A stretch of DNA of 58,992 bases from a virus. Below are positions 1 through 58,992 of this stretch, in pieces. The notes under the pieces were generated by a model, which saw only the letters and a list, made by a program, of their open reading frames with translations, was not told where the DNA came from and searched no databases. The stretch spans positions 1-58,992 of IMG/VR virus record IMGVR_UViG_3300042869_000878; one strand, given 5' to 3'. Position numbers and translations under genes: made by a program. Each line of letters starts with the position of its first letter. Within the stretch, counting starts at the first letter, position 1.

Positions 1-1104
1 AACCTCACCGATTTTATCTTCAAACTCTAAGTTTTTGTATCTTCTGTAAACCGCAGTAAATGAATCACCTGAAGCGATCGCACTTAAAGTAGTTCCTGTG
101 TATCCGTCTAATGTAGTACCACAAGTAGCACATACAGGACAAGATAAATCAACTTCTAAATAGATACAACCTTCTTCGTCACAGATATCGTAGTAAGAAC
201 CACCGTTTCCTGTAGTAGCAAATGTCGTTCCTTGTTGTTTACCATATTTAACGATTCCTTTACCGTAGATTTGAGTAACAACTCTGAACAATAATGGACC
301 AGTCCCTACTTCACAAGGTGAACCTTCCGCCACAGTTAAACCTGAATCAGCAATAATTTTAAGGTCAGATAAGAAAGTTTCAGTATCCATCTCGTTACCA
401 TCAGGTCCGATTAATTTGCCTTGACCACTTTGATTAAAGTCACACATTTTGATAATAACTTTTCTTGTTCCTGTTGTTGCAGTATACAATGCGTTATTAT
501 CACCTGCGTTATCTAAAATACTACCGTTCCAAACTTGTACAGTTGTATTTGCGGTAACTGCAGTCCATTGACCTTTAGAGTAATCAAACAATCCTGGAGG
601 ATCTAAACCTGCTTCACCACCTTCGTAGAATAAATCGTAAAGGTTTTTAGCGTAAGCGTTACCTGTTGATCCACCTGGGTATCCTGCGTTTTGATCTACA
701 GTTGGTCCGTTTGGTGCTCCAATTGGTCCAAAGTGTGTTCCACCATTTGCATCAGATGCACTTGTGTATCCTTGGATACGAGGTACAAAGAAGAACAATT
801 TACCAATTGGTAAGTTCATTGCTTGTACAGAAACGATATCGTTAGCCAACAATTTAGAGAAAACTCTTCTTACGATAGGGAAAACAACTGTTTCGAATGC
901 TCCGTTAGAACCTTCAGAAGTTGCTTCGTTAATCAAGAAAGAAGCTTGGTTTTCATACAACTGTGCTACGTTTTCTTTTAGGTGACCTTTAAGGCCTTCA
1001 AGGAATCCTAATTTATCCCATTTGTTAATAGTATCTTCTTTGATAACTTTAAGGTGTTTTAACCCAATGTTACCAACAAGACCTGATTCTAATAATGCTC
1101 CCAT
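1..1104 (-). CDS. 23: Major capsid protein, T4 gp23-like (C-terminus outside window)
   Basis: The main shell protein of the phage head; gp23 forms hexamers and is trimmed by the prohead protease during maturation. I translated the minus strand from the ATG at 1104 and found an open frame through to base 1 (368 codons), so the C-terminus lies beyond the window. The segment around residues 80-110 reads like the gp23 core, with VFPIVRRVF followed by VSVQAMNLPIGK, matching the gp23 pattern of a conserved helix then QPMNSPTG. It is the last gene of a head operon in T4 order: portal, protease, scaffold, capsid. The start follows an A-rich stretch without a Shine-Dalgarno sequence. T4 gp23 is 521 residues, so about 150 residues may be missing. 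The N-terminal propeptide of T4 gp23 is not obvious here. Confidence 0.9.
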   Translation of the reverse strand, partial: MGALLESGLVGNIGLKHLKVIKEDTINKWDKLGFLEGLKGHLKENVAQLYENQASFLINEATSEGSNGAFETVVFPIVRRVFSKLLANDIVSVQAMNLPIGKLFFFVPRIQGYTSASDANGGTHFGPIGAPNGPTVDQNAGYPGGSTGNAYAKNLYDLFYEGGEAGLDPPGLFDYSKGQWTAVTANTTVQVWNGSILDNAGDNNALYTATTGTRKVIIKMCDFNQSGQGKLIGPDGNEMDTETFLSDLKIIADSGLTVAEGSPCEVGTGPLLFRVVTQIYGKGIVKYGKQQGTTFATTGNGGSYYDICDEEGCIYLEVDLSCPVCATCGTTLDGYTGTTLSAIASGDSFTAVYRRYKNLEFEDKIGEV

Positions 1105-1138
1105 TTTTTTTGGTTTTTTATTTTAGTTTATTTATTTT

Positions 1139-2572
1139 TTATTTTATTTTTCCCATTAAATCTTTCATTCTCAAGAACTGAGGATTCTCATAAGTTTTAG
1201 ATTCAATCAAATTAACGGCTGATCCTGACACAGGAGTTTTAGTAACCGATTTTTCAAATGATTCGTTGATAGAGTTTTCCTTAGTTGTTTCAGATGAGAA
1301 TTCATCTTTTAATGTTTTATAGAGACTTTTAGATTCTTTAAGAGTTTCAACATTGTCAAATCTTCTAAGAATATTTATTTTCTCTTGTTTTGTCGTTGAA
1401 TGTTCTGTAAACAGTCTAGTTGCGTAAGCCAAGTTAGAGTTGAATATCGCCACTTCATTTAATTTAGTTCTGAAAAGATTCAAAGCCTTTCTGTACTCTT
1501 CATTTTTAGACTTAAGTAATTCTACTTCAGTTTCACTAATATGTTGAGGAGCCGCTTTTGGTTTTGGTAAACCTTTTCTTCCAAATTTTCTACCCGCACC
1601 TAATGTACGTGAAGCTTCTGTGGTTTCTTTTCTCTTTTTGATTGGTCTGTATTCACCATCTAAATTTTCACCATCTTTATAAGTGAATTTTTTAGCACTT
1701 CCTGTATTGATCATTTTTTTACCTTCTTTTTGTTTGGTAGTTTTATAATCCATAGTTTGTCCGTACGTAAATTTAGGTGAACCCATTCCCATTCCTTTAG
1801 CTTTAAATTTAGCTTCCATTACATGGTCCATGTCTTCTCCTTCTTCCATTTCTTCTTTGTCCGATTCTTCTTCATCCATTTCAATTTCATAAAGAACTTC
1901 GTCAGTTTCAGTTTCATACATTGGAGTTTCTTCCATTTCACGATGTCTACGACTTCTGTGTCTTGGTTCTTCTTCAAAATCCATTTCTTCTTCGTCTTCA
2001 AACTCATCGTTTTCCATGCCATAATCTGACATATCAAAGTCATCCATTTCAATTTCGTACAAAGTTTCGTCCAATGATAAATCTTCTTCTTTATCAAGTT
2101 CATCTTGATATTGTTCAGAAAGTTGGATAAAGTAATCGGCTCCTGTTTCAGGATCAGATAATGTAATGTTATTGTTCGCATCTTTCTTTACGATAACTCC
2201 ATCTTCATCACTCATAGATTTAAAAACTTTAATTACATCTGACATATCTGCTCCAGTCATGTCAATTGCATCATCATCTTCAGAATCCATACTGATATCT
2301 TCAACGTCGTCATCTTCCATGTCAACTTCCATATCCATAGGTTCAGCACCTAAGTCTATGTCTTCGACATCATCTTCTTGACCTTCAGGTTCAACAACCT
2401 CTTCGGGGTCTTCAACGTCAATCTCTTCTTGTTCTCTAAGAGATTCTTTTACTAATGAGCTGATTTCATCCTTCATGGTAGAAGAAAGTATTCCTTTTGC
2501 ATTTTCTTTAAGAACTTGTTCCAAATTTTTAATTTGAAATAAAGTGTCTTCAACAACTGATTTTTTGTTCAT
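1139..2572 (-). CDS. Acidic prohead scaffold/core protein, T4 gp22-like
   Basis: Probably the prohead scaffold, which guides capsid assembly and is then degraded by the prohead protease. The 477 residues contain a long Asp/Glu-rich stretch (about 45-250), a basic Gly/Lys linker (about 255-345), and a predicted helical C-terminal third with heptad-like spacing around VAIFNSNLAYATRLF and an Asn/Glu-rich tail. It lies directly upstream of the capsid gene and downstream of the protease, the T4 position of gp22 (269 residues). The larger size and the acidic insert are unusual. ATATTTATA-type promoter sequence lies about 18 bases before the start (2590-2600). Function is inferred from position, acidity and the C-terminal helices; sequence identity to T4 gp22 is not evident by eye. 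Confidence 0.65.
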   Translation of the reverse strand: MNKKSVVEDTLFQIKNLEQVLKENAKGILSSTMKDEISSLVKESLREQEEIDVEDPEEVVEPEGQEDDVEDIDLGAEPMDMEVDMEDDDVEDISMDSEDDDAIDMTGADMSDVIKVFKSMSDEDGVIVKKDANNNITLSDPETGADYFIQLSEQYQDELDKEEDLSLDETLYEIEMDDFDMSDYGMENDEFEDEEEMDFEEEPRHRSRRHREMEETPMYETETDEVLYEIEMDEEESDKEEMEEGEDMDHVMEAKFKAKGMGMGSPKFTYGQTMDYKTTKQKEGKKMINTGSAKKFTYKDGENLDGEYRPIKKRKETTEASRTLGAGRKFGRKGLPKPKAAPQHISETEVELLKSKNEEYRKALNLFRTKLNEVAIFNSNLAYATRLFTEHSTTKQEKINILRRFDNVETLKESKSLYKTLKDEFSSETTKENSINESFEKSVTKTPVSGSAVNLIESKTYENPQFLRMKDLMGKIK

Positions 2573-2640
2573 CTATAGTTTGTTTTACAATATAAATAGT
2601 ATGTATTTTAAAAAAAATCATTTTTTTCTCACTATAGGGC

Positions 2641-2673
2641 AAAAAAAATGGGTATAACCAATGTTATACCCAT
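2641..2673 (-). terminator. Intrinsic terminator after the DUF4494-like gene
   Basis: An 11-base-pair perfect stem (ATGGGTATAAC / GTTATACCCAT) with a four-base loop is followed on the minus strand by eight T. It closes the transcript carrying the protease and the 71-residue gene, before the scaffold and capsid genes. Confidence 0.9.
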
Positions 2674-2696
2674 CCTAAGTTTAATTAAATTAAAGA

Positions 2697-2912
2697 TTAA
2701 TTAATCACCTCGTCAATTTTACTTTCAGTGATTGATGTAATTCTCCAATCCATCGTATAGTGTTCATACACTTTAGTCACCTTCGCTTCAACGTCAGTTG
2801 GGGTGTATCCCAATACTAATTTCTCCTCTCTCATTTTTTTTACTTTACCTGATTCACTATCTAATAAATCAGATGTGATTTTAGCCACAAAATACTTTTC
2901 TCCTTGTTCCAT
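2697..2912 (-). CDS. DUF4494-like small phage protein
   Basis: A 71-residue protein of unknown function. The ending, with an EHYTMDWRITSITESK pattern, resembles the DUF4494 family seen in Bacteroidota and their phages, where a short beta-strand domain ends in a similar I-T-S-I-x-E/K motif. It is very charged and has no membrane segment or signal peptide. It starts 8 bases after the prohead protease gene and is followed at once by a strong terminator, so it is probably co-transcribed with the protease. A head-assembly role is suggested only by position. Confidence 0.55.
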   Translation of the reverse strand: MEQGEKYFVAKITSDLLDSESGKVKKMREEKLVLGYTPTDVEAKVTKVYEHYTMDWRITSITESKIDEVIN

Positions 2913-2920
2913 AGTTTTTT

Positions 2921-3649
2921 TTATTTATCTAAATAATCGGTTAATCTTTTCATTAAGTCAAGTGATTTGTTACCACTTTCACCAACATTTCTTTCTACTG
3001 CTATTTTTTTGTCTTCCTCTAAGTTCTCTTCGTACTTCATTCTATCGTTCTTATCTTGGAAAAGGTAAGCTCCAGGTGTAGATGGTGAAGATACTAAGTC
3101 AAAACAGATAAGTTCAAAATCGTCTTGTACTTCGTTTTGTTCCCCAATCTTTTTAAGTGATCCTACACCACGAGATGATATACCTAAAGTAACTCCCTGA
3201 CGTAAGTAGTTTGCTGCCAAATCTCCCTTAGTAGAAACAACCCCTCTTTCATGAAATCCAGGGCTTGTCAACAATTTAAGTTTACCTAACAATACAGGAC
3301 CATCCCACCATATATCAGTGATTATATGTGATACACGATCTAAATCAATTAAAGAAGACTCAGGGTGGTTTAATTCAGATAATGAGGTTCCTTTCTCAAT
3401 CAACTTTCTATAATTTTCTGCCTCTCTCTTTAAGATCTTCTCAGGGTATAATCTACCATTTCTGTTAGGTGTATTATATTTTTGTAAAACTGCGTAAAAT
3501 TCAAATGGTTTTGAATGGTCTAAATGATTTGATGATTCTTTTAATATCTCGTAGTTACGACCTTCTTTTGGGTTAATATATCCCGCATCGTATTCAATAA
3601 GGATTCCTCTACCCGTATCTTTAGGTCCTAAAATTTTATATTCACCCAT
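2921..3649 (-). CDS. 21: Prohead core protease, T4 gp21-like
   Basis: The serine protease that matures the prohead, cutting scaffold, capsid protein and internal proteins, usually after Leu/Ile-x-Glu. The 242 residues (T4 gp21 is 212) contain the family signatures in order: NTPNRNGRLYP near residue 60, the catalytic-His region ELNHPESS near 93, DRVSHII near 104, the catalytic-Ser region GISSRGVGS near 155, and FDLVSSPSTPGA near 183. The start lies 13 bases after an ATATTTATA motif. The gene sits between portal and scaffold as in T4. It matters for other genes here because several proteins in the window carry possible cleavage sites near their N-termini. Confidence 0.93.
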   Translation of the reverse strand: MGEYKILGPKDTGRGILIEYDAGYINPKEGRNYEILKESSNHLDHSKPFEFYAVLQKYNTPNRNGRLYPEKILKREAENYRKLIEKGTSLSELNHPESSLIDLDRVSHIITDIWWDGPVLLGKLKLLTSPGFHERGVVSTKGDLAANYLRQGVTLGISSRGVGSLKKIGEQNEVQDDFELICFDLVSSPSTPGAYLFQDKNDRMKYEENLEEDKKIAVERNVGESGNKSLDLMKRLTDYLDK

Positions 3650-3670
3650 AATAAGTTTTAGTTATAAATA

Positions 3671-4138
3671 TTAGGTCGTTTCTGTTTTTATCTTAATAGT
3701 TTTAGAATTACCATTTTTTGTTAAATAAAATTTAAAGTTTGGGTTACTAACTAACACATCTGAATAGATTTCTTTTACTAATAATTTAAGTGTTTTTTTT
3801 AATTTTAAGGATTTGAAATCTATTGGTTCATTTAGGAATAGGTTAATTTCTAAATTCATGAACGATTTCTTTTTGAGGTGTAGACCGCTTGTTCTAAGAT
3901 CTAAGTCTACTATAAATTTATTGTCAAACATTGTCTTATCTAATTTGTGATGGACGGTATGTTTAATTGATCTGCTCATATTAAGGACAACTCTTGTCCA
4001 ATTTTCAGAGTCTTTTTTTGGTTCAACCCAAGTTTGGATATTTAGGTAAAGTGATTTAAATTCTTTGGAGTCTACGGTGCCATAGACTATCTTTGATGTC
4101 CTAAAACCATTGATTTTTTCGGTTTTGCCTTTTTTCAT
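3671..4138 (-). CDS. Unknown head-operon protein
   Basis: A 155-residue basic protein that I do not recognise. It is rich in Lys and in alternating hydrophobic residues, suggesting beta strands, with no Cys pairs, signal peptide or membrane segment. It lies between the protease gene and a terminator at 4218-4250, so it is the first gene of the protease transcript. In T4 this slot holds small core proteins (gp67, gp68), but those are acidic or helical and no similarity is visible. A head role is inferred from position alone. Confidence 0.6.
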   Translation of the reverse strand: MKKGKTEKINGFRTSKIVYGTVDSKEFKSLYLNIQTWVEPKKDSENWTRVVLNMSRSIKHTVHHKLDKTMFDNKFIVDLDLRTSGLHLKKKSFMNLEINLFLNEPIDFKSLKLKKTLKLLVKEIYSDVLVSNPNFKFYLTKNGNSKTIKIKTETT

Positions 4139-4217
4139 AAATTTTCTTCATACTGATATGGTTTATTTTAAATAATAATAACTGATTTTGGGGTATATAT
4201 CAAATAAAAAAATCACT

Positions 4218-4250
4218 AAAAAAAAAATCTGTCCTTAAGAGACAGATTTT
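4218..4250 (-). terminator. Intrinsic terminator after the 238-residue gene
   Basis: AATCTGTC and GACAGATT pair around a 7-base loop, with a run of ten T following on the minus strand. It separates the portal-side transcript from the protease-side transcript. Confidence 0.9.
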
Positions 4251-4289
4251 AAGTAAAAATATTTACTAACAAAAACAAATTCCTAATAA

Positions 4290-5006
4290 TTAAAGATTTT
4301 CATTTAATTGTTTTAGTTTAAAATAATTTAATTTGTCGTAATTTTCTGTTTGTAATTTTTCAATTGTTTCGTTGATTTTTCCACTAGTTTCAGAATCTTC
4401 ATTTTCCGTTAATAAACCCTCCAATTTTTCAATTACATCTTCTTTAAGAAAATTATATTTTTGATTAAGTTTTTCATCGGGAGTACTCAGTAAAACATTA
4501 AGTTGTTTTCTTTCACTTTCGTTTAAACTATCAATATGTGTTTTAATTGTATTGTTTGCCACTTCAACCATAGATTTTAATGGAACTTCAATAACATCCT
4601 TTTCTTTTATTGTATTTTTTTTGAGGTTTTCAGAAATAGTTTTTTTACTTTTTAATTTTTCCTCTAAAGTGGATGCTTCATTTGAGAATAAATTATCAAT
4701 ATCTCGGTATCTGTTTTCTGTTACAATATGACCAACCCAAGAATTTAAATCTTTAATGTCTGATTTCTCAACCTTAGAAATAGTATTCTCAAATAGTATA
4801 ATACTTTCGTTAATATACTCATTTACAAAAGATTCATTTAATCCTTTGTTTTTACTAAGTTCATCATATAAGAAATAAAGTGTACTTAAAGATTTGTTTT
4901 TTAACACAAGTTCTTCAAAAACAAACATATCTCGTTTTAAACCATTTTTTCTGTATGATTCTACCAAACAATTCTCAATTTTTGATTTTAATAACCCAAA
5001 TTTCAT
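4290..5006 (-). CDS. Helical head-operon protein, possible prohead core component
   Basis: A 238-residue, highly charged protein with long predicted helices and no recognised domain. The N-terminus contains a Leu-Val-Glu triplet near residue 16 (KIENCLVE), which fits the prohead protease site Leu/Ile-x-Glu. It follows the portal gene by 21 bases and ends at a strong terminator. An ATATTTATA motif lies about 15 bases before the start, followed by an unbroken A run. Position and composition suggest an internal core protein, but this is inference. Confidence 0.55.
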   Translation of the reverse strand: MKFGLLKSKIENCLVESYRKNGLKRDMFVFEELVLKNKSLSTLYFLYDELSKNKGLNESFVNEYINESIILFENTISKVEKSDIKDLNSWVGHIVTENRYRDIDNLFSNEASTLEEKLKSKKTISENLKKNTIKEKDVIEVPLKSMVEVANNTIKTHIDSLNESERKQLNVLLSTPDEKLNQKYNFLKEDVIEKLEGLLTENEDSETSGKINETIEKLQTENYDKLNYFKLKQLNENL

Positions 5007-5027
5007 AATTTTTTTTTATTATAAATA

Positions 5028-6866
5028 TCAATCATTTAGTAATTTGTTTAACTGTTCTTCCATAGAACCTAAAGAATTTCTACCTTTTGATAAATCAAGG
5101 TATTTTTCACCTAATATATCATCATTTTCCAATAATATATTTAAGTTATCTTTTTTTGATTCACCTACAGGCATTTCAGATCCCATATCAGGTGGGGGTG
5201 GTGGTGATCCTCCCATATCAGGTGGTGCTCCAGGTGCTGATGGATCTCCTGATGCTGCGGCATTTTTAGTTGTTCCTGTTGTAGTATGGTAAAGTTTGTC
5301 TACATTATCAAATAATCCCGTATGTGTGATTATTGTTGCGGTATTGTCTAATTCGGCAGATACCGCTCTTTCTAATCTAATTTGTTGTACCTCAAGTTTA
5401 ATCTCTTCATCAGAGAAACCAAAGATATGTTTCTTAGCCCAAGTAGCAGATGTAGGTTGAATTGATTTTGGTATTTCACCAACCATATCTTTATATAATG
5501 TTACTTTTTCTTTCCATACATCAATCATTAATAAATCAGCTTGTTTTGATGGATTTGTTAAACCTAACGTAAAGTTATGTAATTCATCCTCAAACCCTAA
5601 TAGGAATAAGTGAATAATTGCAATTTTATTTAATTCGGCAATAATTGCCTTTTGTATTTTATTAATTGTTCTCGCAAATCTAATATCTAATAAAGATAAA
5701 TTTTTACCATCACCAACAACTTCTTCAAAACCTAAGTAAGCCTTTGGAATTCTAAGTGCGGTTAATAACTTCTTTTGGATATATTCAATATCTGCAATTT
5801 CCGCTAAGTTTGTTGCTCCCGGTAATGTCTCAATAGGCATTGTTTGAGCTACGTCACGAACAGGAACAAAGTAATCTTGATCCACTGCCATTTGATTGAA
5901 ACGTAAATCCACATTACCTGTTTTACTATCTACAACTTGTTCTCTTTTAAACTTGTTTGCAACACGTTGTACATACGATTCAACATCCTTATCATCCATG
6001 TTCCCAACAAATACTTTAAATACACGTCTTTCAGGTGCTCTTGATGTTCTGTAGATTAACATAGCGTCTTCAGCCAATACCAATTGTTTCCAAATACGAC
6101 GAGCTTTTTCTAACATTGATGTACCATAAGGTAATTTTCTGTCATCACCCAATAATCTGAAGTGAGCAATCTCCCAAGTATTAAATTCCATATCTTTTAC
6201 TTTCCAATGGAATCTTAATCCTTTATCGTTTGGATTTGGAGTTGCATTTACGGTTCTTGATTCCATACCTCTTTCCAATCTTTCAATTTCAATATTAGGT
6301 AATTGGATACATCCCGTAACTCCTTTTTCCGTATCTAATTTCAGGTAAACGAAATTGTCACCGTATTTACAAGTATTTCTAACCCACATAGGTAAGTTAG
6401 TATTGATATCTAAGTTGTTAACAAATAAATCAACCAAGATACTTTTAATTCTTTTTGATTCAGAGTAAATTTGTAATAAGTAACCATCCTGATTAGGTGT
6501 AGTAGATTCTTCAGAATAAATGTCTAATGCCGTTGATATCTCAGGAGTATACTCCATTGATTCATAATCATAGAATGACGCAATTCTATTTGGTTCATAA
6601 TAAATTGCTTGGGTATAAAGATTATTTTCAATCTTAGCCCATTGATTGTTTAAGAATAACGTTTGTTGAAGTTGTAATTTTTCTTTCTCAAACTCTCTCT
6701 TATCTGTAGTTTTAAGTATAACCTGTTTATCCAACTTATATGTGGGATAATCCATTCCTAATAACGAGTTAGGCCCAAAAGTTTTTGATAACTTCTGCCA
6801 TATCGTTAAATCATTAACGTTATTATTATTATTATTGTTGTTATTATTACTATTATTTTGCTCCAT
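5028..6866 (-). CDS. 20: Portal vertex protein, T4 gp20-like
   Basis: The portal ring through which DNA enters and leaves the head. At 612 residues it is longer than T4 gp20 (524), partly from an Asn-only N-terminal run and a Gly/Pro-rich C-terminal segment (about 545-580). Recognisable family segments are TPEISTALDIYSEES (about 105), a motif around GDNFVYLKL (about 170), YGTSMLEKARRIWKQL (about 245), APERRVFKVFVGNM (about 285) and LPGATNLAEIADIEYIQKKL (about 350). It lies just after the terminase and a tiny gene, the T4 order. The start is the ATG at 6866; the run of AAT/AAC codons that follows makes the first 20 residues low complexity. Confidence 0.93.
   Translation of the reverse strand: MEQNNSNNNNNNNNNNVNDLTIWQKLSKTFGPNSLLGMDYPTYKLDKQVILKTTDKREFEKEKLQLQQTLFLNNQWAKIENNLYTQAIYYEPNRIASFYDYESMEYTPEISTALDIYSEESTTPNQDGYLLQIYSESKRIKSILVDLFVNNLDINTNLPMWVRNTCKYGDNFVYLKLDTEKGVTGCIQLPNIEIERLERGMESRTVNATPNPNDKGLRFHWKVKDMEFNTWEIAHFRLLGDDRKLPYGTSMLEKARRIWKQLVLAEDAMLIYRTSRAPERRVFKVFVGNMDDKDVESYVQRVANKFKREQVVDSKTGNVDLRFNQMAVDQDYFVPVRDVAQTMPIETLPGATNLAEIADIEYIQKKLLTALRIPKAYLGFEEVVGDGKNLSLLDIRFARTINKIQKAIIAELNKIAIIHLFLLGFEDELHNFTLGLTNPSKQADLLMIDVWKEKVTLYKDMVGEIPKSIQPTSATWAKKHIFGFSDEEIKLEVQQIRLERAVSAELDNTATIITHTGLFDNVDKLYHTTTGTTKNAAASGDPSAPGAPPDMGGSPPPPPDMGSEMPVGESKKDNLNILLENDDILGEKYLDLSKGRNSLGSMEEQLNKLLND
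6820..6858. repeat. Trinucleotide repeat in the portal gene start
   Basis: Reiterated AAT/AAC triplets encode an Asn run at the portal N-terminus. It is the kind of repeat that can vary in length between isolates without breaking the frame. Confidence 0.85.
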
Positions 6867-6913
6867 ATTAAAAATTTAATAATTTTTTGTCAATACTAAA
6901 CATTTCACTCATT

Positions 6914-7072
6914 TTACTTTTTGTCATTGTTAGGTTGTTGACCATTACTTTTATCCCCCTTACTATTAAATGAAGGGTCATTTACTTTCACACTATAAAT
7001 AGGCTGACCTGGTACCACAAGTCGTGATCCCCCGATTATATTACCTGATTTTTTTCTTGTTGTAAGTCCCAT
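6914..7072 (-). CDS. 52-residue protein between terminase and portal
   Basis: A short frame from the ATG at 7072 (MGLTTRKKSGNIIGG at the N-terminus) to a TAA at 6914. It is basic at the start, contains SRLVVPGQPIYSVKV, and ends in an Asn/Lys-rich tail. It starts 11 bases after the terminase stop and its first four residues equal those of the terminase. No known domain is visible. The codon usage matches the neighbouring genes and it fills an otherwise empty gap, so I regard it as real. A packaging or portal-accessory role would be a guess. Confidence 0.65.
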   Translation of the reverse strand: MGLTTRKKSGNIIGGSRLVVPGQPIYSVKVNDPSFNSKGDKSNGQQPNNDKK

Positions 7073-7083
7073 ATCTTTAAATA

Positions 7084-8853
7084 TTATCTATTACCGAATA
7101 ACCAATTATATTTAATGTAATCATCTTTTGATGGTCCTGCATCTCTTGACCATCTATCATGTTTTACGTTAGTATTTGGAATAACTGGGTCAAAATGTGT
7201 TTGTTGTCTTGCCGTATTATCACTAACAACTGTCCAAGATTCTAACATTATTTTTGTTCTTTCAACAACCTTTTCTAATTTAGTGAAAGATGATTCTCCA
7301 ACATATATTGCCATAGAAATACCCATGATAAGGTCATCATGTTGTCCTCTTTGGTGATCAGGTCTACCATTAACGTAAATAAATGTGTTCATTTCATTGT
7401 ATAACCTAACACTACGTATCTTAAACTTATGTCTTACATATTCCTCAAATGCGGCAATAATTTGTACACGTTTATTGTTAAAATTTAATCCCGGTATTTT
7501 TTCTGCCAATTTTGAATTATATGACCAAATATTTGTTTGATCAATACCTTCAACATATAGGTTTTTGTATCCAAGTTCCTGTAGTTTTCTAACGGTGGTA
7601 ATTCCCATACCACCTGTTATATCCACAACAACAAATGCGTTATACATCATACCCCATTTGTATGCAATTTCAGCAAGAGCGTCAGGTGGTATTTTACCAA
7701 CATATTCAAATACTTGTTCTCTATCATCAAAATCTATAATTTGTATGGAAGAAAAGTCTTCACTATCTCCACGAGAAACGTCCACACCCATAATGTATTT
7801 ATGTTCGGGAATTGGTTCTTTCCACATCCATAATGAATTACCCATCAGTTTACCTGTGGGGTCCATAATAGTATTATCTTTAATATATTCTAATTGACTA
7901 TTCTCAAATACGTTATCTCCCGAACCTAAAAATTCACAATTTAACTCTTGGTTAATCTTTCTCTTATCGTATTTAAGTTTTTTAACCATTTTCTCATACC
8001 AAGTAGAACATGGTTTATAACCTTTTTTAAAGTAGTCATCTAACTCTTTATAATTTCTGTGGTATGGATCAATATGTTCAAATGAAATATGTTTACTAAG
8101 GTCGTGTTCTTCTTTATTTAAAAGATATTTCACCAAATCCTCAGTCGGTACCAAATATAAATCTTTTGAATATCTTGGATCTCGGTACCAAAACATCTCA
8201 GAGATTTTAAAGTTATTCATCCCCTTTAATGCTTGATCATATATTTCATAATAAATTGGATCGTAACCATTTGGTGTTGAAACTACTATTACCTTACCCC
8301 CTGTGGATAAGGATGCCATACAAGCCGCCCAGAAGTCACTGTCGGCTTCAATAAACGCCGCCTCGTCAAATACAAGTATTGTAGGGGTAAAACCACGCAA
8401 GGCATCTTTTGATGTTGCCACCGCCTTTACCTCAGACCCATTTGATAATTTATAGTGTTTTTGTGAATTCTTATCATTTGAGAATCCCGCTCCGACCCAA
8501 CTTGGCCATTGATCAACAAACGCACGTATCTTATTCGCCATCTCCATAGATGTATCCAATTTGTTGGCGATAATAAGAATTTTTTCAGGTTGGTTCTTTT
8601 TTGCGAATACCAATCTTTTTGATATCCAAGCCGCAGTTACCGTAGACACACCCGCCTGACGATATTTTAACGCAATATTTTCCTCAAATTCTTCATAATC
8701 AGTTAACAACGATATCTGATCAGGGAATAACTCTAATGGTACGTATTTTGAAACTGTGTTATCGTATGTTTGAAGATATGTTCTTAATGCGTAAGGAGTA
8801 TCTTTCATACACTTTACGTATTCTAACATTACCTGTTCTTTAGTTAAACCCAT
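7084..8853 (-). CDS. 17: Large terminase subunit, T4 gp17-like
   Basis: The packaging motor: an ATPase that pumps DNA into the prohead and a nuclease that cuts concatemers. The 589 residues (T4 gp17 is 610) show the ATPase half with a degenerate Walker A, KYRQAGVST near residue 62, Walker B DEAAFIE near 165, and a coupling segment VIVVSTPNG near 190. The nuclease half has the acidic motifs GVDVSRGDSEDFSSIQ (about 360), VVVDITGGMG (about 410) and QHDDLIMGIS (about 510). An ATATTTATA motif lies about 12 bases upstream. The small subunit is not recognised in the window. Confidence 0.95.
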   Translation of the reverse strand: MGLTKEQVMLEYVKCMKDTPYALRTYLQTYDNTVSKYVPLELFPDQISLLTDYEEFEENIALKYRQAGVSTVTAAWISKRLVFAKKNQPEKILIIANKLDTSMEMANKIRAFVDQWPSWVGAGFSNDKNSQKHYKLSNGSEVKAVATSKDALRGFTPTILVFDEAAFIEADSDFWAACMASLSTGGKVIVVSTPNGYDPIYYEIYDQALKGMNNFKISEMFWYRDPRYSKDLYLVPTEDLVKYLLNKEEHDLSKHISFEHIDPYHRNYKELDDYFKKGYKPCSTWYEKMVKKLKYDKRKINQELNCEFLGSGDNVFENSQLEYIKDNTIMDPTGKLMGNSLWMWKEPIPEHKYIMGVDVSRGDSEDFSSIQIIDFDDREQVFEYVGKIPPDALAEIAYKWGMMYNAFVVVDITGGMGITTVRKLQELGYKNLYVEGIDQTNIWSYNSKLAEKIPGLNFNNKRVQIIAAFEEYVRHKFKIRSVRLYNEMNTFIYVNGRPDHQRGQHDDLIMGISMAIYVGESSFTKLEKVVERTKIMLESWTVVSDNTARQQTHFDPVIPNTNVKHDRWSRDAGPSKDDYIKYNWLFGNR

Positions 8854-8875
8854 AAGACATTTCTATATAAATATC

Positions 8876-8909
8876 AAAACCCCCAGTTATTTTCATAAAA
8901 GGGGGTTTT
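8876..8909 (-). terminator. Intrinsic terminator before the terminase gene
   Basis: AAAACCCCC pairs with GGGGGTTTT across a 16-base loop. It lies just downstream of the 455-residue gene. The T run is short, so termination may be partial and allow some read-through into the terminase gene. Confidence 0.7.
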
Positions 8910-8927
8910 AAGTATTTGTAGTTTAGT

Positions 8928-10295
8928 TTAGAAACCTAATTTAGATAAGATGTCATCATCTTCATCTTCATCATCATAGTCATCATCTCTATCTTCTTTA
9001 AACTTCTTATAGTCTTCTTTAGCCTTAACTAATAACTCATTGAATTTTCGTTTTGCTTTATTGTTATCACTTGGGTTTTCAGAAACAACATTTGCCATAA
9101 TTTCTTTTAAGAATTCTTCAGCAGGAACTGCATAAAGTAATCTTTCAAAGAATGGTAATAAATCTCTGTTTTCAACATTAACCGTTAGGTCATCAGGTAA
9201 TAAGAATCTTAATTTTGTAATTAATTCACCACCAACTCTAAATTGCATTGGTTCATTTGAAAATACATCTGTTTGTCCCATTACATCCTGAGCTTTCCCC
9301 GGATCCATTCCTCTCCATTGTTCTCTTGTTGGGATCGCAGCAAAACCTTTAACTAATTCGTGTAATAAGATTGGGAATATAAGTCCATTGGCGATAACCA
9401 TATCTCTATCTTCGTCATCACCATCCTCCTCAACACCCGATGAACCCGCTGCATTTCCGCCCATAGCTTCAATCAAGTCTTCATCGGTAAAATACATTAA
9501 GTCATTTGCTGACATAATTTTATTATAAAGTGGGTAGAAACGAGGGTCAATTTCATCTAATCTATCTTTAAATGCTTGAAACGCAAATTGACCTTTTTTA
9601 CCTTTACCTTGAATAATCGCGTTAATAACGTTTCTTTTTTCAACCTCAAGTTGAAACTCCTCTTGTGGTGTTAATTCATCAACATCAAATGAGAAATTTG
9701 CCGGAATTTCAAATTCAGGTTCCTCTTCCTTTTCCAGTTGGAATTGGTTAGGATTAATTTTTTCTTCATTTAAGAACGTTAATACATTAACAAATTCAAA
9801 TTTATATTTTGTACCAGCGCCTTGTGATAGTTCTTTTTCTACCATCCCTTCATCAATTGCGTCTTCTAAGGTTTTACTATATGGTAACCATCCTTCTTCT
9901 TTTGCTGCAATTTCTAAAGCCAAATCTTTTAATTCGTCTTTTTTAGGACCTTCAAGTTTCATAACCTCTTGTACGGCTTTCATTTGTTCCACTTGAATAC
10001 CGTATTTAACTCTTTGGTCTGTAATGTTAATACTTTTGTTTGGTCTACCTTGATCGTCAACAATACCATAATAACGTTTAACGTAATCAACAATATCTTT
10101 AAATCTGGTAGATGTCATTTTTTCAACATCTGATGTGCCACCTTTAAACGCCTTATTTTTACCGTATAAGTTTTTTTCAGGATCCTCAATATTACTTTGA
10201 GTTCTTGGGTGCATTCTTTCAGGATAATCTCCATAATCAACAGGTGCTTCATTAATAACCTTATTAATTAAATGTTGTATATATTTTTCTTTCAT
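8928..10295 (-). CDS. Unknown structural-region protein with acidic tail
   Basis: A 455-residue protein I cannot name. The N-terminus (KYIQHLINKVINE) is a short basic helix ending in Ile-Asn-Glu, a possible prohead protease site. A segment near residue 300 reads GLIFPILLHELVKGF, a hydrophobic helix that I believe recurs in proteins of similar Bacteroidota phages but that has no assigned function. The last 25 residues are almost all Asp/Glu. It lies 3 bases from the next gene and upstream of the terminase, so it is probably made late with structural proteins. It may be a head core or virion protein. Confidence 0.6.
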   Translation of the reverse strand: MKEKYIQHLINKVINEAPVDYGDYPERMHPRTQSNIEDPEKNLYGKNKAFKGGTSDVEKMTSTRFKDIVDYVKRYYGIVDDQGRPNKSINITDQRVKYGIQVEQMKAVQEVMKLEGPKKDELKDLALEIAAKEEGWLPYSKTLEDAIDEGMVEKELSQGAGTKYKFEFVNVLTFLNEEKINPNQFQLEKEEEPEFEIPANFSFDVDELTPQEEFQLEVEKRNVINAIIQGKGKKGQFAFQAFKDRLDEIDPRFYPLYNKIMSANDLMYFTDEDLIEAMGGNAAGSSGVEEDGDDEDRDMVIANGLIFPILLHELVKGFAAIPTREQWRGMDPGKAQDVMGQTDVFSNEPMQFRVGGELITKLRFLLPDDLTVNVENRDLLPFFERLLYAVPAEEFLKEIMANVVSENPSDNNKAKRKFNELLVKAKEDYKKFKEDRDDDYDDEDEDDDILSKLGF

Positions 10296-10297
10296 TT

Positions 10298-11305
10298 TTA
10301 TTTAGTTAAAGCCTGTTTAATTAATCCAATAAAATCCGTTTTCATTTCATCCTTAGTCTTTTTTTGACCTCTTGGTTTTTCTTTTGTACCAGGGTTAGGA
10401 TTTTTAAATGGGTTATCCCTTCTTTTTGGTGGGGTTTTAGTTCCCGGCTCTTTTACAGGAGCTTCTTTAGTGTTTTCACCCATATCTTTTCTATGACCTC
10501 TTGGTTTTTCTTTTGTACCAGGGTTAGGGTTCTTAAATGGGTTATCTCTTCTTTTTGGTGGGGTTTTAGTTCCCGGCTCTTTTACAGGAGCTTCTTTAGT
10601 GTTTTCTTCCATTGTTCCCATAATTGGCATTCCCATTGTTGGTTTTTTCATACGTTTCATCTCAATTCCTGATTCATGAGAAAACATAGTATTTTTTAAT
10701 GGATTTTTCAATATCATAGATGACTCTTGTGATTTTTCGTTAATTGTACGAATTAAGTCACCTTTACTCATTTTAGGATTAATATTTTTCTCAATCAATC
10801 TAATGATACTTTCTTCTATGAATTTTTCATTAGATTCATTTTTTTCTTTTTTCTCAGGTGTTGTTTCATAGTCAGTTTCTTTAGAAAATTCTTTTGCCCA
10901 TTTACACCATTTTTTTTCTGTTTTTGTTTTACCACTACCACATCTTGCATAGAACAATCTTTGTTGTGATTTTGATTCAAATTTTTCTTCAAGATACATA
11001 CCATCATCGGTATAACCTGGATCACTGTTAACATTTAATGTATCGTCTTCACCAATTTCAGTCGCTTTCACAACCCCAGAAGGTTCAACTTTAATATTAA
11101 CCCCACCAATATCCGCACCTGTTGTTTTTGCGGTTTGAGCAGGAATCTCATAAATCGTTGTCATTTTTTTTGTGACTTGTTCTTTATTTTCCTCTTTAGA
11201 AATTTTCTCAGATAATACTCTTACCTGAGCTTCATTTAATCTCGCAATAGTGTCAAACTTAAATCCGTGAGATAATAGATTTAAAACGTGATCTTTAGAT
11301 TTCAT
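10298..11305 (-). CDS. Repeat-bearing protein with a SxxQQRxFYA motif
   Basis: A protein of 335 residues from the ATG at 11305, chosen because the upstream ATG at 11347 would overlap the preceding gene by 53 bases. It has a motif around residues 110-140, FESKSQQRLFYARCG then KWCKWAKEFS, that I associate with small phage proteins of unknown function. The C-terminal third has two copies of a 43-residue Pro/Lys-rich unit (EAPVKEPGTKTPPKRRDNPF). The protein is basic and probably extended at its end. It sits among acidic structural-region proteins, so it may bind them or DNA, but that is inference. Confidence 0.6.
   Translation of the reverse strand: MKSKDHVLNLLSHGFKFDTIARLNEAQVRVLSEKISKEENKEQVTKKMTTIYEIPAQTAKTTGADIGGVNIKVEPSGVVKATEIGEDDTLNVNSDPGYTDDGMYLEEKFESKSQQRLFYARCGSGKTKTEKKWCKWAKEFSKETDYETTPEKKEKNESNEKFIEESIIRLIEKNINPKMSKGDLIRTINEKSQESSMILKNPLKNTMFSHESGIEMKRMKKPTMGMPIMGTMEENTKEAPVKEPGTKTPPKRRDNPFKNPNPGTKEKPRGHRKDMGENTKEAPVKEPGTKTPPKRRDNPFKNPNPGTKEKPRGQKKTKDEMKTDFIGLIKQALTK
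10366..10606. repeat. Two tandem copies of a 129-base coding unit
   Basis: Copies begin at 10366 and 10495 (period 129 bases, 43 codons) and differ at only a few positions, mostly silent, so the duplication is recent or is being homogenised. The unit encodes a Pro/Lys/Arg-rich segment. Confidence 0.9.
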
Positions 11306-11702
11306 ATTCCACTTTTTTTTCAAATTCAAGAACGATATCTCGTTCATATAGTTTATCTTTTACATCTTGTTCTGAATCGCCAAATTTAAAAACTAATCTT
11401 TTGGTGATTGAAAAGTCAATGTCATTATTTTCTTTTTCCCATCCTAACGCCAATACTCCATCCATTGAATCTATAACTGAAAAAACATCAGAATCTTGAA
11501 CCAATTCCAATGTTATTTCTCCATTAATTAAAACTCCAACTCGTTTAATATATTCAACATCAGGGGGAAGTGGGTAACCATTCGCAGGTTTTGATTCCCA
11601 ATTTTCACCCCAAACTTCTAAAGTATCTGAAAATATAAATTCATAAAGATTGTCTCCCTTATAGTTAGGACCCATACCATTTATGTAAATTAATTTATTC
11701 AT
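11295..11702 (-). CDS. Conserved-looking beta-rich phage protein
   Basis: A 135-residue acidic protein of unknown function. The N-terminus, YINGMGPNYKGDNLYEFIFS, followed by a Trp-rich stretch (EVWGENWESKPANGYPLPP), has the look of a conserved family in Bacteroidota phages, but I cannot name it. The rest alternates hydrophobic and polar residues, suggesting a beta domain. Its start overlaps the stop of the upstream 491-residue gene by 4 bases (ATGA), a typical coupled arrangement, and its end overlaps the next gene by 11 bases. Confidence 0.6.
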   Translation of the reverse strand: MNKLIYINGMGPNYKGDNLYEFIFSDTLEVWGENWESKPANGYPLPPDVEYIKRVGVLINGEITLELVQDSDVFSVIDSMDGVLALGWEKENNDIDFSITKRLVFKFGDSEQDVKDKLYERDIVLEFEKKVEYEI

Positions 11703-13174
11703 ATAACTTGTCCGTTTGGTGTAATTCTAAATTCTTTAATTCCTTCTTTAAATACCAAATTTTTCTTAACGGTAGCACCAACTAAAATTGCTTTTGGATT
11801 ATTTTCCATAAACTTCAAAGATGCTCTTTCCTGTTTAATTGATTCAGATAATCTATAAACTTCTTTTTCGTTAATTTTCTTTAAACTTTGTTTTTGTTTT
11901 TCTTCTTTTAATAATTTTTCAGTTTTGTCAACCGCAAAATAATTTGAGATGATTTTATCTACTTTAGATTCGGTGAAAAGATCTTCAAATGTTTCTTCAT
12001 CATCATATCTTCTAAGTTTTCCTCTTGACCCATGTCTTGGGTAATCGTAATCATCCTCATATTCATCATATTCTTCGTCGTCAAATTCATTCATTAAATT
12101 ATCTGACATTTTTGATGTGTATGCTGCCCCAAGATAATCGTTATACGCATCTCCAAGATTATTATAACCTTCACCAACTTCAGCTTCAGGTTCTGTAACT
12201 TCACCTTCCATACCTTCACCTTCGGTGTCCATACCTTCACCTTCCATACCTTGTTCTTCATTATCAACTTCTTCTTCCTCACCTTCTAATCTTGAAATAA
12301 TATCTTCCACATCGTCTTCTTCTAATGTGGCTAAGTCAAGTGCAGATAAAATTGAGTTGATAACATATTTTGTATCATTTGAAGTCATTTCTTCTGCTCC
12401 TGAATAAGTTCTAATTTTTTGAGCTAATTTTCCTGTAAGTTTTTGGATTACTTTAAATGTTACTTCTTCTTCTTTACCGCCCATATCTTCATCAGACATT
12501 GGTTCTTCCTCAGGTACCGGAATTTCTTCAGGTACAGGAACTTCTTCAGGTGCTGGTGCAGGTACTGCGTTTGGATCAGGTGCGGGTGCAGGTGCGGGTG
12601 CAGGTGCGGGTGCGGGTAACAACGCAGGATCACCTTGTTCTTCCATTGGTTGGGGAACTGTTGGTGGTGCCACAACAGGAGGTGCTGCAACAGGTGGTAC
12701 CGCGACAGGTGGTGCTGCAACAGGAGGTGCCGCAACAGGTGGTACCGCAAGTGTTGTTGTGGTAGTTGTTACAGGTTGTTTAGATGTGGAAATTACGTAT
12801 TTAGTGTCTTTTTTTTTTTCGTCCCCTTCAAAGAGAGAGGTTCCACTTTCGTTACCGTGTAGTTGATTGAACTCCCTTGCCATCAAGTTCATTTTCTTCA
12901 ACGCTTGTGAATAAGATGAATAATATTTTCTATTTTTCATCGGTTCTATATATTCAGAAACAGATTCAGATATTGTTTGTTTAATAATATATCCTTGTCT
13001 TTCTTTAATAATCTCATATGTGTTACCGTCAGCCAAAGACAATTTATATTCAGATGATTTATCTTCATTTACTGGCGTTGGGATATTTTCGTTGTATCTC
13101 GCAATTTCCATAATTCTACGGATCTTGTCCATACCCTCTAATTTTTCACTTCCAACAGGTTTTAATCCTCCCAT
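11699..13174 (-). CDS. Acidic, Pro/Ala-repeat structural-region protein
   Basis: A 491-residue protein without a recognised domain. It has a folded-looking N-terminal part (about 1-110), then a low-complexity linker of PPVAA units and alternating Pro-Ala (about 140-215), then Glu/Asp-rich stretches with EGEGM repeats (about 300-330), and a C-terminal part with LFTESKVDKIISNYF (about 405). Such acidic, linker-rich proteins in this position are typical of prohead core components. The first gene of its run, it has an ATATTTATA-type motif near 13205-13213. Tandem GGTGCCGCAACAG-type units at 12650-12760 could vary in number between isolates. Confidence 0.6.
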   Translation of the reverse strand: MGGLKPVGSEKLEGMDKIRRIMEIARYNENIPTPVNEDKSSEYKLSLADGNTYEIIKERQGYIIKQTISESVSEYIEPMKNRKYYSSYSQALKKMNLMAREFNQLHGNESGTSLFEGDEKKKDTKYVISTSKQPVTTTTTTLAVPPVAAPPVAAPPVAVPPVAAPPVVAPPTVPQPMEEQGDPALLPAPAPAPAPAPAPDPNAVPAPAPEEVPVPEEIPVPEEEPMSDEDMGGKEEEVTFKVIQKLTGKLAQKIRTYSGAEEMTSNDTKYVINSILSALDLATLEEDDVEDIISRLEGEEEEVDNEEQGMEGEGMDTEGEGMEGEVTEPEAEVGEGYNNLGDAYNDYLGAAYTSKMSDNLMNEFDDEEYDEYEDDYDYPRHGSRGKLRRYDDEETFEDLFTESKVDKIISNYFAVDKTEKLLKEEKQKQSLKKINEKEVYRLSESIKQERASLKFMENNPKAILVGATVKKNLVFKEGIKEFRITPNGQVI

Positions 13175-13249
13175 AGTATATTTGTTTTTAAAATATTATT
13201 TTTCTATATAAATATAGCAATATTTAAGTTTATTTGGTGATTTATTAAA

Positions 13250-13981
13250 TTATTGTTTCATAGATAATTTGTCGTCAAGTATTTTAGATGACAAATCATG
13301 TAATTTTTCTATGTAACCATTTCTCCTTAGAATTTTAAAGACCAAATTTTCTGTTGAAAACTCACCTCCTTTTTCTAATCCACAAGTTCTATATTTCTTC
13401 AACTTGTCTTTATATTTTTGGATCATCTCTTTTGCGGTTTCCACATCATCGTCTTGGATTGCATCAATTAAATCATCAATGATGTTCATCCATTGTTTGG
13501 ATTTTTGTTTCAATAATTCCTTATCTATTGAAACATTTTCCTTTTTAGGTTCGTTTGACCACTCGTTAAATAACACAGAATAAACTCCACTACTAAAATG
13601 TGTCTCACTTTCATTCTGTACATATAGTTCAACTTCATAATTAAAGATTGTGATATCATGTTTTTGATTGAATATCATTTTCTTTAAATTAAAAAGTTTT
13701 TCGTAAAGTTCTACTTGATTTTCAGGATATTGATTGAAGTCTGCAACTATGTGTAAATCAAAATCAGAATATTTTGACCAGTTATAATTAGATAAAGATC
13801 CTGTAAGGATAATGTCCGTTACAATAATATCAACACCTAAAAAATCTATGAATTGATATGAGATCTCAAGTAATTTTTCTCTTACCTGAGATTTCATTTT
13901 AAATCCATTACCATCTTTTTCCCAAACCTTAGGGTTAAGATTGTCCTGCATTTTGAAACTTTTAATTAATTCACTATCCAT
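13250..13981 (-). CDS. Predicted nucleotidyltransferase (Pol beta-like fold)
   Basis: A 243-residue protein with the minimal nucleotidyltransferase signature around residues 60-85: GSLSNYNWSKYSDFDLHI, where Gly-Ser is the helix-turn motif and Asp-x-Asp binds metal. A third acidic residue would be the Glu near 117 (NYEVELYV). The C-terminal half is helical. Such proteins transfer nucleotides to small molecules, proteins or RNA; the substrate cannot be told. I chose the ATG at 13981, which sits just after a TATTTATATATA promoter-like motif, over a TTG five codons earlier. It stands apart from the head genes and could be a host-takeover or tRNA-related enzyme. Confidence 0.75.
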   Translation of the reverse strand: MDSELIKSFKMQDNLNPKVWEKDGNGFKMKSQVREKLLEISYQFIDFLGVDIIVTDIILTGSLSNYNWSKYSDFDLHIVADFNQYPENQVELYEKLFNLKKMIFNQKHDITIFNYEVELYVQNESETHFSSGVYSVLFNEWSNEPKKENVSIDKELLKQKSKQWMNIIDDLIDAIQDDDVETAKEMIQKYKDKLKKYRTCGLEKGGEFSTENLVFKILRRNGYIEKLHDLSSKILDDKLSMKQ

Positions 13982-14008
13982 TATATATAAATACAACGTT
14001 ATTATAAA

Positions 14009-14254
14009 TTAACCTAGTTTCTTGTACTTGTATTTTTTTGCGATTTGGGTATTAAAGTAATTACCTTGTGATTGGGCACTTCTGAATTCAGTGTATGACT
14101 GATGGGGAACATCATCGTATTCGTATTTCATACCATTTTTAAATTCTACCACCAATTTTTTTGTTGCGGTATCATATTCAGTTTTTACCAAGTTAGATGA
14201 TTGAACCTCGTTCAAAATTTTTGTTCCAACATATTCTTCTTTTAAAATTGCCAT
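14009..14254 (-). CDS. KTSC domain protein
   Basis: An 81-residue protein that is almost entirely a KTSC domain. It has SSNLVKTEYDTATKKLVVEF, then NGMKYEYDDVP, then the hallmark S-x-G-x-YFN (SQGNYFN). KTSC domains are named after Lys-tRNA synthetase C-terminal occurrences and are common as small stand-alone phage proteins; the molecular role is unknown. It follows the nucleotidyltransferase-side intergenic space and precedes a terminator at 14284 on the same strand. Confidence 0.88.
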   Translation of the reverse strand: MAILKEEYVGTKILNEVQSSNLVKTEYDTATKKLVVEFKNGMKYEYDDVPHQSYTEFRSAQSQGNYFNTQIAKKYKYKKLG

Positions 14255-14283
14255 AATTTTTTATTTTAAATATATTTCCATAA

Positions 14284-14312
14284 AATAAAAAATCCACCCT
14301 TTTGGGGTGGAT
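14284..14312 (-). terminator. Intrinsic terminator after the UVR-motif gene
   Basis: ATCCACCC and GGGTGGAT pair across a 5-base loop, followed on the minus strand by six T. It ends the short transcript of the UVR-motif gene. Confidence 0.9.
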
Positions 14313-14317
14313 ATTAA

Positions 14318-14677
14318 TTATTTTAACTTCTTTATCTCATCACGATATTGAATACACTTCTCAAAATCTTGATTCTTAATTGATTCGTCTAATTTGGATT
14401 GTAATTCAGAAATCTTTTCTTTATTTTCCTCCAATTTCTTTATCTTATCCCGTAACTCCACGGCTTCCTCAAAATTCTGATCCTCAATTGCCAAATTTAA
14501 TTTTTCTTTTAAATTGTGTAATTCATTACTTTTACCTCTAGTCATGTAAGTATAAGTAAAAGACCCATCTGGGGATTTATAGGTTTCTTTGGTCCATTTT
14601 TTATCACCTAAATTAAAACCTGTTCCTTCTGAGAACATTTCATTAAAAATTTTATCAAAATCTCTAAAATTAAACAT
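14318..14677 (-). CDS. Small protein with two UVR motifs, McsA-like adaptor candidate
   Basis: A 119-residue protein whose C-terminal half holds two UVR motifs: NLAIEDQNFEEAVELRDKI (about 62-80) and SIKNQDFEKCIQYRDEI (about 98-114). UVR motifs mediate protein contacts in UvrB/UvrC, ClpC and the ClpC adaptor McsA. The N-terminus (NFRDFDKIFNEMF) looks unlike the zinc-binding part of McsA and has no Cys pairs. It is divergent from the ClpC-like unfoldase across a short shared promoter region, and that unfoldase also has a UVR motif. A role as its adaptor is a reasonable inference. Confidence 0.7.
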   Translation of the reverse strand: MFNFRDFDKIFNEMFSEGTGFNLGDKKWTKETYKSPDGSFTYTYMTRGKSNELHNLKEKLNLAIEDQNFEEAVELRDKIKKLEENKEKISELQSKLDESIKNQDFEKCIQYRDEIKKLK

Positions 14678-14743
14678 ATTATTATTTTTTTATGGTTTAT
14701 TATTTTTTCACTTTTAACTAAATATATGCCAAAACATAAAATA

Positions 14744-14786
14744 TGTCAATATGTCAGTTAAAAAAATTTTATATGACAATTTGTCA
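14744..14786. promoter_or_regulatory. Cluster of TGTCA boxes between the UVR and Clp genes
   Basis: Four TGTCA boxes lie at 14744, 14752, 14774 (as TGACA) and 14782. The first two are direct repeats 8 bases apart. The last two form the inverted repeat TGACA-ATT-TGTCA. The cluster sits between divergent genes that probably work together and looks like an operator. The arrangement is reminiscent in style, though not in sequence, of CtsR operators of clp genes. Confidence 0.4.
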
Positions 14787-14838
14787 AAATGTATACTTTT
14801 TAAAATTGGTTTACTACTTTTTAAGAAAACAAAAAGAT

Positions 14839-16902
14839 ATGATTGAATTTATGGATGAAAACGATAAAGGTAAGAAAAAGACTGATGGAGGAACTCCAGT
14901 GTTAGATAACTTTAGTAAGGATTTAAATAAATTGGCAAGTGAAGGAAAATTAGATCCTGTAATTGGTCGTGAAAAAGAAATTTTTAGAATTGCCCAAGTA
15001 TTGTCCCGTAGAAAAAAAAATAACCCAATAATTATTGGTGAACCAGGTGCTGGTAAAACGGCAATTGTTGAAGGTCTCGCTATGATGATACATAATGGTG
15101 AATGTCCAAAAAATCTATCTGATAAAAGAATCATATCTTTGGATATTAACTCCGTTGTTGCGGGTACAAAATATAGAGGTCAATTTGAAGAAAGAATGAA
15201 GATTATCATTGAAGAACTTCAGGCCTCACCAAATATCATCATCTTTATTGATGAAATTCACACAATTGTTGGAGCTGGTAATAGTTCAGGTTCATTAGAT
15301 GCGTCCAACATATTTAAACCGGCATTGTCTCGTGGTGAGATCCAATGTATTGGGGCAACTACTTTAGATGAGTATCGTAGAAATTTTGAAAAGGATGGTG
15401 CGTTAGAAAGAAGATTCCAAAAGATCGTTGTTGACCCATCTTCCAAAGAAGAAACATTTGAAATACTTAAACAAAGTAAGGGGAAATACGAAGAACATCA
15501 TAAAGTTTATTACACCGATGAATCATTACGTTTATGTGTGGAATTGGCAGATCGTTATATTACCGATCGTGAGTTTCCAGATAAAGCGTTTGACATTTTA
15601 GATGAGGTTGGGTCAAGAATGCAAATTGACATTAAACTACCTGAAATTATTGAAAAACTAAAACAAGAGGCTCAAGATATCAAAAAAGAAAAAGTTGACG
15701 TAATCAAAAAACAAAATTACGAACAAGCTGCAGAACTTAGAGATAAGGAACGTAAAATTTTGAAGGATTTAGACACCGAAAAGAAAAAATTTGACGAAGA
15801 ACTTAAAACAAGTAAACGTGGGATCCCTGATGGTTTAATTTATGAGGTGGTGTCAAATATGACTAAAATACCTGTAAATAAAATTAATATTGACGAAAAG
15901 AATTCTTTGGTTAATTTAGAATCAACATTAAACTCCAATGTAATTGGACAGGAAGATGCGGTTGGTAAAATTTCAAAATCAATTAGAAGAAATCGTGTGG
16001 GGATTAAGGATCCAAATCGTCCAATCGGATCATTTATATTTTTAGGGTCAACAGGTGTCGGTAAAACATTCTTGGCAAAACAATTGGCTAAAGAAATCTT
16101 CGGAAGTGTAGATAGTCTTATCCGTGTTGATATGTCTGAATACCAAGAGAAACATACAATCTCAAGATTGATTGGATCTCCTCCAGGATACGTCGGTCAC
16201 GAAGAAGGTGGTCAACTTACAGAACAAGTTAAAAACAAACCTTACTGTGTGATTTTATTTGATGAGATTGAAAAGGCAAATAAAGACATATTCTCAACAC
16301 TATTACAAATGTTGGATGATGGTCACTTAACTGATGGCTTGGGAAGAAAGATCAATTTTAAGAATTGTTTGATCATTATGACATCTAACATTGGGGTTAA
16401 AAAATTACAAGATTTTGGAACAGGGGTTGGATTTAAAACAAGTAACTCAAGTGATGTTGTTCAGGAAGAGAAAAAACGTGATATTCTTAAAAAAGAACTT
16501 AGTAAATTTTTCGCACCTGAATTCTTAAATAGAATTGATGATGTGGTAATCTTTAATTCACTTAATAAAGATAACATTGATAAAATTGTTAAGTTGGAAA
16601 TTGATATTTTAGTTAAACGATTAAAATCCATGAAATACAATTTTACGTATGAAGATTCAGTAATTGATTTGATTTCTAAAGTTGGTTTTGATGAGGTGTT
16701 TGGAGCAAGACCAATAAAAAGAGCAATTCAAAATAAAATTGAAGATTTAATTTCTGAAAAAATTCTAACAGGAGAAGTTAGTGAAAACAAAGAATATATG
16801 TTATTTGTAAAAACAGAAAATGATGAAGAGATCATCAACATTGAAGAAAGAACAAAAGAAGAACCTAAGAAAAAAGTTAGTAGAAAGAAAAAGGGAGAAT
16901 AA
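14839..16902 (+). CDS. ClpC/ClpA-like AAA+ unfoldase with UVR motif and ClpP-docking loop
   Basis: A 687-residue two-ring Clp/Hsp100 ATPase that unfolds proteins and feeds them to a ClpP protease. It has Walker A GEPGAGKT (67-74) and Walker B FIDEIH in the first AAA domain, a UVR-type middle segment QNYEQAAELRDKE (about 290), a second Walker A GSTGVGKT, LFDEIEKA, and a sensor/arginine-finger region with LNRIDDV. It lacks the usual N-terminal Clp repeats. A GVGFKTS loop in the second domain matches the IGF/VGF loop that docks on ClpP, absent from ClpB. No ClpP gene is seen, so it would use host ClpP. The ATG at 14839 is chosen because upstream sequence is AT-rich and carries operator-like repeats. 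Confidence 0.88.
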   Translation: MIEFMDENDKGKKKTDGGTPVLDNFSKDLNKLASEGKLDPVIGREKEIFRIAQVLSRRKKNNPIIIGEPGAGKTAIVEGLAMMIHNGECPKNLSDKRIISLDINSVVAGTKYRGQFEERMKIIIEELQASPNIIIFIDEIHTIVGAGNSSGSLDASNIFKPALSRGEIQCIGATTLDEYRRNFEKDGALERRFQKIVVDPSSKEETFEILKQSKGKYEEHHKVYYTDESLRLCVELADRYITDREFPDKAFDILDEVGSRMQIDIKLPEIIEKLKQEAQDIKKEKVDVIKKQNYEQAAELRDKERKILKDLDTEKKKFDEELKTSKRGIPDGLIYEVVSNMTKIPVNKINIDEKNSLVNLESTLNSNVIGQEDAVGKISKSIRRNRVGIKDPNRPIGSFIFLGSTGVGKTFLAKQLAKEIFGSVDSLIRVDMSEYQEKHTISRLIGSPPGYVGHEEGGQLTEQVKNKPYCVILFDEIEKANKDIFSTLLQMLDDGHLTDGLGRKINFKNCLIIMTSNIGVKKLQDFGTGVGFKTSNSSDVVQEEKKRDILKKELSKFFAPEFLNRIDDVVIFNSLNKDNIDKIVKLEIDILVKRLKSMKYNFTYEDSVIDLISKVGFDEVFGARPIKRAIQNKIEDLISEKILTGEVSENKEYMLFVKTENDEEIINIEERTKEEPKKKVSRKKKGE

Positions 16903-16915
16903 TCTCCCTTTTTTT
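16891..16915. terminator. Terminator at the end of the Clp gene, possibly bidirectional
   Basis: AAGGGAGA and TCTCCCTT pair across the TAA stop codon of the Clp gene, followed by T on the plus strand. The minus strand also ends in a T-rich tract, so the convergent peptidase gene may share it. Confidence 0.85.
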
Positions 16916-16917
16916 AT

Positions 16918-17703
16918 TTAGTGTTTTTCGTAACCTAACTCTTCAATCATCATCTTACCAACTTTAATACCGTTGTAAGTGTCATCTACGACCACGTATT
17001 CGTTTCTTGTATGGTAGTTGTAGTATCCAATGGATATGTTGAAACAAGGTATGTTAAACATCGTTCTGATAGGGTATATGTCCGTGTAAGGATGTTTGTG
17101 ATATTTGGTATCAGATGGAAAGTGTTCTGTAATCAATCTACCACCAACTTCAAAGAATTTACTATCACGATCAAACATACTTCTTCCCATCAAAAACTCA
17201 GAGATCATATTGTTTTCAGGAGCGTCAAATTGAATTCCATAACCAACATTCATAAAAAACTCAGGATCCGCCTTAAATGATCCTTTACAACCAGTTTCCT
17301 CAGACACAAAAAATGCGGCCTTTAGATTAGGTAATTCATTCAATAATTCCAAACAACCGTATATACCACATTTATCATCGCCACCAATACCTGTTGGTTC
17401 ATCATTGTCGTTATACGCCTTTAGTGATAATTTTACATTACCCTGAGCATCAGGTAACATTTCCTCTACAACATTAATTGTATCAATGTTATGTACCGTA
17501 TCAGTATGTGCAATCACACATGGGAAATACAATACGTTTTCGTCGGTTTGTTTTGTTGCGTAAATGTTTGACATTTCGTCAACATAAAAAGGGATATTGT
17601 TTTCGGTTAACCAATTTGTGATAAATTGAACCATTTTTTCTTCCTGATAAGTTTTTGTGGGTACGGATAATACCTCTTTCAATAATTCATAATTTCGTTC
17701 CAT
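16918..17703 (-). CDS. M20-type metallopeptidase, short form
   Basis: A 261-residue zinc peptidase-like protein. It shows the di-zinc ligands of the M20/M28 clan: VIAHTDTV (about 65), the bridging Asp in GIGGDDKCG (about 106), the catalytic Glu pair in SEETGCKGS (about 135) and a C-terminal His in NYHTRNEY. Family members (peptidase T, carboxypeptidase G2) are around 400 residues with a dimerisation lid; this one lacks room for the lid. A TATATTTG promoter box lies at 17708-17715, five bases before the ATG. It might trim host peptides or capsid-protease products; the substrate is unknown. Confidence 0.8.
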   Translation of the reverse strand: MERNYELLKEVLSVPTKTYQEEKMVQFITNWLTENNIPFYVDEMSNIYATKQTDENVLYFPCVIAHTDTVHNIDTINVVEEMLPDAQGNVKLSLKAYNDNDEPTGIGGDDKCGIYGCLELLNELPNLKAAFFVSEETGCKGSFKADPEFFMNVGYGIQFDAPENNMISEFLMGRSMFDRDSKFFEVGGRLITEHFPSDTKYHKHPYTDIYPIRTMFNIPCFNISIGYYNYHTRNEYVVVDDTYNGIKVGKMMIEELGYEKH

Positions 17704-17730
17704 AAAACAAATATAGTAAAATAATTTGAA

Positions 17731-19104
17731 TTATAAAAATTTTTTCTTTACTATTCTTCTTTCATTAAATAATTCGGGTTGATTATCCAATTGATATAAA
17801 CCATCAATATCCAAAAGTCTTTGGTGATATTTGTTGGTTTTATCGTTATAAACATTAACCAACGCTTTATTTGTTTCAGGTTGTATAGTTTGAACAATAA
17901 ATGATATATCAGGATCCTTTTTTGTTTTAACCCAATCAAACCCATATTTTTCATCAATAAAGTCTCTTATCTCACGATATCCGTTAATATCAATAAAACG
18001 ATCATCCTCTTCAATTTTTTCTAACATTTGGTCTAAACCTTTTGAAAAATATTCCTGAATAGCATTATCGTCCCAATCAACACAATCCACCTCATATTCT
18101 AACTCACCCCAATATCCTCTATTTTTTTTATCATAAAGTTTTATTAATTTGTTCAATAATTCACTCAATGTAAATCTGTAGTTTTCAACATCATGATACC
18201 AATGTAATAATACCCCAACCGTTGTTTCAAATCTATAACCTTTGTGTACTTGCTTAATTCCAAATCTATCAAATGGTTTATCAATCTCACCTAAGATGAT
18301 ATCTTTAACCGCATCATTAATACATTCTTGCCATTTGGATGCATATTCATTGATTAAATCATCAACAATATAACTAAAGTCTTCACCTAAAATTTTTGAT
18401 ATACCTTCATAATCATCTTCCTTTATAAAACCATTAGAAAATTTAGCAATTTTGAAAGCCTTACTTCTGTTATCATCATTAAAATTATACTGAATATACT
18501 CACCGTGTTTCCACCTATCGTGTTCATTATACGAATCGTAATCACGACTTGAGTAAGCACTGGTAAAAGCCCTATACGTGTAAATGTCATCACTATCCTC
18601 AACATCAATAGTATCCAAAAAAACCTCATCATCCTCAAATTTAATAACAACCTTAGAATTACTTGGATTTCTTTCATTGAATTTTACTTCTTCAATTATC
18701 GGATCATCCCCATCATCTCTCCATCCAGGATCATAACCTTTAGATACCTTTTTTAGAAACTCATATGTTTTACCACCTTTTATAATTGGTGATAATACTT
18801 TTAATGAAGATAAAAATGATCGTTTAAAATCGTTTATCTCTATAATTTCGTCATGATTTTTAAGATCTCTTATAACACTCCCATTATCATCATTATAAAT
18901 GGAATATAAACTATCATCCTTTTTACCGATCACAAAATATAGATCACCATTTTTATAATGATTACCCCAATGATCCTTACCATAAAAATTATCTCCAAAA
19001 TATTGGGAGGCATTTAAAGTTAATACTTTAACGATCTTAACATTTTCATTATCCTGTATTACATCAACATCCTCGTCGTATGGGTTATATTTTCCCTTTT
19101 CCAT
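17731..19104 (-). CDS. Unknown 457-residue phage protein
   Basis: An acidic protein that I do not recognise. The start is set at the ATG at 19104, because a longer frame to 19293 would run through the tmRNA gene. The region about 30-90 (YGKDHWGNHYKNGDLYFVIG) loosely resembles a module in the leucine-rich protein at 50.5 kb and other large phage proteins, in which a WCT motif precedes a strand reading Y-x-x-GPLYVI; here the Cys is missing. The rest is mostly helical with no membrane segment. An ATATTTAT motif lies 7-14 bases before the start. Confidence 0.6.
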   Translation of the reverse strand: MEKGKYNPYDEDVDVIQDNENVKIVKVLTLNASQYFGDNFYGKDHWGNHYKNGDLYFVIGKKDDSLYSIYNDDNGSVIRDLKNHDEIIEINDFKRSFLSSLKVLSPIIKGGKTYEFLKKVSKGYDPGWRDDGDDPIIEEVKFNERNPSNSKVVIKFEDDEVFLDTIDVEDSDDIYTYRAFTSAYSSRDYDSYNEHDRWKHGEYIQYNFNDDNRSKAFKIAKFSNGFIKEDDYEGISKILGEDFSYIVDDLINEYASKWQECINDAVKDIILGEIDKPFDRFGIKQVHKGYRFETTVGVLLHWYHDVENYRFTLSELLNKLIKLYDKKNRGYWGELEYEVDCVDWDDNAIQEYFSKGLDQMLEKIEEDDRFIDINGYREIRDFIDEKYGFDWVKTKKDPDISFIVQTIQPETNKALVNVYNDKTNKYHQRLLDIDGLYQLDNQPELFNERRIVKKKFL

Positions 19105-19126
19105 ATGAAATAAATATCTAAAAATT

Positions 19127-19156
19127 TTGATTATTGTAGTTTTACACTTATATTTG
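19127..19156 (+). promoter_or_regulatory. Bacteroidota-type promoter of the tmRNA gene
   Basis: TTG at 19127-19129 and TATATTTG at 19149-19156 are separated by 19 bases, the canonical layout. The start point would be about 20 bases before the mature tmRNA 5' end, leaving a leader for RNase P to remove. Confidence 0.7.
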
Positions 19157-19182
19157 TATTTATAATAAGTTATTTGACATAT

Positions 19183-19578
19183 GGGGGTGTTTTTGGATTT
19201 GACAGGTATTGGCTGAGGATCAAGGGCACGTGGAGACTGAATTAATCTCCTAAAAAACTGATTCACATTTATAGACGGCAACGTTTTGAACAAAATGGAA
19301 ACTCTTGGTTTACTAAGAGAATCTGAAGTTACTGTAGCCTAAGAGGTTTACGGAAACGGGGGGTCGGCAGACATATAACCTAGCAACAGAAGTCGTTGAC
19401 GAGTTGGTTTTCTCTCTAAAAGAAAACAAAACGGGTATGGTTCCCCGTAAGGACTGTCACCGTCGCTGAGCGGTGTGAGAACTCAGATATTTCGGAAGGT
19501 ATGAAAAACCTTGATCTAAACGTGTAGTCCTTATCTGACAGGATATACTGGACCGGAGTTCGAGTCTCCGCACCTCCA
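19183..19578 (+). ncRNA. ssrA: tmRNA (transfer-messenger RNA)
   Basis: A complete phage-encoded tmRNA of about 396 bases, which rescues stalled ribosomes and tags the nascent protein. The 5' end GGGGGTG pairs with CACCTCC at 19571-19577, followed by discriminator A; CCA is not encoded. The D-like region TTTGGATTTGACAGG and the T arm CGGAG-TTCGAGT-CTCCG (19556-19570) are typical. The resume codon appears to be GGC at 19277, just after TAGAC, and the reading frame runs 21 codons to TAA at 19340. The tag begins GNVLNKMETL and ends ESEVTVA, so it is long and lacks the usual ALAA ending. It has its own promoter and terminator. Confidence 0.93.
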
Positions 19579-19584
19579 CTATTT

Positions 19585-19614
19585 AAACCTCACTACTTAT
19601 AGTGAGGTTTTTTT
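19585..19614 (+). terminator. Intrinsic terminator of the tmRNA gene
   Basis: AAACCTCACTA pairs perfectly with TAGTGAGGTTT across a 4-base loop, then T-rich sequence. It faces the terminator of the minus-strand large RNA about 50 bases away. Confidence 0.95.
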
Positions 19615-19664
19615 ATGCGCTAAAATTATAGATTAGTGTTGTGAGAAAATTATTTTTTAAAGCA

Positions 19665-19693
19665 CAAAAAAAGGGACGATTCACATCGGCCCT
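19665..19693 (-). terminator. Intrinsic terminator of large RNA copy 1
   Basis: On the minus strand GGGCCGAT and ATCGTCCC pair (one mismatch) around GTGA, followed by seven T. It sets the 3' end and the strand of the large RNA. Confidence 0.92.
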
Positions 19694-20651
19694 GTTAGTT
19701 TCTTTATATTAGTAAGTTTACTTAAAAAAAATAAAAACCTGAGATTACAGTTTTTTGTGAGTTATCTTTTGAAGGATTATTGTTTCCCTTCTTATCCACT
19801 TCCTTTTGAGAAGTAATACTCAGTGACGGTATTTTAGGTTTACCACTCCTTAAGGTTTGAATTACTCTATCAATACTTAACTCTTTTTGAGACTGCCGTC
19901 CCAGTTCGTCCTTGCGGGACTAAAGGTCTTTCTTAACAATACACATTGACTTGGGGTCTCTGTGTGCAATGAACGGCTCATTACTATGTAGTCACCTTTC
20001 ACTCAAACCTAATGGACACTTTTCCTTAATGTATTTTTTAATTATTGGATAATTTTGGAATCCATAAGTTTTGTGTTGTAGATGTGTCAGAGTAGTGGTC
20101 CACCGTAAGCTTCGTTTCCTTTTGAGAAACGAAATACTAAACTACTCCGTGAAGTGTCCCCACCTCCATATTTTAAGATTACTTCATAAAGAGATCTTGG
20201 TAGATCTGTCTTTAGGGATAGTAGCGACACCACTCGTTCTCTATCTTACCTTTCGGTTTTAAGTCCTCTATCATATTGGGACCCGCAATAGTGTAACTGG
20301 ATGGTCACATTTCTTACAGAGTTCCTATGGGTTATTCTTATTACTCTTCCGAGTTCAACCTGACAATCTACTTTGCCAGGTCACCCTACCATTTTCCCTA
20401 CGAAGTTATCCTCGGTACTGAAGGTTTGGTGATATCCCACTTGTGTACTTGAGCTCAATCCCTACCAAAAGGTGAGTTTCAAACCGCAATCTCCTCAACA
20501 CGAGGGAGATCACTTTATCCTACTTTCGTAGTTTATTTAAGGACCATACACGGCCCATTATCATTTATCGGTTATCATTATCCCGAAGGATTACTTTCAC
20601 CAAATGGATAATCTTTTTGTTTCAAAGAACGTCTCGGACATTTCCGATTTG
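19665..20651 (-). ncRNA. Giant structured noncoding RNA, copy 1 (GOLLD/ROOL-like class)
   Basis: About 990 bases with no convincing reading frame. Tandem host-type promoters lie upstream and an intrinsic terminator lies at the 3' end, all on the minus strand. A paralogue lies at 36.2-37.3 kb. The two copies differ at compensatory positions in hairpins (for example 20192-20207, 20343-20354, 20358-20381, 20489-20510), which shows selection on RNA structure. GAAA-capped hairpins on this strand, CTAC-GAAA-GTAG at 20520-20531 and ACC-GAAA-GGT at 20248-20257, agree with the strand call. Size, ornate structure and a tRNA/tmRNA-rich phage setting match GOLLD and ROOL RNAs, which form multimeric RNA assemblies. 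I cannot assign it to either by eye. The 5' end is estimated from the promoter. Confidence 0.88.
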
Positions 20652-20656
20652 TTTTA

Positions 20657-20686
20657 CAAAGGTAAGACATTTTTTTGATTTGTCAA
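20657..20686 (-). promoter_or_regulatory. Proximal promoter of large RNA copy 1
   Basis: On the minus strand TTG (20684-20686), 19 bases, then TACCTTTG (20657-20664). It matches the Bacteroidota housekeeping consensus exactly and should start transcription near 20651. Confidence 0.82.
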
Positions 20687-20768
20687 ACACTTTTTTTCTT
20701 TTTTTTTATTCGGTGTTAGGAAACCACAGTTTTATAACGGATTGTCAACCTAATCCCGAATTGTTTTA

Positions 20769-20798
20769 CAAAGTTACGACATTTTTTTCGTTAGTCAA
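20769..20798 (-). promoter_or_regulatory. Distal promoter of large RNA copy 1
   Basis: On the minus strand TTG (20796-20798), 19 bases, then TAACTTTG (20769-20776). A second full match 112 bases upstream of the first, with the same AAAAAAATGTC stretch inside the spacer, suggests a duplicated promoter unit. Confidence 0.82.
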
Positions 20799-20816
20799 GT
20801 ACTTTGTGAACTTTTT

Positions 20817-20963
20817 TTAATATTTTTCTGCGTATACATCGTCTGTACCGTAGTAATATGCTCTTGCTTCCGCAAAAGAGGCATTTGGTGTGGTATATTT
20901 GTTACCATTATTGTCATAATAGTAATAAGTATAATTAACCAATACTTGTGTTTCATCACTCAT
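20817..20963 (-). CDS. 48-residue Tyr-rich protein
   Basis: A short frame from the ATG at 20963 to TAA at 20817. It starts MSDETQVLVNY, contains many Tyr and Asn residues and ends DDVYAEKY. No known family, membrane segment or signal is visible. Codon usage fits the phage. It lies between the amidase gene and the large-RNA promoters and would be transcribed into them. Confidence 0.55.
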   Translation of the reverse strand: MSDETQVLVNYTYYYYDNNGNKYTTPNASFAEARAYYYGTDDVYAEKY

Positions 20964-21056
20964 ATTTAGAGTTTTAAAGGTTAGTAAATTAATGAACTTT
21001 TTATTTATAACACAAAGATAGTATAAGTTATCCGATAAAACAAATGGGAGGGTGAA

Positions 21057-21941
21057 TTATTTCAATAAATTTTTAATTCGTTGTATATCTTCTTGTTTTT
21101 TTAACTCTTTGGATTCTTTTAGAATACCCCCAAGGCTTTTAAAAAAGTCAAAAGGATTAGATTTTTCAGTGTTTGTAGTAGTAGTTGTAGTTGTTACTTT
21201 ATTATCATTAGATACATCATCATCAACATCATCATCATCGTCATTATTAGACTTATTATTGTTATCTTTTGGATTATCTTCTTTACGTTTAAAAATTTTT
21301 CTATCTTTTTCTTTAGGATCCTCAACAACTTTACCTATCTCATCATCAACCTCAGGCAATTGATCCTCAGGTGTATTCCAGTACTTGGTAGCATATGCTT
21401 TACATCTCTGACCTTCCGTTGATGATTTATTTGTTGATACCTCTCCATGACCATATACATTTGATAGTGAATAACCCAAACTTTTTATTAATAATAATGC
21501 GGTTTTACATTGTTTAATTAGGATATCGTCATTGTCGTCCCCGGAAATTTCAACTCCTTCTGCGGTTGAATTATTTATCATCCCCATACCTGATTTTTGA
21601 TGTGCGATATGGGCACCCTTAGATCCTTGTGGTAACGATCTATATAATTTACCATCTCTATCTATAATCCATTGAATCCCTAAAACAGTACATTTTGGAC
21701 TACCTTTGTAATGTCTACAATTTAAAGTATTAACAGTACCAGACGCACTTCCCCTACCTGCCGTATGATGTAATATAAAATATTTAGGAGTAAATTGTTT
21801 TCCTTTAAATTTAGATTGGCTTGATATATCTATAATTTCTAAAGATTCCTTTAGAACTTTTTTTCTATTAGGTACTTCGGTACTTGAAAGTTTTTGTTGT
21901 AAAACTTTTAGATGTTCTAATAAAACTATATCGTTTTTCAT
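21057..21941 (-). CDS. N-acetylmuramoyl-L-alanine amidase (PGRP/Amidase_2), lysin
   Basis: A 294-residue peptidoglycan amidase that would cut the bond between muramic acid and the stem peptide. The catalytic domain spans about 48-185: YFILHHTAGRG carries the first zinc His, VYGHGEVS the second, and GQRCKAY the Cys/Lys region that completes the site in Amidase_2 enzymes. The C-terminal tail is low complexity (Asp and Thr runs, about 215-260) and ends in a helix, suggesting a tether. The N-terminal 45 residues are helical with a Leu-Leu-Glu near position 9. It overlaps closely with the membrane protein upstream and forms a lysis-like cassette with the holin-like gene. Confidence 0.9.
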   Translation of the reverse strand: MKNDIVLLEHLKVLQQKLSSTEVPNRKKVLKESLEIIDISSQSKFKGKQFTPKYFILHHTAGRGSASGTVNTLNCRHYKGSPKCTVLGIQWIIDRDGKLYRSLPQGSKGAHIAHQKSGMGMINNSTAEGVEISGDDNDDILIKQCKTALLLIKSLGYSLSNVYGHGEVSTNKSSTEGQRCKAYATKYWNTPEDQLPEVDDEIGKVVEDPKEKDRKIFKRKEDNPKDNNNKSNNDDDDDVDDDVSNDNKVTTTTTTTNTEKSNPFDFFKSLGGILKESKELKKQEDIQRIKNLLK

Positions 21942-21942
21942 A

Positions 21943-22557
21943 TTATTGTTCCAAATGTGTCATAAGAACCCCACCCAAAGAGGTCGCGTGAACTTGTAGA
22001 TGATTTATTGATTCCATATCCAATTTTCTCTTACGTTTTGTATAATCCAAACCTAAAGTTCCAATGAATCTATCATCAATTGTTTTAATTGAAAATAAAT
22101 ATCCTGATTTACACCCTGTATCTTCCGCAATATATTTTAACCCAAATGTTGAAATTGTTTCATCTTTAAAATCAGGGATCTCAATAACATCATTACTTAA
22201 TAATTCGTTGATAGATTTTGAGAATAAATTAACGGGTATGTTGTGAAAATTACTTTGTACCGATTGTACTCCAGGATGAACCGTTTCATACATTATTGAA
22301 AACTTTGCCATTGATTTACCTGTTGGGTAGAAATTACCACCATTGTGGAATTGTGTTATCCAAACACGATCAGCATCAAATTCTTCCTTAATGTGTTCTA
22401 TTTTTGCCGTTATCATCTCACTCACACGAAGAGTTTCTCTAACCATATCTGGTTTCTCTTTTTTCCTTTCCAACTTACTTTTCAAGTAAACTAAAATAAT
22501 CGGTCCTAACACACCTGTTATAAACGCAATAATAATACCACTCATATTTTCAAACAT
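21943..22557 (-). CDS. Membrane-anchored GAF-like protein
   Basis: A 204-residue protein with one N-terminal membrane helix (about 7-26, IIIAFITGVLGPIILVYL) followed by a basic stretch, so the rest is probably cytoplasmic. The soluble part (about 45-200) reads like a GAF domain: DADRVWITQFHNGG, then FSIMYETVHPG, then a Cys-Gly-x-Gly-type segment TGCKSGYLFS and IGTLGLDY. GAF domains bind small ligands or mediate contacts. It sits between holin-like and amidase genes, 2 bases from the latter, so it may time lysis by sensing host state. That role is inference. Confidence 0.6.
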   Translation of the reverse strand: MFENMSGIIIAFITGVLGPIILVYLKSKLERKKEKPDMVRETLRVSEMITAKIEHIKEEFDADRVWITQFHNGGNFYPTGKSMAKFSIMYETVHPGVQSVQSNFHNIPVNLFSKSINELLSNDVIEIPDFKDETISTFGLKYIAEDTGCKSGYLFSIKTIDDRFIGTLGLDYTKRKRKLDMESINHLQVHATSLGGVLMTHLEQ

Positions 22558-22602
22558 ATAAGATAAATACTCATCAATACATAAAAATTATAATGTAAAA
22601 TA

Positions 22603-22628
22603 AAAAAACCCACTAAAAAGTGGGTTTT
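22603..22628 (-). terminator. Intrinsic terminator after the holin-like gene
   Basis: AAAACCCACT and AGTGGGTTTT pair around a 4-base loop, with further T on the minus strand. It separates the holin-like gene from the downstream GAF-like and amidase genes. Confidence 0.92.
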
Positions 22629-22647
22629 ACATTTTTATCCGAAAAAA

Positions 22648-22821
22648 TTAAGCTTTGTTTTTTTCTACAATTGACCAAATTGTACCTGCCAATGTGATAA
22701 CTCCACCTGTAAGTTCAAACAACAGAGTTTCATCAATAAGTCCTTTTGCGATAAAAATACCACCAATAAAAGTTAATGAGTGTCTTAGAATACCCAAAAG
22801 TTGTTCTTTAGTTAATTTCAT
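22648..22821 (-). CDS. Small two-helix membrane protein, holin-like
   Basis: A 57-residue protein starting MKLTKEQLLGILRH at the ATG at 22821; the longer upstream frame runs through promoter-like AT-rich sequence. Two hydrophobic helices (about 14-29, SLTFIGGIFIAKGLI; about 33-52, LTGGVITLAGTIWSIV) are joined by a short acidic turn, and the tail is charged. This topology and its place by the amidase fit a class II holin, which opens the inner membrane at lysis. Similar short proteins are often annotated as holins in T4-like phages of other hosts. Confidence 0.65.
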   Translation of the reverse strand: MKLTKEQLLGILRHSLTFIGGIFIAKGLIDETLLFELTGGVITLAGTIWSIVEKNKA

Positions 22822-22870
22822 AATTTTTGTTTTTAAAAGTTTATTTATTATAATAAATATTTCAAAAACA

Positions 22871-22963
22871 TCATTTAGCCATTTTATCCTTAACAAATAT
22901 GTATGTAAAAATTGTTACTATAACTATTGGTGTTATAATTGCTACGATGATATCTGATCCCAT
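22871..22963 (-). CDS. 30-residue single-helix membrane peptide
   Basis: A frame from the ATG at 22963 to TGA at 22871. It starts MGSDIIVAIITPIVIV, continues as one uninterrupted hydrophobic helix and ends in the basic KDKMAK, so the C-terminus should be cytoplasmic. It lies just upstream of the holin-like gene and downstream of tRNA-Met. Size and place suggest a lysis regulator (antiholin-like) or stress peptide. Evidence is composition and position only. Confidence 0.5.
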   Translation of the reverse strand: MGSDIIVAIITPIVIVTIFTYIFVKDKMAK

Positions 22964-23003
22964 AATTGTGTTTTTTTATATATGACGTGTATTATTAAAA
23001 TAG

Positions 23004-23078
23004 TGGTCCCAGCAGGACTCGAACCTGCGACCCTCTGATTATGAGTCAGATGCTACTAACCAACTGAGCTATAGGACC
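23004..23078 (-). tRNA. tRNA-Met (anticodon CAT)
   Basis: A 75-base canonical cloverleaf. Acceptor GGTCCTA pairs with TGGGACC; the anticodon arm is TCTGA-CTCATAA-TCAGA; the T arm has TTCGAGT; discriminator is A and CCA is not encoded. CAT could also mark an Ile tRNA modified by lysidine, which sequence alone does not exclude. Confidence 0.9.
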
Positions 23079-23082
23079 TAAG

Positions 23083-23173
23083 TAATCAAAAAAGGATTCG
23101 AACCCTTACCACTGTTTTTAACTCAGTATCCCCACATATAATGGGTAGCGTCTACCAATTCCGCCACTTGATT
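23083..23173 (-). tRNA. Class II-size tRNA, Leu-like, anticodon ambiguous (ATA or TAA)
   Basis: A 91-base element with acceptor AATCAAG/TTTGATT, a Leu-type D arm (GGCGGAATTGGTAGACGC) and a T arm AAGGG-TTCGAAT-CCTTT. Two hairpins lie between D and T arms. The first, CCCA-TTATATG-TGGG, is in the normal anticodon position and would read ATA, an odd anticodon. The second, ACTG-AGTTAAAAA-CAGT, looks like a Leu(UAA) anticodon arm but sits where the variable arm should be. Either the order is unusual or the tRNA has drifted. Discriminator A; CCA not encoded. Confidence 0.65.
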
Positions 23174-23187
23174 ATTTTATGATTATA

Positions 23188-23373
23188 TTATCTATGTTTT
23201 TTAGGTGTACATTGATGGTTAAGTTGGTTCTTCCCCTTGTTAACTCTCTTAGTCTGTTTATACATCTTCTGTTGTGTGTTAGAATGTTTTTTGTAGTTGT
23301 ACCCATGTTGTTGGGTAGAACAAGATGTTAGTATAACGACTAACACCATAAGTGATAATAGGTATTTTTTCAT
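23188..23373 (-). CDS. Small basic lipoprotein
   Basis: A 61-residue protein with a lipoprotein signal: MKKYLLSLMVLVVILTSCS, lipobox LTSC with the lipidated Cys near residue 18. The mature part is about 43 residues, rich in Lys, Gln, His and Asn. It lies inside the RNA region between a tRNA and a tRNA-like module. Small phage lipoproteins can act as outer-membrane spanins or in superinfection exclusion; nothing here decides between these. Confidence 0.7.
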   Translation of the reverse strand: MKKYLLSLMVLVVILTSCSTQQHGYNYKKHSNTQQKMYKQTKRVNKGKNQLNHQCTPKKHR

Positions 23374-23394
23374 TTTTATTCTTTTTAAAATTTG

Positions 23395-23469
23395 TAGTCA
23401 GGGTAGGATTCGAACCTACAATAAGTAACCTTAAAGGACTTGGCACCATGCCTCATTACACTCCTGACT
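23395..23469 (-). ncRNA. tRNA-like module 1 (no normal D or anticodon arm)
   Basis: 75 bases with acceptor AGTCAGG/CCTGACT and a perfect T arm GTAGG-TTCGAAT-CCTAC. The middle does not fold as a tRNA: a GGCA-TGG-TGCC hairpin and an AAGT...ACTT stem with an 11-base loop replace the D and anticodon arms. It shares GTGTAATGAGG and AGGTTACTTAT with module 5. Acceptor and T arm should suffice for RNase P and RNase Z. Confidence 0.7.
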
Positions 23470-23682
23470 ATTTTTTCGTTCAATCATTTCTGACTGTCCC
23501 CAATACCGAGTTTCAGCGGCAACCCACTTTCGTGAGGGGTTAGAACTTGTGTGTTAACTTACTCCTGTTACTGGTACACTAACCAACCGACTTAGGCTCA
23601 AGTAATCGGCTCAGGTCCCCATGGTTGTAACACCACTTCTCATCGTTCGGGAGCAAACTAGTCGTGTACTACTCGACTCGTG
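23470..23682 (-). ncRNA. Structured spacer between tRNA-like modules 1 and 2
   Basis: 213 bases without a reading frame. Shares with the spacer at 24078-24295 the motif ACGATGAGAA-RTGGT-six bases-ACCAT-RGGGA and a later TCACGAA hairpin. The CAC-GAAA-GTG hairpin near 23525-23540 is GNRA-capped on the minus strand. It could be freed by cleavage at the flanking tRNA-like modules. Confidence 0.5.
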
Positions 23683-23871
23683 CAATCAGGACAGGATTCG
23701 AACCTGTATGATGTATTTCCCTTACATCTCGGAATTAAGAGTATCATAGAAACAACTTAATCCTACTAACTTACTTGTTGCGTCTACCAAGTTAACATTG
23801 ACCCCGTAGTGGATTCTAACCACATTGTTTTTACATCTAGAACGGGGTTGTTAACATTCCGCCACCTGACT
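23683..23871 (-). ncRNA. tRNA-like module 2, 189 bases, with hairpin inserted in the D loop
   Basis: Acceptor AGTCAGG/CCTGATT and T arm ACAGG-TTCGAAT-CCTGT are normal. The D arm reads GGCGGAAT, then a 66-base insert, then TTGGTAGACGC; removing the insert restores a Leu-type D arm. The insert is bounded by GTTAAC at both ends and contains a 7-pair ACCCCGT/ACGGGGT stem. The anticodon region is expanded to about 75 bases, with hairpins CTC...GAG and GATGTA...TACATC inside an ATGAT/ATCAT stem. No anticodon can be assigned. Confidence 0.65.
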
Positions 23872-23876
23872 ATATT

Positions 23877-23981
23877 TTATTTCAATAATCTAGACCAAAT
23901 CTTAATTACCATATCTCTTTGTGGAGATGGTTTTAGTTTCGACCACCTATCTATCCAATTCTTTATTTGTTCCTGTGTCAT
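23877..23981 (-). CDS. 34-residue peptide inside the tRNA-like array
   Basis: A frame from the ATG at 23981 to TAA at 23877, beginning MTQEQIKNWIDRW and ending VIKIWSRLLK. It reads as an amphipathic, Trp-rich helical peptide and fills the only short gap in the array (23872-23996). No family recognised. Its start resembles that of the 101-residue protein at 24.7 kb (MTQKQQDAID). It may be real or chance. Confidence 0.4.
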   Translation of the reverse strand: MTQEQIKNWIDRWSKLKPSPQRDMVIKIWSRLLK

Positions 23982-23996
23982 TCTTATTTAATCTTG

Positions 23997-24077
23997 CAGT
24001 CAGGACAGGATTTGAACCTGCATTGTCACCCCTTTATAGTGTACACCGCGAGCTGCGTTACCATTCGCCACCTGACC
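23997..24077 (-). ncRNA. tRNA-like module 3
   Basis: 81 bases. Acceptor GGTCAGG/CCTGACT, D arm GCG-AATGGTAA-CGC and T arm GCAGG-TTCAAAT-CCTGT are all normal. Between D and T arms are 33 bases that do not give a 5-pair anticodon stem; the best hairpin, CACT-ATAAAGG-GGTG, is preceded by an extra 12 bases. Discriminator G. Confidence 0.6.
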
Positions 24078-24295
24078 TATGTTAAAACACCCTTATCTAT
24101 CCAACTTACAGGTGTTATGGCTGTCCTCATTGCTGAGTTAGGAATAAACTGTCTTGCTCCCCTTCGTGATGGGTTTTACCGACCTTAGTAGTCAACTAGA
24201 AGGTAATATATATACAAACCTTCAACTCTTCCCTATGGTTATCATACCATTTCTCATCGTATGGGACATACTATCTGATGATTAGTCAGAACGTG
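24078..24295 (-). ncRNA. Structured spacer between tRNA-like modules 3 and 4
   Basis: 218 bases without a reading frame, homologous in part to the spacer at 23470-23682. Visible hairpins on the minus strand are CATAC...GTATG, ATGGT-N6-ACCAT and GAAGGT...ACCTTC. The motif ACGATGAGAA is identical in both spacers. Confidence 0.5.
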
Positions 24296-24362
24296 TAGTC
24301 AGAACAGGATTCGAACCTGCAATCTTCCTTGTTAGGAGCTCTGCCAATTGAGTTACCTGACT
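24296..24362 (-). ncRNA. tRNA-like module 4, shortened anticodon arm
   Basis: 67 bases with acceptor AGTCAGG/TCTGACT, D arm CTC-AATTGGCA-GAG and T arm GCAGG-TTCGAAT-CCTGT. Only 16 bases separate position 26 from the T arm (22 in a normal tRNA), folding as TCCT-AACA-AGGA. No 7-base anticodon loop can form. Confidence 0.65.
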
Positions 24363-24558
24363 ATTTTACTATTAGCTCTTTAGCATTCTACTCCCTGCAT
24401 GACGGAATTGTATCTTACTTAGCCCCACGTCCTCAGTACGGGTACCAAAGTTCACTAATAGTTGAGGATGAGAAGTCCTCTGTGTTGTAAGCATATTGTT
24501 ACTTTTAACAACTTCCTTTTTTATCAATACCTCCTTTCTCAAGGGAACAACACGTTTG
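24363..24558 (-). ncRNA. Structured spacer between tRNA-like modules 4 and 5
   Basis: 196 bases without a reading frame. On the minus strand GTGTTGT pairs with ACAACAC, enclosing CCTT-GAGA-AAGG (GNRA-capped) and TTGTTA-AAAG-TAACAA. A further hairpin GAGGA-CTTCTCA-TCCTC follows. It is less clearly related to the other two spacers. Confidence 0.45.
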
Positions 24559-24673
24559 TAGTCAGGGCCGGACTCGAACCGGATAAGTAACCTTACTTCT
24601 AATGGAATCTCCAAGTGTCGAGAACCACTAGCTCTATGGATTTGGGACCGTCCCTCATTACACCCACCTGACT
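24559..24673 (-). ncRNA. tRNA-like module 5, first of the array
   Basis: 115 bases with acceptor AGTCAGG/CCTGACT and a T arm CCGG-TTCGAGT-CCGG. It resembles module 1 (GTGTAATGAGG, a GGGA-CGG-TCCC hairpin that covaries with GGCA-TGG-TGCC, and AGGTTACTTAT) but carries about 40 extra bases where the anticodon loop should be, including AGTG-GTTCTCGA-CACT. A promoter ends right at its 5' edge. Confidence 0.65.
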
Positions 24674-24677
24674 CCGA

Positions 24678-24708
24678 CAAAGATATGGTAAGTTTTTCAA
24701 TCTACCAA
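24678..24708 (-). promoter_or_regulatory. Promoter of the tRNA-like array
   Basis: On the minus strand TTG (24706-24708), 20 bases, TATCTTTG (24678-24685). The predicted start falls within a few bases of the first module's 5' end, so the array can be transcribed on its own although it overlaps the end of the 101-residue gene. Confidence 0.7.
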
Positions 24709-25002
24709 ATCTTTTTCCACATCTTCATACCATTCTTCAACCGCAAAGATTAATTGAATAAACTCGCAACCATCATCGTCCGATTCATATCTTACGTGGA
24801 ACCCACCTGTTGATACATCTGTTTTTTCTTTAAACGCCATCTTTAATAATCGTCTCGCTTCTTGTCTCAATTCAGGAACAGTTGGAATACCTTCGTCAGA
24901 AGCCGCCCACTCCCAATTCAATACTTCCATTACTTTTCGGACTTGTTCAAACTTGAAGTAGTCCATTATGCTATCAATAGCATCTTGTTGTTTCTGTGTC
25001 AT
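24697..25002 (-). CDS. Conserved-looking small phage protein
   Basis: A 101-residue acidic protein. The core WEWAASDEGIPTVPELRQEARRLL followed by TGGFHVRYESDD and EEWYED is a pattern I have met in small uncharacterised phage and plasmid proteins. No catalytic motif is evident. It begins 1 base after the stop of the upstream 139-residue gene, so the two are co-expressed. Its last codons overlap the promoter of the tRNA-like array. Confidence 0.6.
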   Translation of the reverse strand: MTQKQQDAIDSIMDYFKFEQVRKVMEVLNWEWAASDEGIPTVPELRQEARRLLKMAFKEKTDVSTGGFHVRYESDDDGCEFIQLIFAVEEWYEDVEKDLVD

Positions 25003-25003
25003 A

Positions 25004-25423
25004 TTATTTATCTAAATCTTTATCATTATCCATCAACTCAATAAGAGCTTCCTTTTGTTTCTCTTTCTTCACCATCTCAATCATCTTCTTGATTACCGCA
25101 ATGTTTCCTTCTCTCTTATCTTTGAAGAAATCAAAATACATCGGTGGAAACTTCCAACTCTTAATCGTATAGTCAAATCCCAAAATCTCATTTGGTGTGG
25201 TGTCAGTTTTAATATCCACAAAATATGAATAATTCTCTTCAAACCATCTAAATGCCTGTGAGAAGATTGGCGCTGCAATATTTTCAGACACTCCGTTGGT
25301 GTATACTCTACTTGTCCGTAACTCCCTGTTGTCCAAATGACTGAAACATCCATAACAACGCTCGTTAAATCCAAGATTCTTGAGTTCCGAAGCAATTTCG
25401 TATGTAACAAATTCTTTTTCCAT
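25004..25423 (-). CDS. Unknown phage protein, 139 residues
   Basis: Begins MEKEFVTYEIASELKNLGF at the ATG at 25423, chosen over an ATG six codons upstream because a TATCTTTG promoter box lies at 25428-25435. It contains ERCYGCFSH and APIFSQAFRWFEENYSY, the latter typical of a family of small phage proteins of unknown function. The C-terminus is a charged helix. It is the first gene of a two-gene run with the 101-residue protein. Confidence 0.6.
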   Translation of the reverse strand: MEKEFVTYEIASELKNLGFNERCYGCFSHLDNRELRTSRVYTNGVSENIAAPIFSQAFRWFEENYSYFVDIKTDTTPNEILGFDYTIKSWKFPPMYFDFFKDKREGNIAVIKKMIEMVKKEKQKEALIELMDNDKDLDK

Positions 25424-25464
25424 AATACAAAGATAAGACAAGTTTATTAATAAAACAAAAAAAG

Positions 25465-25535
25465 TTGTCCCGTCTGGACTCGAACCAGAAATACAACAGT
25501 CAAAGTGTTGTGTGATGCCATTTCACTACAGGACA
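25465..25535 (-). tRNA. tRNA-Gln (anticodon TTG)
   Basis: Acceptor TGTCCTG/CGGGACA, D arm GTGAAATGGCATCAC, anticodon arm CAACA-CTTTGAC-TGTTG, T arm TCTGG-TTCGAGT-CCAGA. All arms pair perfectly or with a single G-U. Discriminator A, no encoded CCA. Confidence 0.92.
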
Positions 25536-25592
25536 ATATGGAGCGTAGTGGGGCTGCAGTCCCCTGAGGCACCTACGCAAGTTACTCCTCTT
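25536..25592 (-). ncRNA. Hairpin element between tRNA-Gln and tRNA-Asp
   Basis: GCGTAG pairs with CTACGC, enclosing GGGG-ACTGCAG-CCCC and a short side segment. Too short for a tRNA and without a reading frame. It may be a processing or folding element of the tRNA transcript. Confidence 0.4.
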
Positions 25593-25668
25593 TGGCGGCT
25601 CCAACGGGATTCGAACCCGTACCACACGGCGTGACAAGCCGGCATTGTAGCCATTCAACCATGGAGCC
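25593..25668 (-). tRNA. tRNA-Asp (anticodon GTC), CCA encoded
   Basis: Acceptor GGCTCCA/TGGAGCC, anticodon loop TTGTCAC, T arm ACGGG-TTCGAAT-CCCGT, discriminator G followed by an encoded CCA. It is the only tRNA here whose CCA end is in the DNA. Confidence 0.9.
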
Positions 25669-25746
25669 AAAGTGGGTGGAATCAGAGGCCTTCTGTCCAC
25701 CGAGACCTCGTAGTTGACTTTCGTCAGAGCTTACCGAGACACCAGG
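25669..25746 (-). ncRNA. Structured spacer between tRNA-Gly and tRNA-Asp
   Basis: Two hairpins on the minus strand: CTCGgTA...TACGAG capped by TGAC-GAAA-GTCA (GNRA), then GGTGGA-CAGA...TCTG-TCCACC. No reading frame. The GAAA cap supports the minus strand as the RNA strand. Confidence 0.45.
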
Positions 25747-25819
25747 AGCGGGTTGGGGTAATCGAAACCCCGTCTTCACTTTGGAAGAGTGACATAATGA
25801 GCCGTTATACGAAACCCGC
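25747..25819 (-). tRNA. tRNA-Gly (anticodon TCC)
   Basis: Acceptor GCGGGTT/AACCCGC, anticodon arm TCACT-CTTCCAA-AGTGA, T arm GGGGT-TTCGATT-ACCCC, discriminator T. The D arm is weak (three pairs with a G-U). It hides in a stretch that looks empty at first. Confidence 0.85.
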
Positions 25820-25823
25820 TTAT

Positions 25824-25877
25824 AAAAAACCCCATCTTCGTCGGATTAACGGACCGACTGCCATATCGGAGGTGGGG
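25824..25877 (-). terminator. Probable intrinsic terminator between tRNA-Phe and tRNA-Gly
   Basis: CCCCACC pairs with GATGGGG (one mismatch), enclosing GTCGG...CCGAC, and six T follow on the minus strand. It would split the tRNA cluster into two transcripts. The bases up to 25903 hold nothing else I can recognise. Confidence 0.55.
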
Positions 25878-25903
25878 GGTTGTCCTGTTAATTCAGAACC
25901 TCG

Positions 25904-25976
25904 TGGTACCAGGTGGATTCGAACCACCGACACAAGGATTTTCAGTCCTTTGCTCTACCAACTGAGCTATGGTACC
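25904..25976 (-). tRNA. tRNA-Phe (anticodon GAA)
   Basis: Acceptor GGTACCA/TGGTACC, D arm AGCTCAGTTGGTAGAGC, anticodon arm AAGGA-CTGAAAA-TCCTT, T arm GGTGG-TTCGAAT-CCACC, discriminator A. Confidence 0.95.
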
Positions 25977-25983
25977 ATTATAG

Positions 25984-26058
<75 letters not shown>

Positions 26059-26065
26059 AATTAAG

Positions 26066-26140
26066 TTCTCACGGTTGGAATCGAACCAACGACCTTTTGT
26101 GTATCAGACAAATGCTCTAAGCCAACTGAGCTACGTGAGA
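26066..26140 (-). tRNA. tRNA-Ile (anticodon GAT)
   Basis: Acceptor TCTCACG/CGTGAGA, anticodon arm TTTGT-CTGATAC-ACAAA, T arm GTTGG-TTCGATT-CCAAC, discriminator A. Confidence 0.95.
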
Positions 26141-26147
26141 ATATTAG

Positions 26148-26221
26148 AGCCTCCAGTCGGAATCGAACCAACGACCTACTGATTACAAATCAGTCGCTCT
26201 GACCTGCTGAGCTATGGAGGC
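26148..26221 (-). tRNA. tRNA-Thr (anticodon TGT)
   Basis: Acceptor GCCTCCA/TGGAGGC, anticodon arm ACTGA-TTTGTAA-TCAGT, T arm GTTGG-TTCGATT-CCGAC, discriminator T. Confidence 0.95.
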
Positions 26222-26227
26222 TTGTTG

Positions 26228-26298
26228 CACGACAGTAGGGACTCGAACCCCAAACAACGGTTTTGGAGACCGTGATGATACCATTTCACCACTGACGT
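26228..26298 (-). tRNA. tRNA-Trp (anticodon CCA)
   Basis: Anticodon arm ACGGT-CTCCAAA-ACCGT and T arm TGGGG-TTCGAGT-CCCTA. Acceptor ACGTCAG/CTGTCGT has one T-T mismatch in the middle. Discriminator G as in most bacterial Trp tRNAs. Confidence 0.9.
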
Positions 26299-26305
26299 GT
26301 TTAAG

Positions 26306-26380
26306 TGACCCCGGTGGGACTCGAACCCACGACTCCCTCATTAAAAGTGAGGTGCTCTAAACCTGCTGAGCTACGAAGTC
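26306..26380 (-). tRNA. tRNA-Lys (anticodon TTT)
   Basis: Acceptor GACTTCG/CGGGGTC (two G-U pairs), anticodon arm CCTCA-CTTTTAA-TGAGG, T arm GTGGG-TTCGAGT-CCCAC, discriminator A. Confidence 0.95.
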
Positions 26381-26390
26381 ATTATTTTTG

Positions 26391-26462
26391 CGGTGATGGG
26401 GAATTTCGAAATCCCGACCCTCTGATTAACAGTCAGATGCTCCACCTCTGAGCTACATCACC
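26391..26462 (-). tRNA. tRNA-Asn (anticodon GTT)
   Basis: Acceptor GGTGATG/CATCACC, anticodon arm TCTGA-CTGTTAA-TCAGA, T arm with TTCGAAA loop, discriminator G. It is the first tRNA of the cluster in transcription order. Confidence 0.93.
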
Positions 26463-26486
26463 ATTTTCCCAATATGTCAAAGAACC

Positions 26487-26522
26487 AAAAAAAAACCCTG
26501 AACTTTTTTGTAGTCCAGGGTT
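26487..26522 (-). terminator. Strong intrinsic terminator upstream of the tRNA cluster
   Basis: AACCCTGGACT and AGTTCAGGGTT pair over 11 positions, followed by nine T on the minus strand. It ends the transcript of the 37-residue gene. The tRNAs beyond it need read-through or an unrecognised promoter in the 24 bases before tRNA-Asn. Confidence 0.92.
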
Positions 26523-26545
26523 TCCTTATATATTTGATGATACGA

Positions 26546-26659
26546 TTACATCTTATTAAGAACCCTGAACTTACGGCAATCCTGCCCCTTAATCGTAAAC
26601 CATGATTGGCCCACGTTTGTCGGGAGATTACTTACGTTATGTGTTGAGTTCTGTTTCAT
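26546..26659 (-). CDS. 37-residue protein with its own promoter and terminator
   Basis: A frame from the ATG at 26659 to TAA at 26546: it starts MKQNSTHNVSNLPTNVGQSW and contains the basic TIKGQDCRKFRVL. The gene has a full promoter at 26689-26719 and a strong terminator at 26487, so it is a stand-alone early-type unit. No family recognised; the ending could bind nucleic acid. An alternative is that the unit is a small RNA and the frame is chance, but the protein-like composition argues against that. Confidence 0.6.
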   Translation of the reverse strand: MKQNSTHNVSNLPTNVGQSWFTIKGQDCRKFRVLNKM

Positions 26660-26688
26660 TGTTTTCTTATTAAATATCAATTGTTTTA

Positions 26689-26719
26689 CAAAAGTAATAT
26701 AAATTTCTTCTTATGTCAA
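26689..26719 (-). promoter_or_regulatory. Promoter of the 37-residue gene
   Basis: On the minus strand TTG (26717-26719), 20 bases, TACTTTTG (26689-26696). The expected start near 26683 leaves a leader of about 24 bases. Confidence 0.72.
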
Positions 26720-26774
26720 GTTTTTTTTCATTTTAGTTTTAAATTTTAAATAAAATTATTACTATTTACATAAT

Positions 26775-27440
26775 ATGAACACTAGTGAATTACAACTAAA
26801 AAGATTAATGGACACTGTTGTTAAAATGTTATCTGTAATTGATGCGGATGGTATAACATTGCGTTTAACAGGTGAAGAAAAAAAATCATTTCATTACAAA
26901 AAAGTACCTGTCTATACAATAGATAACCCTAAAAACTTACCATACACCCATGAAGCTCTCTCAGGTTACATTGATGAAGAAATACATTCGTTAAGAAAAT
27001 TTTTTCCTGAGGTTAACATCGCTCCACAATTTTTATATTATTTAGATTGCGATAGTTTATATATCCCACAAAAAAGTTTAAATGAAATTAATAGTTGTCT
27101 TGTGGGAAAACCATTTAAATTAGATTCCCAATATGAACGTAAAAAAATAACGATTGAAGGTCGTTTTTCTAAAAATTTTTATTTTGAAGTTGATGCCGAA
27201 ATGATTGTTATAGACGTTAATTTATTAGTTAAATCTATGGAAATAACATTAGATGGTGAAGTTTACTATGGATTTGATGAAGATGAAATACTTGACATAA
27301 TTCACGATAAGTTTGACCACCATATTGATGAGCTAATGTGGGAATGTCTGACCGATGATATAAGAAACAACAAATCTTTTGTTGATTTTAACTGGATGGG
27401 ATGGATGGTGAATACTAACTATATGTTACCTCAATCCTGA
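26775..27440 (+). CDS. Unknown phage protein, 221 residues
   Basis: An acidic protein beginning MNTSELQLKRLMDTVVKML. No recognised motif, signal or membrane segment. The sequence alternates helical and strand-like stretches, suggesting a compact two-domain fold, and has many Asp/Glu near the C-terminus (FDEDEILDIIHDKFDHHIDEL). It is divergent from the 37-residue gene and overlaps the end of the convergent 185-residue gene by 10 bases. A TACTATTTA motif lies about 10 bases before the start. Confidence 0.6.
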   Translation: MNTSELQLKRLMDTVVKMLSVIDADGITLRLTGEEKKSFHYKKVPVYTIDNPKNLPYTHEALSGYIDEEIHSLRKFFPEVNIAPQFLYYLDCDSLYIPQKSLNEINSCLVGKPFKLDSQYERKKITIEGRFSKNFYFEVDAEMIVIDVNLLVKSMEITLDGEVYYGFDEDEILDIIHDKFDHHIDELMWECLTDDIRNNKSFVDFNWMGWMVNTNYMLPQS

Positions 27441-27988
27441 ATAATAAGTGTTTCTAAATCCACAACAACACCAGTCTTATAGGTAATTTCTTCTGTGAAA
27501 ATTTCATCAATAATTTCCTTCACTTCACTTTCAATTTCAAATCCAATAGATTGGTCGTTAAGAGCTTGTTTTAAATCACGAACTCCTTCATCTGTCATTA
27601 CTAAATCCACCTCACCACCCGGTAAAATATAAACATCTACTTTAAAATATTCCCCATCTTCTTGGTCTATTATTTTAGCTTTGAAATCAAAACTGTATCC
27701 ACCTGAAAAGTTATATCGGTCTGTTTTAAAGGTTTTCTGTAATAGTTCTTCAGTCAATTTAACCGATTGTTCCCTACCCAAGAAATCCCTTAACAATTCA
27801 ATCAGGATATTAAAGTCTCTTTCCCACACATCAACTTCAAAGAAATCCATAATCATATTATCAATATGTGGTTGTTCACCTTTCCTAACTTGTTTCTCAA
27901 ACAATTTCTTAATCAAATTTTTAAAATTTGGTTTATCCAACTCTTCCTTCAAAAATTTATTTTGTTCCTCTGATATTAGGTATTTCAT
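27431..27988 (-). CDS. Unknown protein with N-terminal ISEEQ segment
   Basis: A 185-residue acidic protein. The first 15 residues, MKYLISEEQNKFLKE, resemble the start of several neighbours (ITEEQ followed by a Leu/Lys helix) and contain candidate Leu/Ile-x-Glu protease sites. The rest has no known domain; GGYSFDFKAKIIDQEDGEYFKVDVYIL suggests a beta sheet. An ATATTTATG motif lies just upstream of the ATG. Confidence 0.6.
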   Translation of the reverse strand: MKYLISEEQNKFLKEELDKPNFKNLIKKLFEKQVRKGEQPHIDNMIMDFFEVDVWERDFNILIELLRDFLGREQSVKLTEELLQKTFKTDRYNFSGGYSFDFKAKIIDQEDGEYFKVDVYILPGGEVDLVMTDEGVRDLKQALNDQSIGFEIESEVKEIIDEIFTEEITYKTGVVVDLETLIIQD

Positions 27989-28000
27989 ATTACATAAATA

Positions 28001-28573
28001 TTACCCTTCCAAAAAGGATAACACCTTTTCTTTAACTCCAAGTTGTTTGATACCCTCATTGTTCAAAGGTGTTAAGACAAAGTTATCAAGTCCCCATTTG
28101 TGTTCATATTCCATTGAGTAATGTAGTCCAGTCTTTCCCATCTCCAAATCATCAATCGCCACCCAATGTGTAACTTCGGGATGTTCTTTTAACCATTCTT
28201 GAATCTGAACACTTCTTGTTCCTTCCAAATCCCAATTTCGGAACCAAGTTACTTTTTCACCATCAATTGTATTGGTTGTAAAATCAATTGGTCGTTTGAT
28301 GATACCTTGTTTCTCATAGTAATCACCCATCTCCTCAACTGAACACCAAACTTTCCAATCAGAAGATACAACGATTTCAGCACCAGTCTGTTCCAAGATT
28401 TCATTCAATACCTTGATTGCCTTCTTATCAAAGTTATCAAAACGAGCATCAAGAGGCATTGTCATTACTGATTGACTCAATTTTTTTCTATACTTTTTTT
28501 GTTTCTTAAATCGTGACCCCCAGTTATCAGATAAACAGATAACTCCATCGTGGTCTAAAAATATTACTTTCAT
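28001..28573 (-). CDS. HAD-superfamily phosphatase
   Basis: A 190-residue HAD hydrolase. Motif I is FLDHDGVI (residues 4-11) with the nucleophile and acid Asp pair; motif II is VVSSDW (about 68-73); the C-terminal acidic motif is VAIDDLEM (about 138-145). The cap segment between motifs I and II is short and basic. Proteins of this type in T4-like phages include nucleotide and polynucleotide phosphatases, but without a kinase domain the substrate is open. It overlaps the stop of the upstream 56-residue gene by 4 bases (ATGA). Confidence 0.85.
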   Translation of the reverse strand: MKVIFLDHDGVICLSDNWGSRFKKQKKYRKKLSQSVMTMPLDARFDNFDKKAIKVLNEILEQTGAEIVVSSDWKVWCSVEEMGDYYEKQGIIKRPIDFTTNTIDGEKVTWFRNWDLEGTRSVQIQEWLKEHPEVTHWVAIDDLEMGKTGLHYSMEYEHKWGLDNFVLTPLNNEGIKQLGVKEKVLSFLEG

Positions 28574-28740
28574 TTTTTCTTTGAGTATTTTTCCCTGTTG
28601 GAAAGTTTCCTGTCAGGGTCGTATTTGTATTTGATGTCAACAGAAATCGGGCCGTTCTTGAACTTATCCAAATCATAAGTCCAAACAGCAATGGTCTCGT
28701 CCGTTTCGTAGGTTCTTGTAAATTTAGTTTTGTCGCTCAT
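28570..28740 (-). CDS. 56-residue protein coupled to the HAD gene
   Basis: A frame from the ATG at 28740, starting MSDKTKFTRTYETDETIAVW and ending with a basic Lys/Arg-rich tail. It is likely beta-stranded (TIAVWTYDLDKF, ISVDIKYKYD). A TATATTTG promoter box lies at 28748-28755, 8 bases upstream of the ATG. The stop overlaps the HAD start, so they are translated together. Function unknown. Confidence 0.65.
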   Translation of the reverse strand: MSDKTKFTRTYETDETIAVWTYDLDKFKNGPISVDIKYKYDPDRKLSNREKYSKKK

Positions 28741-28781
28741 AATTTTACAAATATACGAATATTTATAATAAAAACAAAATT

Positions 28782-29054
28782 ATGTTTAGAATCACAGAAC
28801 AAGAAAACAAACAAATACGTAAAATGTATGGTTTAATATCAGAATCAACAGAATCTGATTGTAATAATAATCAAATAGAGTTTAAAGAGTTTAGAGTGTG
28901 GTGTGCAATGGGAAAAAGATGTACAAATAGTGGTTATAAAATTAAACCTGTTGTATCAGGACAACCCGATAATATATGTGCCGACAAAGAATTAATTAGA
29001 GCATATAGTGATACTAAACTATATGACGAGTTTAAAATTTACATGGGACGTTAA
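28782..29054 (+). CDS. Small protein with protease-site-like N-terminus
   Basis: A 90-residue protein. The first 21 residues (MFRITEQENKQIRKMYGLIS then Glu) form a basic helix ending in Ile-Ser-Glu, a candidate prohead protease site. The remainder has four Cys residues (CNNNQ, VWCAMGKRCT, NICADKE), possibly disulfides or a metal site. An ATATTTATAA motif lies about 15 bases upstream. It ends next to a convergent gene. Function unknown. Confidence 0.6.
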   Translation: MFRITEQENKQIRKMYGLISESTESDCNNNQIEFKEFRVWCAMGKRCTNSGYKIKPVVSGQPDNICADKELIRAYSDTKLYDEFKIYMGR

Positions 29055-29468
29055 TTATTCCTTATTTTCCAAATTAATTAATGGAACAAAATCTTTTGAT
29101 GGGGTAAATTCTAAGTTATCAACAACGACAGGCATATTAATACTAAAGAATTTAAGGAATTCCTCAATGTCATGACCTATTTGAACTGAAAATTCATACC
29201 ATCCTTTATTAACACGGTCTCTTCCAATTATCTTTTCTTTATTACCAAACGCACATAAGTAATAATTAACCATACCTTCACCATTAACCAATTTAACCGA
29301 TACAAAAAGGTGGTCTTTCATTTCACCAATACTTATTAACTGAGCAACTTTATCTATATGAAATTGATAATAACCCTTTTGAGGTTTTTCACTGAAACTA
29401 ACACGATGGTCATAACCAAAAGTTTTACCCTCAAGAAATTTATTTATCCCGTTAAGTTCTTTATTCAT
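29055..29468 (-). CDS. Unknown beta-rich phage protein, 137 residues
   Basis: Begins MNKELNGINKFLEGKTFGYD. Alternating hydrophobic and polar residues (VAQLISIGEMKDHLFVSVKLVNG) suggest a beta sandwich. No signal peptide, membrane segment or Cys pair. Its start overlaps the stop of the upstream lipoprotein gene by 4 bases, indicating coupled expression. No function can be proposed. Confidence 0.58.
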   Translation of the reverse strand: MNKELNGINKFLEGKTFGYDHRVSFSEKPQKGYYQFHIDKVAQLISIGEMKDHLFVSVKLVNGEGMVNYYLCAFGNKEKIIGRDRVNKGWYEFSVQIGHDIEEFLKFFSINMPVVVDNLEFTPSKDFVPLINLENKE

Positions 29469-29893
29469 CGTCTAACACCAGGTTTAGAATTACCTCTCTG
29501 TGGTTCATTATTTCTTTTATAATGAGTTACATTTGGTTTAGGAGTGTTAATAGTCGGTGAAGGATTGTTGTGTTGTGGTGGAGGTGGTGGTAACGGTAGT
29601 GTAGTTTGTTGATAGTTATACGTTGGATAATAATTGTTGTTTCTATCATAGTAGTTATAGTCAGGATAGTTGTTGTAATAAGTTACAGGTAATACAACTC
29701 TATTACCGTAGTAATCCTCACTTGATACTGGTCTTGCTTTAGGTTCGTGATGTGTCACCCAAAACTCTTCAGTCCTGTTCCAATACATCTCATCATCTTC
29801 GGGTCTTGTTCTGTCGTCAGTTAGATTTTCAAAACTAGTACAAGATGTGAATAGTAATATAAAAAATAATATGTTAAGATTTTTCAATTCCAT
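29465..29893 (-). CDS. Pro/Tyr/Asn-rich lipoprotein
   Basis: A lipoprotein of about 142 residues. The signal is MELKNLNILFFILLFTSCTS with lipobox FTSC. The mature part is extended and low complexity: Asn/Tyr-rich (DYNYYDRNNNYYP) and a Pro-only run of seven, ending in a basic tail. The ATG at 29893 is preferred to a GTG two codons earlier. It overlaps the zincin gene by 20 bases. It could sit in the host outer membrane; candidate roles are spanin or receptor masking. Confidence 0.7.
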   Translation of the reverse strand: MELKNLNILFFILLFTSCTSFENLTDDRTRPEDDEMYWNRTEEFWVTHHEPKARPVSSEDYYGNRVVLPVTYYNNYPDYNYYDRNNNYYPTYNYQQTTLPLPPPPPQHNNPSPTINTPKPNVTHYKRNNEPQRGNSKPGVRR

Positions 29894-30917
29894 AGACACG
29901 TCCTAGATTTCTTTTTAATTTTTTACCAGCTTTGTTAATTCTTGGTTCATACATTTTAAACAAATCGTAGATACTATTTGTTTTCTCTATGTCCCTTGGT
30001 ACTGTTTTATTAGTTTGTTTAGCAATTTGTCTATATTGTTTCATATAGAACTTATGTAAATTACTTAAATGAAAAACAAGAGTGTCCTCACCACTTCTTT
30101 GTTTAATAACATCTACCAACCCATCAAAGAAGTTGTCAGCATTAAACTTTTCCATTTTATCAGCAATAAACCAATATGGTGATTTTGTAAACTCTTCAGG
30201 TGTCATTTTAAATGATTTTGAATAAGCTTCTTGTGACATAGCATTCAATTCATATGGTTCTGAATAATAAACTAAATCTAAAAATTCACTATAATATTTG
30301 AAAATCTTTTTAGGAACATTCGGATTAATTCCACCGGCGAATGTTTTAATTAAATCAACTTCACCCTTACCTGTTGACTCCCATCTTTTATAGAACTCAT
30401 ATAGATGTAATAATTCGTGAGTAATACTATCTCTTAAGTCATCAATCAAATCATCAATATCTTCAGGTTCAAATGTAGGTGTTATTAAAACTTCAACTTC
30501 CATTTTACCTATGATAGTTTTATTAATTTCTTTCAGTATTTTTTCAGGTATTTCAAGTGATGGAAGTTTCATGTAAGATTCCCCTTCAGATTCTTTTTTA
30601 ATCTGATACATAGCACCACCTGTTTTAAACTTAGCATCGCCACCAGGTTTTTTTACATAACCAAATTTAATCTCAATATCCATTCCTTCAACAGGAAACT
30701 CAATAAATGAATCAGGGTCTGACTTAACAACTTGTTTCATTGTATTGTAGTCTAAATTAATTGACTCCGAATCATTTTTTTTATTGAATGTCATGTCTTC
30801 AACAATTGGTGTAACCTCATTAAGGACAATATTAATAAAAGGAATTGTTGCACGACTAACACCTAAATCTTCATTCAGTAATCTCTTATATTGTTCTTCT
30901 GTAATAACAACTTTCAT
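29874..30917 (-). CDS. Zincin-like metalloprotease candidate with capsid-targeting-like N-terminus
   Basis: A 347-residue protein with an HExxH zinc motif in DSITHELLHLYEFY (about 165-178) and a downstream Glu in EPYELNAMSQEAY (about 220), the pattern of gluzincin-type metalloproteases. The N-terminal 16 residues (MKVVITEEQYKRLLNE) end in Leu-Asn-Glu, matching the T4 prohead protease site. Phage zincins are sometimes virion-borne. A packaged, injected protease is an attractive reading but is inference. Its stop overlaps the lipoprotein gene, and its start touches the possible nuclease gene upstream. Confidence 0.7.
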   Translation of the reverse strand: MKVVITEEQYKRLLNEDLGVSRATIPFINIVLNEVTPIVEDMTFNKKNDSESINLDYNTMKQVVKSDPDSFIEFPVEGMDIEIKFGYVKKPGGDAKFKTGGAMYQIKKESEGESYMKLPSLEIPEKILKEINKTIIGKMEVEVLITPTFEPEDIDDLIDDLRDSITHELLHLYEFYKRWESTGKGEVDLIKTFAGGINPNVPKKIFKYYSEFLDLVYYSEPYELNAMSQEAYSKSFKMTPEEFTKSPYWFIADKMEKFNADNFFDGLVDVIKQRSGEDTLVFHLSNLHKFYMKQYRQIAKQTNKTVPRDIEKTNSIYDLFKMYEPRINKAGKKLKRNLGRVYGIEKS

Positions 30918-31804
30918 TATAACAATGTATTAACTAAATTTTTAAATTCTTCTTTATTTTGTTCTATCCAATTTAAAATATCAGGTCTAATCTTACCACC
31001 ATAAGGTCCAAAAATCTTGGCAACTTCTTCATCTCTTTGACTTACCTCCAAATATTCTTTACGTTCTTCATCGGTTACAATTGGTTTAATGATATCAAAA
31101 GAATTTCCTTTTTTAATAAAAACATCTGACGATACTCTTAACTCATTAGAATTTACTTTTCTTGGTTTTCTTATGTTGTTAGCATCTGAAAACAATTCAA
31201 CAGCATTTTCTTTTGTTAGATAATATGTTGTTAATCTATCACCAGAATCAATTGTTATACACGTAATATCAACAAGTATTTTTCTTAAAATTTCTTTTTT
31301 ATACTCCGTAATCTCATTGTCATTAACCAAAAATAGATTAGTACCTGTTATTTCAGGTCGGTTGTTTAATAAAGCATTTTTAATTGTTGCAATAGCATCT
31401 CCACCTAAACTATTTAAAGCATTTGTGAAACCTCCTATTGATGGACTTTCAGTAGTATCATTTAAAAATTTCTGTTCAACTTCTCCTTGACTTACTTTAT
31501 AATCCCAAATCCCACTTTTACTTTCATTAAGTGTACCATTAAATAAACCAGCCATCAATCCTTCAATAGCATGTCCTCTAATCTCTTTATACTTAACAAT
31601 ACGATTAATATAATCTTCAAATCTTAATCGGTTAACAACATTTAAACTATTCAAATCAACATCTTGACCCCAATCATAATTTAACCCGTAAGCTTCTAAA
31701 ATTTCTTGAATAACAAATGTCGCCTCCTGTTTAACAATAGGAATAGGATTGTATAGGTAAAATTTATTTTTAACCTCTTCAGTTATAAGTTTTTTCTTTT
31801 TCAT
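30917..31804 (-). CDS. Possible PD-(D/E)XK nuclease-like protein
   Basis: A 295-residue protein. Residues 75-115 read GHAIEGLMAGLFNG...SGIWDYKVSQGEVEQKF: a helix Glu, then Asp, then Glu-x-Lys on consecutive strands, the layout of PD-(D/E)XK nucleases. The spacing fits, but the motif is weak and other readings are possible. The N-terminus MKKKKLITE contains Ile-Thr-Glu, a candidate prohead protease site. It abuts the zincin gene (1-base overlap) and the 105-residue gene. Together they may encode proteins packaged in the head. Confidence 0.45.
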   Translation of the reverse strand: MKKKKLITEEVKNKFYLYNPIPIVKQEATFVIQEILEAYGLNYDWGQDVDLNSLNVVNRLRFEDYINRIVKYKEIRGHAIEGLMAGLFNGTLNESKSGIWDYKVSQGEVEQKFLNDTTESPSIGGFTNALNSLGGDAIATIKNALLNNRPEITGTNLFLVNDNEITEYKKEILRKILVDITCITIDSGDRLTTYYLTKENAVELFSDANNIRKPRKVNSNELRVSSDVFIKKGNSFDIIKPIVTDEERKEYLEVSQRDEEVAKIFGPYGGKIRPDILNWIEQNKEEFKNLVNTLL

Positions 31805-32121
31805 TACTTACCAATAACAATATCACTATAGTTTAAGGTTTCCATACCTTTCATATCATCAACCACTTCGTCATACATGTAAGCTTTAACCACTGAAACA
31901 ATTGATTGTTCCGCTTGAGCAATCTTAGATTCCATCCAATCATCCAACTGTTCATCATCTTCCATAATCTCCCACATTTGTAATGCTAAGGTACCAAGGG
32001 CAAAAAGTTGTTGCTTAGCCATATAATTACCATCTTTATCTTCATTAATAAGTTCAGTATTTTCAGATAAAGCTTTTTTTAATTTTTCAAGTTGTTCTTC
32101 TGTGATTATAATTTTAGACAT
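31804..32121 (-). CDS. Helical protein with ITEEQ N-terminus and DDWMESKI motif
   Basis: A 105-residue protein. The start is the ATG at 32121 after a TATTTATATATA motif; the longer frame runs through a terminator. Residues 1-20 (MSKIIITEEQLEKLKKALSE) are a helix ending in Leu-Ser-Glu, a candidate protease site. The second half, QLFALGTLALQMWEIMEDDEQLDDWMESKIAQAE, is a helical pattern seen in many T4-like phage virion proteins, where EQLxDWxxSKI recurs. Probably a virion-associated protein. Confidence 0.6.
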   Translation of the reverse strand: MSKIIITEEQLEKLKKALSENTELINEDKDGNYMAKQQLFALGTLALQMWEIMEDDEQLDDWMESKIAQAEQSIVSVVKAYMYDEVVDDMKGMETLNYSDIVIGK

Positions 32122-32155
32122 AACTATAGTTTTATATATAAATACAAATAAAACG

Positions 32156-32184
32156 AAAAAAGGGAACACTAATGTTCCCTTTTG
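32156..32184 (-). terminator. Intrinsic terminator before the 105-residue gene
   Basis: AAGGGAACA and TGTTCCCTT pair around a 4-base loop and end in T on both strands. On the minus strand it closes the rfbB-side transcript. Confidence 0.9.
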
Positions 32185-32226
32185 AGCCCAACCCGGAAGT
32201 TGGTCCACCACTTTGTTTAACAAAGA

Positions 32227-32487
32227 CTATTTAACCTCACCTACTTTAGCCAATACTTGTTCAGAAAATGTAACAAACTCCATTTCAGTTGTGATTAAAG
32301 ATTCAACTAAAATCTTGTTAGGAATATGTACTAATGTATCAGTCACGTTGTAGTATCTAAACGCAACTCCGTTATCAATAGCGTCATTCACAAGTTTTAA
32401 AAATAATTTTGTCTGTATTGCGTCAACAAAAGACATTGTTAATACTTTACCGAATTTTTCGTGTTGGATGTTTAATGTTACTTTCAT
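32227..32487 (-). CDS. Unknown small protein, 86 residues
   Basis: Begins MKVTLNIQHEKFGKVLTMSF. It looks like a small alpha/beta domain with no catalytic or metal motif. A TATATTTG promoter box lies at 32492-32499, 4 bases before the ATG, so the message has almost no leader. It is followed by a terminator and so can be expressed alone. Function unknown. Confidence 0.6.
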   Translation of the reverse strand: MKVTLNIQHEKFGKVLTMSFVDAIQTKLFLKLVNDAIDNGVAFRYYNVTDTLVHIPNKILVESLITTEMEFVTFSEQVLAKVGEVK

Positions 32488-32505
32488 AACACAAATATAG
32501 ATAAA

Positions 32506-33474
32506 CTATTCCTTACTTCCAAACTTTTTGAAATAAAAATCAATAGTTTTATCTAACCCTTCATCAAAATTAACTTTAGGTTCCCACCCAATTTGTTCTT
32601 TCACCTTGGTTGAATCAATAGAGTATCTAAAGTCATGTCCTTTTCTATCTTCAACAAATGTAATTAAGTCTTGTGAGTTCTGTTCCCATTGTTTAATATT
32701 ATCAATCTTATCACAAATCAATCTAACCAGTCTTAAATTATTTAGTTCATTACGTCCACCGATACAATAGGTTTCGCCTACCTTACCTTTGTGAAATATC
32801 ATATCAATCGCATCCACATGGTCCTGAACATATAACCAGTCCCTCACATTCTGTCCGTTACCATAAACTGGTATTGGTTTCCCATTAAGGATACTTTTAA
32901 TGATTGTTGGAATTAATTTTTCTTGATGTTGGTTTGGTCCAAAGTTATTTGAACAATTTGATATCACAACAGGTAATCCATAAGTGTGGTAGTAAGCTCT
33001 AACAAAGTGGTCGGATGATGCCTTTGATGCTGAGTAAGGACTTCTTGGGTCATAAGCAGTCTTCTCATCAAAAGAACCCACCGCACCTAAATGTCCAAAA
33101 ACCTCATCAGTTGATATGTGATAGAATAATTTAATACCATACTTAATTGAAGCGTCCAACAGATTCAACGTTCCAATAATATTTGTTTGAACAAACTCCA
33201 TCGGATTTAATATTGAGTTATCAACATGTGATTCAGCCGCGAAGTGTATTACCGAGTCAAACTTGTAATTTTCAAATAACTTAAATAATCTTTCTCGTTC
33301 AGTAATACTAAATTTGATTATTCTAGAGCTTCTAACATCATCAATGTTATCTTCATCCGCTGCATATGTCCCACTATCAAGGATGACTAAATTATAGTCA
33401 GGATATTTCTTTTTAAAGGTATTATAAAAATTAGAACCAATAAAACCTAATCCACCAGTTATTAATACATTCAT
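32506..33474 (-). CDS. rfbB: dTDP-glucose 4,6-dehydratase
   Basis: A 322-residue short-chain dehydrogenase that converts dTDP-glucose to dTDP-4-keto-6-deoxyglucose, an early step to rhamnose and other deoxysugars. It has the NAD-binding GGLGFIGS (residues 7-14), HFAAESHVD (about 80), the catalytic STDEVFG (about 120), YSASKASSDH (about 147, Tyr-x3-Lys) and NNFGPNQ. Length is close to that of cellular RfbB (about 350). The start overlaps the stop of the upstream gene by 4 bases. It may feed the phage's glycosyltransferases at 53.7-57 kb or alter the host surface. Confidence 0.95.
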   Translation of the reverse strand: MNVLITGGLGFIGSNFYNTFKKKYPDYNLVILDSGTYAADEDNIDDVRSSRIIKFSITERERLFKLFENYKFDSVIHFAAESHVDNSILNPMEFVQTNIIGTLNLLDASIKYGIKLFYHISTDEVFGHLGAVGSFDEKTAYDPRSPYSASKASSDHFVRAYYHTYGLPVVISNCSNNFGPNQHQEKLIPTIIKSILNGKPIPVYGNGQNVRDWLYVQDHVDAIDMIFHKGKVGETYCIGGRNELNNLRLVRLICDKIDNIKQWEQNSQDLITFVEDRKGHDFRYSIDSTKVKEQIGWEPKVNFDEGLDKTIDFYFKKFGSKE

Positions 33475-33734
33475 TTCTCTATTTCTATTTTAAATTCAGT
33501 TTTGTTCTTACTGAAGTTTTCTTTAATGATAGAGTTCCAACTCAATTCTGTTATGAATTTTTTGAACTCTTCGTCTTTGATTTTCTTAATATAAGAAAGT
33601 AATTCCTGTTCGGTGCAATCTGGATTAACATCCATAAATTGTTTAATAATCGGAAATTTGTCCAAGTCAATTTCCTCAAATTCTCTAACACCTTCGTATT
33701 GGTGTTTTTCAACCACACCCATTTTAATTTTCAT
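33471..33734 (-). CDS. Unknown small protein upstream of rfbB
   Basis: An 87-residue charged helical protein beginning MKIKMGVVEKHQYEGVREFE. No recognised domain. Its stop overlaps the rfbB start (ATGA), so the two are coupled. It begins just after a terminator, with a short AT-rich leader. A regulatory or structural link to RfbB is not visible. Confidence 0.55.
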   Translation of the reverse strand: MKIKMGVVEKHQYEGVREFEEIDLDKFPIIKQFMDVNPDCTEQELLSYIKKIKDEEFKKFITELSWNSIIKENFSKNKTEFKIEIEK

Positions 33735-33743
33735 ATCCGATAT

Positions 33744-33776
33744 AAAAATTATAATCCCCCATGTTTCAGGGGGATT
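33744..33776 (-). terminator. Intrinsic terminator of the T9SS-sorted protein gene
   Basis: AATCCCCC pairs with GGGGGATT around an 8-base loop, with a T-rich tract a few bases later on the minus strand. Confidence 0.85.
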
Positions 33777-33779
33777 TTA

Positions 33780-34832
33780 TTATTTAATAATTCTTGTTGT
33801 GTAAAACTTACCACTATCGTCAGTAAGAGTAATAACATAAGTTCCATTACTTAATGTTTCAGAATCAAACTGAATGTTGTTAGTAAAATATTTTTCTTGG
33901 TGAACACATCTTCCGTCGATAGACATAACTCTTAACGTTCCACTATTTGATGGTGTGTTAATATTAACAATACCTAACACAGGGTTTGGCCAAACTTTAA
34001 CGTTATTAGTCATTGTTTCTTCAACCCCAATTATAAATTCAGGAACAACGTTTAAGGTATAATCATTTAAAATTCCACCCGGTGTCCAAACTCCATTACT
34101 ATCAATTGAAAAGTTTATTGAAGTATAAACCTGACAACCATTAATGGAAATTGCGTATAAGTTAATCGGGAGCATTTGTGAAGTAAACGTTGAGGTAGGG
34201 AATGTAATGGTTGGGTATTGTTCGTTTGAACTCGTCCCATTTCCTCCATTTCCAAAAAACCATTCCCATTCTACAGTATTTGAACCTTGGTAAACCACGT
34301 AAATAGTGTTTGGTTCAGATACAAGTGAATCAGGAACAAAGTACAGAGTATCAATTGTCGGCATTGCCTCAATTAAACCATCACAGTTGTTATCAATACC
34401 GTCATAACATAGTTCAGGTGCCCCTGGATAGATATATGGGTCAAATGGATTACAGTCAATGTTATCCATGAACCCATCAAAATCTGAGTCTTGGTTTTGA
34501 AGTACTATCGTAAATGTCTGAACACCTTGTCCTGACCCAAGATATATTGTTTCATTTATACAAGTCTCACCTAAACATGGTGAAGTATAAATTGCACAGA
34601 TACTAACATTTAGACTATCAATTGCTGGTACAACTGCAACATAACTTCCTGTAGGTTGTTGTGTTAAAGTAATACTACCTTGAATACCACCTCCATAATA
34701 GTTTCCGAACAATGTGTATGGACATCCTCCGAGGTTAATTATATCAACGTTAAAAGACGTTAATACTTGTGATGATGCACTCATTCCAATGAATGCGAAA
34801 AGGGTTAAAAGAAATAATTTAATTTTTTTCAT
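33780..34832 (-). CDS. Secreted protein with type IX secretion C-terminal sorting domain
   Basis: A 350-residue exported protein. The Sec signal peptide is MKKIKLFLLTLFAFIGMSAS with a cut after SSQ-type residues (about 21). Residues 105-150 hold a MopE-like, calcium or copper-binding segment: DSDFDGFMDNIDCNPFDP then PELCYDGIDNNCDG. The last 75 residues are a type A T9SS sorting domain: VKVWPNPVLGIVNIN, LRVMSIDGR, LSNGTYVITL, TTRIIK. In Bacteroidota such domains send proteins through the T9SS to the cell surface. A phage gene with this layout would let the phage place a protein on its host, perhaps to block superinfection. It is a single-gene transcript with its own terminator. Confidence 0.9.
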   Translation of the reverse strand: MKKIKLFLLTLFAFIGMSASSQVLTSFNVDIINLGGCPYTLFGNYYGGGIQGSITLTQQPTGSYVAVVPAIDSLNVSICAIYTSPCLGETCINETIYLGSGQGVQTFTIVLQNQDSDFDGFMDNIDCNPFDPYIYPGAPELCYDGIDNNCDGLIEAMPTIDTLYFVPDSLVSEPNTIYVVYQGSNTVEWEWFFGNGGNGTSSNEQYPTITFPTSTFTSQMLPINLYAISINGCQVYTSINFSIDSNGVWTPGGILNDYTLNVVPEFIIGVEETMTNNVKVWPNPVLGIVNINTPSNSGTLRVMSIDGRCVHQEKYFTNNIQFDSETLSNGTYVITLTDDSGKFYTTRIIK

Positions 34833-34895
34833 AGTTTGTTTTTTTATGTTTAGGTAATAATAGAATAATTGAATTACATAATCAACACATTAATC

Positions 34896-34920
34896 AAAAA
34901 CCCCCTTTTTCAAGGGGGCT
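34896..34920 (-). terminator. Intrinsic terminator of the endolysin gene
   Basis: CCCCCTT pairs with AAGGGGG and a five-T run follows on the minus strand. Confidence 0.92.
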
Positions 34921-34924
34921 TAGA

Positions 34925-35770
34925 TTATTTAAGTAGGTTGTAATACTCGTTGAAGTGTTTTATTCTGTCAGTGAGCCCTATAACCCCGCCATTAACTCGT
35001 TTTGTAACTGCCGTGACAGTTGCAACATCAGAACCCTTATCACAGATTGACCAAAGTTTGTTTGAATCAAAGAAGAACGCCGCAGAGGCTAAAGGATATT
35101 TGGTAGCAACTAAATCAGGATTAGACACAGTATCTTCACCAATGAACTTAGCGAAGTTTGTATAGTTTTGTTTACCAGTCAACTGGATATATCCTCTTCC
35201 ACGGAATTTAAAACCTTCACCTGTTGACTCATCACCATTACCCATTCTACTTCCATAAACACGTGAAGCAATCTTTTCAGGTTGACGAGCATATGACTCG
35301 TTTAAGTTACCAGGGAAATACTTACCAAAGATTTTCTTAAGTCCGTCAGCAGAATAGTTAAGGTTCTCAGAAACAGCTTTAAACCCACCTGACTCGTGTC
35401 CACACTGAGCCAAGAAATGAGCTAATCTTAATGGGTTAGTGATATTGAATTTTTTAGCAGTTTCAGGGATTTGAGCAATCACTGCGTCAGGAATATGTCC
35501 TTTTAGATTTTGTAATTTGAACTCAGAACTTGTTGGAATAACAACATCTTCTTTAACCACTTGTGCTGGTTGAACAGGTTGAGTTGTCGCTCCGAACATT
35601 TTAGACCAAGTTCCTGGCCCAACGATTCCGTCAGCGGTTATTCCGTTAGCCGCTTGCCATTCTTTAACTTTTTTCTCTGTGTTAGGACCGAATGAACCAT
35701 CGGCAGTTAATCCTAATTTTGCTTGGAGTTGTTTAACGTCTTCTCCTTTAGACCCAACTTTTAGTAACAT
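34925..35770 (-). CDS. Endolysin: peptidoglycan-binding domain plus GH19 lysozyme/chitinase-like domain
   Basis: A 281-residue glycosidase. Residues 1-58 are a peptidoglycan-binding domain (GSKGEDVKQLQAKLGLTADG, PNTEKKVKEWQ, GIVGPGTWSKMFG). Residues about 75-281 are a GH19 domain: HFLAQCGHESGGF holds the catalytic Glu, ENLNYSA, then FRGRGYIQLTGKQNY, and TKRVNGG near the end. GH19 enzymes of phages cut muramic-glucosamine bonds. There is no signal peptide, so a holin is needed. It is unlinked to the amidase cassette at 21 kb, so the phage has two unrelated wall enzymes; one may be virion-borne. Confidence 0.93.
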   Translation of the reverse strand: MLLKVGSKGEDVKQLQAKLGLTADGSFGPNTEKKVKEWQAANGITADGIVGPGTWSKMFGATTQPVQPAQVVKEDVVIPTSSEFKLQNLKGHIPDAVIAQIPETAKKFNITNPLRLAHFLAQCGHESGGFKAVSENLNYSADGLKKIFGKYFPGNLNESYARQPEKIASRVYGSRMGNGDESTGEGFKFRGRGYIQLTGKQNYTNFAKFIGEDTVSNPDLVATKYPLASAAFFFDSNKLWSICDKGSDVATVTAVTKRVNGGVIGLTDRIKHFNEYYNLLK

Positions 35771-35810
35771 AATTTATAATTTTATTATAAATATGTTTAA
35801 AGTCAGGAAA

Positions 35811-35996
35811 TTAAACGGTTATAATCCAAGTCAAGAGTGAAGCAAATATAAAAAAGAATAAAACCCCAATCCACAGAACACCAGAATTAAAATTTTCTTT
35901 CTGTTTATTTTTGTGATAATATTTTCTAACTTCTTCACCTAACTCGTAATTGTTTGGGTATTTGTTAACTAATTCTTTAATCTCTTTAGGTATCAT
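35811..35996 (-). CDS. Small C-terminal-anchored membrane protein
   Basis: A 61-residue protein. The first 38 residues are charged and helical (PKEIKELVNKYPNNYELGEEVRKYY); residues 40-60 are one hydrophobic helix (VLWIGVLFFFIFASLLTWIIT). The soluble part should face the cytoplasm. It follows the endolysin gene's promoter region and lies 2 bases from the next gene. It could act in lysis or at the membrane; nothing decides. Confidence 0.6.
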   Translation of the reverse strand: MIPKEIKELVNKYPNNYELGEEVRKYYHKNKQKENFNSGVLWIGVLFFFIFASLLTWIITV

Positions 35997-35998
35997 GA

Positions 35999-36223
35999 TT
36001 ACTTTTTTGTATAAATATAAAAGTGTTCACCAATATCTACAGTGTATCTTTCCATAAACTTACCCTGACAAGCTTCTTTAAGTTTTGGTGTTAAAGCAAA
36101 ATGTTCATCTTCATCCAAAGTAGGTTGAAGTCTAATCTCATACTCCATCTTATATGGTAGTTCCTTTTGTGTTACCACCGCCCATGATGGTAATACCTCT
36201 TTAAGATTTTCTAATATTGTCAT
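35999..36223 (-). CDS. Unknown small protein, 74 residues
   Basis: Begins MTILENLKEVLPSWAVVTQK. A compact alpha/beta pattern with one Cys and no known motif. It is the first gene downstream of the second large RNA's terminator, and a TATTTATAG motif lies about 13 bases before the ATG. It is co-oriented with the membrane protein gene after it. Confidence 0.58.
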   Translation of the reverse strand: MTILENLKEVLPSWAVVTQKELPYKMEYEIRLQPTLDEDEHFALTPKLKEACQGKFMERYTVDIGEHFYIYTKK

Positions 36224-36244
36224 AGTTTATAAGTATCTATAAAT

Positions 36245-36268
36245 AAAAAAACCCGTCAATTGACAGGT
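36245..36268 (-). terminator. Intrinsic terminator of large RNA copy 2
   Basis: ACCTGTC pairs with GACGGGT (one G-U) around AATT, followed by seven T on the minus strand. The hairpin sequence differs from the copy 1 terminator, but position relative to the conserved 3' end (CTGTAATCTCAGG) is the same. Confidence 0.93.
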
Positions 36269-37266
36269 CAGATTAGAAAAGCCTGAGATTACAGCTTATG
36301 TTAAGAAACTTTTGAAGGATTATTGTTTCCCTTCGTATCCACCACCTTTTGGGTAGTATTTCTTAGTGACGGTATTTTAGGTGTACCACTCCTTGAGGTT
36401 TGAATTACTCTATCAGTACTTAACTCTTTCCGAGGTTGCCACCCCAGTTCGTCCTTGCGGGACTAAAGGTTTTTCTTAACAATACACATTGACTTGGGGT
36501 CTCTGTATGCAATGAACGGCTCATTACTATGTAGTCACCTTTCACTCAAACCTGATGGACACTTTTCCTTTGTTATTTTGTAATAATTTTAGGGTTGTGT
36601 TGTAGATGTGTCAGAGTAGTGGTCCAACATAAGCTCTGTCTCCTTTTGAGCGACAGAATACTAAACTACTCCGTGAAGTGTCCCCACCTCCATATTTCAA
36701 GATTACTTCATAAAGAGACCTTGGTAGGTCTTCCTTAGGGATAGTAGCGACACCACTCGTTCTCCATCTTACCTTTCGGTTTTAAGTCCTCTATCATATT
36801 GGGACCCGCAATAGTGTAACTGGATGGTCACATTTCTTACAGAGTTCCTATGGGTTATTCTTATCGTTCTTCCGAACTCAACTTGAGAATCTACTTTCCC
36901 AAGTCACCCAACCATTTTCCCTACGAAGTTATCCTCGGTACTTACGGTGTGGTGATATCCCACTTGTGTACTTGAGTTCAATTCCCCTTACGGGGTTTCA
37001 AACCGCAGTCTCCTCAACACAGGGGAGACCACTTTATCCTACTTTCGTAGTTTATTTAAGGACCATACACGGCCCATTATCGTTTATCAGTTACACTCAA
37101 GCTGCGGACTTTCTGCCATTTACTCGGTGGATAATATCACCGACACTTTGTGTTTCCTGAACGGATAATCTTTTTGTTTCAAAGAACGCTTTTTCAAAAA
37201 GAGAAGAAGGAGGAATCTTTACAACCTACCGAAGTAGGAATCTTTACAACCTCTTCATCTCAAATC
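36245..37266 (-). ncRNA. Giant structured noncoding RNA, copy 2 (GOLLD/ROOL-like class)
   Basis: About 1,020 bases, paralogous to the RNA at 19665-20651 across nearly its whole length. Both copies share long identical blocks (for example GGGACCCGCAATAGTG on the plus strand) and the same hairpins with compensatory changes. Copy 2 has the same GAAA-capped hairpins at 37039-37050 and 36771-36780. The two copies diverge mainly in peripheral hairpins and at the 5' end, where copy 2 has extra sequence (37082-37250). No reading frame is conserved between copies. The 5' end is estimated from the proximal promoter. Confidence 0.88.
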
Positions 37267-37271
37267 TTTTA

Positions 37272-37302
37272 CAAACTTACGACTTTTTTTTCTTTCTGTC
37301 AA
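37272..37302 (-). promoter_or_regulatory. Proximal promoter of large RNA copy 2
   Basis: On the minus strand TTG (37300-37302), 20 bases, TAAGTTTG (37272-37279). Confidence 0.8.
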
Positions 37303-37373
37303 GTAGTTTGTGAACTTTTTTTTTGATTTAACTACCGAGTATCTTTCATCCCCTATGAGTGTTAAATCTTTTA

Positions 37374-37404
37374 CAAACTTACGGCGAATATTCCGTAGTG
37401 TCAA
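37374..37404 (-). promoter_or_regulatory. Distal promoter of large RNA copy 2
   Basis: On the minus strand TTG (37402-37404), 20 bases, TAAGTTTG (37374-37381). The -7 region and the following TAAAAGATTT repeat those of the proximal promoter, 102 bases apart. Confidence 0.8.
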
Positions 37405-37422
37405 ATAAATATATCAAAAAAA

Positions 37423-37833
37423 TCAAAAGTTTAACACATCAGTTAAAACTTCCTTAATACCTGATGACATATTAAGTCCTTTAATTTCTTCTAAAGTCAT
37501 ATAAGCGCACTCTGTGTGTTCAAAACCATCCGCTGCTCCATCTAAATCCGGAATGATTTCAGTATCGGTTTTAAAAATAAAGACATGTAAAATTGTTTTT
37601 ACCTGTCCTAACTTATTATAACGATTAATTCTAGATAAAGGTTTAATGACACCATCAACACTAACACCCATCTCTTCATAGAACTCTCTATACGCAGCAT
37701 CCTTTGGGTCTTCACCTTCTTCTATACCACCCATAGGTATTGCCCATTTTGATGGTTCATTAATTTCGACAGCTCTCTTACAAACTAAACATCTGTTATT
37801 TACTTTTACAATTATTCCTGCACTTTGTTTCAT
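37423..37833 (-). CDS. Nudix hydrolase
   Basis: A 136-residue Nudix enzyme. The Nudix box is GGIEEGEDPKDAAYREFYEEMGV (residues about 35-57, written here as its ends GGIEEGED and REFYEEMGV), with the metal-binding Glu residues in place. Such enzymes hydrolyse nucleoside diphosphate derivatives; substrates range from mutagenic dNTPs to capped RNA. An N-terminal IIVKVNNRCLVCKRA strand and a downstream VKTILHVFIFK fit the family. It is divergent from the DUF192 gene with about 20 bases between starts. A fragment of its 5' end is duplicated at 38197. Confidence 0.9.
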   Translation of the reverse strand: MKQSAGIIVKVNNRCLVCKRAVEINEPSKWAIPMGGIEEGEDPKDAAYREFYEEMGVSVDGVIKPLSRINRYNKLGQVKTILHVFIFKTDTEIIPDLDGAADGFEHTECAYMTLEEIKGLNMSSGIKEVLTDVLNF

Positions 37834-37853
37834 AATACTATTTATATATAACT

Positions 37854-38207
37854 ATGTTTGTAATAATAAATAAAGAAATTTTTAAAGTCAAAGTTTGTAA
37901 AACCAAATCTGAAACTCAAAGAGGGATGATAGGTCGTGAATTTATCGGATTTGATGGTATGCTATTTTTAATGGGTAAAGGTGAACACAGTTTTTGGATG
38001 ATGAACTGTATTATTCCTTTGGATATTATCTTTATAGATGAAAACTATAAGATAACAAAAATACACCACAACTGTGAACCATGTGAAGATGAACTTTGTC
38101 AAAGTTACGAAGGTTCTGGAACCTATGTTTTAGAAATAGAAGGTGGTCGTTGTCAAGATGAAAATATTGAAGAAGGTGATATCTGTAAGTTTTTAATTAA
38201 AGTTTAA
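37854..38207 (+). CDS. DUF192 family protein
   Basis: A 117-residue protein that is a single DUF192 domain. Signatures are ETQRGMIGREF (about 19-29), GMLFLMGKGEHSFWMMNCIIPLDIIFID (about 35-62, in which FWM-x-N-x-x-x-PLD is the hallmark) and CEPC. The family is common in bacteria and archaea with unknown function, probably ligand binding. It has four Cys residues, two of them a CEPC pair. A CTATTTATATATA motif lies just before the start. No signal peptide. Confidence 0.88.
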   Translation: MFVIINKEIFKVKVCKTKSETQRGMIGREFIGFDGMLFLMGKGEHSFWMMNCIIPLDIIFIDENYKITKIHHNCEPCEDELCQSYEGSGTYVLEIEGGRCQDENIEEGDICKFLIKV

Positions 38208-38247
38208 ACTTTCTTACTTTTACAATTATTCCCGCACTTTGTTTCAT
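38197..38247 (-). pseudogene. Duplicated 5' fragment of the Nudix gene
   Basis: Sixteen codons read MKQSAGIIVKV followed by RKFKL and a stop; the first 11 residues equal the Nudix N-terminus at 37833. The match extends to the DNA at about 37800-37835. It looks like a leftover of a tandem duplication or recombination that placed a second copy of the divergent promoter region before the GNAT gene. Confidence 0.75.
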
Positions 38248-38283
38248 ATATACTTATATTTATAAATAGGTGAAAACTAACTA

Positions 38284-38775
38284 ATGAAAAGACTTTCTCA
38301 AATTTCTATTTTAAAAAAATTGGTTCTTGAGTCGATTAACCAACCTGAAATTATTTTTGAGGGCGATTTGAGTGTAAGTCCAGGTTTAAGAATATGTCTT
38401 TACGATAAGGACAAAAATATGATTGGTAGTACTAATGTACTTGACTATGATTCATCAATTGGGTTGGACCCTGATATTAATAGATTTAATAATAAAAAGA
38501 CGGAATATTGTAGAGAGATGTGTGACGATAATTTTTTTAATGGTAAAAACTCCGTTTATTTACATAGTTTATTTGTGGATGAAAATCATAGAAACAGAGG
38601 ATATGCCGACATTCTAAAAAATGAATGTCATGAAATTGCCAAATCTAGGGGTTTTGATTACGCAACTTCAATAGTCAGTTTAAAAAATGAGGCATCACAA
38701 GAGTTAAACAAAAAACATGGGTACAAAGTACACCAAACAAATGGGTTTAAGGATTTTTTCTATAAAAAATTGTGA
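38284..38775 (+). CDS. GNAT N-acetyltransferase
   Basis: A 163-residue acetyltransferase. The acetyl-CoA binding region is LHSLFVDENHRNRGYADIL (about 98-116, with the R/Q-x-x-G-x-G/A loop as RNRGYA), then a helix, then ATSIVSLKNEASQELNKKHGY (about 130-150). The N-terminal 16 residues, MKRLSQISILKKLVLE, are a basic helix ending in Val-Leu-Glu, close to a prohead protease site. Many phage GNATs modify host proteins; target unknown. The start lies after TTATATTTATAAATAGG. Confidence 0.82.
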   Translation: MKRLSQISILKKLVLESINQPEIIFEGDLSVSPGLRICLYDKDKNMIGSTNVLDYDSSIGLDPDINRFNNKKTEYCREMCDDNFFNGKNSVYLHSLFVDENHRNRGYADILKNECHEIAKSRGFDYATSIVSLKNEASQELNKKHGYKVHQTNGFKDFFYKKL

Positions 38776-38780
38776 ATAAC

Positions 38781-40187
38781 TCAATTCTTTGAAGACTCAA
38801 TTTTTTCTTGTAGGACACTAACAAATCTATTCTGTAACATCTTTAAGAATTTAATATAAGGTGAATCTTCTTTTTCAGACTCATACTTGTACTTACCTTG
38901 TGGTGGTCTCTTACTTCTTCCAATATAGTTTAATCCTGATATATTTGTAATACACTTGTGTCCACCTGAATTGGCTTGGATAACTTCCCATACAGGAACG
39001 GTAACACCATCTAAAACACTCCATTCTTCTTCAGTCAGTTCAGTTGATTTCTTTTCCATCAAAGATTTAATATCCATAAGTGTTTTAACACCATCTTTCT
39101 CATCCAAGTATTTGTCTCCGTATATTGCAGCAAAATCCTTAAAGGTAAATCCAACTGATTCTTCTTTCGCAGCAGTTTCAGAAACCCACTTGATTGTTGA
39201 TAATGGGACTTGTTTTTCTTTTAATTGTGATTCCCAATGTCCCAATACTTCTTGAGCAATCTCTCCCAAGTTAACACCTTTAAGTTCTCTTTCTTTTTTA
39301 AAAGGGTTACATGATGCCTGTAATAAACCAAGTGGCCAAGCAATAACAAGGAAGTCAGCATCAGGGTTGTTTCTAAATGGGGTATATCTATCATATGAAC
39401 CAGGTCTCATCATACTTCCACCACCATACTGAACGATGATATTATCTTTAACCTGAACATTCTTATGTCCTTTCATTGTCTGAACGTAATCTTCTTTGTT
39501 TTTCTCTAATGAAGATATATCAGCATATCTGTTTGTCTTCATTAATTCCTTAATCTTATTGTAGATTGAAAGAAGTGAAGGTTTACAATCTAATACTAAT
39601 GTCTCTAAAAATCCTGGTTTACTTTTGAAAGCCAACAATAATTTGTTGGTAACCAAACCTAATAACATTCTATTTTCTTTAGCACTCTTTTCTTTTGATG
39701 TACCATAAACATAATTCATCACCATTTCAGGTGTAATGTTTTTGGAAGCGTAATCAGCACTATCAACCATAGATATTGTCGCAACATCTTCTGGTGTGAA
39801 AATTTCAGAAGCCGGGACAATCTGTGAAAGAGTTTCAACATTTGAACGAGCCCCTCTGAACTGAGTTGACTTAGTTTCGTCAGCTCCGGCTTGTCTGTCG
39901 TGGTGGTCGGTATGAACCACGAACATTGGTTTTCCGTGAGCAAAGTCAACAAGAACTGGCATAATTTCACCTTCAGCATCCGCCTTCTTAACCGCAAATT
40001 CTTTATCTCCGTATTGGATTACTTCAACATCAACAACTTTAATTCCATTGTCTTCCAAATACTTTTTCATTGCTAATGCAGTTGCAACACCATCTAAATC
40101 TTGGTGAAAGTATATCTTCGCTTTGCTGTATCTATTAGAAAGTTCTTTTATGTTTCTAATACCACCTTCAGAAATTATCTTTTTCAT
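38781..40187 (-). CDS. DHH-family phosphoesterase
   Basis: A 468-residue DHH protein. Motifs are FHQDLDGVATALAMK (about 28-42), VDFAHGKP (about 82), the DHH motif itself in VVHTDHHDRQAG (about 92-103) and MVDSADYAS (about 145). The C-terminal part has a GGSM and a GHKCITNISGLNYIG segment, the DHHA1-like substrate-binding glycine region. Relatives are RecJ nucleases and oligoribonucleases. The N-terminus MKKIISE contains Ile-Ser-Glu, a possible prohead protease site. It ends 6 bases from the convergent GNAT gene. Could digest nano-RNA or single-stranded DNA. Confidence 0.85.
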   Translation of the reverse strand: MKKIISEGGIRNIKELSNRYSKAKIYFHQDLDGVATALAMKKYLEDNGIKVVDVEVIQYGDKEFAVKKADAEGEIMPVLVDFAHGKPMFVVHTDHHDRQAGADETKSTQFRGARSNVETLSQIVPASEIFTPEDVATISMVDSADYASKNITPEMVMNYVYGTSKEKSAKENRMLLGLVTNKLLLAFKSKPGFLETLVLDCKPSLLSIYNKIKELMKTNRYADISSLEKNKEDYVQTMKGHKNVQVKDNIIVQYGGGSMMRPGSYDRYTPFRNNPDADFLVIAWPLGLLQASCNPFKKERELKGVNLGEIAQEVLGHWESQLKEKQVPLSTIKWVSETAAKEESVGFTFKDFAAIYGDKYLDEKDGVKTLMDIKSLMEKKSTELTEEEWSVLDGVTVPVWEVIQANSGGHKCITNISGLNYIGRSKRPPQGKYKYESEKEDSPYIKFLKMLQNRFVSVLQEKIESSKN

Positions 40188-40206
40188 TAATAATAAATAT
40201 TATAAC

Positions 40207-40238
40207 AAAAAAAAAGTTCATCATTACGATGAACCTTT
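40207..40238 (-). terminator. Intrinsic terminator before the DHH gene
   Basis: GTTCATC pairs with GATGAAC around a 5-base loop and is followed by nine T on the minus strand. Confidence 0.92.
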
Positions 40239-40261
40239 TAAAGTAAAAAAGTAATATACCT

Positions 40262-40633
40262 CTATTTTAAAGTTAACAAGTATTTCAACTGGTTAATTTC
40301 CGCTAACATTTCGTCTCTAATGTTTAATAAATCTGAGTCCATCTTTGGGTCGTAGCTTTCAGACAATCCCACCAAGTATTCACATACTAAATTAATAAAC
40401 TCAGTTAACTCAAGTTCTTCAATATCTCTACCCGCTAATGTATAACCGCCTGTAAAACTAGGTCTTCCGTGTTTACCCATACAAACTTCAACAAACTTAT
40501 CAATCAAATCATCAAGTGAATCATAAATACGCCCATAAGCCTCATGTCTTGAGAATGATTTTGTTTGCCAGTGTAGTATTCTAAACTGAGTTTGTGTTTC
40601 TAGTAAAAATTTAACAACTTCCGAATTTTTCAT
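40262..40633 (-). CDS. DUF5856-like helical protein
   Basis: A 123-residue all-helical protein. The pattern FLLETQTQFRILHWQTKSFSRHEAYGRIYDSL then DKFVEVCMGKHGRP is typical of the DUF5856 phage family, whose helical bundle and His/Glu spacing recall ferritin-like Dps proteins. Metal binding is possible but unproven. An ATATTTATAA motif lies about 13 bases upstream and a terminator follows, so it is a single-gene unit. Confidence 0.75.
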   Translation of the reverse strand: MKNSEVVKFLLETQTQFRILHWQTKSFSRHEAYGRIYDSLDDLIDKFVEVCMGKHGRPSFTGGYTLAGRDIEELELTEFINLVCEYLVGLSESYDPKMDSDLLNIRDEMLAEINQLKYLLTLK

Positions 40634-40664
40634 AATAACATTTAATTATAAATATACAAATAAA

Positions 40665-40695
40665 TAAAAAAACGGAGTTTATTGGACTCCGTTTT
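40665..40695 (-). terminator. Intrinsic terminator overlapping the methyltransferase 3' end
   Basis: AAACGGAGT pairs with ACTCCGTTT around a 7-base loop, followed by T on the minus strand. The stem uses the last codons of the methyltransferase gene. Confidence 0.92.
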
Positions 40696-41536
40696 CAAAT
40701 TGTAACTTCTGTTGGTTCTTTTGGTCAACAAAACTTTGTATTCGTTGTTTAGCAATTTCACAATAGTTTTCACTCAATTCAATACCAACCCATCTTCTGT
40801 CATGAACAACTGCTGCCACACAACTGGTTCCTGAACCATTGAAAGGGTCTAAAACAATATCATTTCTATATGATAATATCTTAATTGCCTTTTCGGGAAT
40901 ATCCATCGAGAACGTTGCCTTTGTTAATGAACGAGTGTCAGCAAAGTATTTCCATTGTCCAAACACCAATTCCATGAACTCTTTCTTATCTTGTTCAGAA
41001 TAAGCAACTTTGTTCTTTCCCTCTTCAGTTAGATAAGGTTCACCTTTCCATTGTGGTTCACCTTTAATTTTCTTAATATGAACTTTCTTATAAGCAAGAA
41101 TAACACACTCTTTTGGGTTATAAATGTAAGGTGCCGATGGACTCATCCAAGAACCCCAAGCAGTTGTCTTACTTCTATGTGGCGAGTCTTCTTCAAGGTC
41201 AACAATACCGTAGAACTTAAACCCAACTTTTTTCATCACCTGATATATCTCAGAGGCAAAGAATACTCTACCACCACGAGCTTGTACATTTACCTCATAT
41301 GGTATGTTAATAGCCATTCTTCCATCGTCTTTAAGTAAACGATAAGCCTCCGTTAACCATTTTTCAGACCAATCCCAATATTCATCCATAACAATCTCAT
41401 CATTATGTGTGTCGTATTGGATACCCACATTATATGGTGGTGACGTTACAACTAAATCAACCCAACCTTCAGGCATCTCTTTCATTACATCAATGGTGTC
41501 ACCATTGATTACCTTATTAATATAATTCTCAATCAT
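40679..41536 (-). CDS. DNA methyltransferase, TSPPY type
   Basis: A 285-residue amino-methyltransferase with motif IV VTSPPYNVGI (about 30-39) near the N-terminus and motif I DPFNGSGTSCVAAV (about 237-250) near the C-terminus, the beta-class order. TSPPY is found in N4-cytosine and some N6-adenine enzymes. The middle holds a target-recognition region with GSWMSPSAPYIYNPKECVILAYKK. There is no restriction partner, so it is probably a protective modification against host restriction. Its start overlaps the DUF3310 gene by 8 bases. Confidence 0.92.
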   Translation of the reverse strand: MIENYINKVINGDTIDVMKEMPEGWVDLVVTSPPYNVGIQYDTHNDEIVMDEYWDWSEKWLTEAYRLLKDDGRMAINIPYEVNVQARGGRVFFASEIYQVMKKVGFKFYGIVDLEEDSPHRSKTTAWGSWMSPSAPYIYNPKECVILAYKKVHIKKIKGEPQWKGEPYLTEEGKNKVAYSEQDKKEFMELVFGQWKYFADTRSLTKATFSMDIPEKAIKILSYRNDIVLDPFNGSGTSCVAAVVHDRRWVGIELSENYCEIAKQRIQSFVDQKNQQKLQFENGVQ

Positions 41537-41771
41537 TCTGTAATTTTTCTATCTTTTTTTCAATATACCATATAGCTTTCTTCAGGTCCTGAACCACATT
41601 GTCTTTCTTACCAGCACGTGATAGGTATTTGACCGCATTACCCAAATAAAAATCTTTATCTAAACCCCAAGCATCAATGACTTTGATAGCTTCATATGGA
41701 TTATCTTCACCACCATAGTGTGATGGGTGATTAACCATTTCTTTTTGTTCTGACATAATATTCTTTTCCAT
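41529..41771 (-). CDS. DUF3310 family protein
   Basis: About 80 residues. The DUF3310 signature is clear: VNHPSHYGGEDNPYEAIKVIDAWGLDKDFYLGNAVKYLSRAGKK (given as VNHPSHYGG, FYLGNAVKYLSRAGKK), then a helix DLKKAIWYIEKKI. The family is common in phages and may relate to nucleotide metabolism. I chose the ATG at 41771 (MEKNIMSEQ); an ATG five codons later is possible. It overlaps both neighbours. Confidence 0.88.
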   Translation of the reverse strand: MEKNIMSEQKEMVNHPSHYGGEDNPYEAIKVIDAWGLDKDFYLGNAVKYLSRAGKKDNVVQDLKKAIWYIEKKIEKLQND

Positions 41772-41931
41772 ATTTACTTTCTTCAAGTATACCCTCACTT
41801 ACAAGTTTTTCAATTCGTTTTCTTGTTTCGTCGATTCCAACTCGTAGGATATAATCACAAATGTAATTGATATGAACTGGTTTTTCAAGTTTTCTTAACA
41901 GAACTTCATACGGGTCTATATTGTTTCTCAT
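41731..41931 (-). CDS. Small winged-helix-like protein
   Basis: A 66-residue protein from the ATG at 41931 (MRNNIDPYEVLLRKLEKPVH). The sequence INYICDYILRVGIDETRKRIEKLVSEGILEES followed by YYVRTK has the helix-turn-helix then wing pattern of a small DNA-binding domain. No other domain. It could regulate the surrounding genes, but the evidence is pattern only. It overlaps the DUF3310 gene by 41 bases in another frame. Confidence 0.55.
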   Translation of the reverse strand: MRNNIDPYEVLLRKLEKPVHINYICDYILRVGIDETRKRIEKLVSEGILEESKYGKEYYVRTKRNG

Positions 41932-42067
41932 ACTCTTTAAATTTTTTGGCAACGTCGTTATTTGTGAAAATGATTGAATCGGCTTTGAGATAATGATTAA
42001 TAATAGTTAAATCTTTTTCTAAACTTTTGATTTGTTCTTCTCCTATTATTTTTTTGTTGAATCCCAT
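41906..42067 (-). CDS. 53-residue protein with IxGEEQ segment
   Basis: A frame from the ATG at 42067 beginning MGFNKKIIGEEQIKSLEKDL and ending KKFKEYEKQYRPV. A TATATTTG promoter box at 42072-42079 lies 4 bases upstream. The GEEQ-x-x-x-L segment resembles the ITEEQ start of several other proteins here. Helical, charged, function unknown. Its stop overlaps the start of the winged-helix-like gene. Confidence 0.6.
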   Translation of the reverse strand: MGFNKKIIGEEQIKSLEKDLTIINHYLKADSIIFTNNDVAKKFKEYEKQYRPV

Positions 42068-42079
42068 ATAACAAATATA

Positions 42080-42841
42080 TTAATCTTTTTTTAGATTTAC
42101 AATTGTTTTTTTCTGAACTATGTAACTTAATACCTTTCTTTTAAAGATTGGTAGGAGTGTATTTTCAAATGGTAGGTCGTTGGAAGACATTAATTCAAAG
42201 ATGGGTAAACTTATATCTTGTGTTAATTCATTTAATATTGTTCTAATTACCTTTTTACTTTCCCCATCAAATATCAACTGAACCGCAAATTTACTGTCGT
42301 GTTTAACCGTATCAATACCACCAGTTGTATACTTCCAAATCCTTTTGTTGTTCCCGTTAAGTGTGAAGAAGTAACCTCTTTCTAAATCCTGTTTCTTATT
42401 TTCGTTGGTGTGTTTGATTGAAACCGAGTCGTATGTTAATGTCCAAAGAGCTTTGATGACATTGAAATATTCAAAAAACTTTGGTCCGGCATATTTTAAT
42501 ACCTTATTTAATTCTTCCAACTCATCATCATTTAATTTTGGGATGGGTGTGAATTTAAGTTCATTGATTAGTATTTCATCATCAATAACTTCAAACTTCT
42601 TATTAACAACGATGTATTTGAATTCCGAAGACATCACTTGTAGATTAGCCAAGTGTAATGACATTTCACTAAATAATGGATATAACTCAAACTTCTCAAT
42701 CTTATCGTCACAGAACTTTAAAAAGTCCATCAACATATAATATTTGTGTTCGTAGTCAATTGGTTCTGTTAATAACCAGTCGGTTGTTAATCTGAAATGA
42801 TTATTTTTTTTCGTTCTTCTTTTTCTTGATTTGGTTTCCAT
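42080..42841 (-). CDS. Unknown phage protein, 253 residues
   Basis: Begins with a basic run, METKSRKRRTKKNNHFRLTTDWLL, then EPIDYEHKYYMLMDFLKFCDDKIEKF. I do not recognise a named domain, although the layout (basic start, long helical middle, KRKVLSYIVQ near the end) resembles uncharacterised proteins of other large phages. No membrane segment. It starts 1 base after the stop of the 432-residue gene, so the two are coupled. Confidence 0.58.
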   Translation of the reverse strand: METKSRKRRTKKNNHFRLTTDWLLTEPIDYEHKYYMLMDFLKFCDDKIEKFELYPLFSEMSLHLANLQVMSSEFKYIVVNKKFEVIDDEILINELKFTPIPKLNDDELEELNKVLKYAGPKFFEYFNVIKALWTLTYDSVSIKHTNENKKQDLERGYFFTLNGNNKRIWKYTTGGIDTVKHDSKFAVQLIFDGESKKVIRTILNELTQDISLPIFELMSSNDLPFENTLLPIFKRKVLSYIVQKKTIVNLKKD

Positions 42842-42842
42842 T

Positions 42843-44141
42843 TTACCCTTCTATTTGTAAAATGTAATATGTTTCATCATTAAATTCAATAGTATCGTAA
42901 TCACCATCGTAAGAGTTCAGTGTGTGACCAATACCGTCAGTTTGAATTAACCCTTCTTTAAATCCTTTTATATCTATAAAGTTTTCAATATTCAAACCAT
43001 ATTCTTCAATTACGTTCGCAGGGTCATCAACCAAATCATTAATTAAATCTTCAACCTTTTCCTCAATTAAATTTTCAGGGACAGTTTTATCACTATCTCT
43101 TAACTCATCAAGTTCTTCATTTAATTCATCTTTTTTTTCTTGGTCTATTTCAGAATCTTCTAAAAACAATTCAATTTCATCAATCCTTTCTTGAACTGCC
43201 GGGTCGGAATATTCAAAATCTTCCTCGTCAAAAAAGTCTTCAAGGTTTTCTCTAACATTATTTTCTTCATCGTCTCTAAAAGTTTCCTTAAGTTCTTCAA
43301 TATCAATATAATCTTCAACAAAACTAGAATTAAAACCTTTTATTCCGATATCATCAATCAATTCATCAATTCTTTCATATGCCGACATGTGGGTTCTATA
43401 ATTATCACCAACCGCCCATCTTTCTTTTGATTCTTCTAATTCGTCAGTTAACAAATAAAAAGTTCTCATACTATAATATTTGTAATCATAAACCAAATTA
43501 TATAAGTCAATTCTTTTTTCAAGTTCTTCAATTTCTTCTTCAACCGCTTCTAAATCCATCAGATTTTCATTATCTTCTGTTTCTTTCTCAATTTCCTCCA
43601 TTCTTTCTTTTGCAGTATAAAGTTCCTGTAACCTTGCATCATGATTAGGTTCTTTAGCCTCATAAAGACCAAAAGATGAAGTCAGATACTCAAATAAAAC
43701 ATTTGCCAAAATCGCAATCTCACTAGTCGCAGTTTCTAAATTCCATTCGTCCTCTTGTCGTAAATCGTTTTGTTTGGCTAATTCAATCTGTCTTTGTTTT
43801 TTGATTTGAATTTTTTCATACGGTGTTCCATATGTTGAAATATTATTGTATATAAGACCCTCAAGAGAGTTAATTTGAGTGTATGATAAATCTAAACCAC
43901 CATTAACTGTGATATTTGTAATGTTATTAGCATCCGTATTTCTCAAACTTAAGTCACCATCAATAACAATTCGTTTACCTCTGAATTGTTTCATATTTTG
44001 AACCAATTTACCGTTATAGTTAGTAAACTTTAATAAGTCAATATATTGCTCAGGTGTTATAACAACACTCTCTTGTCCTTCTTCCTCAACCAACATCTGA
44101 ACAACCTTTTGTATTTGTGATATATCTATATTAACTCTCAT
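42843..44141 (-). CDS. Acidic coiled-coil protein with leucine-rich-like N-terminal segment
   Basis: A 432-residue acidic protein. Residues 20-105 read VVITPEQYIDLLKF then a repeat-like GDLSLRNTD...NGGLDLSYTQINSLEGL, resembling short leucine-rich-repeat turns. Residues about 165-370 are long Glu-rich helices with coiled-coil character. The final part is IDIKGFKEGLIQTDGIGHTLNSYDGDYDTIEF. An early Leu-Val-Glu (residue 19) could be a prohead protease site. It faces the plus-strand gene at 44486, which has a similar acidic make-up but no clear homology. Function unknown. Confidence 0.58.
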   Translation of the reverse strand: MRVNIDISQIQKVVQMLVEEEGQESVVITPEQYIDLLKFTNYNGKLVQNMKQFRGKRIVIDGDLSLRNTDANNITNITVNGGLDLSYTQINSLEGLIYNNISTYGTPYEKIQIKKQRQIELAKQNDLRQEDEWNLETATSEIAILANVLFEYLTSSFGLYEAKEPNHDARLQELYTAKERMEEIEKETEDNENLMDLEAVEEEIEELEKRIDLYNLVYDYKYYSMRTFYLLTDELEESKERWAVGDNYRTHMSAYERIDELIDDIGIKGFNSSFVEDYIDIEELKETFRDDEENNVRENLEDFFDEEDFEYSDPAVQERIDEIELFLEDSEIDQEKKDELNEELDELRDSDKTVPENLIEEKVEDLINDLVDDPANVIEEYGLNIENFIDIKGFKEGLIQTDGIGHTLNSYDGDYDTIEFNDETYYILQIEG

Positions 44142-44231
44142 GATAAAAATTATATTAATAAATATTAAAATAACTATATTATTTACTATTAAATCACATG
44201 TGGTAAATATTTATAATAAAATACCAACAAT

Positions 44232-44357
44232 ATGGGATGTGGATGTAAAAAACAAAGTGCGTCACCTGAACAGGTGAAAAAGTTAAGAACTGAGAGTATC
44301 AGAACAGCAATTCAAAGTACTATTGATAAGTACTACAACAAAAACAAGAAAAAGTAA
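44232..44357 (+). CDS. 41-residue protein with CGC motif
   Basis: Begins MGCGCKKQSASPEQVKKL and ends in a Lys/Asn-rich basic tail. A Cys-Gly-Cys at the very start could bind metal or be modified. Codons match the phage. It lies directly upstream of a 13-residue frame with a related motif, and both precede a terminator. Confidence 0.6.
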   Translation: MGCGCKKQSASPEQVKKLRTESIRTAIQSTIDKYYNKNKKK

Positions 44358-44381
44358 TAAACCTCTAATAAATTAAAAACA

Positions 44382-44423
44382 ATGAAGAACAACAACGGTG
44401 GTGGTTGCGGATGTGGAAAATAA
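44382..44423 (+). CDS. 13-residue peptide with CGCGK ending
   Basis: The frame ATG to TAA encodes MKNNNGGGCGCGK. It is very short, but the Gly-Cys-Gly-Cys motif echoes the 41-residue protein 25 bases upstream, and a terminator follows at 44448. Either a real micro-peptide or a chance frame. Confidence 0.4.
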   Translation: MKNNNGGGCGCGK

Positions 44424-44447
44424 TCTTTCCCGCAACATAAGAAAACT

Positions 44448-44473
44448 AAAAGGGGAATTTTTCCCCTTTTTTT
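44448..44473 (+). terminator. Intrinsic terminator after the CGC peptides
   Basis: AAAGGGGAA pairs with TTCCCCTTT and is followed by seven T. Confidence 0.92.
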
Positions 44474-44485
44474 ATATTTATCATT

Positions 44486-45598
44486 ATGGAATTTAAAATT
44501 TTCAAAAACTTAAACGAAGAAGAGGAAAAACCCGTACTAACAGCTTTCCAAAATAAGTTAGTAAAACTTATTACTCTATTCCAAAACGGAGATGTTACTG
44601 AAGAGGATATTGAAAACACCATAGGTGGTTTTGATAAATTTTTTGAGTTAATAATTAAAAATAATTTAACACATTACATTGACCCTTTTAATAATGACTG
44701 GTCGGATTATCAAAATAAAATAATTTATCAGTTAATACAAAAAGACCCAAATTACATCTATAAGATGATGGAAATGGAATTTTCAGATATAACTGAAATT
44801 GATGGGAAATATTATGTTGATTTAGAAGATTCTGGTGAACTGGCACAATTCTTTAGTAGTGGTAGAAACGATATTAGTGAAGATAGAATTGCCGAAATAT
44901 TAAATGGGGATTATGATGGTTATTTATATGATGACGTAACAGGTGATGAGTTCAAAGATATTTATGAAGAACTAGAACCAAAATACCAAGAAGAAATTAG
45001 AGGTTATATCAAAGAAGATTTACTTAAAATTGGTAATTTATCTATCGAACATCTAACTCCTGAATTAATAGAAGATTTAGCAATAGAACAAGGTGATGAG
45101 TCGAATTTAAAATTAAATGAAGAGATAATCACTAAACTTTTACAAGATAATGATTGTGTTGAATACTTTATAATGAACTTAGGATTAGATATAAGAAGTG
45201 AATTATATTCATTATACTCAAATTGTTATGGGTCGGTTTATGCTAACGAATTGTATGACTCACTTATAGGACAATTAGTCGGTGAGGTTATTGATAGTAA
45301 AAAATCAGAAGAGTATAAATACAAAAAACACGACTACAATAAAAGTACATCAACAGAAAGATGGGGTGTAAGATATGAAGTTACAAAAACTGCTCATAAT
45401 AATATTAAACTTTGGTTTGAAAGTAACGTAAATAACCCATATGAAAATTTAAATTATTACGGAGGTTACATCAACCTACTTAAAAGTTTATTTGAAAATG
45501 GTGATTTAAATTGGTTGAGTTCTGGAAGAGTTCCTGACTACCCCGATTTAGGTGACGTTAAAAAATGTCTTAATATTGAATTTAATAGTTATTTCTAA
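44486..45598 (+). CDS. Unknown acidic protein, 370 residues
   Basis: Begins MEFKIFKNLNEEEEKPV, with Leu-Asn-Glu at residues 9-11, a candidate prohead protease site. The rest is acidic and mostly helical, with a Tyr-rich C-terminal part (GGYINLLKSLFENGDLNWLSS). No signal, membrane segment or catalytic motif. TATATTTATC lies 3 bases before the ATG. The acidic helical style resembles the 432-residue protein on the other strand. Function unknown. Confidence 0.58.
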   Translation: MEFKIFKNLNEEEEKPVLTAFQNKLVKLITLFQNGDVTEEDIENTIGGFDKFFELIIKNNLTHYIDPFNNDWSDYQNKIIYQLIQKDPNYIYKMMEMEFSDITEIDGKYYVDLEDSGELAQFFSSGRNDISEDRIAEILNGDYDGYLYDDVTGDEFKDIYEELEPKYQEEIRGYIKEDLLKIGNLSIEHLTPELIEDLAIEQGDESNLKLNEEIITKLLQDNDCVEYFIMNLGLDIRSELYSLYSNCYGSVYANELYDSLIGQLVGEVIDSKKSEEYKYKKHDYNKSTSTERWGVRYEVTKTAHNNIKLWFESNVNNPYENLNYYGGYINLLKSLFENGDLNWLSSGRVPDYPDLGDVKKCLNIEFNSYF

Positions 45599-45654
45599 TA
45601 ACACAAAAAATTATTTACACTTTAACCTTTAAAATTTTAGTTCTAAAATTGGAC

Positions 45655-46281
45655 ATGGAAAAAGAGAGTTGTATTTTAAATCAAGAATTTGTTAATAAGT
45701 TTGCAGATTTCTTATGTCAAGAAATAAGTGATAATAACACTTATAAAACAAAACTATCAGTTGTTGATTGTAATAGTTTATTTATTATCAAAGGTTATAC
45801 AAAGAATCCAAAAATATATGGATGTTACAATCTGACAGATAAGTTCATAGAACAAGAACAAAATAACTATTCTGATTTAACAGCTCTTAATCTTAAAACA
45901 TTGGACATCATAGATTATGATACCAAAGACACAAACTTTGAGGATACAAAATTCGTATTTGAATATCCTGAAACTTTCACAACAAACAATCTATCATCAA
46001 TAACCATACAATCAACATTCCCTCACGGTTATTCTAAAAACTATTTAGGTAATCTTTATTCTTACCTTTATAAAATCTCGGAGAAATCACAACCGTACTT
46101 TAAGTTCAGAAACATTAAATTGGAATTTGAAAGTAATGAAGGTAACCTGAAATTCACAAAGGTAAAATCAGATAGTTACTATAGTTCAGAACTTCTCCTA
46201 TCGATATTAAACGACAACTTTGAAGGTAAGGTATCAGATGACTACCAACTACCGTCCAAATTGTTCCTGAACGTTATTTAA
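45655..46281 (+). CDS. Unknown protein, 208 residues
   Basis: Begins MEKESCILNQEFVNKFADF from the ATG at 45655; a TTG two codons earlier is less likely. It has a beta-rich look (SLFIIKGYTKNPKIYGCYNL, SITIQSTFPHGYSKNY) and four Cys residues scattered without a pattern. It overlaps the end of the convergent 175-residue gene by 4 bases. No family recognised. Confidence 0.58.
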   Translation: MEKESCILNQEFVNKFADFLCQEISDNNTYKTKLSVVDCNSLFIIKGYTKNPKIYGCYNLTDKFIEQEQNNYSDLTALNLKTLDIIDYDTKDTNFEDTKFVFEYPETFTTNNLSSITIQSTFPHGYSKNYLGNLYSYLYKISEKSQPYFKFRNIKLEFESNEGNLKFTKVKSDSYYSSELLLSILNDNFEGKVSDDYQLPSKLFLNVI

Positions 46282-46805
46282 ACACGTTTAGAATAACCAA
46301 CGATTTGGTAGAAGTCTCTATCACCATCAATATACCCCTTAACCATCACCAATAGGTTTCTAAACATGAACGCATCTGGTGTTTGTTTTTCACACTTGGA
46401 GAACAACTCAACAAAAGAAATTAAAACTTCAACAGAATAATAACCACATCCTTGTAACTCAAGATACTTTGATGTGAGTTTATTAACATACTGTAACTTG
46501 TAGGTATCCCTTGATGTCTCACAATTAAATGGTTCGGTCTCATCATAGATTTTTATCAGGTCATCAATAAAACCCTTAATAACATTCGGAGCACATTGTT
46601 TCTTAGCAATCAAATCAACAATCCAATGTGTATGTGATGGTGTCCGTAATCTCTTACCTTCCTCCTTATGTTTTACTATGAAATCCAAATCAGGACGAGC
46701 CCCTCTTCCACCTTGATAGATAGCAATCTTTGATGTTGGGTCAACTTGCCAAAATGTCAAAGGGGTATGAACTACCCCTTTCTTTTTAAATGTTAGTTCC
46801 TTCAT
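46278..46805 (-). CDS. Unknown phage protein, 175 residues
   Basis: Begins MKELTFKKKGVVHTPLTFWQ. The motif LRTPSHTHWIVDLIAKK near residue 55 contains a His pair that could bind metal, and the C-terminal half is helical with three Cys. It resembles proteins I have seen in other large phages but cannot name. It is the last gene of a run with glutaredoxin and thioredoxin, so it may work in redox or nucleotide metabolism. Confidence 0.58.
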   Translation of the reverse strand: MKELTFKKKGVVHTPLTFWQVDPTSKIAIYQGGRGARPDLDFIVKHKEEGKRLRTPSHTHWIVDLIAKKQCAPNVIKGFIDDLIKIYDETEPFNCETSRDTYKLQYVNKLTSKYLELQGCGYYSVEVLISFVELFSKCEKQTPDAFMFRNLLVMVKGYIDGDRDFYQIVGYSKRV

Positions 46806-46814
46806 GGAACAAAA

Positions 46815-47087
46815 CTACAAAATATTTTTTATAATTCCAACAGCTTCGTTTATATCTTGGAAATCTCTGTCGGGAGCGAATAACTTAGCATCTTCTGTTA
46901 CAGTATCCACAATCATAAATGCCGGAACAAAATCATTACCAGTGACTTCAACAAAAAGGTTATACTCCTCTTCGTATTTTTCAATGTCTCGTTCCTTAAA
47001 CTTAATCTTATTTTCTTTAAGTTGTTTTTTAAACTCCGTACACCAATGACAACCTTTCATTGTATATGCAACCAATAAATTAGCCAT
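46815..47087 (-). CDS. Glutaredoxin
   Basis: A 90-residue thioredoxin-fold protein with active site CHWC (residues 13-16, in YTMKGCHWCTEF), and a cis-Pro region DFVPAFMIV (about 52). Phage glutaredoxins reduce ribonucleotide reductase. The active site CHWC differs from the usual CPYC; the His in place of Pro is unusual and would raise the redox potential. It overlaps the start of its product's neighbour, the thioredoxin gene, by 1 base. Confidence 0.88.
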   Translation of the reverse strand: MANLLVAYTMKGCHWCTEFKKQLKENKIKFKERDIEKYEEEYNLFVEVTGNDFVPAFMIVDTVTEDAKLFAPDRDFQDINEAVGIIKNIL

Positions 47088-47392
47088 TAGTTCTCAATGT
47101 GTTCAGTGATTAATGATGATACCATATCAGCAGGTTTTAAACCAACCATCGTGTGAGTATCAACACCTTCTTTATAGAATTTTAAAACTGGTACATTTCT
47201 AACACCCAAACTCTTTGAGAAATTAATATCACTCTCAACATCAAACTCATAGATTGACACATCAGTTGTGATTTTCTTTAATTCTTCTGTTAATTGTTTA
47301 CAGGGACCACACCATGTGGCATACATCTTTAATATAAAATCTTCCCCGTTGTTAATTTTTTCCTGTATCTGACTACTTGTTAATTGTTCCAT
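47087..47392 (-). CDS. Thioredoxin
   Basis: A 101-residue thioredoxin with the canonical active site WCGPC in KMYATWCGPCKQL (about 24-36) and the cis-Pro motif VRNVPVLKFY (about 69). Slightly short of the usual 105-110 residues. With the glutaredoxin it forms a redox pair, presumably supplying electrons for deoxynucleotide synthesis. No ribonucleotide reductase lies in the window. Confidence 0.95.
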   Translation of the reverse strand: MEQLTSSQIQEKINNGEDFILKMYATWCGPCKQLTEELKKITTDVSIYEFDVESDINFSKSLGVRNVPVLKFYKEGVDTHTMVGLKPADMVSSLITEHIEN

Positions 47393-47396
47393 ACTT

Positions 47397-47738
47397 TTAA
47401 ATATTTTTACTTTCCTTTTTTTGTTTCAAAAGTTGAGTTAAGAAGAACTTAACCTCACTCAACTTGTCAGCGTTATAATATAATTTTACTTTATACTCAA
47501 CCCCATCTGCTTTAGATAAATAAATAAAACTACCGTTGGGTAGTTTACATATTAAATCGGAGTAAACCTCACCATCACTATACATGATTGAGTTGATAAA
47601 AACTTTTTCTATGTTATCTCTTTTCAAAAAATCATTAGGTAAAAGATTGTGTCCATCAGATAACTGAAGAATTGATAAAAGTCCTTCTTTATCCAACAGT
47701 CTATCCTCAAATAGAAATATCTTTTTTTCGTTTACCAT
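47397..47738 (-). CDS. Unknown protein, 113 residues
   Basis: Begins MVNEKKIFLFEDRLLDKEGLL. It has a beta-rich middle (NGSFIYLSKADGVEYKVKLYYN) and a Lys-rich end. No known motif. It overlaps the PcfJ-like gene by 7 bases and lies 4 bases before the thioredoxin gene, so it is within one transcript from DUF932 to the 175-residue gene. Confidence 0.57.
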   Translation of the reverse strand: MVNEKKIFLFEDRLLDKEGLLSILQLSDGHNLLPNDFLKRDNIEKVFINSIMYSDGEVYSDLICKLPNGSFIYLSKADGVEYKVKLYYNADKLSEVKFFLTQLLKQKKESKNI

Positions 47739-49411
47739 TCAAAGTCAATGTAAGGTAAATCATCTCCAATGTCAATTGAATTTGTTAAATGTCCCCAGTT
47801 AAGTTGTCCGTCTTTATCAAAAATAAAGTTGTATTCTTTTCTTCCACCACCAGTAACAAACTCAGCTATAGGATTACCCCACACTTCATTAGAGATACTT
47901 TTTAATCTATTATCCAATATAGAAATCGCATCATCCCAACTATCATCCAATAAACCATTAAATCTTCCAAGTGTCTGAACTCGTTTGAATATAACAGGTT
48001 GATTATTATTCGTACCGATTGAAGGTCTGTATTCAATTGACGCTCTCTCCCCATCTTCCTTACGAAGTGATATAATTAATGATGAAGGTCTATCTTGATA
48101 AGTTCTTACACAATTAGATTGGTGTACTGACTCATCAACATATTCTTCACTACTTTGTAGTACAAGAGGGTTAAATACCATTTTATCACTTGTTATGATT
48201 GGTTTTGATACTTGTTCAACAAATTCATTAGAGTATTGTCTTGAGTATTTCCCTGTGGTGTAAAAGTCAACTTTATCTGACCAAGTACTATGTTCAGCAT
48301 TAAATTCTTTCAAAGTTTTAGACATCCATTTAATCGGCTCGTTTCTTGATAGAATATCAAAAAATCTTACGTGGTCGTAAAAAGTATGAGTAGATAAATT
48401 ATGGTCGGTTTTAGATAATAAGTAAATCTGATAACAATTACTCATATCCCTTTTACCGAAATTTTCAAAATAATGTCTTACAGGTTGAAATGGTGATTCG
48501 TCAATTTTAGTGTTAAAAATAATACACAATTCTTCTTCAGGTCTTTGTAAAATAAAATCTCTCCCAAAGACATCCATCAACATTTTAATACTTTTGAAAC
48601 AAGGATTTTGGACTTTATGTAATACTTTTTTAATTTTCTCTGAACTTACATCGTTTAATTTCATATAAGCATCAACCATCTTAAATCCGTATTTCTTATA
48701 GTCTTTTTTAATTGGTTTTGGATATACATTGTAATACCCTCTCCAATTATCAGGTTTCTTAACCCCTTGTTTGTCCAACAAGCATCCAAATAAAGACATC
48801 GGTAACTCAATGTAGTTTAAAACTTTTTCAGCTCCAATTTTAGATAAAAACACATTAATACCTTCGGTAATTTTTAAATTATATGTTTTGGTATCATCTA
48901 ACCCATTCATAAATGAATGATAACCATCCGTAGTTAACGATATCGGAAATGAGTTTCTTCTAACAACACTACCTTTACCCTTACCTCTTTTCTTATGGTA
49001 TTCAGTGTTTTTACCAACCGTAAAAATATTGGTTTTCTTATTAAATGTAATGTAGTTCAGTTTGGTACTTTTACGAAAAAATACTTCACCAGCCTTTCTG
49101 TGTTTTCCACAATAGAATACTTTTAAACAAACCTTATCTTCATTCTCCTCAACAACAAAAGTACTTCTAAAAACAGTTACATCACAAAGAGGATTACCAT
49201 AATTTTTTTCAAACTCCTCTTTATCGTTATTAACTGATTTATCAAATGTATAAACATAATGCTTACCGTCAAAAGACTCTCTCGCATGATATTTATTTTT
49301 CAAACCAAATGGTTCTACAAGAATACTATCAGTAATCTCCCCCACCGAATTGTAGGGGAGATAGTGACCGACATAATATTTTTCGTTGATGAGTGTGAAT
49401 AGGTTGTCCAT
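47732..49411 (-). CDS. PcfJ-like protein
   Basis: A 559-residue protein. The region around 410-480 carries the PcfJ-type signature: EEYVDESVHQSNCVRTY followed by SSLIISLRKEDGERASIEYRP, in which a His and a Cys lie on one helix. PcfJ-like proteins are found on conjugative plasmids and phages; the His-Cys-x-x-x-Y motif suggests an active or binding site, but the role is unknown. The N-terminal 300 residues have no recognised domain. The ATG at 49411 overlaps the stop of the DUF932 gene (TAATG). Confidence 0.7.
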   Translation of the reverse strand: MDNLFTLINEKYYVGHYLPYNSVGEITDSILVEPFGLKNKYHARESFDGKHYVYTFDKSVNNDKEEFEKNYGNPLCDVTVFRSTFVVEENEDKVCLKVFYCGKHRKAGEVFFRKSTKLNYITFNKKTNIFTVGKNTEYHKKRGKGKGSVVRRNSFPISLTTDGYHSFMNGLDDTKTYNLKITEGINVFLSKIGAEKVLNYIELPMSLFGCLLDKQGVKKPDNWRGYYNVYPKPIKKDYKKYGFKMVDAYMKLNDVSSEKIKKVLHKVQNPCFKSIKMLMDVFGRDFILQRPEEELCIIFNTKIDESPFQPVRHYFENFGKRDMSNCYQIYLLSKTDHNLSTHTFYDHVRFFDILSRNEPIKWMSKTLKEFNAEHSTWSDKVDFYTTGKYSRQYSNEFVEQVSKPIITSDKMVFNPLVLQSSEEYVDESVHQSNCVRTYQDRPSSLIISLRKEDGERASIEYRPSIGTNNNQPVIFKRVQTLGRFNGLLDDSWDDAISILDNRLKSISNEVWGNPIAEFVTGGGRKEYNFIFDKDGQLNWGHLTNSIDIGDDLPYIDFEW

Positions 49412-50157
49412 TAGCAAAATGTTTCAGCTAGTTCCCAAAGTTTTGTGTTAATCATGTTATCCATATTCAAGGATTGGATACCCTTTACTGAACGAGTGTT
49501 ACGTCCTTGTTGTTTGATGAACCCTCCACGGATTAACTTCTCTTGTACTACGTTGAAGGTTGTCCAAAGGTTATCATCACTATCACCATCACGAAGTGGG
49601 TCAATGATTGTCTCCAAAGTTAGAGTTGAAATATCCTCGGTGTTCTTCCAACGGATACCAACCGCCTTAGATACGAAGTCAATCTTTCTTTCAGTATCCA
49701 TAGTAACTTCCATCATACGGGTTACTGACTTTTGGATTTTTGGAGTGTTTAATACGAACTGCTCAGTAATCAATTCAACATCACTCATACTCAAGTTCAA
49801 GTGTGTTTGTTTCATATCTCCGAAAGTTGATACAGGAACAGTCAAACCGTTACTACATACAAGTCGGAATAAACCTGCACCTACTTGAAGAGTTGAACTT
49901 CCGTTGTGTGAGTTGGTGATTACCGCCTCTAATAACGAGTCACCTACTTGTGGAAGTTCTGCGTTACGAAGACGAACTTGGTGTTTACCAAATGAGCTCT
50001 TACCCACTTGTTTTGCTCCACTTACTTGCCATCCGTTTTGGATGAACTTGTCAACTACATCAATGGTAGGAACCATGGTGTAACGGTCAGATAATTTTGA
50101 AAGTTTTTCAGTTTGGAATAATGCTGGTACTGTTGTTTTTAAATCTTGTAGGTTCAT
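49411..50157 (-). CDS. DUF932 (phage/plasmid-like) protein
   Basis: A 248-residue protein beginning MNLQDLKTTVPALFQTEKLS. Family features are YTMVPTIDVVDKFIQNGW (about 30-48), HQVRLRNA, and LEAVITNSHNGSSTLQVGAGLFRLVCSNGL (about 80-110, ending in the hallmark R-L-V-C-S-N-G). Found on phages, plasmids and near CRISPR loci with unknown function. The TATATTTG box at 50180-50187 is about 23 bases upstream of the ATG at 50157; a longer frame would include the promoter. Confidence 0.87.
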   Translation of the reverse strand: MNLQDLKTTVPALFQTEKLSKLSDRYTMVPTIDVVDKFIQNGWQVSGAKQVGKSSFGKHQVRLRNAELPQVGDSLLEAVITNSHNGSSTLQVGAGLFRLVCSNGLTVPVSTFGDMKQTHLNLSMSDVELITEQFVLNTPKIQKSVTRMMEVTMDTERKIDFVSKAVGIRWKNTEDISTLTLETIIDPLRDGDSDDNLWTTFNVVQEKLIRGGFIKQQGRNTRSVKGIQSLNMDNMINTKLWELAETFC

Positions 50158-50197
50158 AGTGTTTATTTGTTTATGACTACAAATATACAACACTTTC

Positions 50198-50488
50198 TTA
50201 GTTAAGCCAAATAATTCCGTAATTTGTTTTGATAACAGGTGTTTTTATTTCTAATGGTTTAACAGTTTTGTTTGTCTCATCGTACATACCTACAACAATA
50301 TCAATAAGTTGTTGCTGGGTAAGGATAAGTTCCAAACCATTATCAAGGTTTTCGTAAACTTTTTCTTTAACCCTTTCGTAGAAAGTATTTTTCTTAAGTT
50401 TCCCGATTAAGTCAATCAAATCGTTGGGGTTCTTTTCGAAGAACCCTATCAACTGATTTAAGTAAATTTCCGCATCTACATTTTTCAT
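50198..50488 (-). CDS. Unknown small protein, 96 residues
   Basis: Begins MKNVDAEIYLNQLIGFFEKNPNDLIDLIG and is helical, with ELILTQQQLIDIVVGMY in the middle. No known motif. A TATCTTTG box at 50508-50515 lies 20 bases before the ATG. It precedes the DUF932 gene and is probably part of the same early-type transcript. Confidence 0.6.
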   Translation of the reverse strand: MKNVDAEIYLNQLIGFFEKNPNDLIDLIGKLKKNTFYERVKEKVYENLDNGLELILTQQQLIDIVVGMYDETNKTVKPLEIKTPVIKTNYGIIWLN

Positions 50489-50526
50489 AGGCAGTAAGAT
50501 TAGGAAACAAAGATATAACTAATTTA

Positions 50527-51879
50527 TTAAACTACATAATAATAACCATCACCTTCCTCATGTAAAACATCTTTAAGTTCTTCAGGAAGTTTAACATTAC
50601 TTCCACTTACATTTAAGAAACCTAACATAGGTAAATCTTTAATACACGTTGGGATAGTCGTTAACTGAGGGTTGTTTGGTAAAGCAAGTAATAGTAAACT
50701 TGTCAAATTACAAATACTATCAGGAACAGATTTAACCATACCACCTAATAAAAGTGTTTGTAACTTATCAAATCTTCCAATACTTTCAGGAACCTCAAGA
50801 GCAATTGTTTCTTTAATGTTTTTTGAAGTTTGGATAATTAATTGCTCCAAGTCATCTGGTAGGTTGTCAAATAATTCTTTAAATCCATATAATCCAACGA
50901 ACTTACCTGCTGAAGATTCAGGATAAACAATATCAACTCTCTTACCATTCTCTTTTGCCAATCCTTTAGCAAATTCAGGTTTGAAGAATTCTTTAAGTTC
51001 CGCCAACTTACCTTGTAACATTTCAACAATATTCACATTTCTATCGTTTCTATCCATAAACTGATTAGACTGAAAGTGCCATTGGTATCTTTCAACAGGT
51101 AGACCTGATTTCTTACCCAAATCAGAACTTTGATTAGGTAGAATTACATATAATGGTCCTTGTTTGATATAAGTGTTAAAGTAACTTAAACCAGGTGAAG
51201 ATGTACACCATCTTGTTTCACCCATATCAGGTTCGTGATAACCACCAAAGAAACAAGCCGCGTTTTTACCAAGTTCAGTTTGGTCTTCAATTTTAACAAC
51301 AGTCCAGTTTGGTCCTTTAAATGCAATCGTTGAACCAGGGTATTGGTAAGTTGATTTAGCTTCTTCTTTTTCTTGTTTTGTTCCTTTTGTTTTTTCTAAC
51401 TTAAAGTCCTTAACCGCATCAAATAATGTATCAACAGTCAATTTATTAATATCTCTTTTGTCAGCTTCTAATTGACCTTTGAATCTCTCAAACTTCTTTA
51501 AGTCGTCAGTAACCTTGTATAAATCCTCAAGGTATAAGTCACGATATCTTTTAACTAATTGTTTATATTCAGGTGAACCAACTTCAACATCCGCTCTTTC
51601 ATCACTAAATGATGGTTTCAAGAAATTCTTTAATATCCAGTTAGTATACTTACCAACCTTAACAATTTCCATTTGTTCAGGTGTTAGACTATCAATATTT
51701 TGAAGTAAGCTTTGCGGAGCTCTTGTAGTAGGGTCAGCAAAGATAATAGTTCTCAATGTTTCAAAAGGGATTTTACCAGGTTCAGGTTTTCTACCACCTT
51801 TGTCAACTAATTTATCATATAGAAGATTAAATCTTGAATCTTCTAAGATAATGTTTTTTAAGATATTAGTAAATTTCAT
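50527..51879 (-). CDS. Leucine-rich-repeat protein with WCT module and protease-site N-terminus
   Basis: A 450-residue protein in three parts. The N-terminal 13 residues, MKFTNILKNIILE, form a basic helix ending in Ile-Leu-Glu, a strong prohead protease site candidate. The middle (about 200-290) has GETRWCTSSPGLSYFN, then GPLYVILP and YQWHFQSNQFMDRND, a module I associate with large phage proteins, function unknown. The C-terminus (about 330-440) has leucine-rich repeats of the xLxxLxLxx type (LQTLLLGGMVKSVPDSI, LLLLALPNN, LGFLNVSGS). Leucine-rich repeats bind proteins, so a virion-carried host-interaction factor is plausible. Confidence 0.7.
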   Translation of the reverse strand: MKFTNILKNIILEDSRFNLLYDKLVDKGGRKPEPGKIPFETLRTIIFADPTTRAPQSLLQNIDSLTPEQMEIVKVGKYTNWILKNFLKPSFSDERADVEVGSPEYKQLVKRYRDLYLEDLYKVTDDLKKFERFKGQLEADKRDINKLTVDTLFDAVKDFKLEKTKGTKQEKEEAKSTYQYPGSTIAFKGPNWTVVKIEDQTELGKNAACFFGGYHEPDMGETRWCTSSPGLSYFNTYIKQGPLYVILPNQSSDLGKKSGLPVERYQWHFQSNQFMDRNDRNVNIVEMLQGKLAELKEFFKPEFAKGLAKENGKRVDIVYPESSAGKFVGLYGFKELFDNLPDDLEQLIIQTSKNIKETIALEVPESIGRFDKLQTLLLGGMVKSVPDSICNLTSLLLLALPNNPQLTTIPTCIKDLPMLGFLNVSGSNVKLPEELKDVLHEEGDGYYYVV

Positions 51880-51903
51880 TTCTAAAGTTTTTATATAAAT
51901 ATA

Positions 51904-52746
51904 TCAATAATTCATAATTAATAGTTCTTCCCCCATATTTTGTACCTTTCCTTTCTTTGCTGCCGCGGCTTTAGCAAATTCTTTCTTCTCCCATTTGTAT
52001 TCCTCCTTTGGGAACCACTCATTCAACAACTGAAAATCGTAGTAAGATAAACTAAACTTACCTTTAATACCTTTCAAACAATCAGCCAATCTTTCGTGGT
52101 CTTCCCTATCAAAATCGTGGTTTGAGTAATAGTTCTCGGTTTTCCAGTACGGCGGGTCAACATAAAAGTATGTTGTTGGACTATCAAACTCTTTAATAAC
52201 ATCTTCAAAATCACCCAATCTAAACTCTGATATTCTATTGAAATGTTCCACCCATTCAGGTTTAGATAATTTATCTCTAAAGGTAAGATATTTTGACTTA
52301 TACTTTCCCTTTAAATCAATAAAACTTGATGTCTCAGGTTTTGAACCACTGAAAACCTGTGTCAGAACATAAGCATACTTCGCAGCAACACCATAATCAG
52401 GATAGTTAATTGTTAAACCATGAGAGAAAATTTCCTTTTGAAACTCATTAAATTGTTCTTTATAAACTGGTGGTGTTACTTCCACACCTTGTTGTTGACA
52501 TGGGATACTATTAATTGAGGATAACAGAGTCTCAGGGTCCTGAAGACACATAAACAAATTATAGTTCAAAGGATTAAAGTCGTTATAAACAACTCTTTTT
52601 AAATTAGGATATTGTTTTAAATCCATGTTGAAGAAACACCAAAACATACCACCAAATGTTTCAACATACGTTTCCATATCTGTTGGGTAGAATGGGACAA
52701 TCCACTTACCTATCTTACTCTTACCTCCAATATATGATAATGCCAT
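51904..52746 (-). CDS. dam: DNA adenine methyltransferase, Dam/D12 class
   Basis: A 280-residue N6-adenine methyltransferase of the alpha class. Motif X region YIGGKSKIGKWIVPFYP lies at the N-terminus, motif I is VETFGGMFWCFF (about 28-39) and motif IV is FYVDPPYW (about 180-187). A following LSYYDFQLLNEWF fits later motifs. T4 Dam is 259 residues and modifies GATC; the target here is unknown. The start has TATATTTAGATA upstream. With the TSPPY enzyme at 40.7 kb, the phage has two unrelated modification enzymes. Confidence 0.92.
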   Translation of the reverse strand: MALSYIGGKSKIGKWIVPFYPTDMETYVETFGGMFWCFFNMDLKQYPNLKRVVYNDFNPLNYNLFMCLQDPETLLSSINSIPCQQQGVEVTPPVYKEQFNEFQKEIFSHGLTINYPDYGVAAKYAYVLTQVFSGSKPETSSFIDLKGKYKSKYLTFRDKLSKPEWVEHFNRISEFRLGDFEDVIKEFDSPTTYFYVDPPYWKTENYYSNHDFDREDHERLADCLKGIKGKFSLSYYDFQLLNEWFPKEEYKWEKKEFAKAAAAKKGKVQNMGEELLIMNY

Positions 52747-52772
52747 AAAATAATTTTTATCTAAATATAATT

Positions 52773-52910
52773 CTAATCTTGGTAGATATCAACCTTCTTA
52801 AGTTTTTTACGCGAATACTCCTTGCCGCATGGTACAACTTTTGTAATCATATTTCGTCTCACAATTTGAGCGACGTGACGTAAGTTAAGTGGTAGTATTT
52901 CCTGTTTCAT
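52773..52910 (-). CDS. 45-residue basic protein
   Basis: A frame from the ATG at 52910 starting MKQEILPLNLRHVAQIVRRN, with KVVPCGKEYSRKKLKKVDIYQ at the end. A TATCTTTG promoter box at 52915-52922 lies 4 bases upstream. Small and very basic, so nucleic-acid binding is possible. The codons and promoter support it as a real gene; no family recognised. Confidence 0.6.
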   Translation of the reverse strand: MKQEILPLNLRHVAQIVRRNMITKVVPCGKEYSRKKLKKVDIYQD

Positions 52911-52983
52911 ACGACAAAGATATGTCAAAAAAAGTTTAAAATATATTTTTTTATTCGGGATATTCTATTTATATTTGTATTCA

Positions 52984-53126
52984 AGTTAAACGAATGGGGT
53001 CAACTTAATAACCCAACCAAATCATTAAGTCGGAATTGAACCCCGGTGTGTTCAAAGGCAAAAGCCTCAACCGTTAGGTGAAAAAGATAGAAACCCTCAT
53101 TACATCGGATGTTTTGGGGGTTTTTA
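52984..53126 (+). ncRNA. Small structured RNA with long hairpin and terminator
   Basis: A TATATTTG box at 52970-52977 could start transcription near 52984. A long hairpin at 52996-53044 pairs GGGGTcAA with TTgAACCCC and ACTTAAT with ATTAAGT. A second hairpin AGGC-AAAA-GCCT lies at 53054-53068. The terminator at 53091-53126 follows. There is no reading frame of note. A short stretch near 53030-53075 looks like a reversed tRNA T arm, but no cloverleaf forms on either strand. Function unknown. Confidence 0.55.
53091..53126. terminator. Terminator of the small RNA, possibly bidirectional
   Basis: AAACCC and GGGTTT enclose ACAT-CGG-ATGT, followed by T on the plus strand. The minus strand also ends in T after the stem, so the 128-residue gene may use it. 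Confidence 0.75.
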
Positions 53127-53127
53127 T

Positions 53128-53514
53128 TTATACGTAAATTTGGAAATCGTTTTTACCAGTTGTGTAAAATCTTTTCTTACGTATGGTAGTGACAATATTA
53201 ATTTGAAAATTATAACAATCTTGTTCTTCTAAATTGGTAATAACATTCAGGAATGGATAATCTTTTTGTGAAACTACTATTGATGAATCTTGTCCTAACT
53301 CTCCCTCTTTAATACCTCTTAATATTTCAGGTAGTCCAAGGTTTAATAAACTTAAGATTTCATCATTAGTAATTACTTCATCTTTACCATGTCTATACCT
53401 TTGTGTATTTCCGTGCGCCGAGTTTTCAATAGATACTTTAACTTTAATATCTCCAAAAAGCTTTCCAATCCTTTCTTCATTTATTATTTTTACTATACAA
53501 CTTAAAAGGTTCAT
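53128..53514 (-). CDS. Unknown protein, 128 residues
   Basis: Begins MNLLSCIVKIINEERIGKLF from the ATG at 53514, chosen because TTATTTATAATT precedes it. It is alpha/beta with YRHGKDEVITNDEILSLLNLGLPEI, a helical segment typical of many small phage proteins. No motif of known function. It is divergent from the 53-residue membrane protein gene, 20 bases away. Confidence 0.57.
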   Translation of the reverse strand: MNLLSCIVKIINEERIGKLFGDIKVKVSIENSAHGNTQRYRHGKDEVITNDEILSLLNLGLPEILRGIKEGELGQDSSIVVSQKDYPFLNVITNLEEQDCYNFQINIVTTIRKKRFYTTGKNDFQIYV

Positions 53515-53534
53515 AATTATAAATAACACAGAAT

Positions 53535-53696
53535 ATGGAAAATTTAAAAAAAACCGAAGAAAAAAAATGTACTAAATGTGATAAAATGAAACAAAGTATC
53601 GTTCCTCAAGTCGCAATTGGGGTGTTAGTATTTAGTTTCACTATCTATGGTATAGTTGAATTTGTTAAAGACATTATTGAATTACTTACCAAGTAA
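53535..53696 (+). CDS. 53-residue membrane protein with CxxC
   Basis: Begins MENLKKTEEKKCTKCDKMKQ, with a CxxC that could bind zinc, then one membrane helix (VAIGVLVFSFTIYGIVEFV, about 27-45) and a short charged tail. The CxxC side has many Lys and should be cytoplasmic. It ends within the 3' end of the convergent glycosyltransferase gene (15-base overlap). Function unknown. Confidence 0.6.
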   Translation: MENLKKTEEKKCTKCDKMKQSIVPQVAIGVLVFSFTIYGIVEFVKDIIELLTK

Positions 53697-55814
53697 TTCA
53701 ATAATTTTATCTTTTACCATCTCAGATGTTATCTTTTTAGAACATTCAAACATTTTATCATTCCCCTTATTTATTGGACACCAATTCCAATCACCTGGGT
53801 CTAATCTAAACTTATTTGCACATCCTCTACAAGTATTTTCAGGTGCACTAACTTTATAAACATTATCATAAGGTTCGTTAAACTCTTCAGTAAATCCTGA
53901 AATCAATACTGTTGGGATATCCAAAGCCCAAGTAACCCATGAAATACCACTTGATATTCCAATAAAGAATTCACAGGTAGATAACTCTTCAATCAGTTTA
54001 TAGATTGAGCCAGAAGGGTTTTGTTTAGCACCTTTAGGATAAAAATTACCCATATACCCATCTTCCTCTTTTGAATAAATGATTACCTCATAACCAAGAG
54101 ATATAAGATAATCAGTAATTTCTTGCCATCCTTTTGGGTTATTCCAATATTTGGATTGAGCGGTTGAATGAATACCCAATCCAACTCGTTTTTTCTTTAA
54201 CTTGTTAGGGTTTTTAATTAAAGGTTTTACTTCCTTATATTCCAAACCTAAAATGTCTGTCGCGGTTTTTTGTAATGGACCTAATTTAAAGTCACTTGGG
54301 TGTCTATCAGTTTTAACATTATCACCATCGTAAAACCAACCTATCTCATACATTGCGTATAGGTTATCAACCGTACTGCCAGGGGGGACAAATTGTATTT
54401 CAGGATATTGTTTTACAAACAAATCGTTAAAGAATGTTGAACAGATAACCTTACAATTATGTTTTTTTCTAAATTCCTCAGCGTAAGGTGCCCAAGCGAA
54501 TGTATCACCTAAAGATTTAGAATCTAAAGCGATATATACTCGTTTGTTCTCCGCATTATATTTCTTTTCACTAATTAAATTACCTTCAGAGTAAATTTTT
54601 AAAGTATACTCATCAAAATATTTCTTACTTAATCTGACCCACATATTACAACCAATCTCCTCACGATATTCACAGTCACCACTCTGATTCCAAAACTCAA
54701 CCAAATATCGTTTATCACTATTACCCTTAATTTCAACTAACGCTCCGTTGATATAATGATTAATTACTTCAATTTTTTCAACCATCTCTTTTGGTTTTAT
54801 TTCAGTATTTTCAAATACTTTATCAAATCTTTGTTTTGTCTCAAGACTATTCAAATTTTTTCTACTGTTAATAAGGTCTTCATAAATTCTAACCATCCTT
54901 TTAGTAATAACACTCCAATCGTATTTTTGTCTATCTAATTCAGTGTTATTTAAATATAAATCATAATTGTCAATTACTTGTTTAATACCACTAACTATTT
55001 GATTTACATCTCTTTCAACTATAACCATTCCTTCTATTGTTTGTGAACCCAAATAAGTACCAACAACGGGTATATTACAAGATACCGCCTCTAATAATGT
55101 TAGGTTTGGATGTCCGGCTTCCAACATAGATGGATGTAAGAAGATTGAATGACTTTTATATAGTTCTAATATTTGTTCTTCATTTGGATTTGAGAACATT
55201 AAAGTTAACTTATCGTAATTTAATAAGTCATTGTGATGTTCAAAGAATATTCTGTTATTTTCAGGACCAGCAACAGTAATAGGTAAATCTAATTTGATTG
55301 CGGATTCAATCGCATATCTAAATCCTTTTCTATCGTAGGTTGAATCACCACCAATACCATTGTTTGCTAAACACAATAATTTATGTTCAGTTCTTTTTGG
55401 ATTGTCATTTTTAAAGAAATCAGTATTAACACCATGTGATAGATAGAACAACTTATCTGTCTCATCAAAGTAATCAACTAAAAACTCAGCGTGGGTGAAA
55501 GATATCACAGACCTTTTAATTGCTTCTAAATTTTGTTGGTAGTTAGATGACTCCTTACCGTAATAAACAACGTGGTGGTCATGTAATGAGAAGATATAAG
55601 GGATACCTCTATTTGCCGCTTCAATAGCCAAATTAGCCATATGAATATGAATAATATCACTACTGTTAGTATCTACCTCATTAAGATATTTTATATCACA
55701 TTGGTGTCCTAACTCTTTAATATTGTTGTAATATTCCCATATTACTTTTTCAACCGCCCCCCAACCATTTGGTGGTATTGTAATAATTCCAGGTGTTACT
55801 TGTGTAATTCTCAT
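53682..55814 (-). CDS. Fused glycosyltransferase: GT4 domain plus TibC-like heptosyltransferase
   Basis: A 710-residue two-domain enzyme. Residues 1-320 are a GT4 glycosyltransferase: NGWGAVEKVIWEY near the start and the donor-binding PSMLEAGHPNLTLLEAVSC (about 225). Residues about 430-710 resemble the O-heptosyltransferases TibC/Aah: DTFAWAPYAEEFRKKHNCKV, GLGIHSTAQSKYWN, GISSGISWVTWAL, and four Cys in CRGCANKF, WNWCP and MFECSK that bind iron in TibC. TibC attaches heptose to autotransporter adhesins. In a phage next to other glycosyltransferases, it may decorate virion or host proteins. The fusion is unusual. Confidence 0.8.
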   Translation of the reverse strand: MRITQVTPGIITIPPNGWGAVEKVIWEYYNNIKELGHQCDIKYLNEVDTNSSDIIHIHMANLAIEAANRGIPYIFSLHDHHVVYYGKESSNYQQNLEAIKRSVISFTHAEFLVDYFDETDKLFYLSHGVNTDFFKNDNPKRTEHKLLCLANNGIGGDSTYDRKGFRYAIESAIKLDLPITVAGPENNRIFFEHHNDLLNYDKLTLMFSNPNEEQILELYKSHSIFLHPSMLEAGHPNLTLLEAVSCNIPVVGTYLGSQTIEGMVIVERDVNQIVSGIKQVIDNYDLYLNNTELDRQKYDWSVITKRMVRIYEDLINSRKNLNSLETKQRFDKVFENTEIKPKEMVEKIEVINHYINGALVEIKGNSDKRYLVEFWNQSGDCEYREEIGCNMWVRLSKKYFDEYTLKIYSEGNLISEKKYNAENKRVYIALDSKSLGDTFAWAPYAEEFRKKHNCKVICSTFFNDLFVKQYPEIQFVPPGSTVDNLYAMYEIGWFYDGDNVKTDRHPSDFKLGPLQKTATDILGLEYKEVKPLIKNPNKLKKKRVGLGIHSTAQSKYWNNPKGWQEITDYLISLGYEVIIYSKEEDGYMGNFYPKGAKQNPSGSIYKLIEELSTCEFFIGISSGISWVTWALDIPTVLISGFTEEFNEPYDNVYKVSAPENTCRGCANKFRLDPGDWNWCPINKGNDKMFECSKKITSEMVKDKIIELLGK

Positions 55815-56497
55815 ATTAAACTAAAATTTTCATTTTTTCTTTTATCATAAGTTTCCCTATCTGTTGAAGCATATTTTTCATTCTCAATATCTAGTTCATC
55901 CATTGACCCTGGGTTAAAATAATAATGTTTATGTAAATAAATAAAATCACCAATATATGTTATTTTATTTAAAATTTTACCGACTTGAGTAAGTTCATCA
56001 TCACAGTAAAAAGAATAATAAATAGGGTTAAATATATAACCAAATCTTTCATAATATTTTCTACCCATAACAGGATGTGTACAAATTAATTCATTTTGTA
56101 TACCATCAGGAAAATGTAAAATACCGTCTAAATCAGGGTAAAACTCTAACATATATTTTCTAATATGTAAATCAATATTTTCTTTAGGAAATTCAAAATC
56201 GTCAGCAATATTCATAACAATATCCCAATCAGATATTTTATTAATATTATAATTTGTGGCAATTATTTTACCTTTAGAGTCCGATGAAAATACTTTTATA
56301 ATACTTGAATATCTATGATTTAAAATAAAATTTTTAATTTCATCTGAATTCATTGTATCATCGTCATTATCTATTGAGACTAAAATTATACAATTTTCAT
56401 AATCGTATAATTTATCACATAACTCATTAATTACATTAATAAATTTTTTAGGTCTACTCCTTGTTGCAAAATTAAATAGGATTTTTAAATTTTTCAT
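55811..56497 (-). CDS. GT-A fold glycosyltransferase candidate
   Basis: A 228-residue protein. The N-terminus ILFNFATRSRPKKF then VSIDNDDDTMN and ATNYNINKISDWDIVMNIADDFEFP follows a GT2-type layout, where the last Asp pair would bind the metal and sugar nucleotide. The C-terminal His-rich end (YLHKHYYFNPG) is also typical. It overlaps the fused enzyme's start by 4 bases (ATGA). Acceptor unknown. Confidence 0.68.
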   Translation of the reverse strand: MKNLKILFNFATRSRPKKFINVINELCDKLYDYENCIILVSIDNDDDTMNSDEIKNFILNHRYSSIIKVFSSDSKGKIIATNYNINKISDWDIVMNIADDFEFPKENIDLHIRKYMLEFYPDLDGILHFPDGIQNELICTHPVMGRKYYERFGYIFNPIYYSFYCDDELTQVGKILNKITYIGDFIYLHKHYYFNPGSMDELDIENEKYASTDRETYDKRKNENFSLI

Positions 56498-56498
56498 A

Positions 56499-57239
56499 CT
56501 ATTTTGTAAAAACTTTATATTCTTTATCTATAAATGACTCACCATCTACTTGAGTTGTTATTCTTTTATTTAAAACACCCATGGTCAATCTTTGTTCTGA
56601 ACATATTATATTGAAAAACGTGTCAGCACAATCCCATCTATGTGTTCTCAACTGGTTCATTATTGTTTTACGTGATTTCTTTGAAAACATTATACATTGT
56701 AAACCAATTATTTTATTTGTAATAAACAATAAATCTTGATTTGGTATTTCCCTAACCACATCAGATTGGTGCCATCCATAATCTAAGGTTTTAGTATCAC
56801 CGAATGAAAAATAAGAAATGTCTTCCTGATTAACAATACTACACACCTGATTAACTTTATCTATAAACTCCTCAATCGGAACTTCTATAATACAATCACC
56901 TTCACAGACAATTAAGAAATCTAAATCATTATCAAATTCAGATAAGATACCTATTTTAAATGCTTCAAAACATCCGTAGTGAGCCGGTGTTAAAGCGTTA
57001 CCATATTCAGGGTCATTAACATCTTCATACTTACCCATTCTAACATTATGTGGTCTAACACTAGTATGAATTGGAGGTAAAGAAGCATATAACTCGTTCT
57101 GATGTAAAACATATTCAATACCATAAGGGATTACCTGTTGTACAGATTTTCTTGATTCTTTTTCTCTATGTTCATTCTGTGTTGTCTGTAAATGAACTAA
57201 TTTAATCTTATAATTCATATGATTTTTTACGGTCTCCAT
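56499..57239 (-). CDS. GT25-like glycosyltransferase
   Basis: A 246-residue protein resembling the GT25 family of LPS glycosyltransferases. The region LTPAHYGCFEAFK (about 83-95) corresponds to the L-T-x-G-x-x-G-C-x-x-S-H signature, and FLIVCEGDCII (about 108-118) to the E-D-D motif of these enzymes. A start at the ATG at 57239 overlaps the upstream gene by 13 bases; an ATG at 57218 would begin just after that stop. It is one base from the next gene. Confidence 0.7.
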   Translation of the reverse strand: METVKNHMNYKIKLVHLQTTQNEHREKESRKSVQQVIPYGIEYVLHQNELYASLPPIHTSVRPHNVRMGKYEDVNDPEYGNALTPAHYGCFEAFKIGILSEFDNDLDFLIVCEGDCIIEVPIEEFIDKVNQVCSIVNQEDISYFSFGDTKTLDYGWHQSDVVREIPNQDLLFITNKIIGLQCIMFSKKSRKTIMNQLRTHRWDCADTFFNIICSEQRLTMGVLNKRITTQVDGESFIDKEYKVFTK

Positions 57240-58822
57240 AATCCAATACCACCAAACCCTTGTGAGTGTTGACCATTTAATTTAACATTACCAGATGACT
57301 TAGTACATACTAAATTAATTTTTGTACCTTCATCTAAATCTTGCCAAAATTTATAAACCTGACCGGCGTAACTATCGGCGAATATATGGTTAGGGTCAAT
57401 GTCGTGGAAACCAATCACACCACGTGGTGATAATAAATTTTTATATAATTCAAAATCATGTTTAACACCATCATATGTGTGGTCACCATCAATAAAAATA
57501 AAATCGTATTTTGGACAAAAATCTTTTACTTGTTCAAACATATCTTTAGTATGTGAGTCCCCTTGGAAGAATTTCCAATCTTCTCCGTGCATAAAATGAT
57601 GTATAATTGATTGTCTTGGTTCAATATCTACTGAAACTTTCTTACCCGTTGATAGTTTTGACATCAACCAAAAGGTACTACCCATTGTCCCAATTTCTAA
57701 TATATTATGAGGTTTAAACCCTCCTAGCCAATAGGATAATGTTAATATTTCTTCATACACCTGCATGAAAATACATTTTTCCATCAAATCAAAATCCAAA
57801 CAATAATCCACTAACTCTTTTGGTTCATTAGTTTTTATAATATTTGTTTTTGTTGATTTAGAAAGTTGTTTAGATAATAAATTCACTATTGAATCGTAAT
57901 AACGAATATGGTGATTATTATTACATAGTTTAGATGTGTCAACTAATCCATCAGGTAGTGTATAGTCTTTAGTCCAATCCAAATATTCAATAAAACCAAT
58001 TTTATTTTTCCAATATGTATCGAATAATTTAAAACAAAGTTTTCTATCATCTTCAGTTCCTAATATATATTCATATAAAAATCCATCTCTCATCGGTGGA
58101 TTAGGTGACAATATAACAATACGATTATTATAAATTTCTTTAATTTTTAAAATTGAATTAAAGTAACTATCCATCAACTCTAAACAAGCTTCTTTTAAAG
58201 TAATGTTCTTGTTTTCACAATGTTTATGAATTGTGTATCTGAAATCTATCTCACCCAAATAGAACACTAAAACATCTTTTTCTTGTATCGGAAGAGAATC
58301 AAGTAACCCTAAGAAGTCACCATTAACAAATCGATTTAAACTTAATGAAGTCTGACTAACCCTTATAGGTACATGTCTCCCTACCCTATCAAATTTATTA
58401 TTAGTATCGCCAAAACTAGCCCAAGCGTTTGAATCCCCTATAATCCAAGCTCTTTTAAGATATTCAGGATTAGATAAAGAATGATTACGCATTTCAAAAG
58501 ATTTATGGTGAGTCTTAATTACCTCATCATATATTATTTGATTAGTACTTAAATCTTCAACTTTAATTCTAACACCAAATTTTAAATTAGGTTTTTCATT
58601 ATTATCAATTTCATCAACACTAAATCGAGTCCAAAAATTAATATTATTTGGAATTGTGACAGTGTCCGAACCTGGTATGTATTCGATATTAAAAAATGGG
58701 TCTAGTATAGTTAATTTTATAGTACTTTCATTACTGATTGGATTTTCAACACTATAATGTATTTCACAAACAGATTCTGTAATTAATCGTTTTTCTTCCA
58801 ATCTAATTAAATTAAACTTCAT
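57227..58822 (-). CDS. Three-part enzyme: beta domain, SGNH-like domain and methyltransferase
   Basis: A 531-residue protein. Residues 1-120 are beta-rich and recall ligand-binding domains of polysaccharide exporters. Residues 125-315 look SGNH-like: AWIIGDSNAWASFGDT has the Gly-Asp-Ser block and NNNHHIRYYDS a C-terminal His. Residues about 365-520 are a class I methyltransferase of the Methyltransf_24 type: HNILEIGTMGS, FIFIDGDHTYDGVKHDF, GVIGFHDID. SGNH enzymes esterify or de-esterify sugars and the methyltransferase may cap glycan chains. It heads the glycosylation cluster. Confidence 0.72.
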   Translation of the reverse strand: MKFNLIRLEEKRLITESVCEIHYSVENPISNESTIKLTILDPFFNIEYIPGSDTVTIPNNINFWTRFSVDEIDNNEKPNLKFGVRIKVEDLSTNQIIYDEVIKTHHKSFEMRNHSLSNPEYLKRAWIIGDSNAWASFGDTNNKFDRVGRHVPIRVSQTSLSLNRFVNGDFLGLLDSLPIQEKDVLVFYLGEIDFRYTIHKHCENKNITLKEACLELMDSYFNSILKIKEIYNNRIVILSPNPPMRDGFLYEYILGTEDDRKLCFKLFDTYWKNKIGFIEYLDWTKDYTLPDGLVDTSKLCNNNHHIRYYDSIVNLLSKQLSKSTKTNIIKTNEPKELVDYCLDFDLMEKCIFMQVYEEILTLSYWLGGFKPHNILEIGTMGSTFWLMSKLSTGKKVSVDIEPRQSIIHHFMHGEDWKFFQGDSHTKDMFEQVKDFCPKYDFIFIDGDHTYDGVKHDFELYKNLLSPRGVIGFHDIDPNHIFADSYAGQVYKFWQDLDEGTKINLVCTKSSGNVKLNGQHSQGFGGIGLWRP

Positions 58823-58826
58823 ATTA

Positions 58827-58991
58827 TTATTCTGATTTATTTATTGTATAAGCACTTGTTGATGGTTCAAAACCTAAATTGATAATGTGGAATCTTTTAT
58901 GACATAAAGATTTATATTTTTTTGACCACCTTTCAGCAAATTCCAATTCAACTTTAGTTTCATTTGGATTGAATGTTGTTGAAAATTCCCC
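58827..58991 (-). CDS. C-terminal end of an unknown protein (start outside window)
   Basis: The last 54 residues of a gene running in from the right: it ends CHKRFHIINLGFEPSTSAYTINKSE. Only 4 bases separate its stop from the next ATG, so it belongs to the glycosylation operon. The fragment is too short to assign. Confidence 0.6.
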   Translation of the reverse strand, partial: GEFSTTFNPNETKVELEFAERWSKKYKSLCHKRFHIINLGFEPSTSAYTINKSE

Positions 58992-58992
58992 T

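Follow-up and report, generated by a model that had tools for sequence, protein, structure and literature searches.

A phage tmRNA with a selected 21-residue tag lies next to an N-domain-less ClpC-like unfoldase and may encode a custom degron

The window, i.e. the whole stretch of 58,992 bases analysed here, is a piece of a tailed phage in which the large terminase and the portal were recognised. It encodes a tmRNA whose tag peptide of 21 residues is under purifying selection in a single reading frame. This tmRNA is linked to the gene of a ClpC-like unfoldase that has lost the N-domain and keeps the loop for docking to ClpP. Our preferred reading, which we hold at not quite an even chance, is that the tag is a custom degron for this phage unfoldase acting with host ClpP, delivered by a tmRNA expressed from its own promoter. 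It is possible that these viruses mark and destroy proteins through a system of their own.

The tmRNA and its associated elements are the following:

19127-19156, + strand: promoter of the Bacteroidota type, TTG-N19-TATATTTG (consensus TTG-N17-23-TANNTTTG)
19183-19579, + strand: one-piece phage tmRNA (ssrA), called by ARAGORN and RF00023, with a complete 7-bp acceptor stem
19272-19276, + strand: TAGAC directly 5′ of the resume codon, the A at 19273 being position -4
19277-19342, + strand: tag frame, from the GGC resume codon to TAA, GNVLNKMETLGLLRESEVTVA (ARAGORN, -4 A, purifying selection)
19585-19613, + strand: intrinsic terminator, 11-bp stem and T run, closing the tmRNA unit

The Rfam model RF00023 matches the window at 19183-19581 over its entire length (model positions 1-374 of 374), with a score of 112.5 bits (E 3.6e-43) for a gathering score of 47. 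All 7 bp of the acceptor stem are present (GGGGGUG/CACCUCC), and the G-U at pair 3-70 is found in the window tmRNA as well as in 55 of 55 distinct relatives. With this stem, G3-U70 and a T-arm, the molecule has an alanine tRNA-like domain. The 3′ end encoded by the gene reads ACTA instead of ACCA and therefore requires CCA addition by the host. The Bacteroidota promoter consensus was present in 109 of the 136 distinct regions upstream of related tmRNAs, 1.9 being expected from shuffled sequences; sigma-70-type promoters near the tmRNA did not exceed the chance frequency, and the Bacteroidota type is the relevant consensus. Since it has a promoter and a terminator of its own, the tmRNA is probably a separate transcription unit. 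Judged from these features, it is very likely a functional rescue RNA.

The predicted tag comprises 21 sense codons (19277-19339), followed by TAA at 19340-19342, and its C-terminal end is VTVA. The A at 19273 is the equivalent of A86 of the E. coli tmRNA, the main determinant of the frame (PMC2481249). Relatives were collected in three ways, using the Clp protein, the tmRNA 5′ end or the tag peptide. Among 101 distinct related phage tmRNAs the -4 base was A in all 101, a count that is partly built in because our script picked the frame by an A at -4. At -5 only C or T occurred, and 97 of the tmRNAs resumed at GGC, 4 at GGA. A DNA pattern built from the peptide alone, including no tmRNA feature and no requirement for A at -4, detected 113 tmRNAs among 115 loci, and all its tmRNA matches also had A at this position.

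Selection on the peptide was measured from single-base codon differences among 34 tags with different peptides. The ratio of non-synonymous to synonymous differences, relative to the neutral expectation, was 0.18 in the tag frame, versus 0.70 and 2.5 in the remaining two. The two alternative frames of the tag region contain stops, and outside the tag the identity of the same tmRNAs goes down to 48%. We conclude that the tag peptide is maintained by purifying selection, in this frame only. The window tag by itself folds as a hairpin, but the central stem pairs are kept in only about half of 34 representatives. RNAalifold yielded no common fold or conserved hairpin across the tag region, which means that RNA structure is not the cause of tag conservation. 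A different frame or resume codon is ruled out by the agreement between the -4 A, selection and the peptide-only search. The tags that ARAGORN proposed for some relatives (EKEQTLIIRG, ATEQVTVA and EKKQNPCLSGMEG) are misreads, since the family tag, when aligned, has an open frame in those sequences. The first-pass annotation of this DNA had described a 21-codon tag ending in VTVA, not ALAA, and had named beforehand a different frame or resume codon among close tmRNAs as the result that would refute it: the ARAGORN call and the recurrence of the tag across the family bear out the description, and the 101 relatives have the same frame, opened by GGC or GGA.

A tag of the same kind was found in 228 phage loci, a number that includes overlapping pieces of single contigs, and this excludes chance. 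It has 21 residues in 194 loci and 22 in the other 34, with 64 distinct but similar peptides. In the 101 related tmRNAs, residues G11 and L12 are invariant, and K6 and R14 are common. The conserved core can be written KM..LGL.R; conservation nevertheless spans all 21 residues, and it is strong in the middle of the tag. The ends are mostly VTVA, VVA, VAVA or VTVS, the final residue being almost always A. These tags of 21-22 residues are not canonical short proteolysis tags of the ALAA type. A tblastn search of 50,697 known phage genome records with the 21-mer gave no match, short queries being insensitive. This insensitivity is illustrated by a 25-mer for mycobacteriophage Bxz1, whose tmRNA has a long tag: it likewise gave no match.

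Some related loci carry altered or additional copies. In one of them (L088, 840-630, − strand), the tmRNA has an internal deletion of just under 190 bases, which removes the pseudoknot region, retains the tRNA-like ends and shortens the tag to GNVLDNLSVVGLN. Partial second copies of the tmRNA 3′ end lie downstream of the full tmRNA in two others, at a distance of 2.2 kb in L143 (6502-6590) and 0.5 kb in L122 (1606-1531), and may be traces left by insertions at this end of the tmRNA. As for other RNAs of the window, it contains a tRNA cluster at 23003-26462 (− strand), in which the tRNA-Tyr has the anticodon ATA, the usual one being GTA. Two Rfam tRNA matches, at 23997-24077 and 24296-24362, had no ARAGORN call.

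The promoter type is one of three indications of a Bacteroidota host. The second is a Por_Secre_tail, the type IX secretion sorting domain, in a window protein encoded at 33780-34832 (− strand), which suggests that this protein is exported by a Bacteroidota host; the same protein additionally has a MopE-type metal-binding motif. The third comes from the terminase: Flavobacterium phages, at 27% identity, are among its better cultured relatives. Probably, then, the large virus group with this tmRNA infects Bacteroidota.

Comparison with the host ssrA, which the first-pass annotation had called for, was run on this presumed host phylum. Bacteroidota tmRNAs resemble that of the phage in being one-piece molecules of about 390 nt with the RF00023 fold and A at -4, and many have a glycine resume codon; with many of their tags the phage tag thus has the glycine start in common, and at the end only the final A. 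Almost all of 74 tags from this phylum are 9-10 residues long and end in AMAA, ALAA or RLAA, and three longer or odd ARAGORN calls among them look like misreads. The phage family differs by its tags of 21-22 residues and by the lack of an ALAA or AMAA end. The contrast in length announced by the annotation holds against bacteria at large as well, where the modal length is 10 residues (PMC11915505): compared with the presumed host phylum, the window tag is about twice as long and its end is different. Even with this different end, recognition by host ClpX could persist. Engineered E. coli tags with an LVA end are still degraded.

The neighbours of the tmRNA in the window are the following:

14318-14677, − strand: small McsA-like protein with a pair of UVR motifs, encoded divergently from Clp (PF02151, E 2.7e-17; McsA model below cut-off)
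14743-16902, + strand: ClpC-like double-ring unfoldase without N-domain, best solved relative ClpC
16918-17703, − strand: M20-family peptidase, PepT-like, between Clp and the tmRNA (PF01546 weak; NCBIfam PepT-like matches below cut-off)
17731-19104, − strand: fast-evolving protein between the peptidase and the tmRNA, no Pfam match
19736-20149, − strand: GOLLD RNA converging on the tmRNA (RF02032, 311.9 bits), a neighbour that we do not claim for the tagging system

The ClpC-like gene ends at 16902, i.e. 2281 bases upstream of the tmRNA, in agreement with the ~2.3 kb first reported. To quantify this linkage we used tmRNA loci that had not been chosen by Clp and had at least 4 kb of upstream sequence. 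A ClpC-like gene was present upstream, on the same strand, in 97 of these 97 loci, at a median distance of 2364 bases. Reciprocally, 49 of the 50 Clp loci with room contained a tmRNA. The exception, L065, has the conserved neighbours and no tmRNA, Rfam search included. The M20 peptidase was found in 165 of 165 Clp loci with room (by eye, its putative metal ligands HTD, DDK, EE and H are likely intact), the fast-evolving protein in 153 of 239 tmRNA loci, and the UVR protein was detected in 75 of 149 loci. Other genes of the block are equally constant (KTSC, 129/132; nucleotidyltransferase, 118/120). Co-location alone is therefore weak evidence, since gene order is conserved across the entire block, and the linkage of Clp and tmRNA may be plain synteny inside one phage clade. 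Of 42 related records, 26 contain a GOLLD RNA, and the window has a second full-length one at 36280-36673 (− strand, 322 bits).

A further comparison set the distances between tags against those between neighbouring proteins, using partial rank correlation in four gene sets. Clp gave the best correlation with tag distance in three of the four (0.30, 0.46 and 0.39); the M20 gene showed no correlation in those three sets and equalled Clp in the fourth. No gene is longer or evolves more slowly than Clp, which makes it the best clock too, and the co-divergence of tag and Clp beyond that of neighbouring genes is suggestive only.

The phage Clp has two AAA modules with Walker and pore-loop motifs. 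Its closest solved structure is ClpC, with an alignment that begins at ClpC residue 151, and its true start is probably the ATG near residue 33. The ClpP loop of the window protein reads GVGF and its pore loops KYRG and GYVG. In the phage Clp family the docking loop G[VILM]GF is present in the second ring of 201 of 201 proteins, and the pore loops are kept. The two AAA rings, the UVR-type middle region, the ClpP loop and the pore loops are shared with ClpC, which acts with ClpP and the adaptors MecA and McsB. The difference lies in the N-domain, which in ClpC binds adaptors and substrates and which the phage family lacks. Clp_N, the N-terminal double repeat domain, had no match in the window Clp, hence the name ClpC-like rather than ClpC. 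In 161 of 163 phage Clp proteins the first ring (D1) begins after no more than 120 residues, which leaves no room for an N-domain. The N-domain is the site of adaptor action in ClpC, so the phage Clp would need substrates that bind the ring either directly or via another partner. A long tag could supply such binding to an N-domain-less ring, and the UVR protein is a possible Clp partner.

The other components that such a pathway would use are rarely encoded by these phages. Among related records, most of which are fragments, SmpB was found in 1 of 40 and ClpP in 2 of 41; four records of 257-304 kb had neither. These counts rule out that the phages generally encode ClpP or SmpB, and most of them would depend on the host proteins, with the reservation that records may be incomplete. 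The single SmpB gene (record G014, locus L059, 13440-13860, − strand) lies between the tmRNA and the GOLLD RNA, about 0.5 kb from the tmRNA, and the three are together inside ~3 kb. Among the window proteins scanned, neither SspB nor ClpX was recognised.

Under the custom-degron reading, the phage tmRNA would compete with that of the host for stalled ribosomes during infection, using the host alanyl-tRNA synthetase and, in most phages, presumably host SmpB. Stalled chains would gain an Ala and the tag of 21-22 residues. The N-domain-less Clp would then engage the tag, directly or through a small partner protein, the UVR protein for instance, and would dock to host ClpP through its retained GVGF loop, while the adjacent PepT-like peptidase may finish the peptides off. 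A more ambitious version, which we consider rather doubtful, pictures a self-contained system: the tag would be a private degron for the N-domain-less ClpC, the UVR protein perhaps acting as the adaptor, host ClpP would be captured, and the products would be recycled by the phage peptidase, giving an amino-acid source under phage control. The recycled chains would include those from ribosomes stalled on cut host messages.

Part of these data could also be explained by a working rescue RNA whose tag is read by host ClpXP or other proteases. Length and end of the tag would then reflect clade history, its conservation would follow from the general needs of a degron (translatable, unstructured, with small terminal residues), and the Clp gene would be unrelated. 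We view this as possible, on the unlikely side. It fits with the nearly constant final A, with the conserved order of unrelated genes in the block, and with the occurrence of tmRNAs in numerous phages, for which no link to Clp was reported (PMC9004378). However, a short C-terminal ClpX degron has no need for the conservation of 21 residues, strong in mid-tag, and the last four residues differ from those of almost all host-phylum tags read. Independently of the tag, the phage Clp could serve in head assembly or general proteostasis instead.

The unusual end could, conversely, be an anti-degron: replacement of ALAA would keep host ClpXP from degrading the tagged chains, either letting truncated virion proteins persist or blocking host turnover. 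The host-typical ALAA or AMAA end is indeed absent among the phage peptides listed, and both the terminal residues of ssrA and its carboxylate matter in recognition by ClpX (PMC7652416). We nevertheless judge this improbable, as a stable end alone requires no conserved sequence of 21 residues, the end remains small and hydrophobic rather than acidic, and a phage unfoldase with a ClpP loop is nearby in every testable locus. Still lower on our scale, and very improbable, is a non-proteolytic role of the tag, e.g. targeting to a phage compartment or binding of a phage protein. The length and the core KM..LGL.R do look more like a binding motif than a C-terminal degron, but the linkage with an unfoldase and a peptidase favours degradation, and we know of no precedent for a tmRNA tag with a non-proteolytic function.

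As a kind, phage tmRNAs are known (PMC4131195, PMC7162821, PMC9004378): ssrA was reported in 402 of 18,146 phage genomes (PMC9004378), and huge phages carry tmRNA together with SmpB (PMC7162821). Those of mycobacteriophages, Bacillus phage G, marine myophages and huge phages are likewise phage-borne ssrA genes with different tags, that of phage G reading AKLNITNNELQVA (13 residues). In a 484-kb phage (LR756508.1, locus L437, ~1599-1709), ARAGORN gives a tag of 8 residues; by eye, a GGC frame after TATAACT, with A at -4, reads a tag of 36 residues, GVNNADYESAGFTAEDFAQMDGESLYHGSERKPAAV. Annotations may understate how common very long phage tags are. In the open-access literature we found no description of a Clp link for other phage tmRNAs, nor of this tag family or its Clp linkage. 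The proposed pathway resembles the ssrA-SspB-ClpXP system of E. coli in that a tmRNA tag feeds an AAA unfoldase and ClpP, and differs from it by an unfoldase of the ClpC type.

Suggested reasons for a phage to carry a tmRNA include, at one end, continued ribosome function and, at the other, the recycling of host protein. A selected, non-host tag of 21 residues beside an unfoldase that can dock to ClpP turns the matter into a simple question: is the tag read by the unfoldase? If it is, this virus would be one of few to bring in a degron pathway of its own for ribosome rescue, and would provide a new orthogonal pair of degron and unfoldase usable in Bacteroidota.
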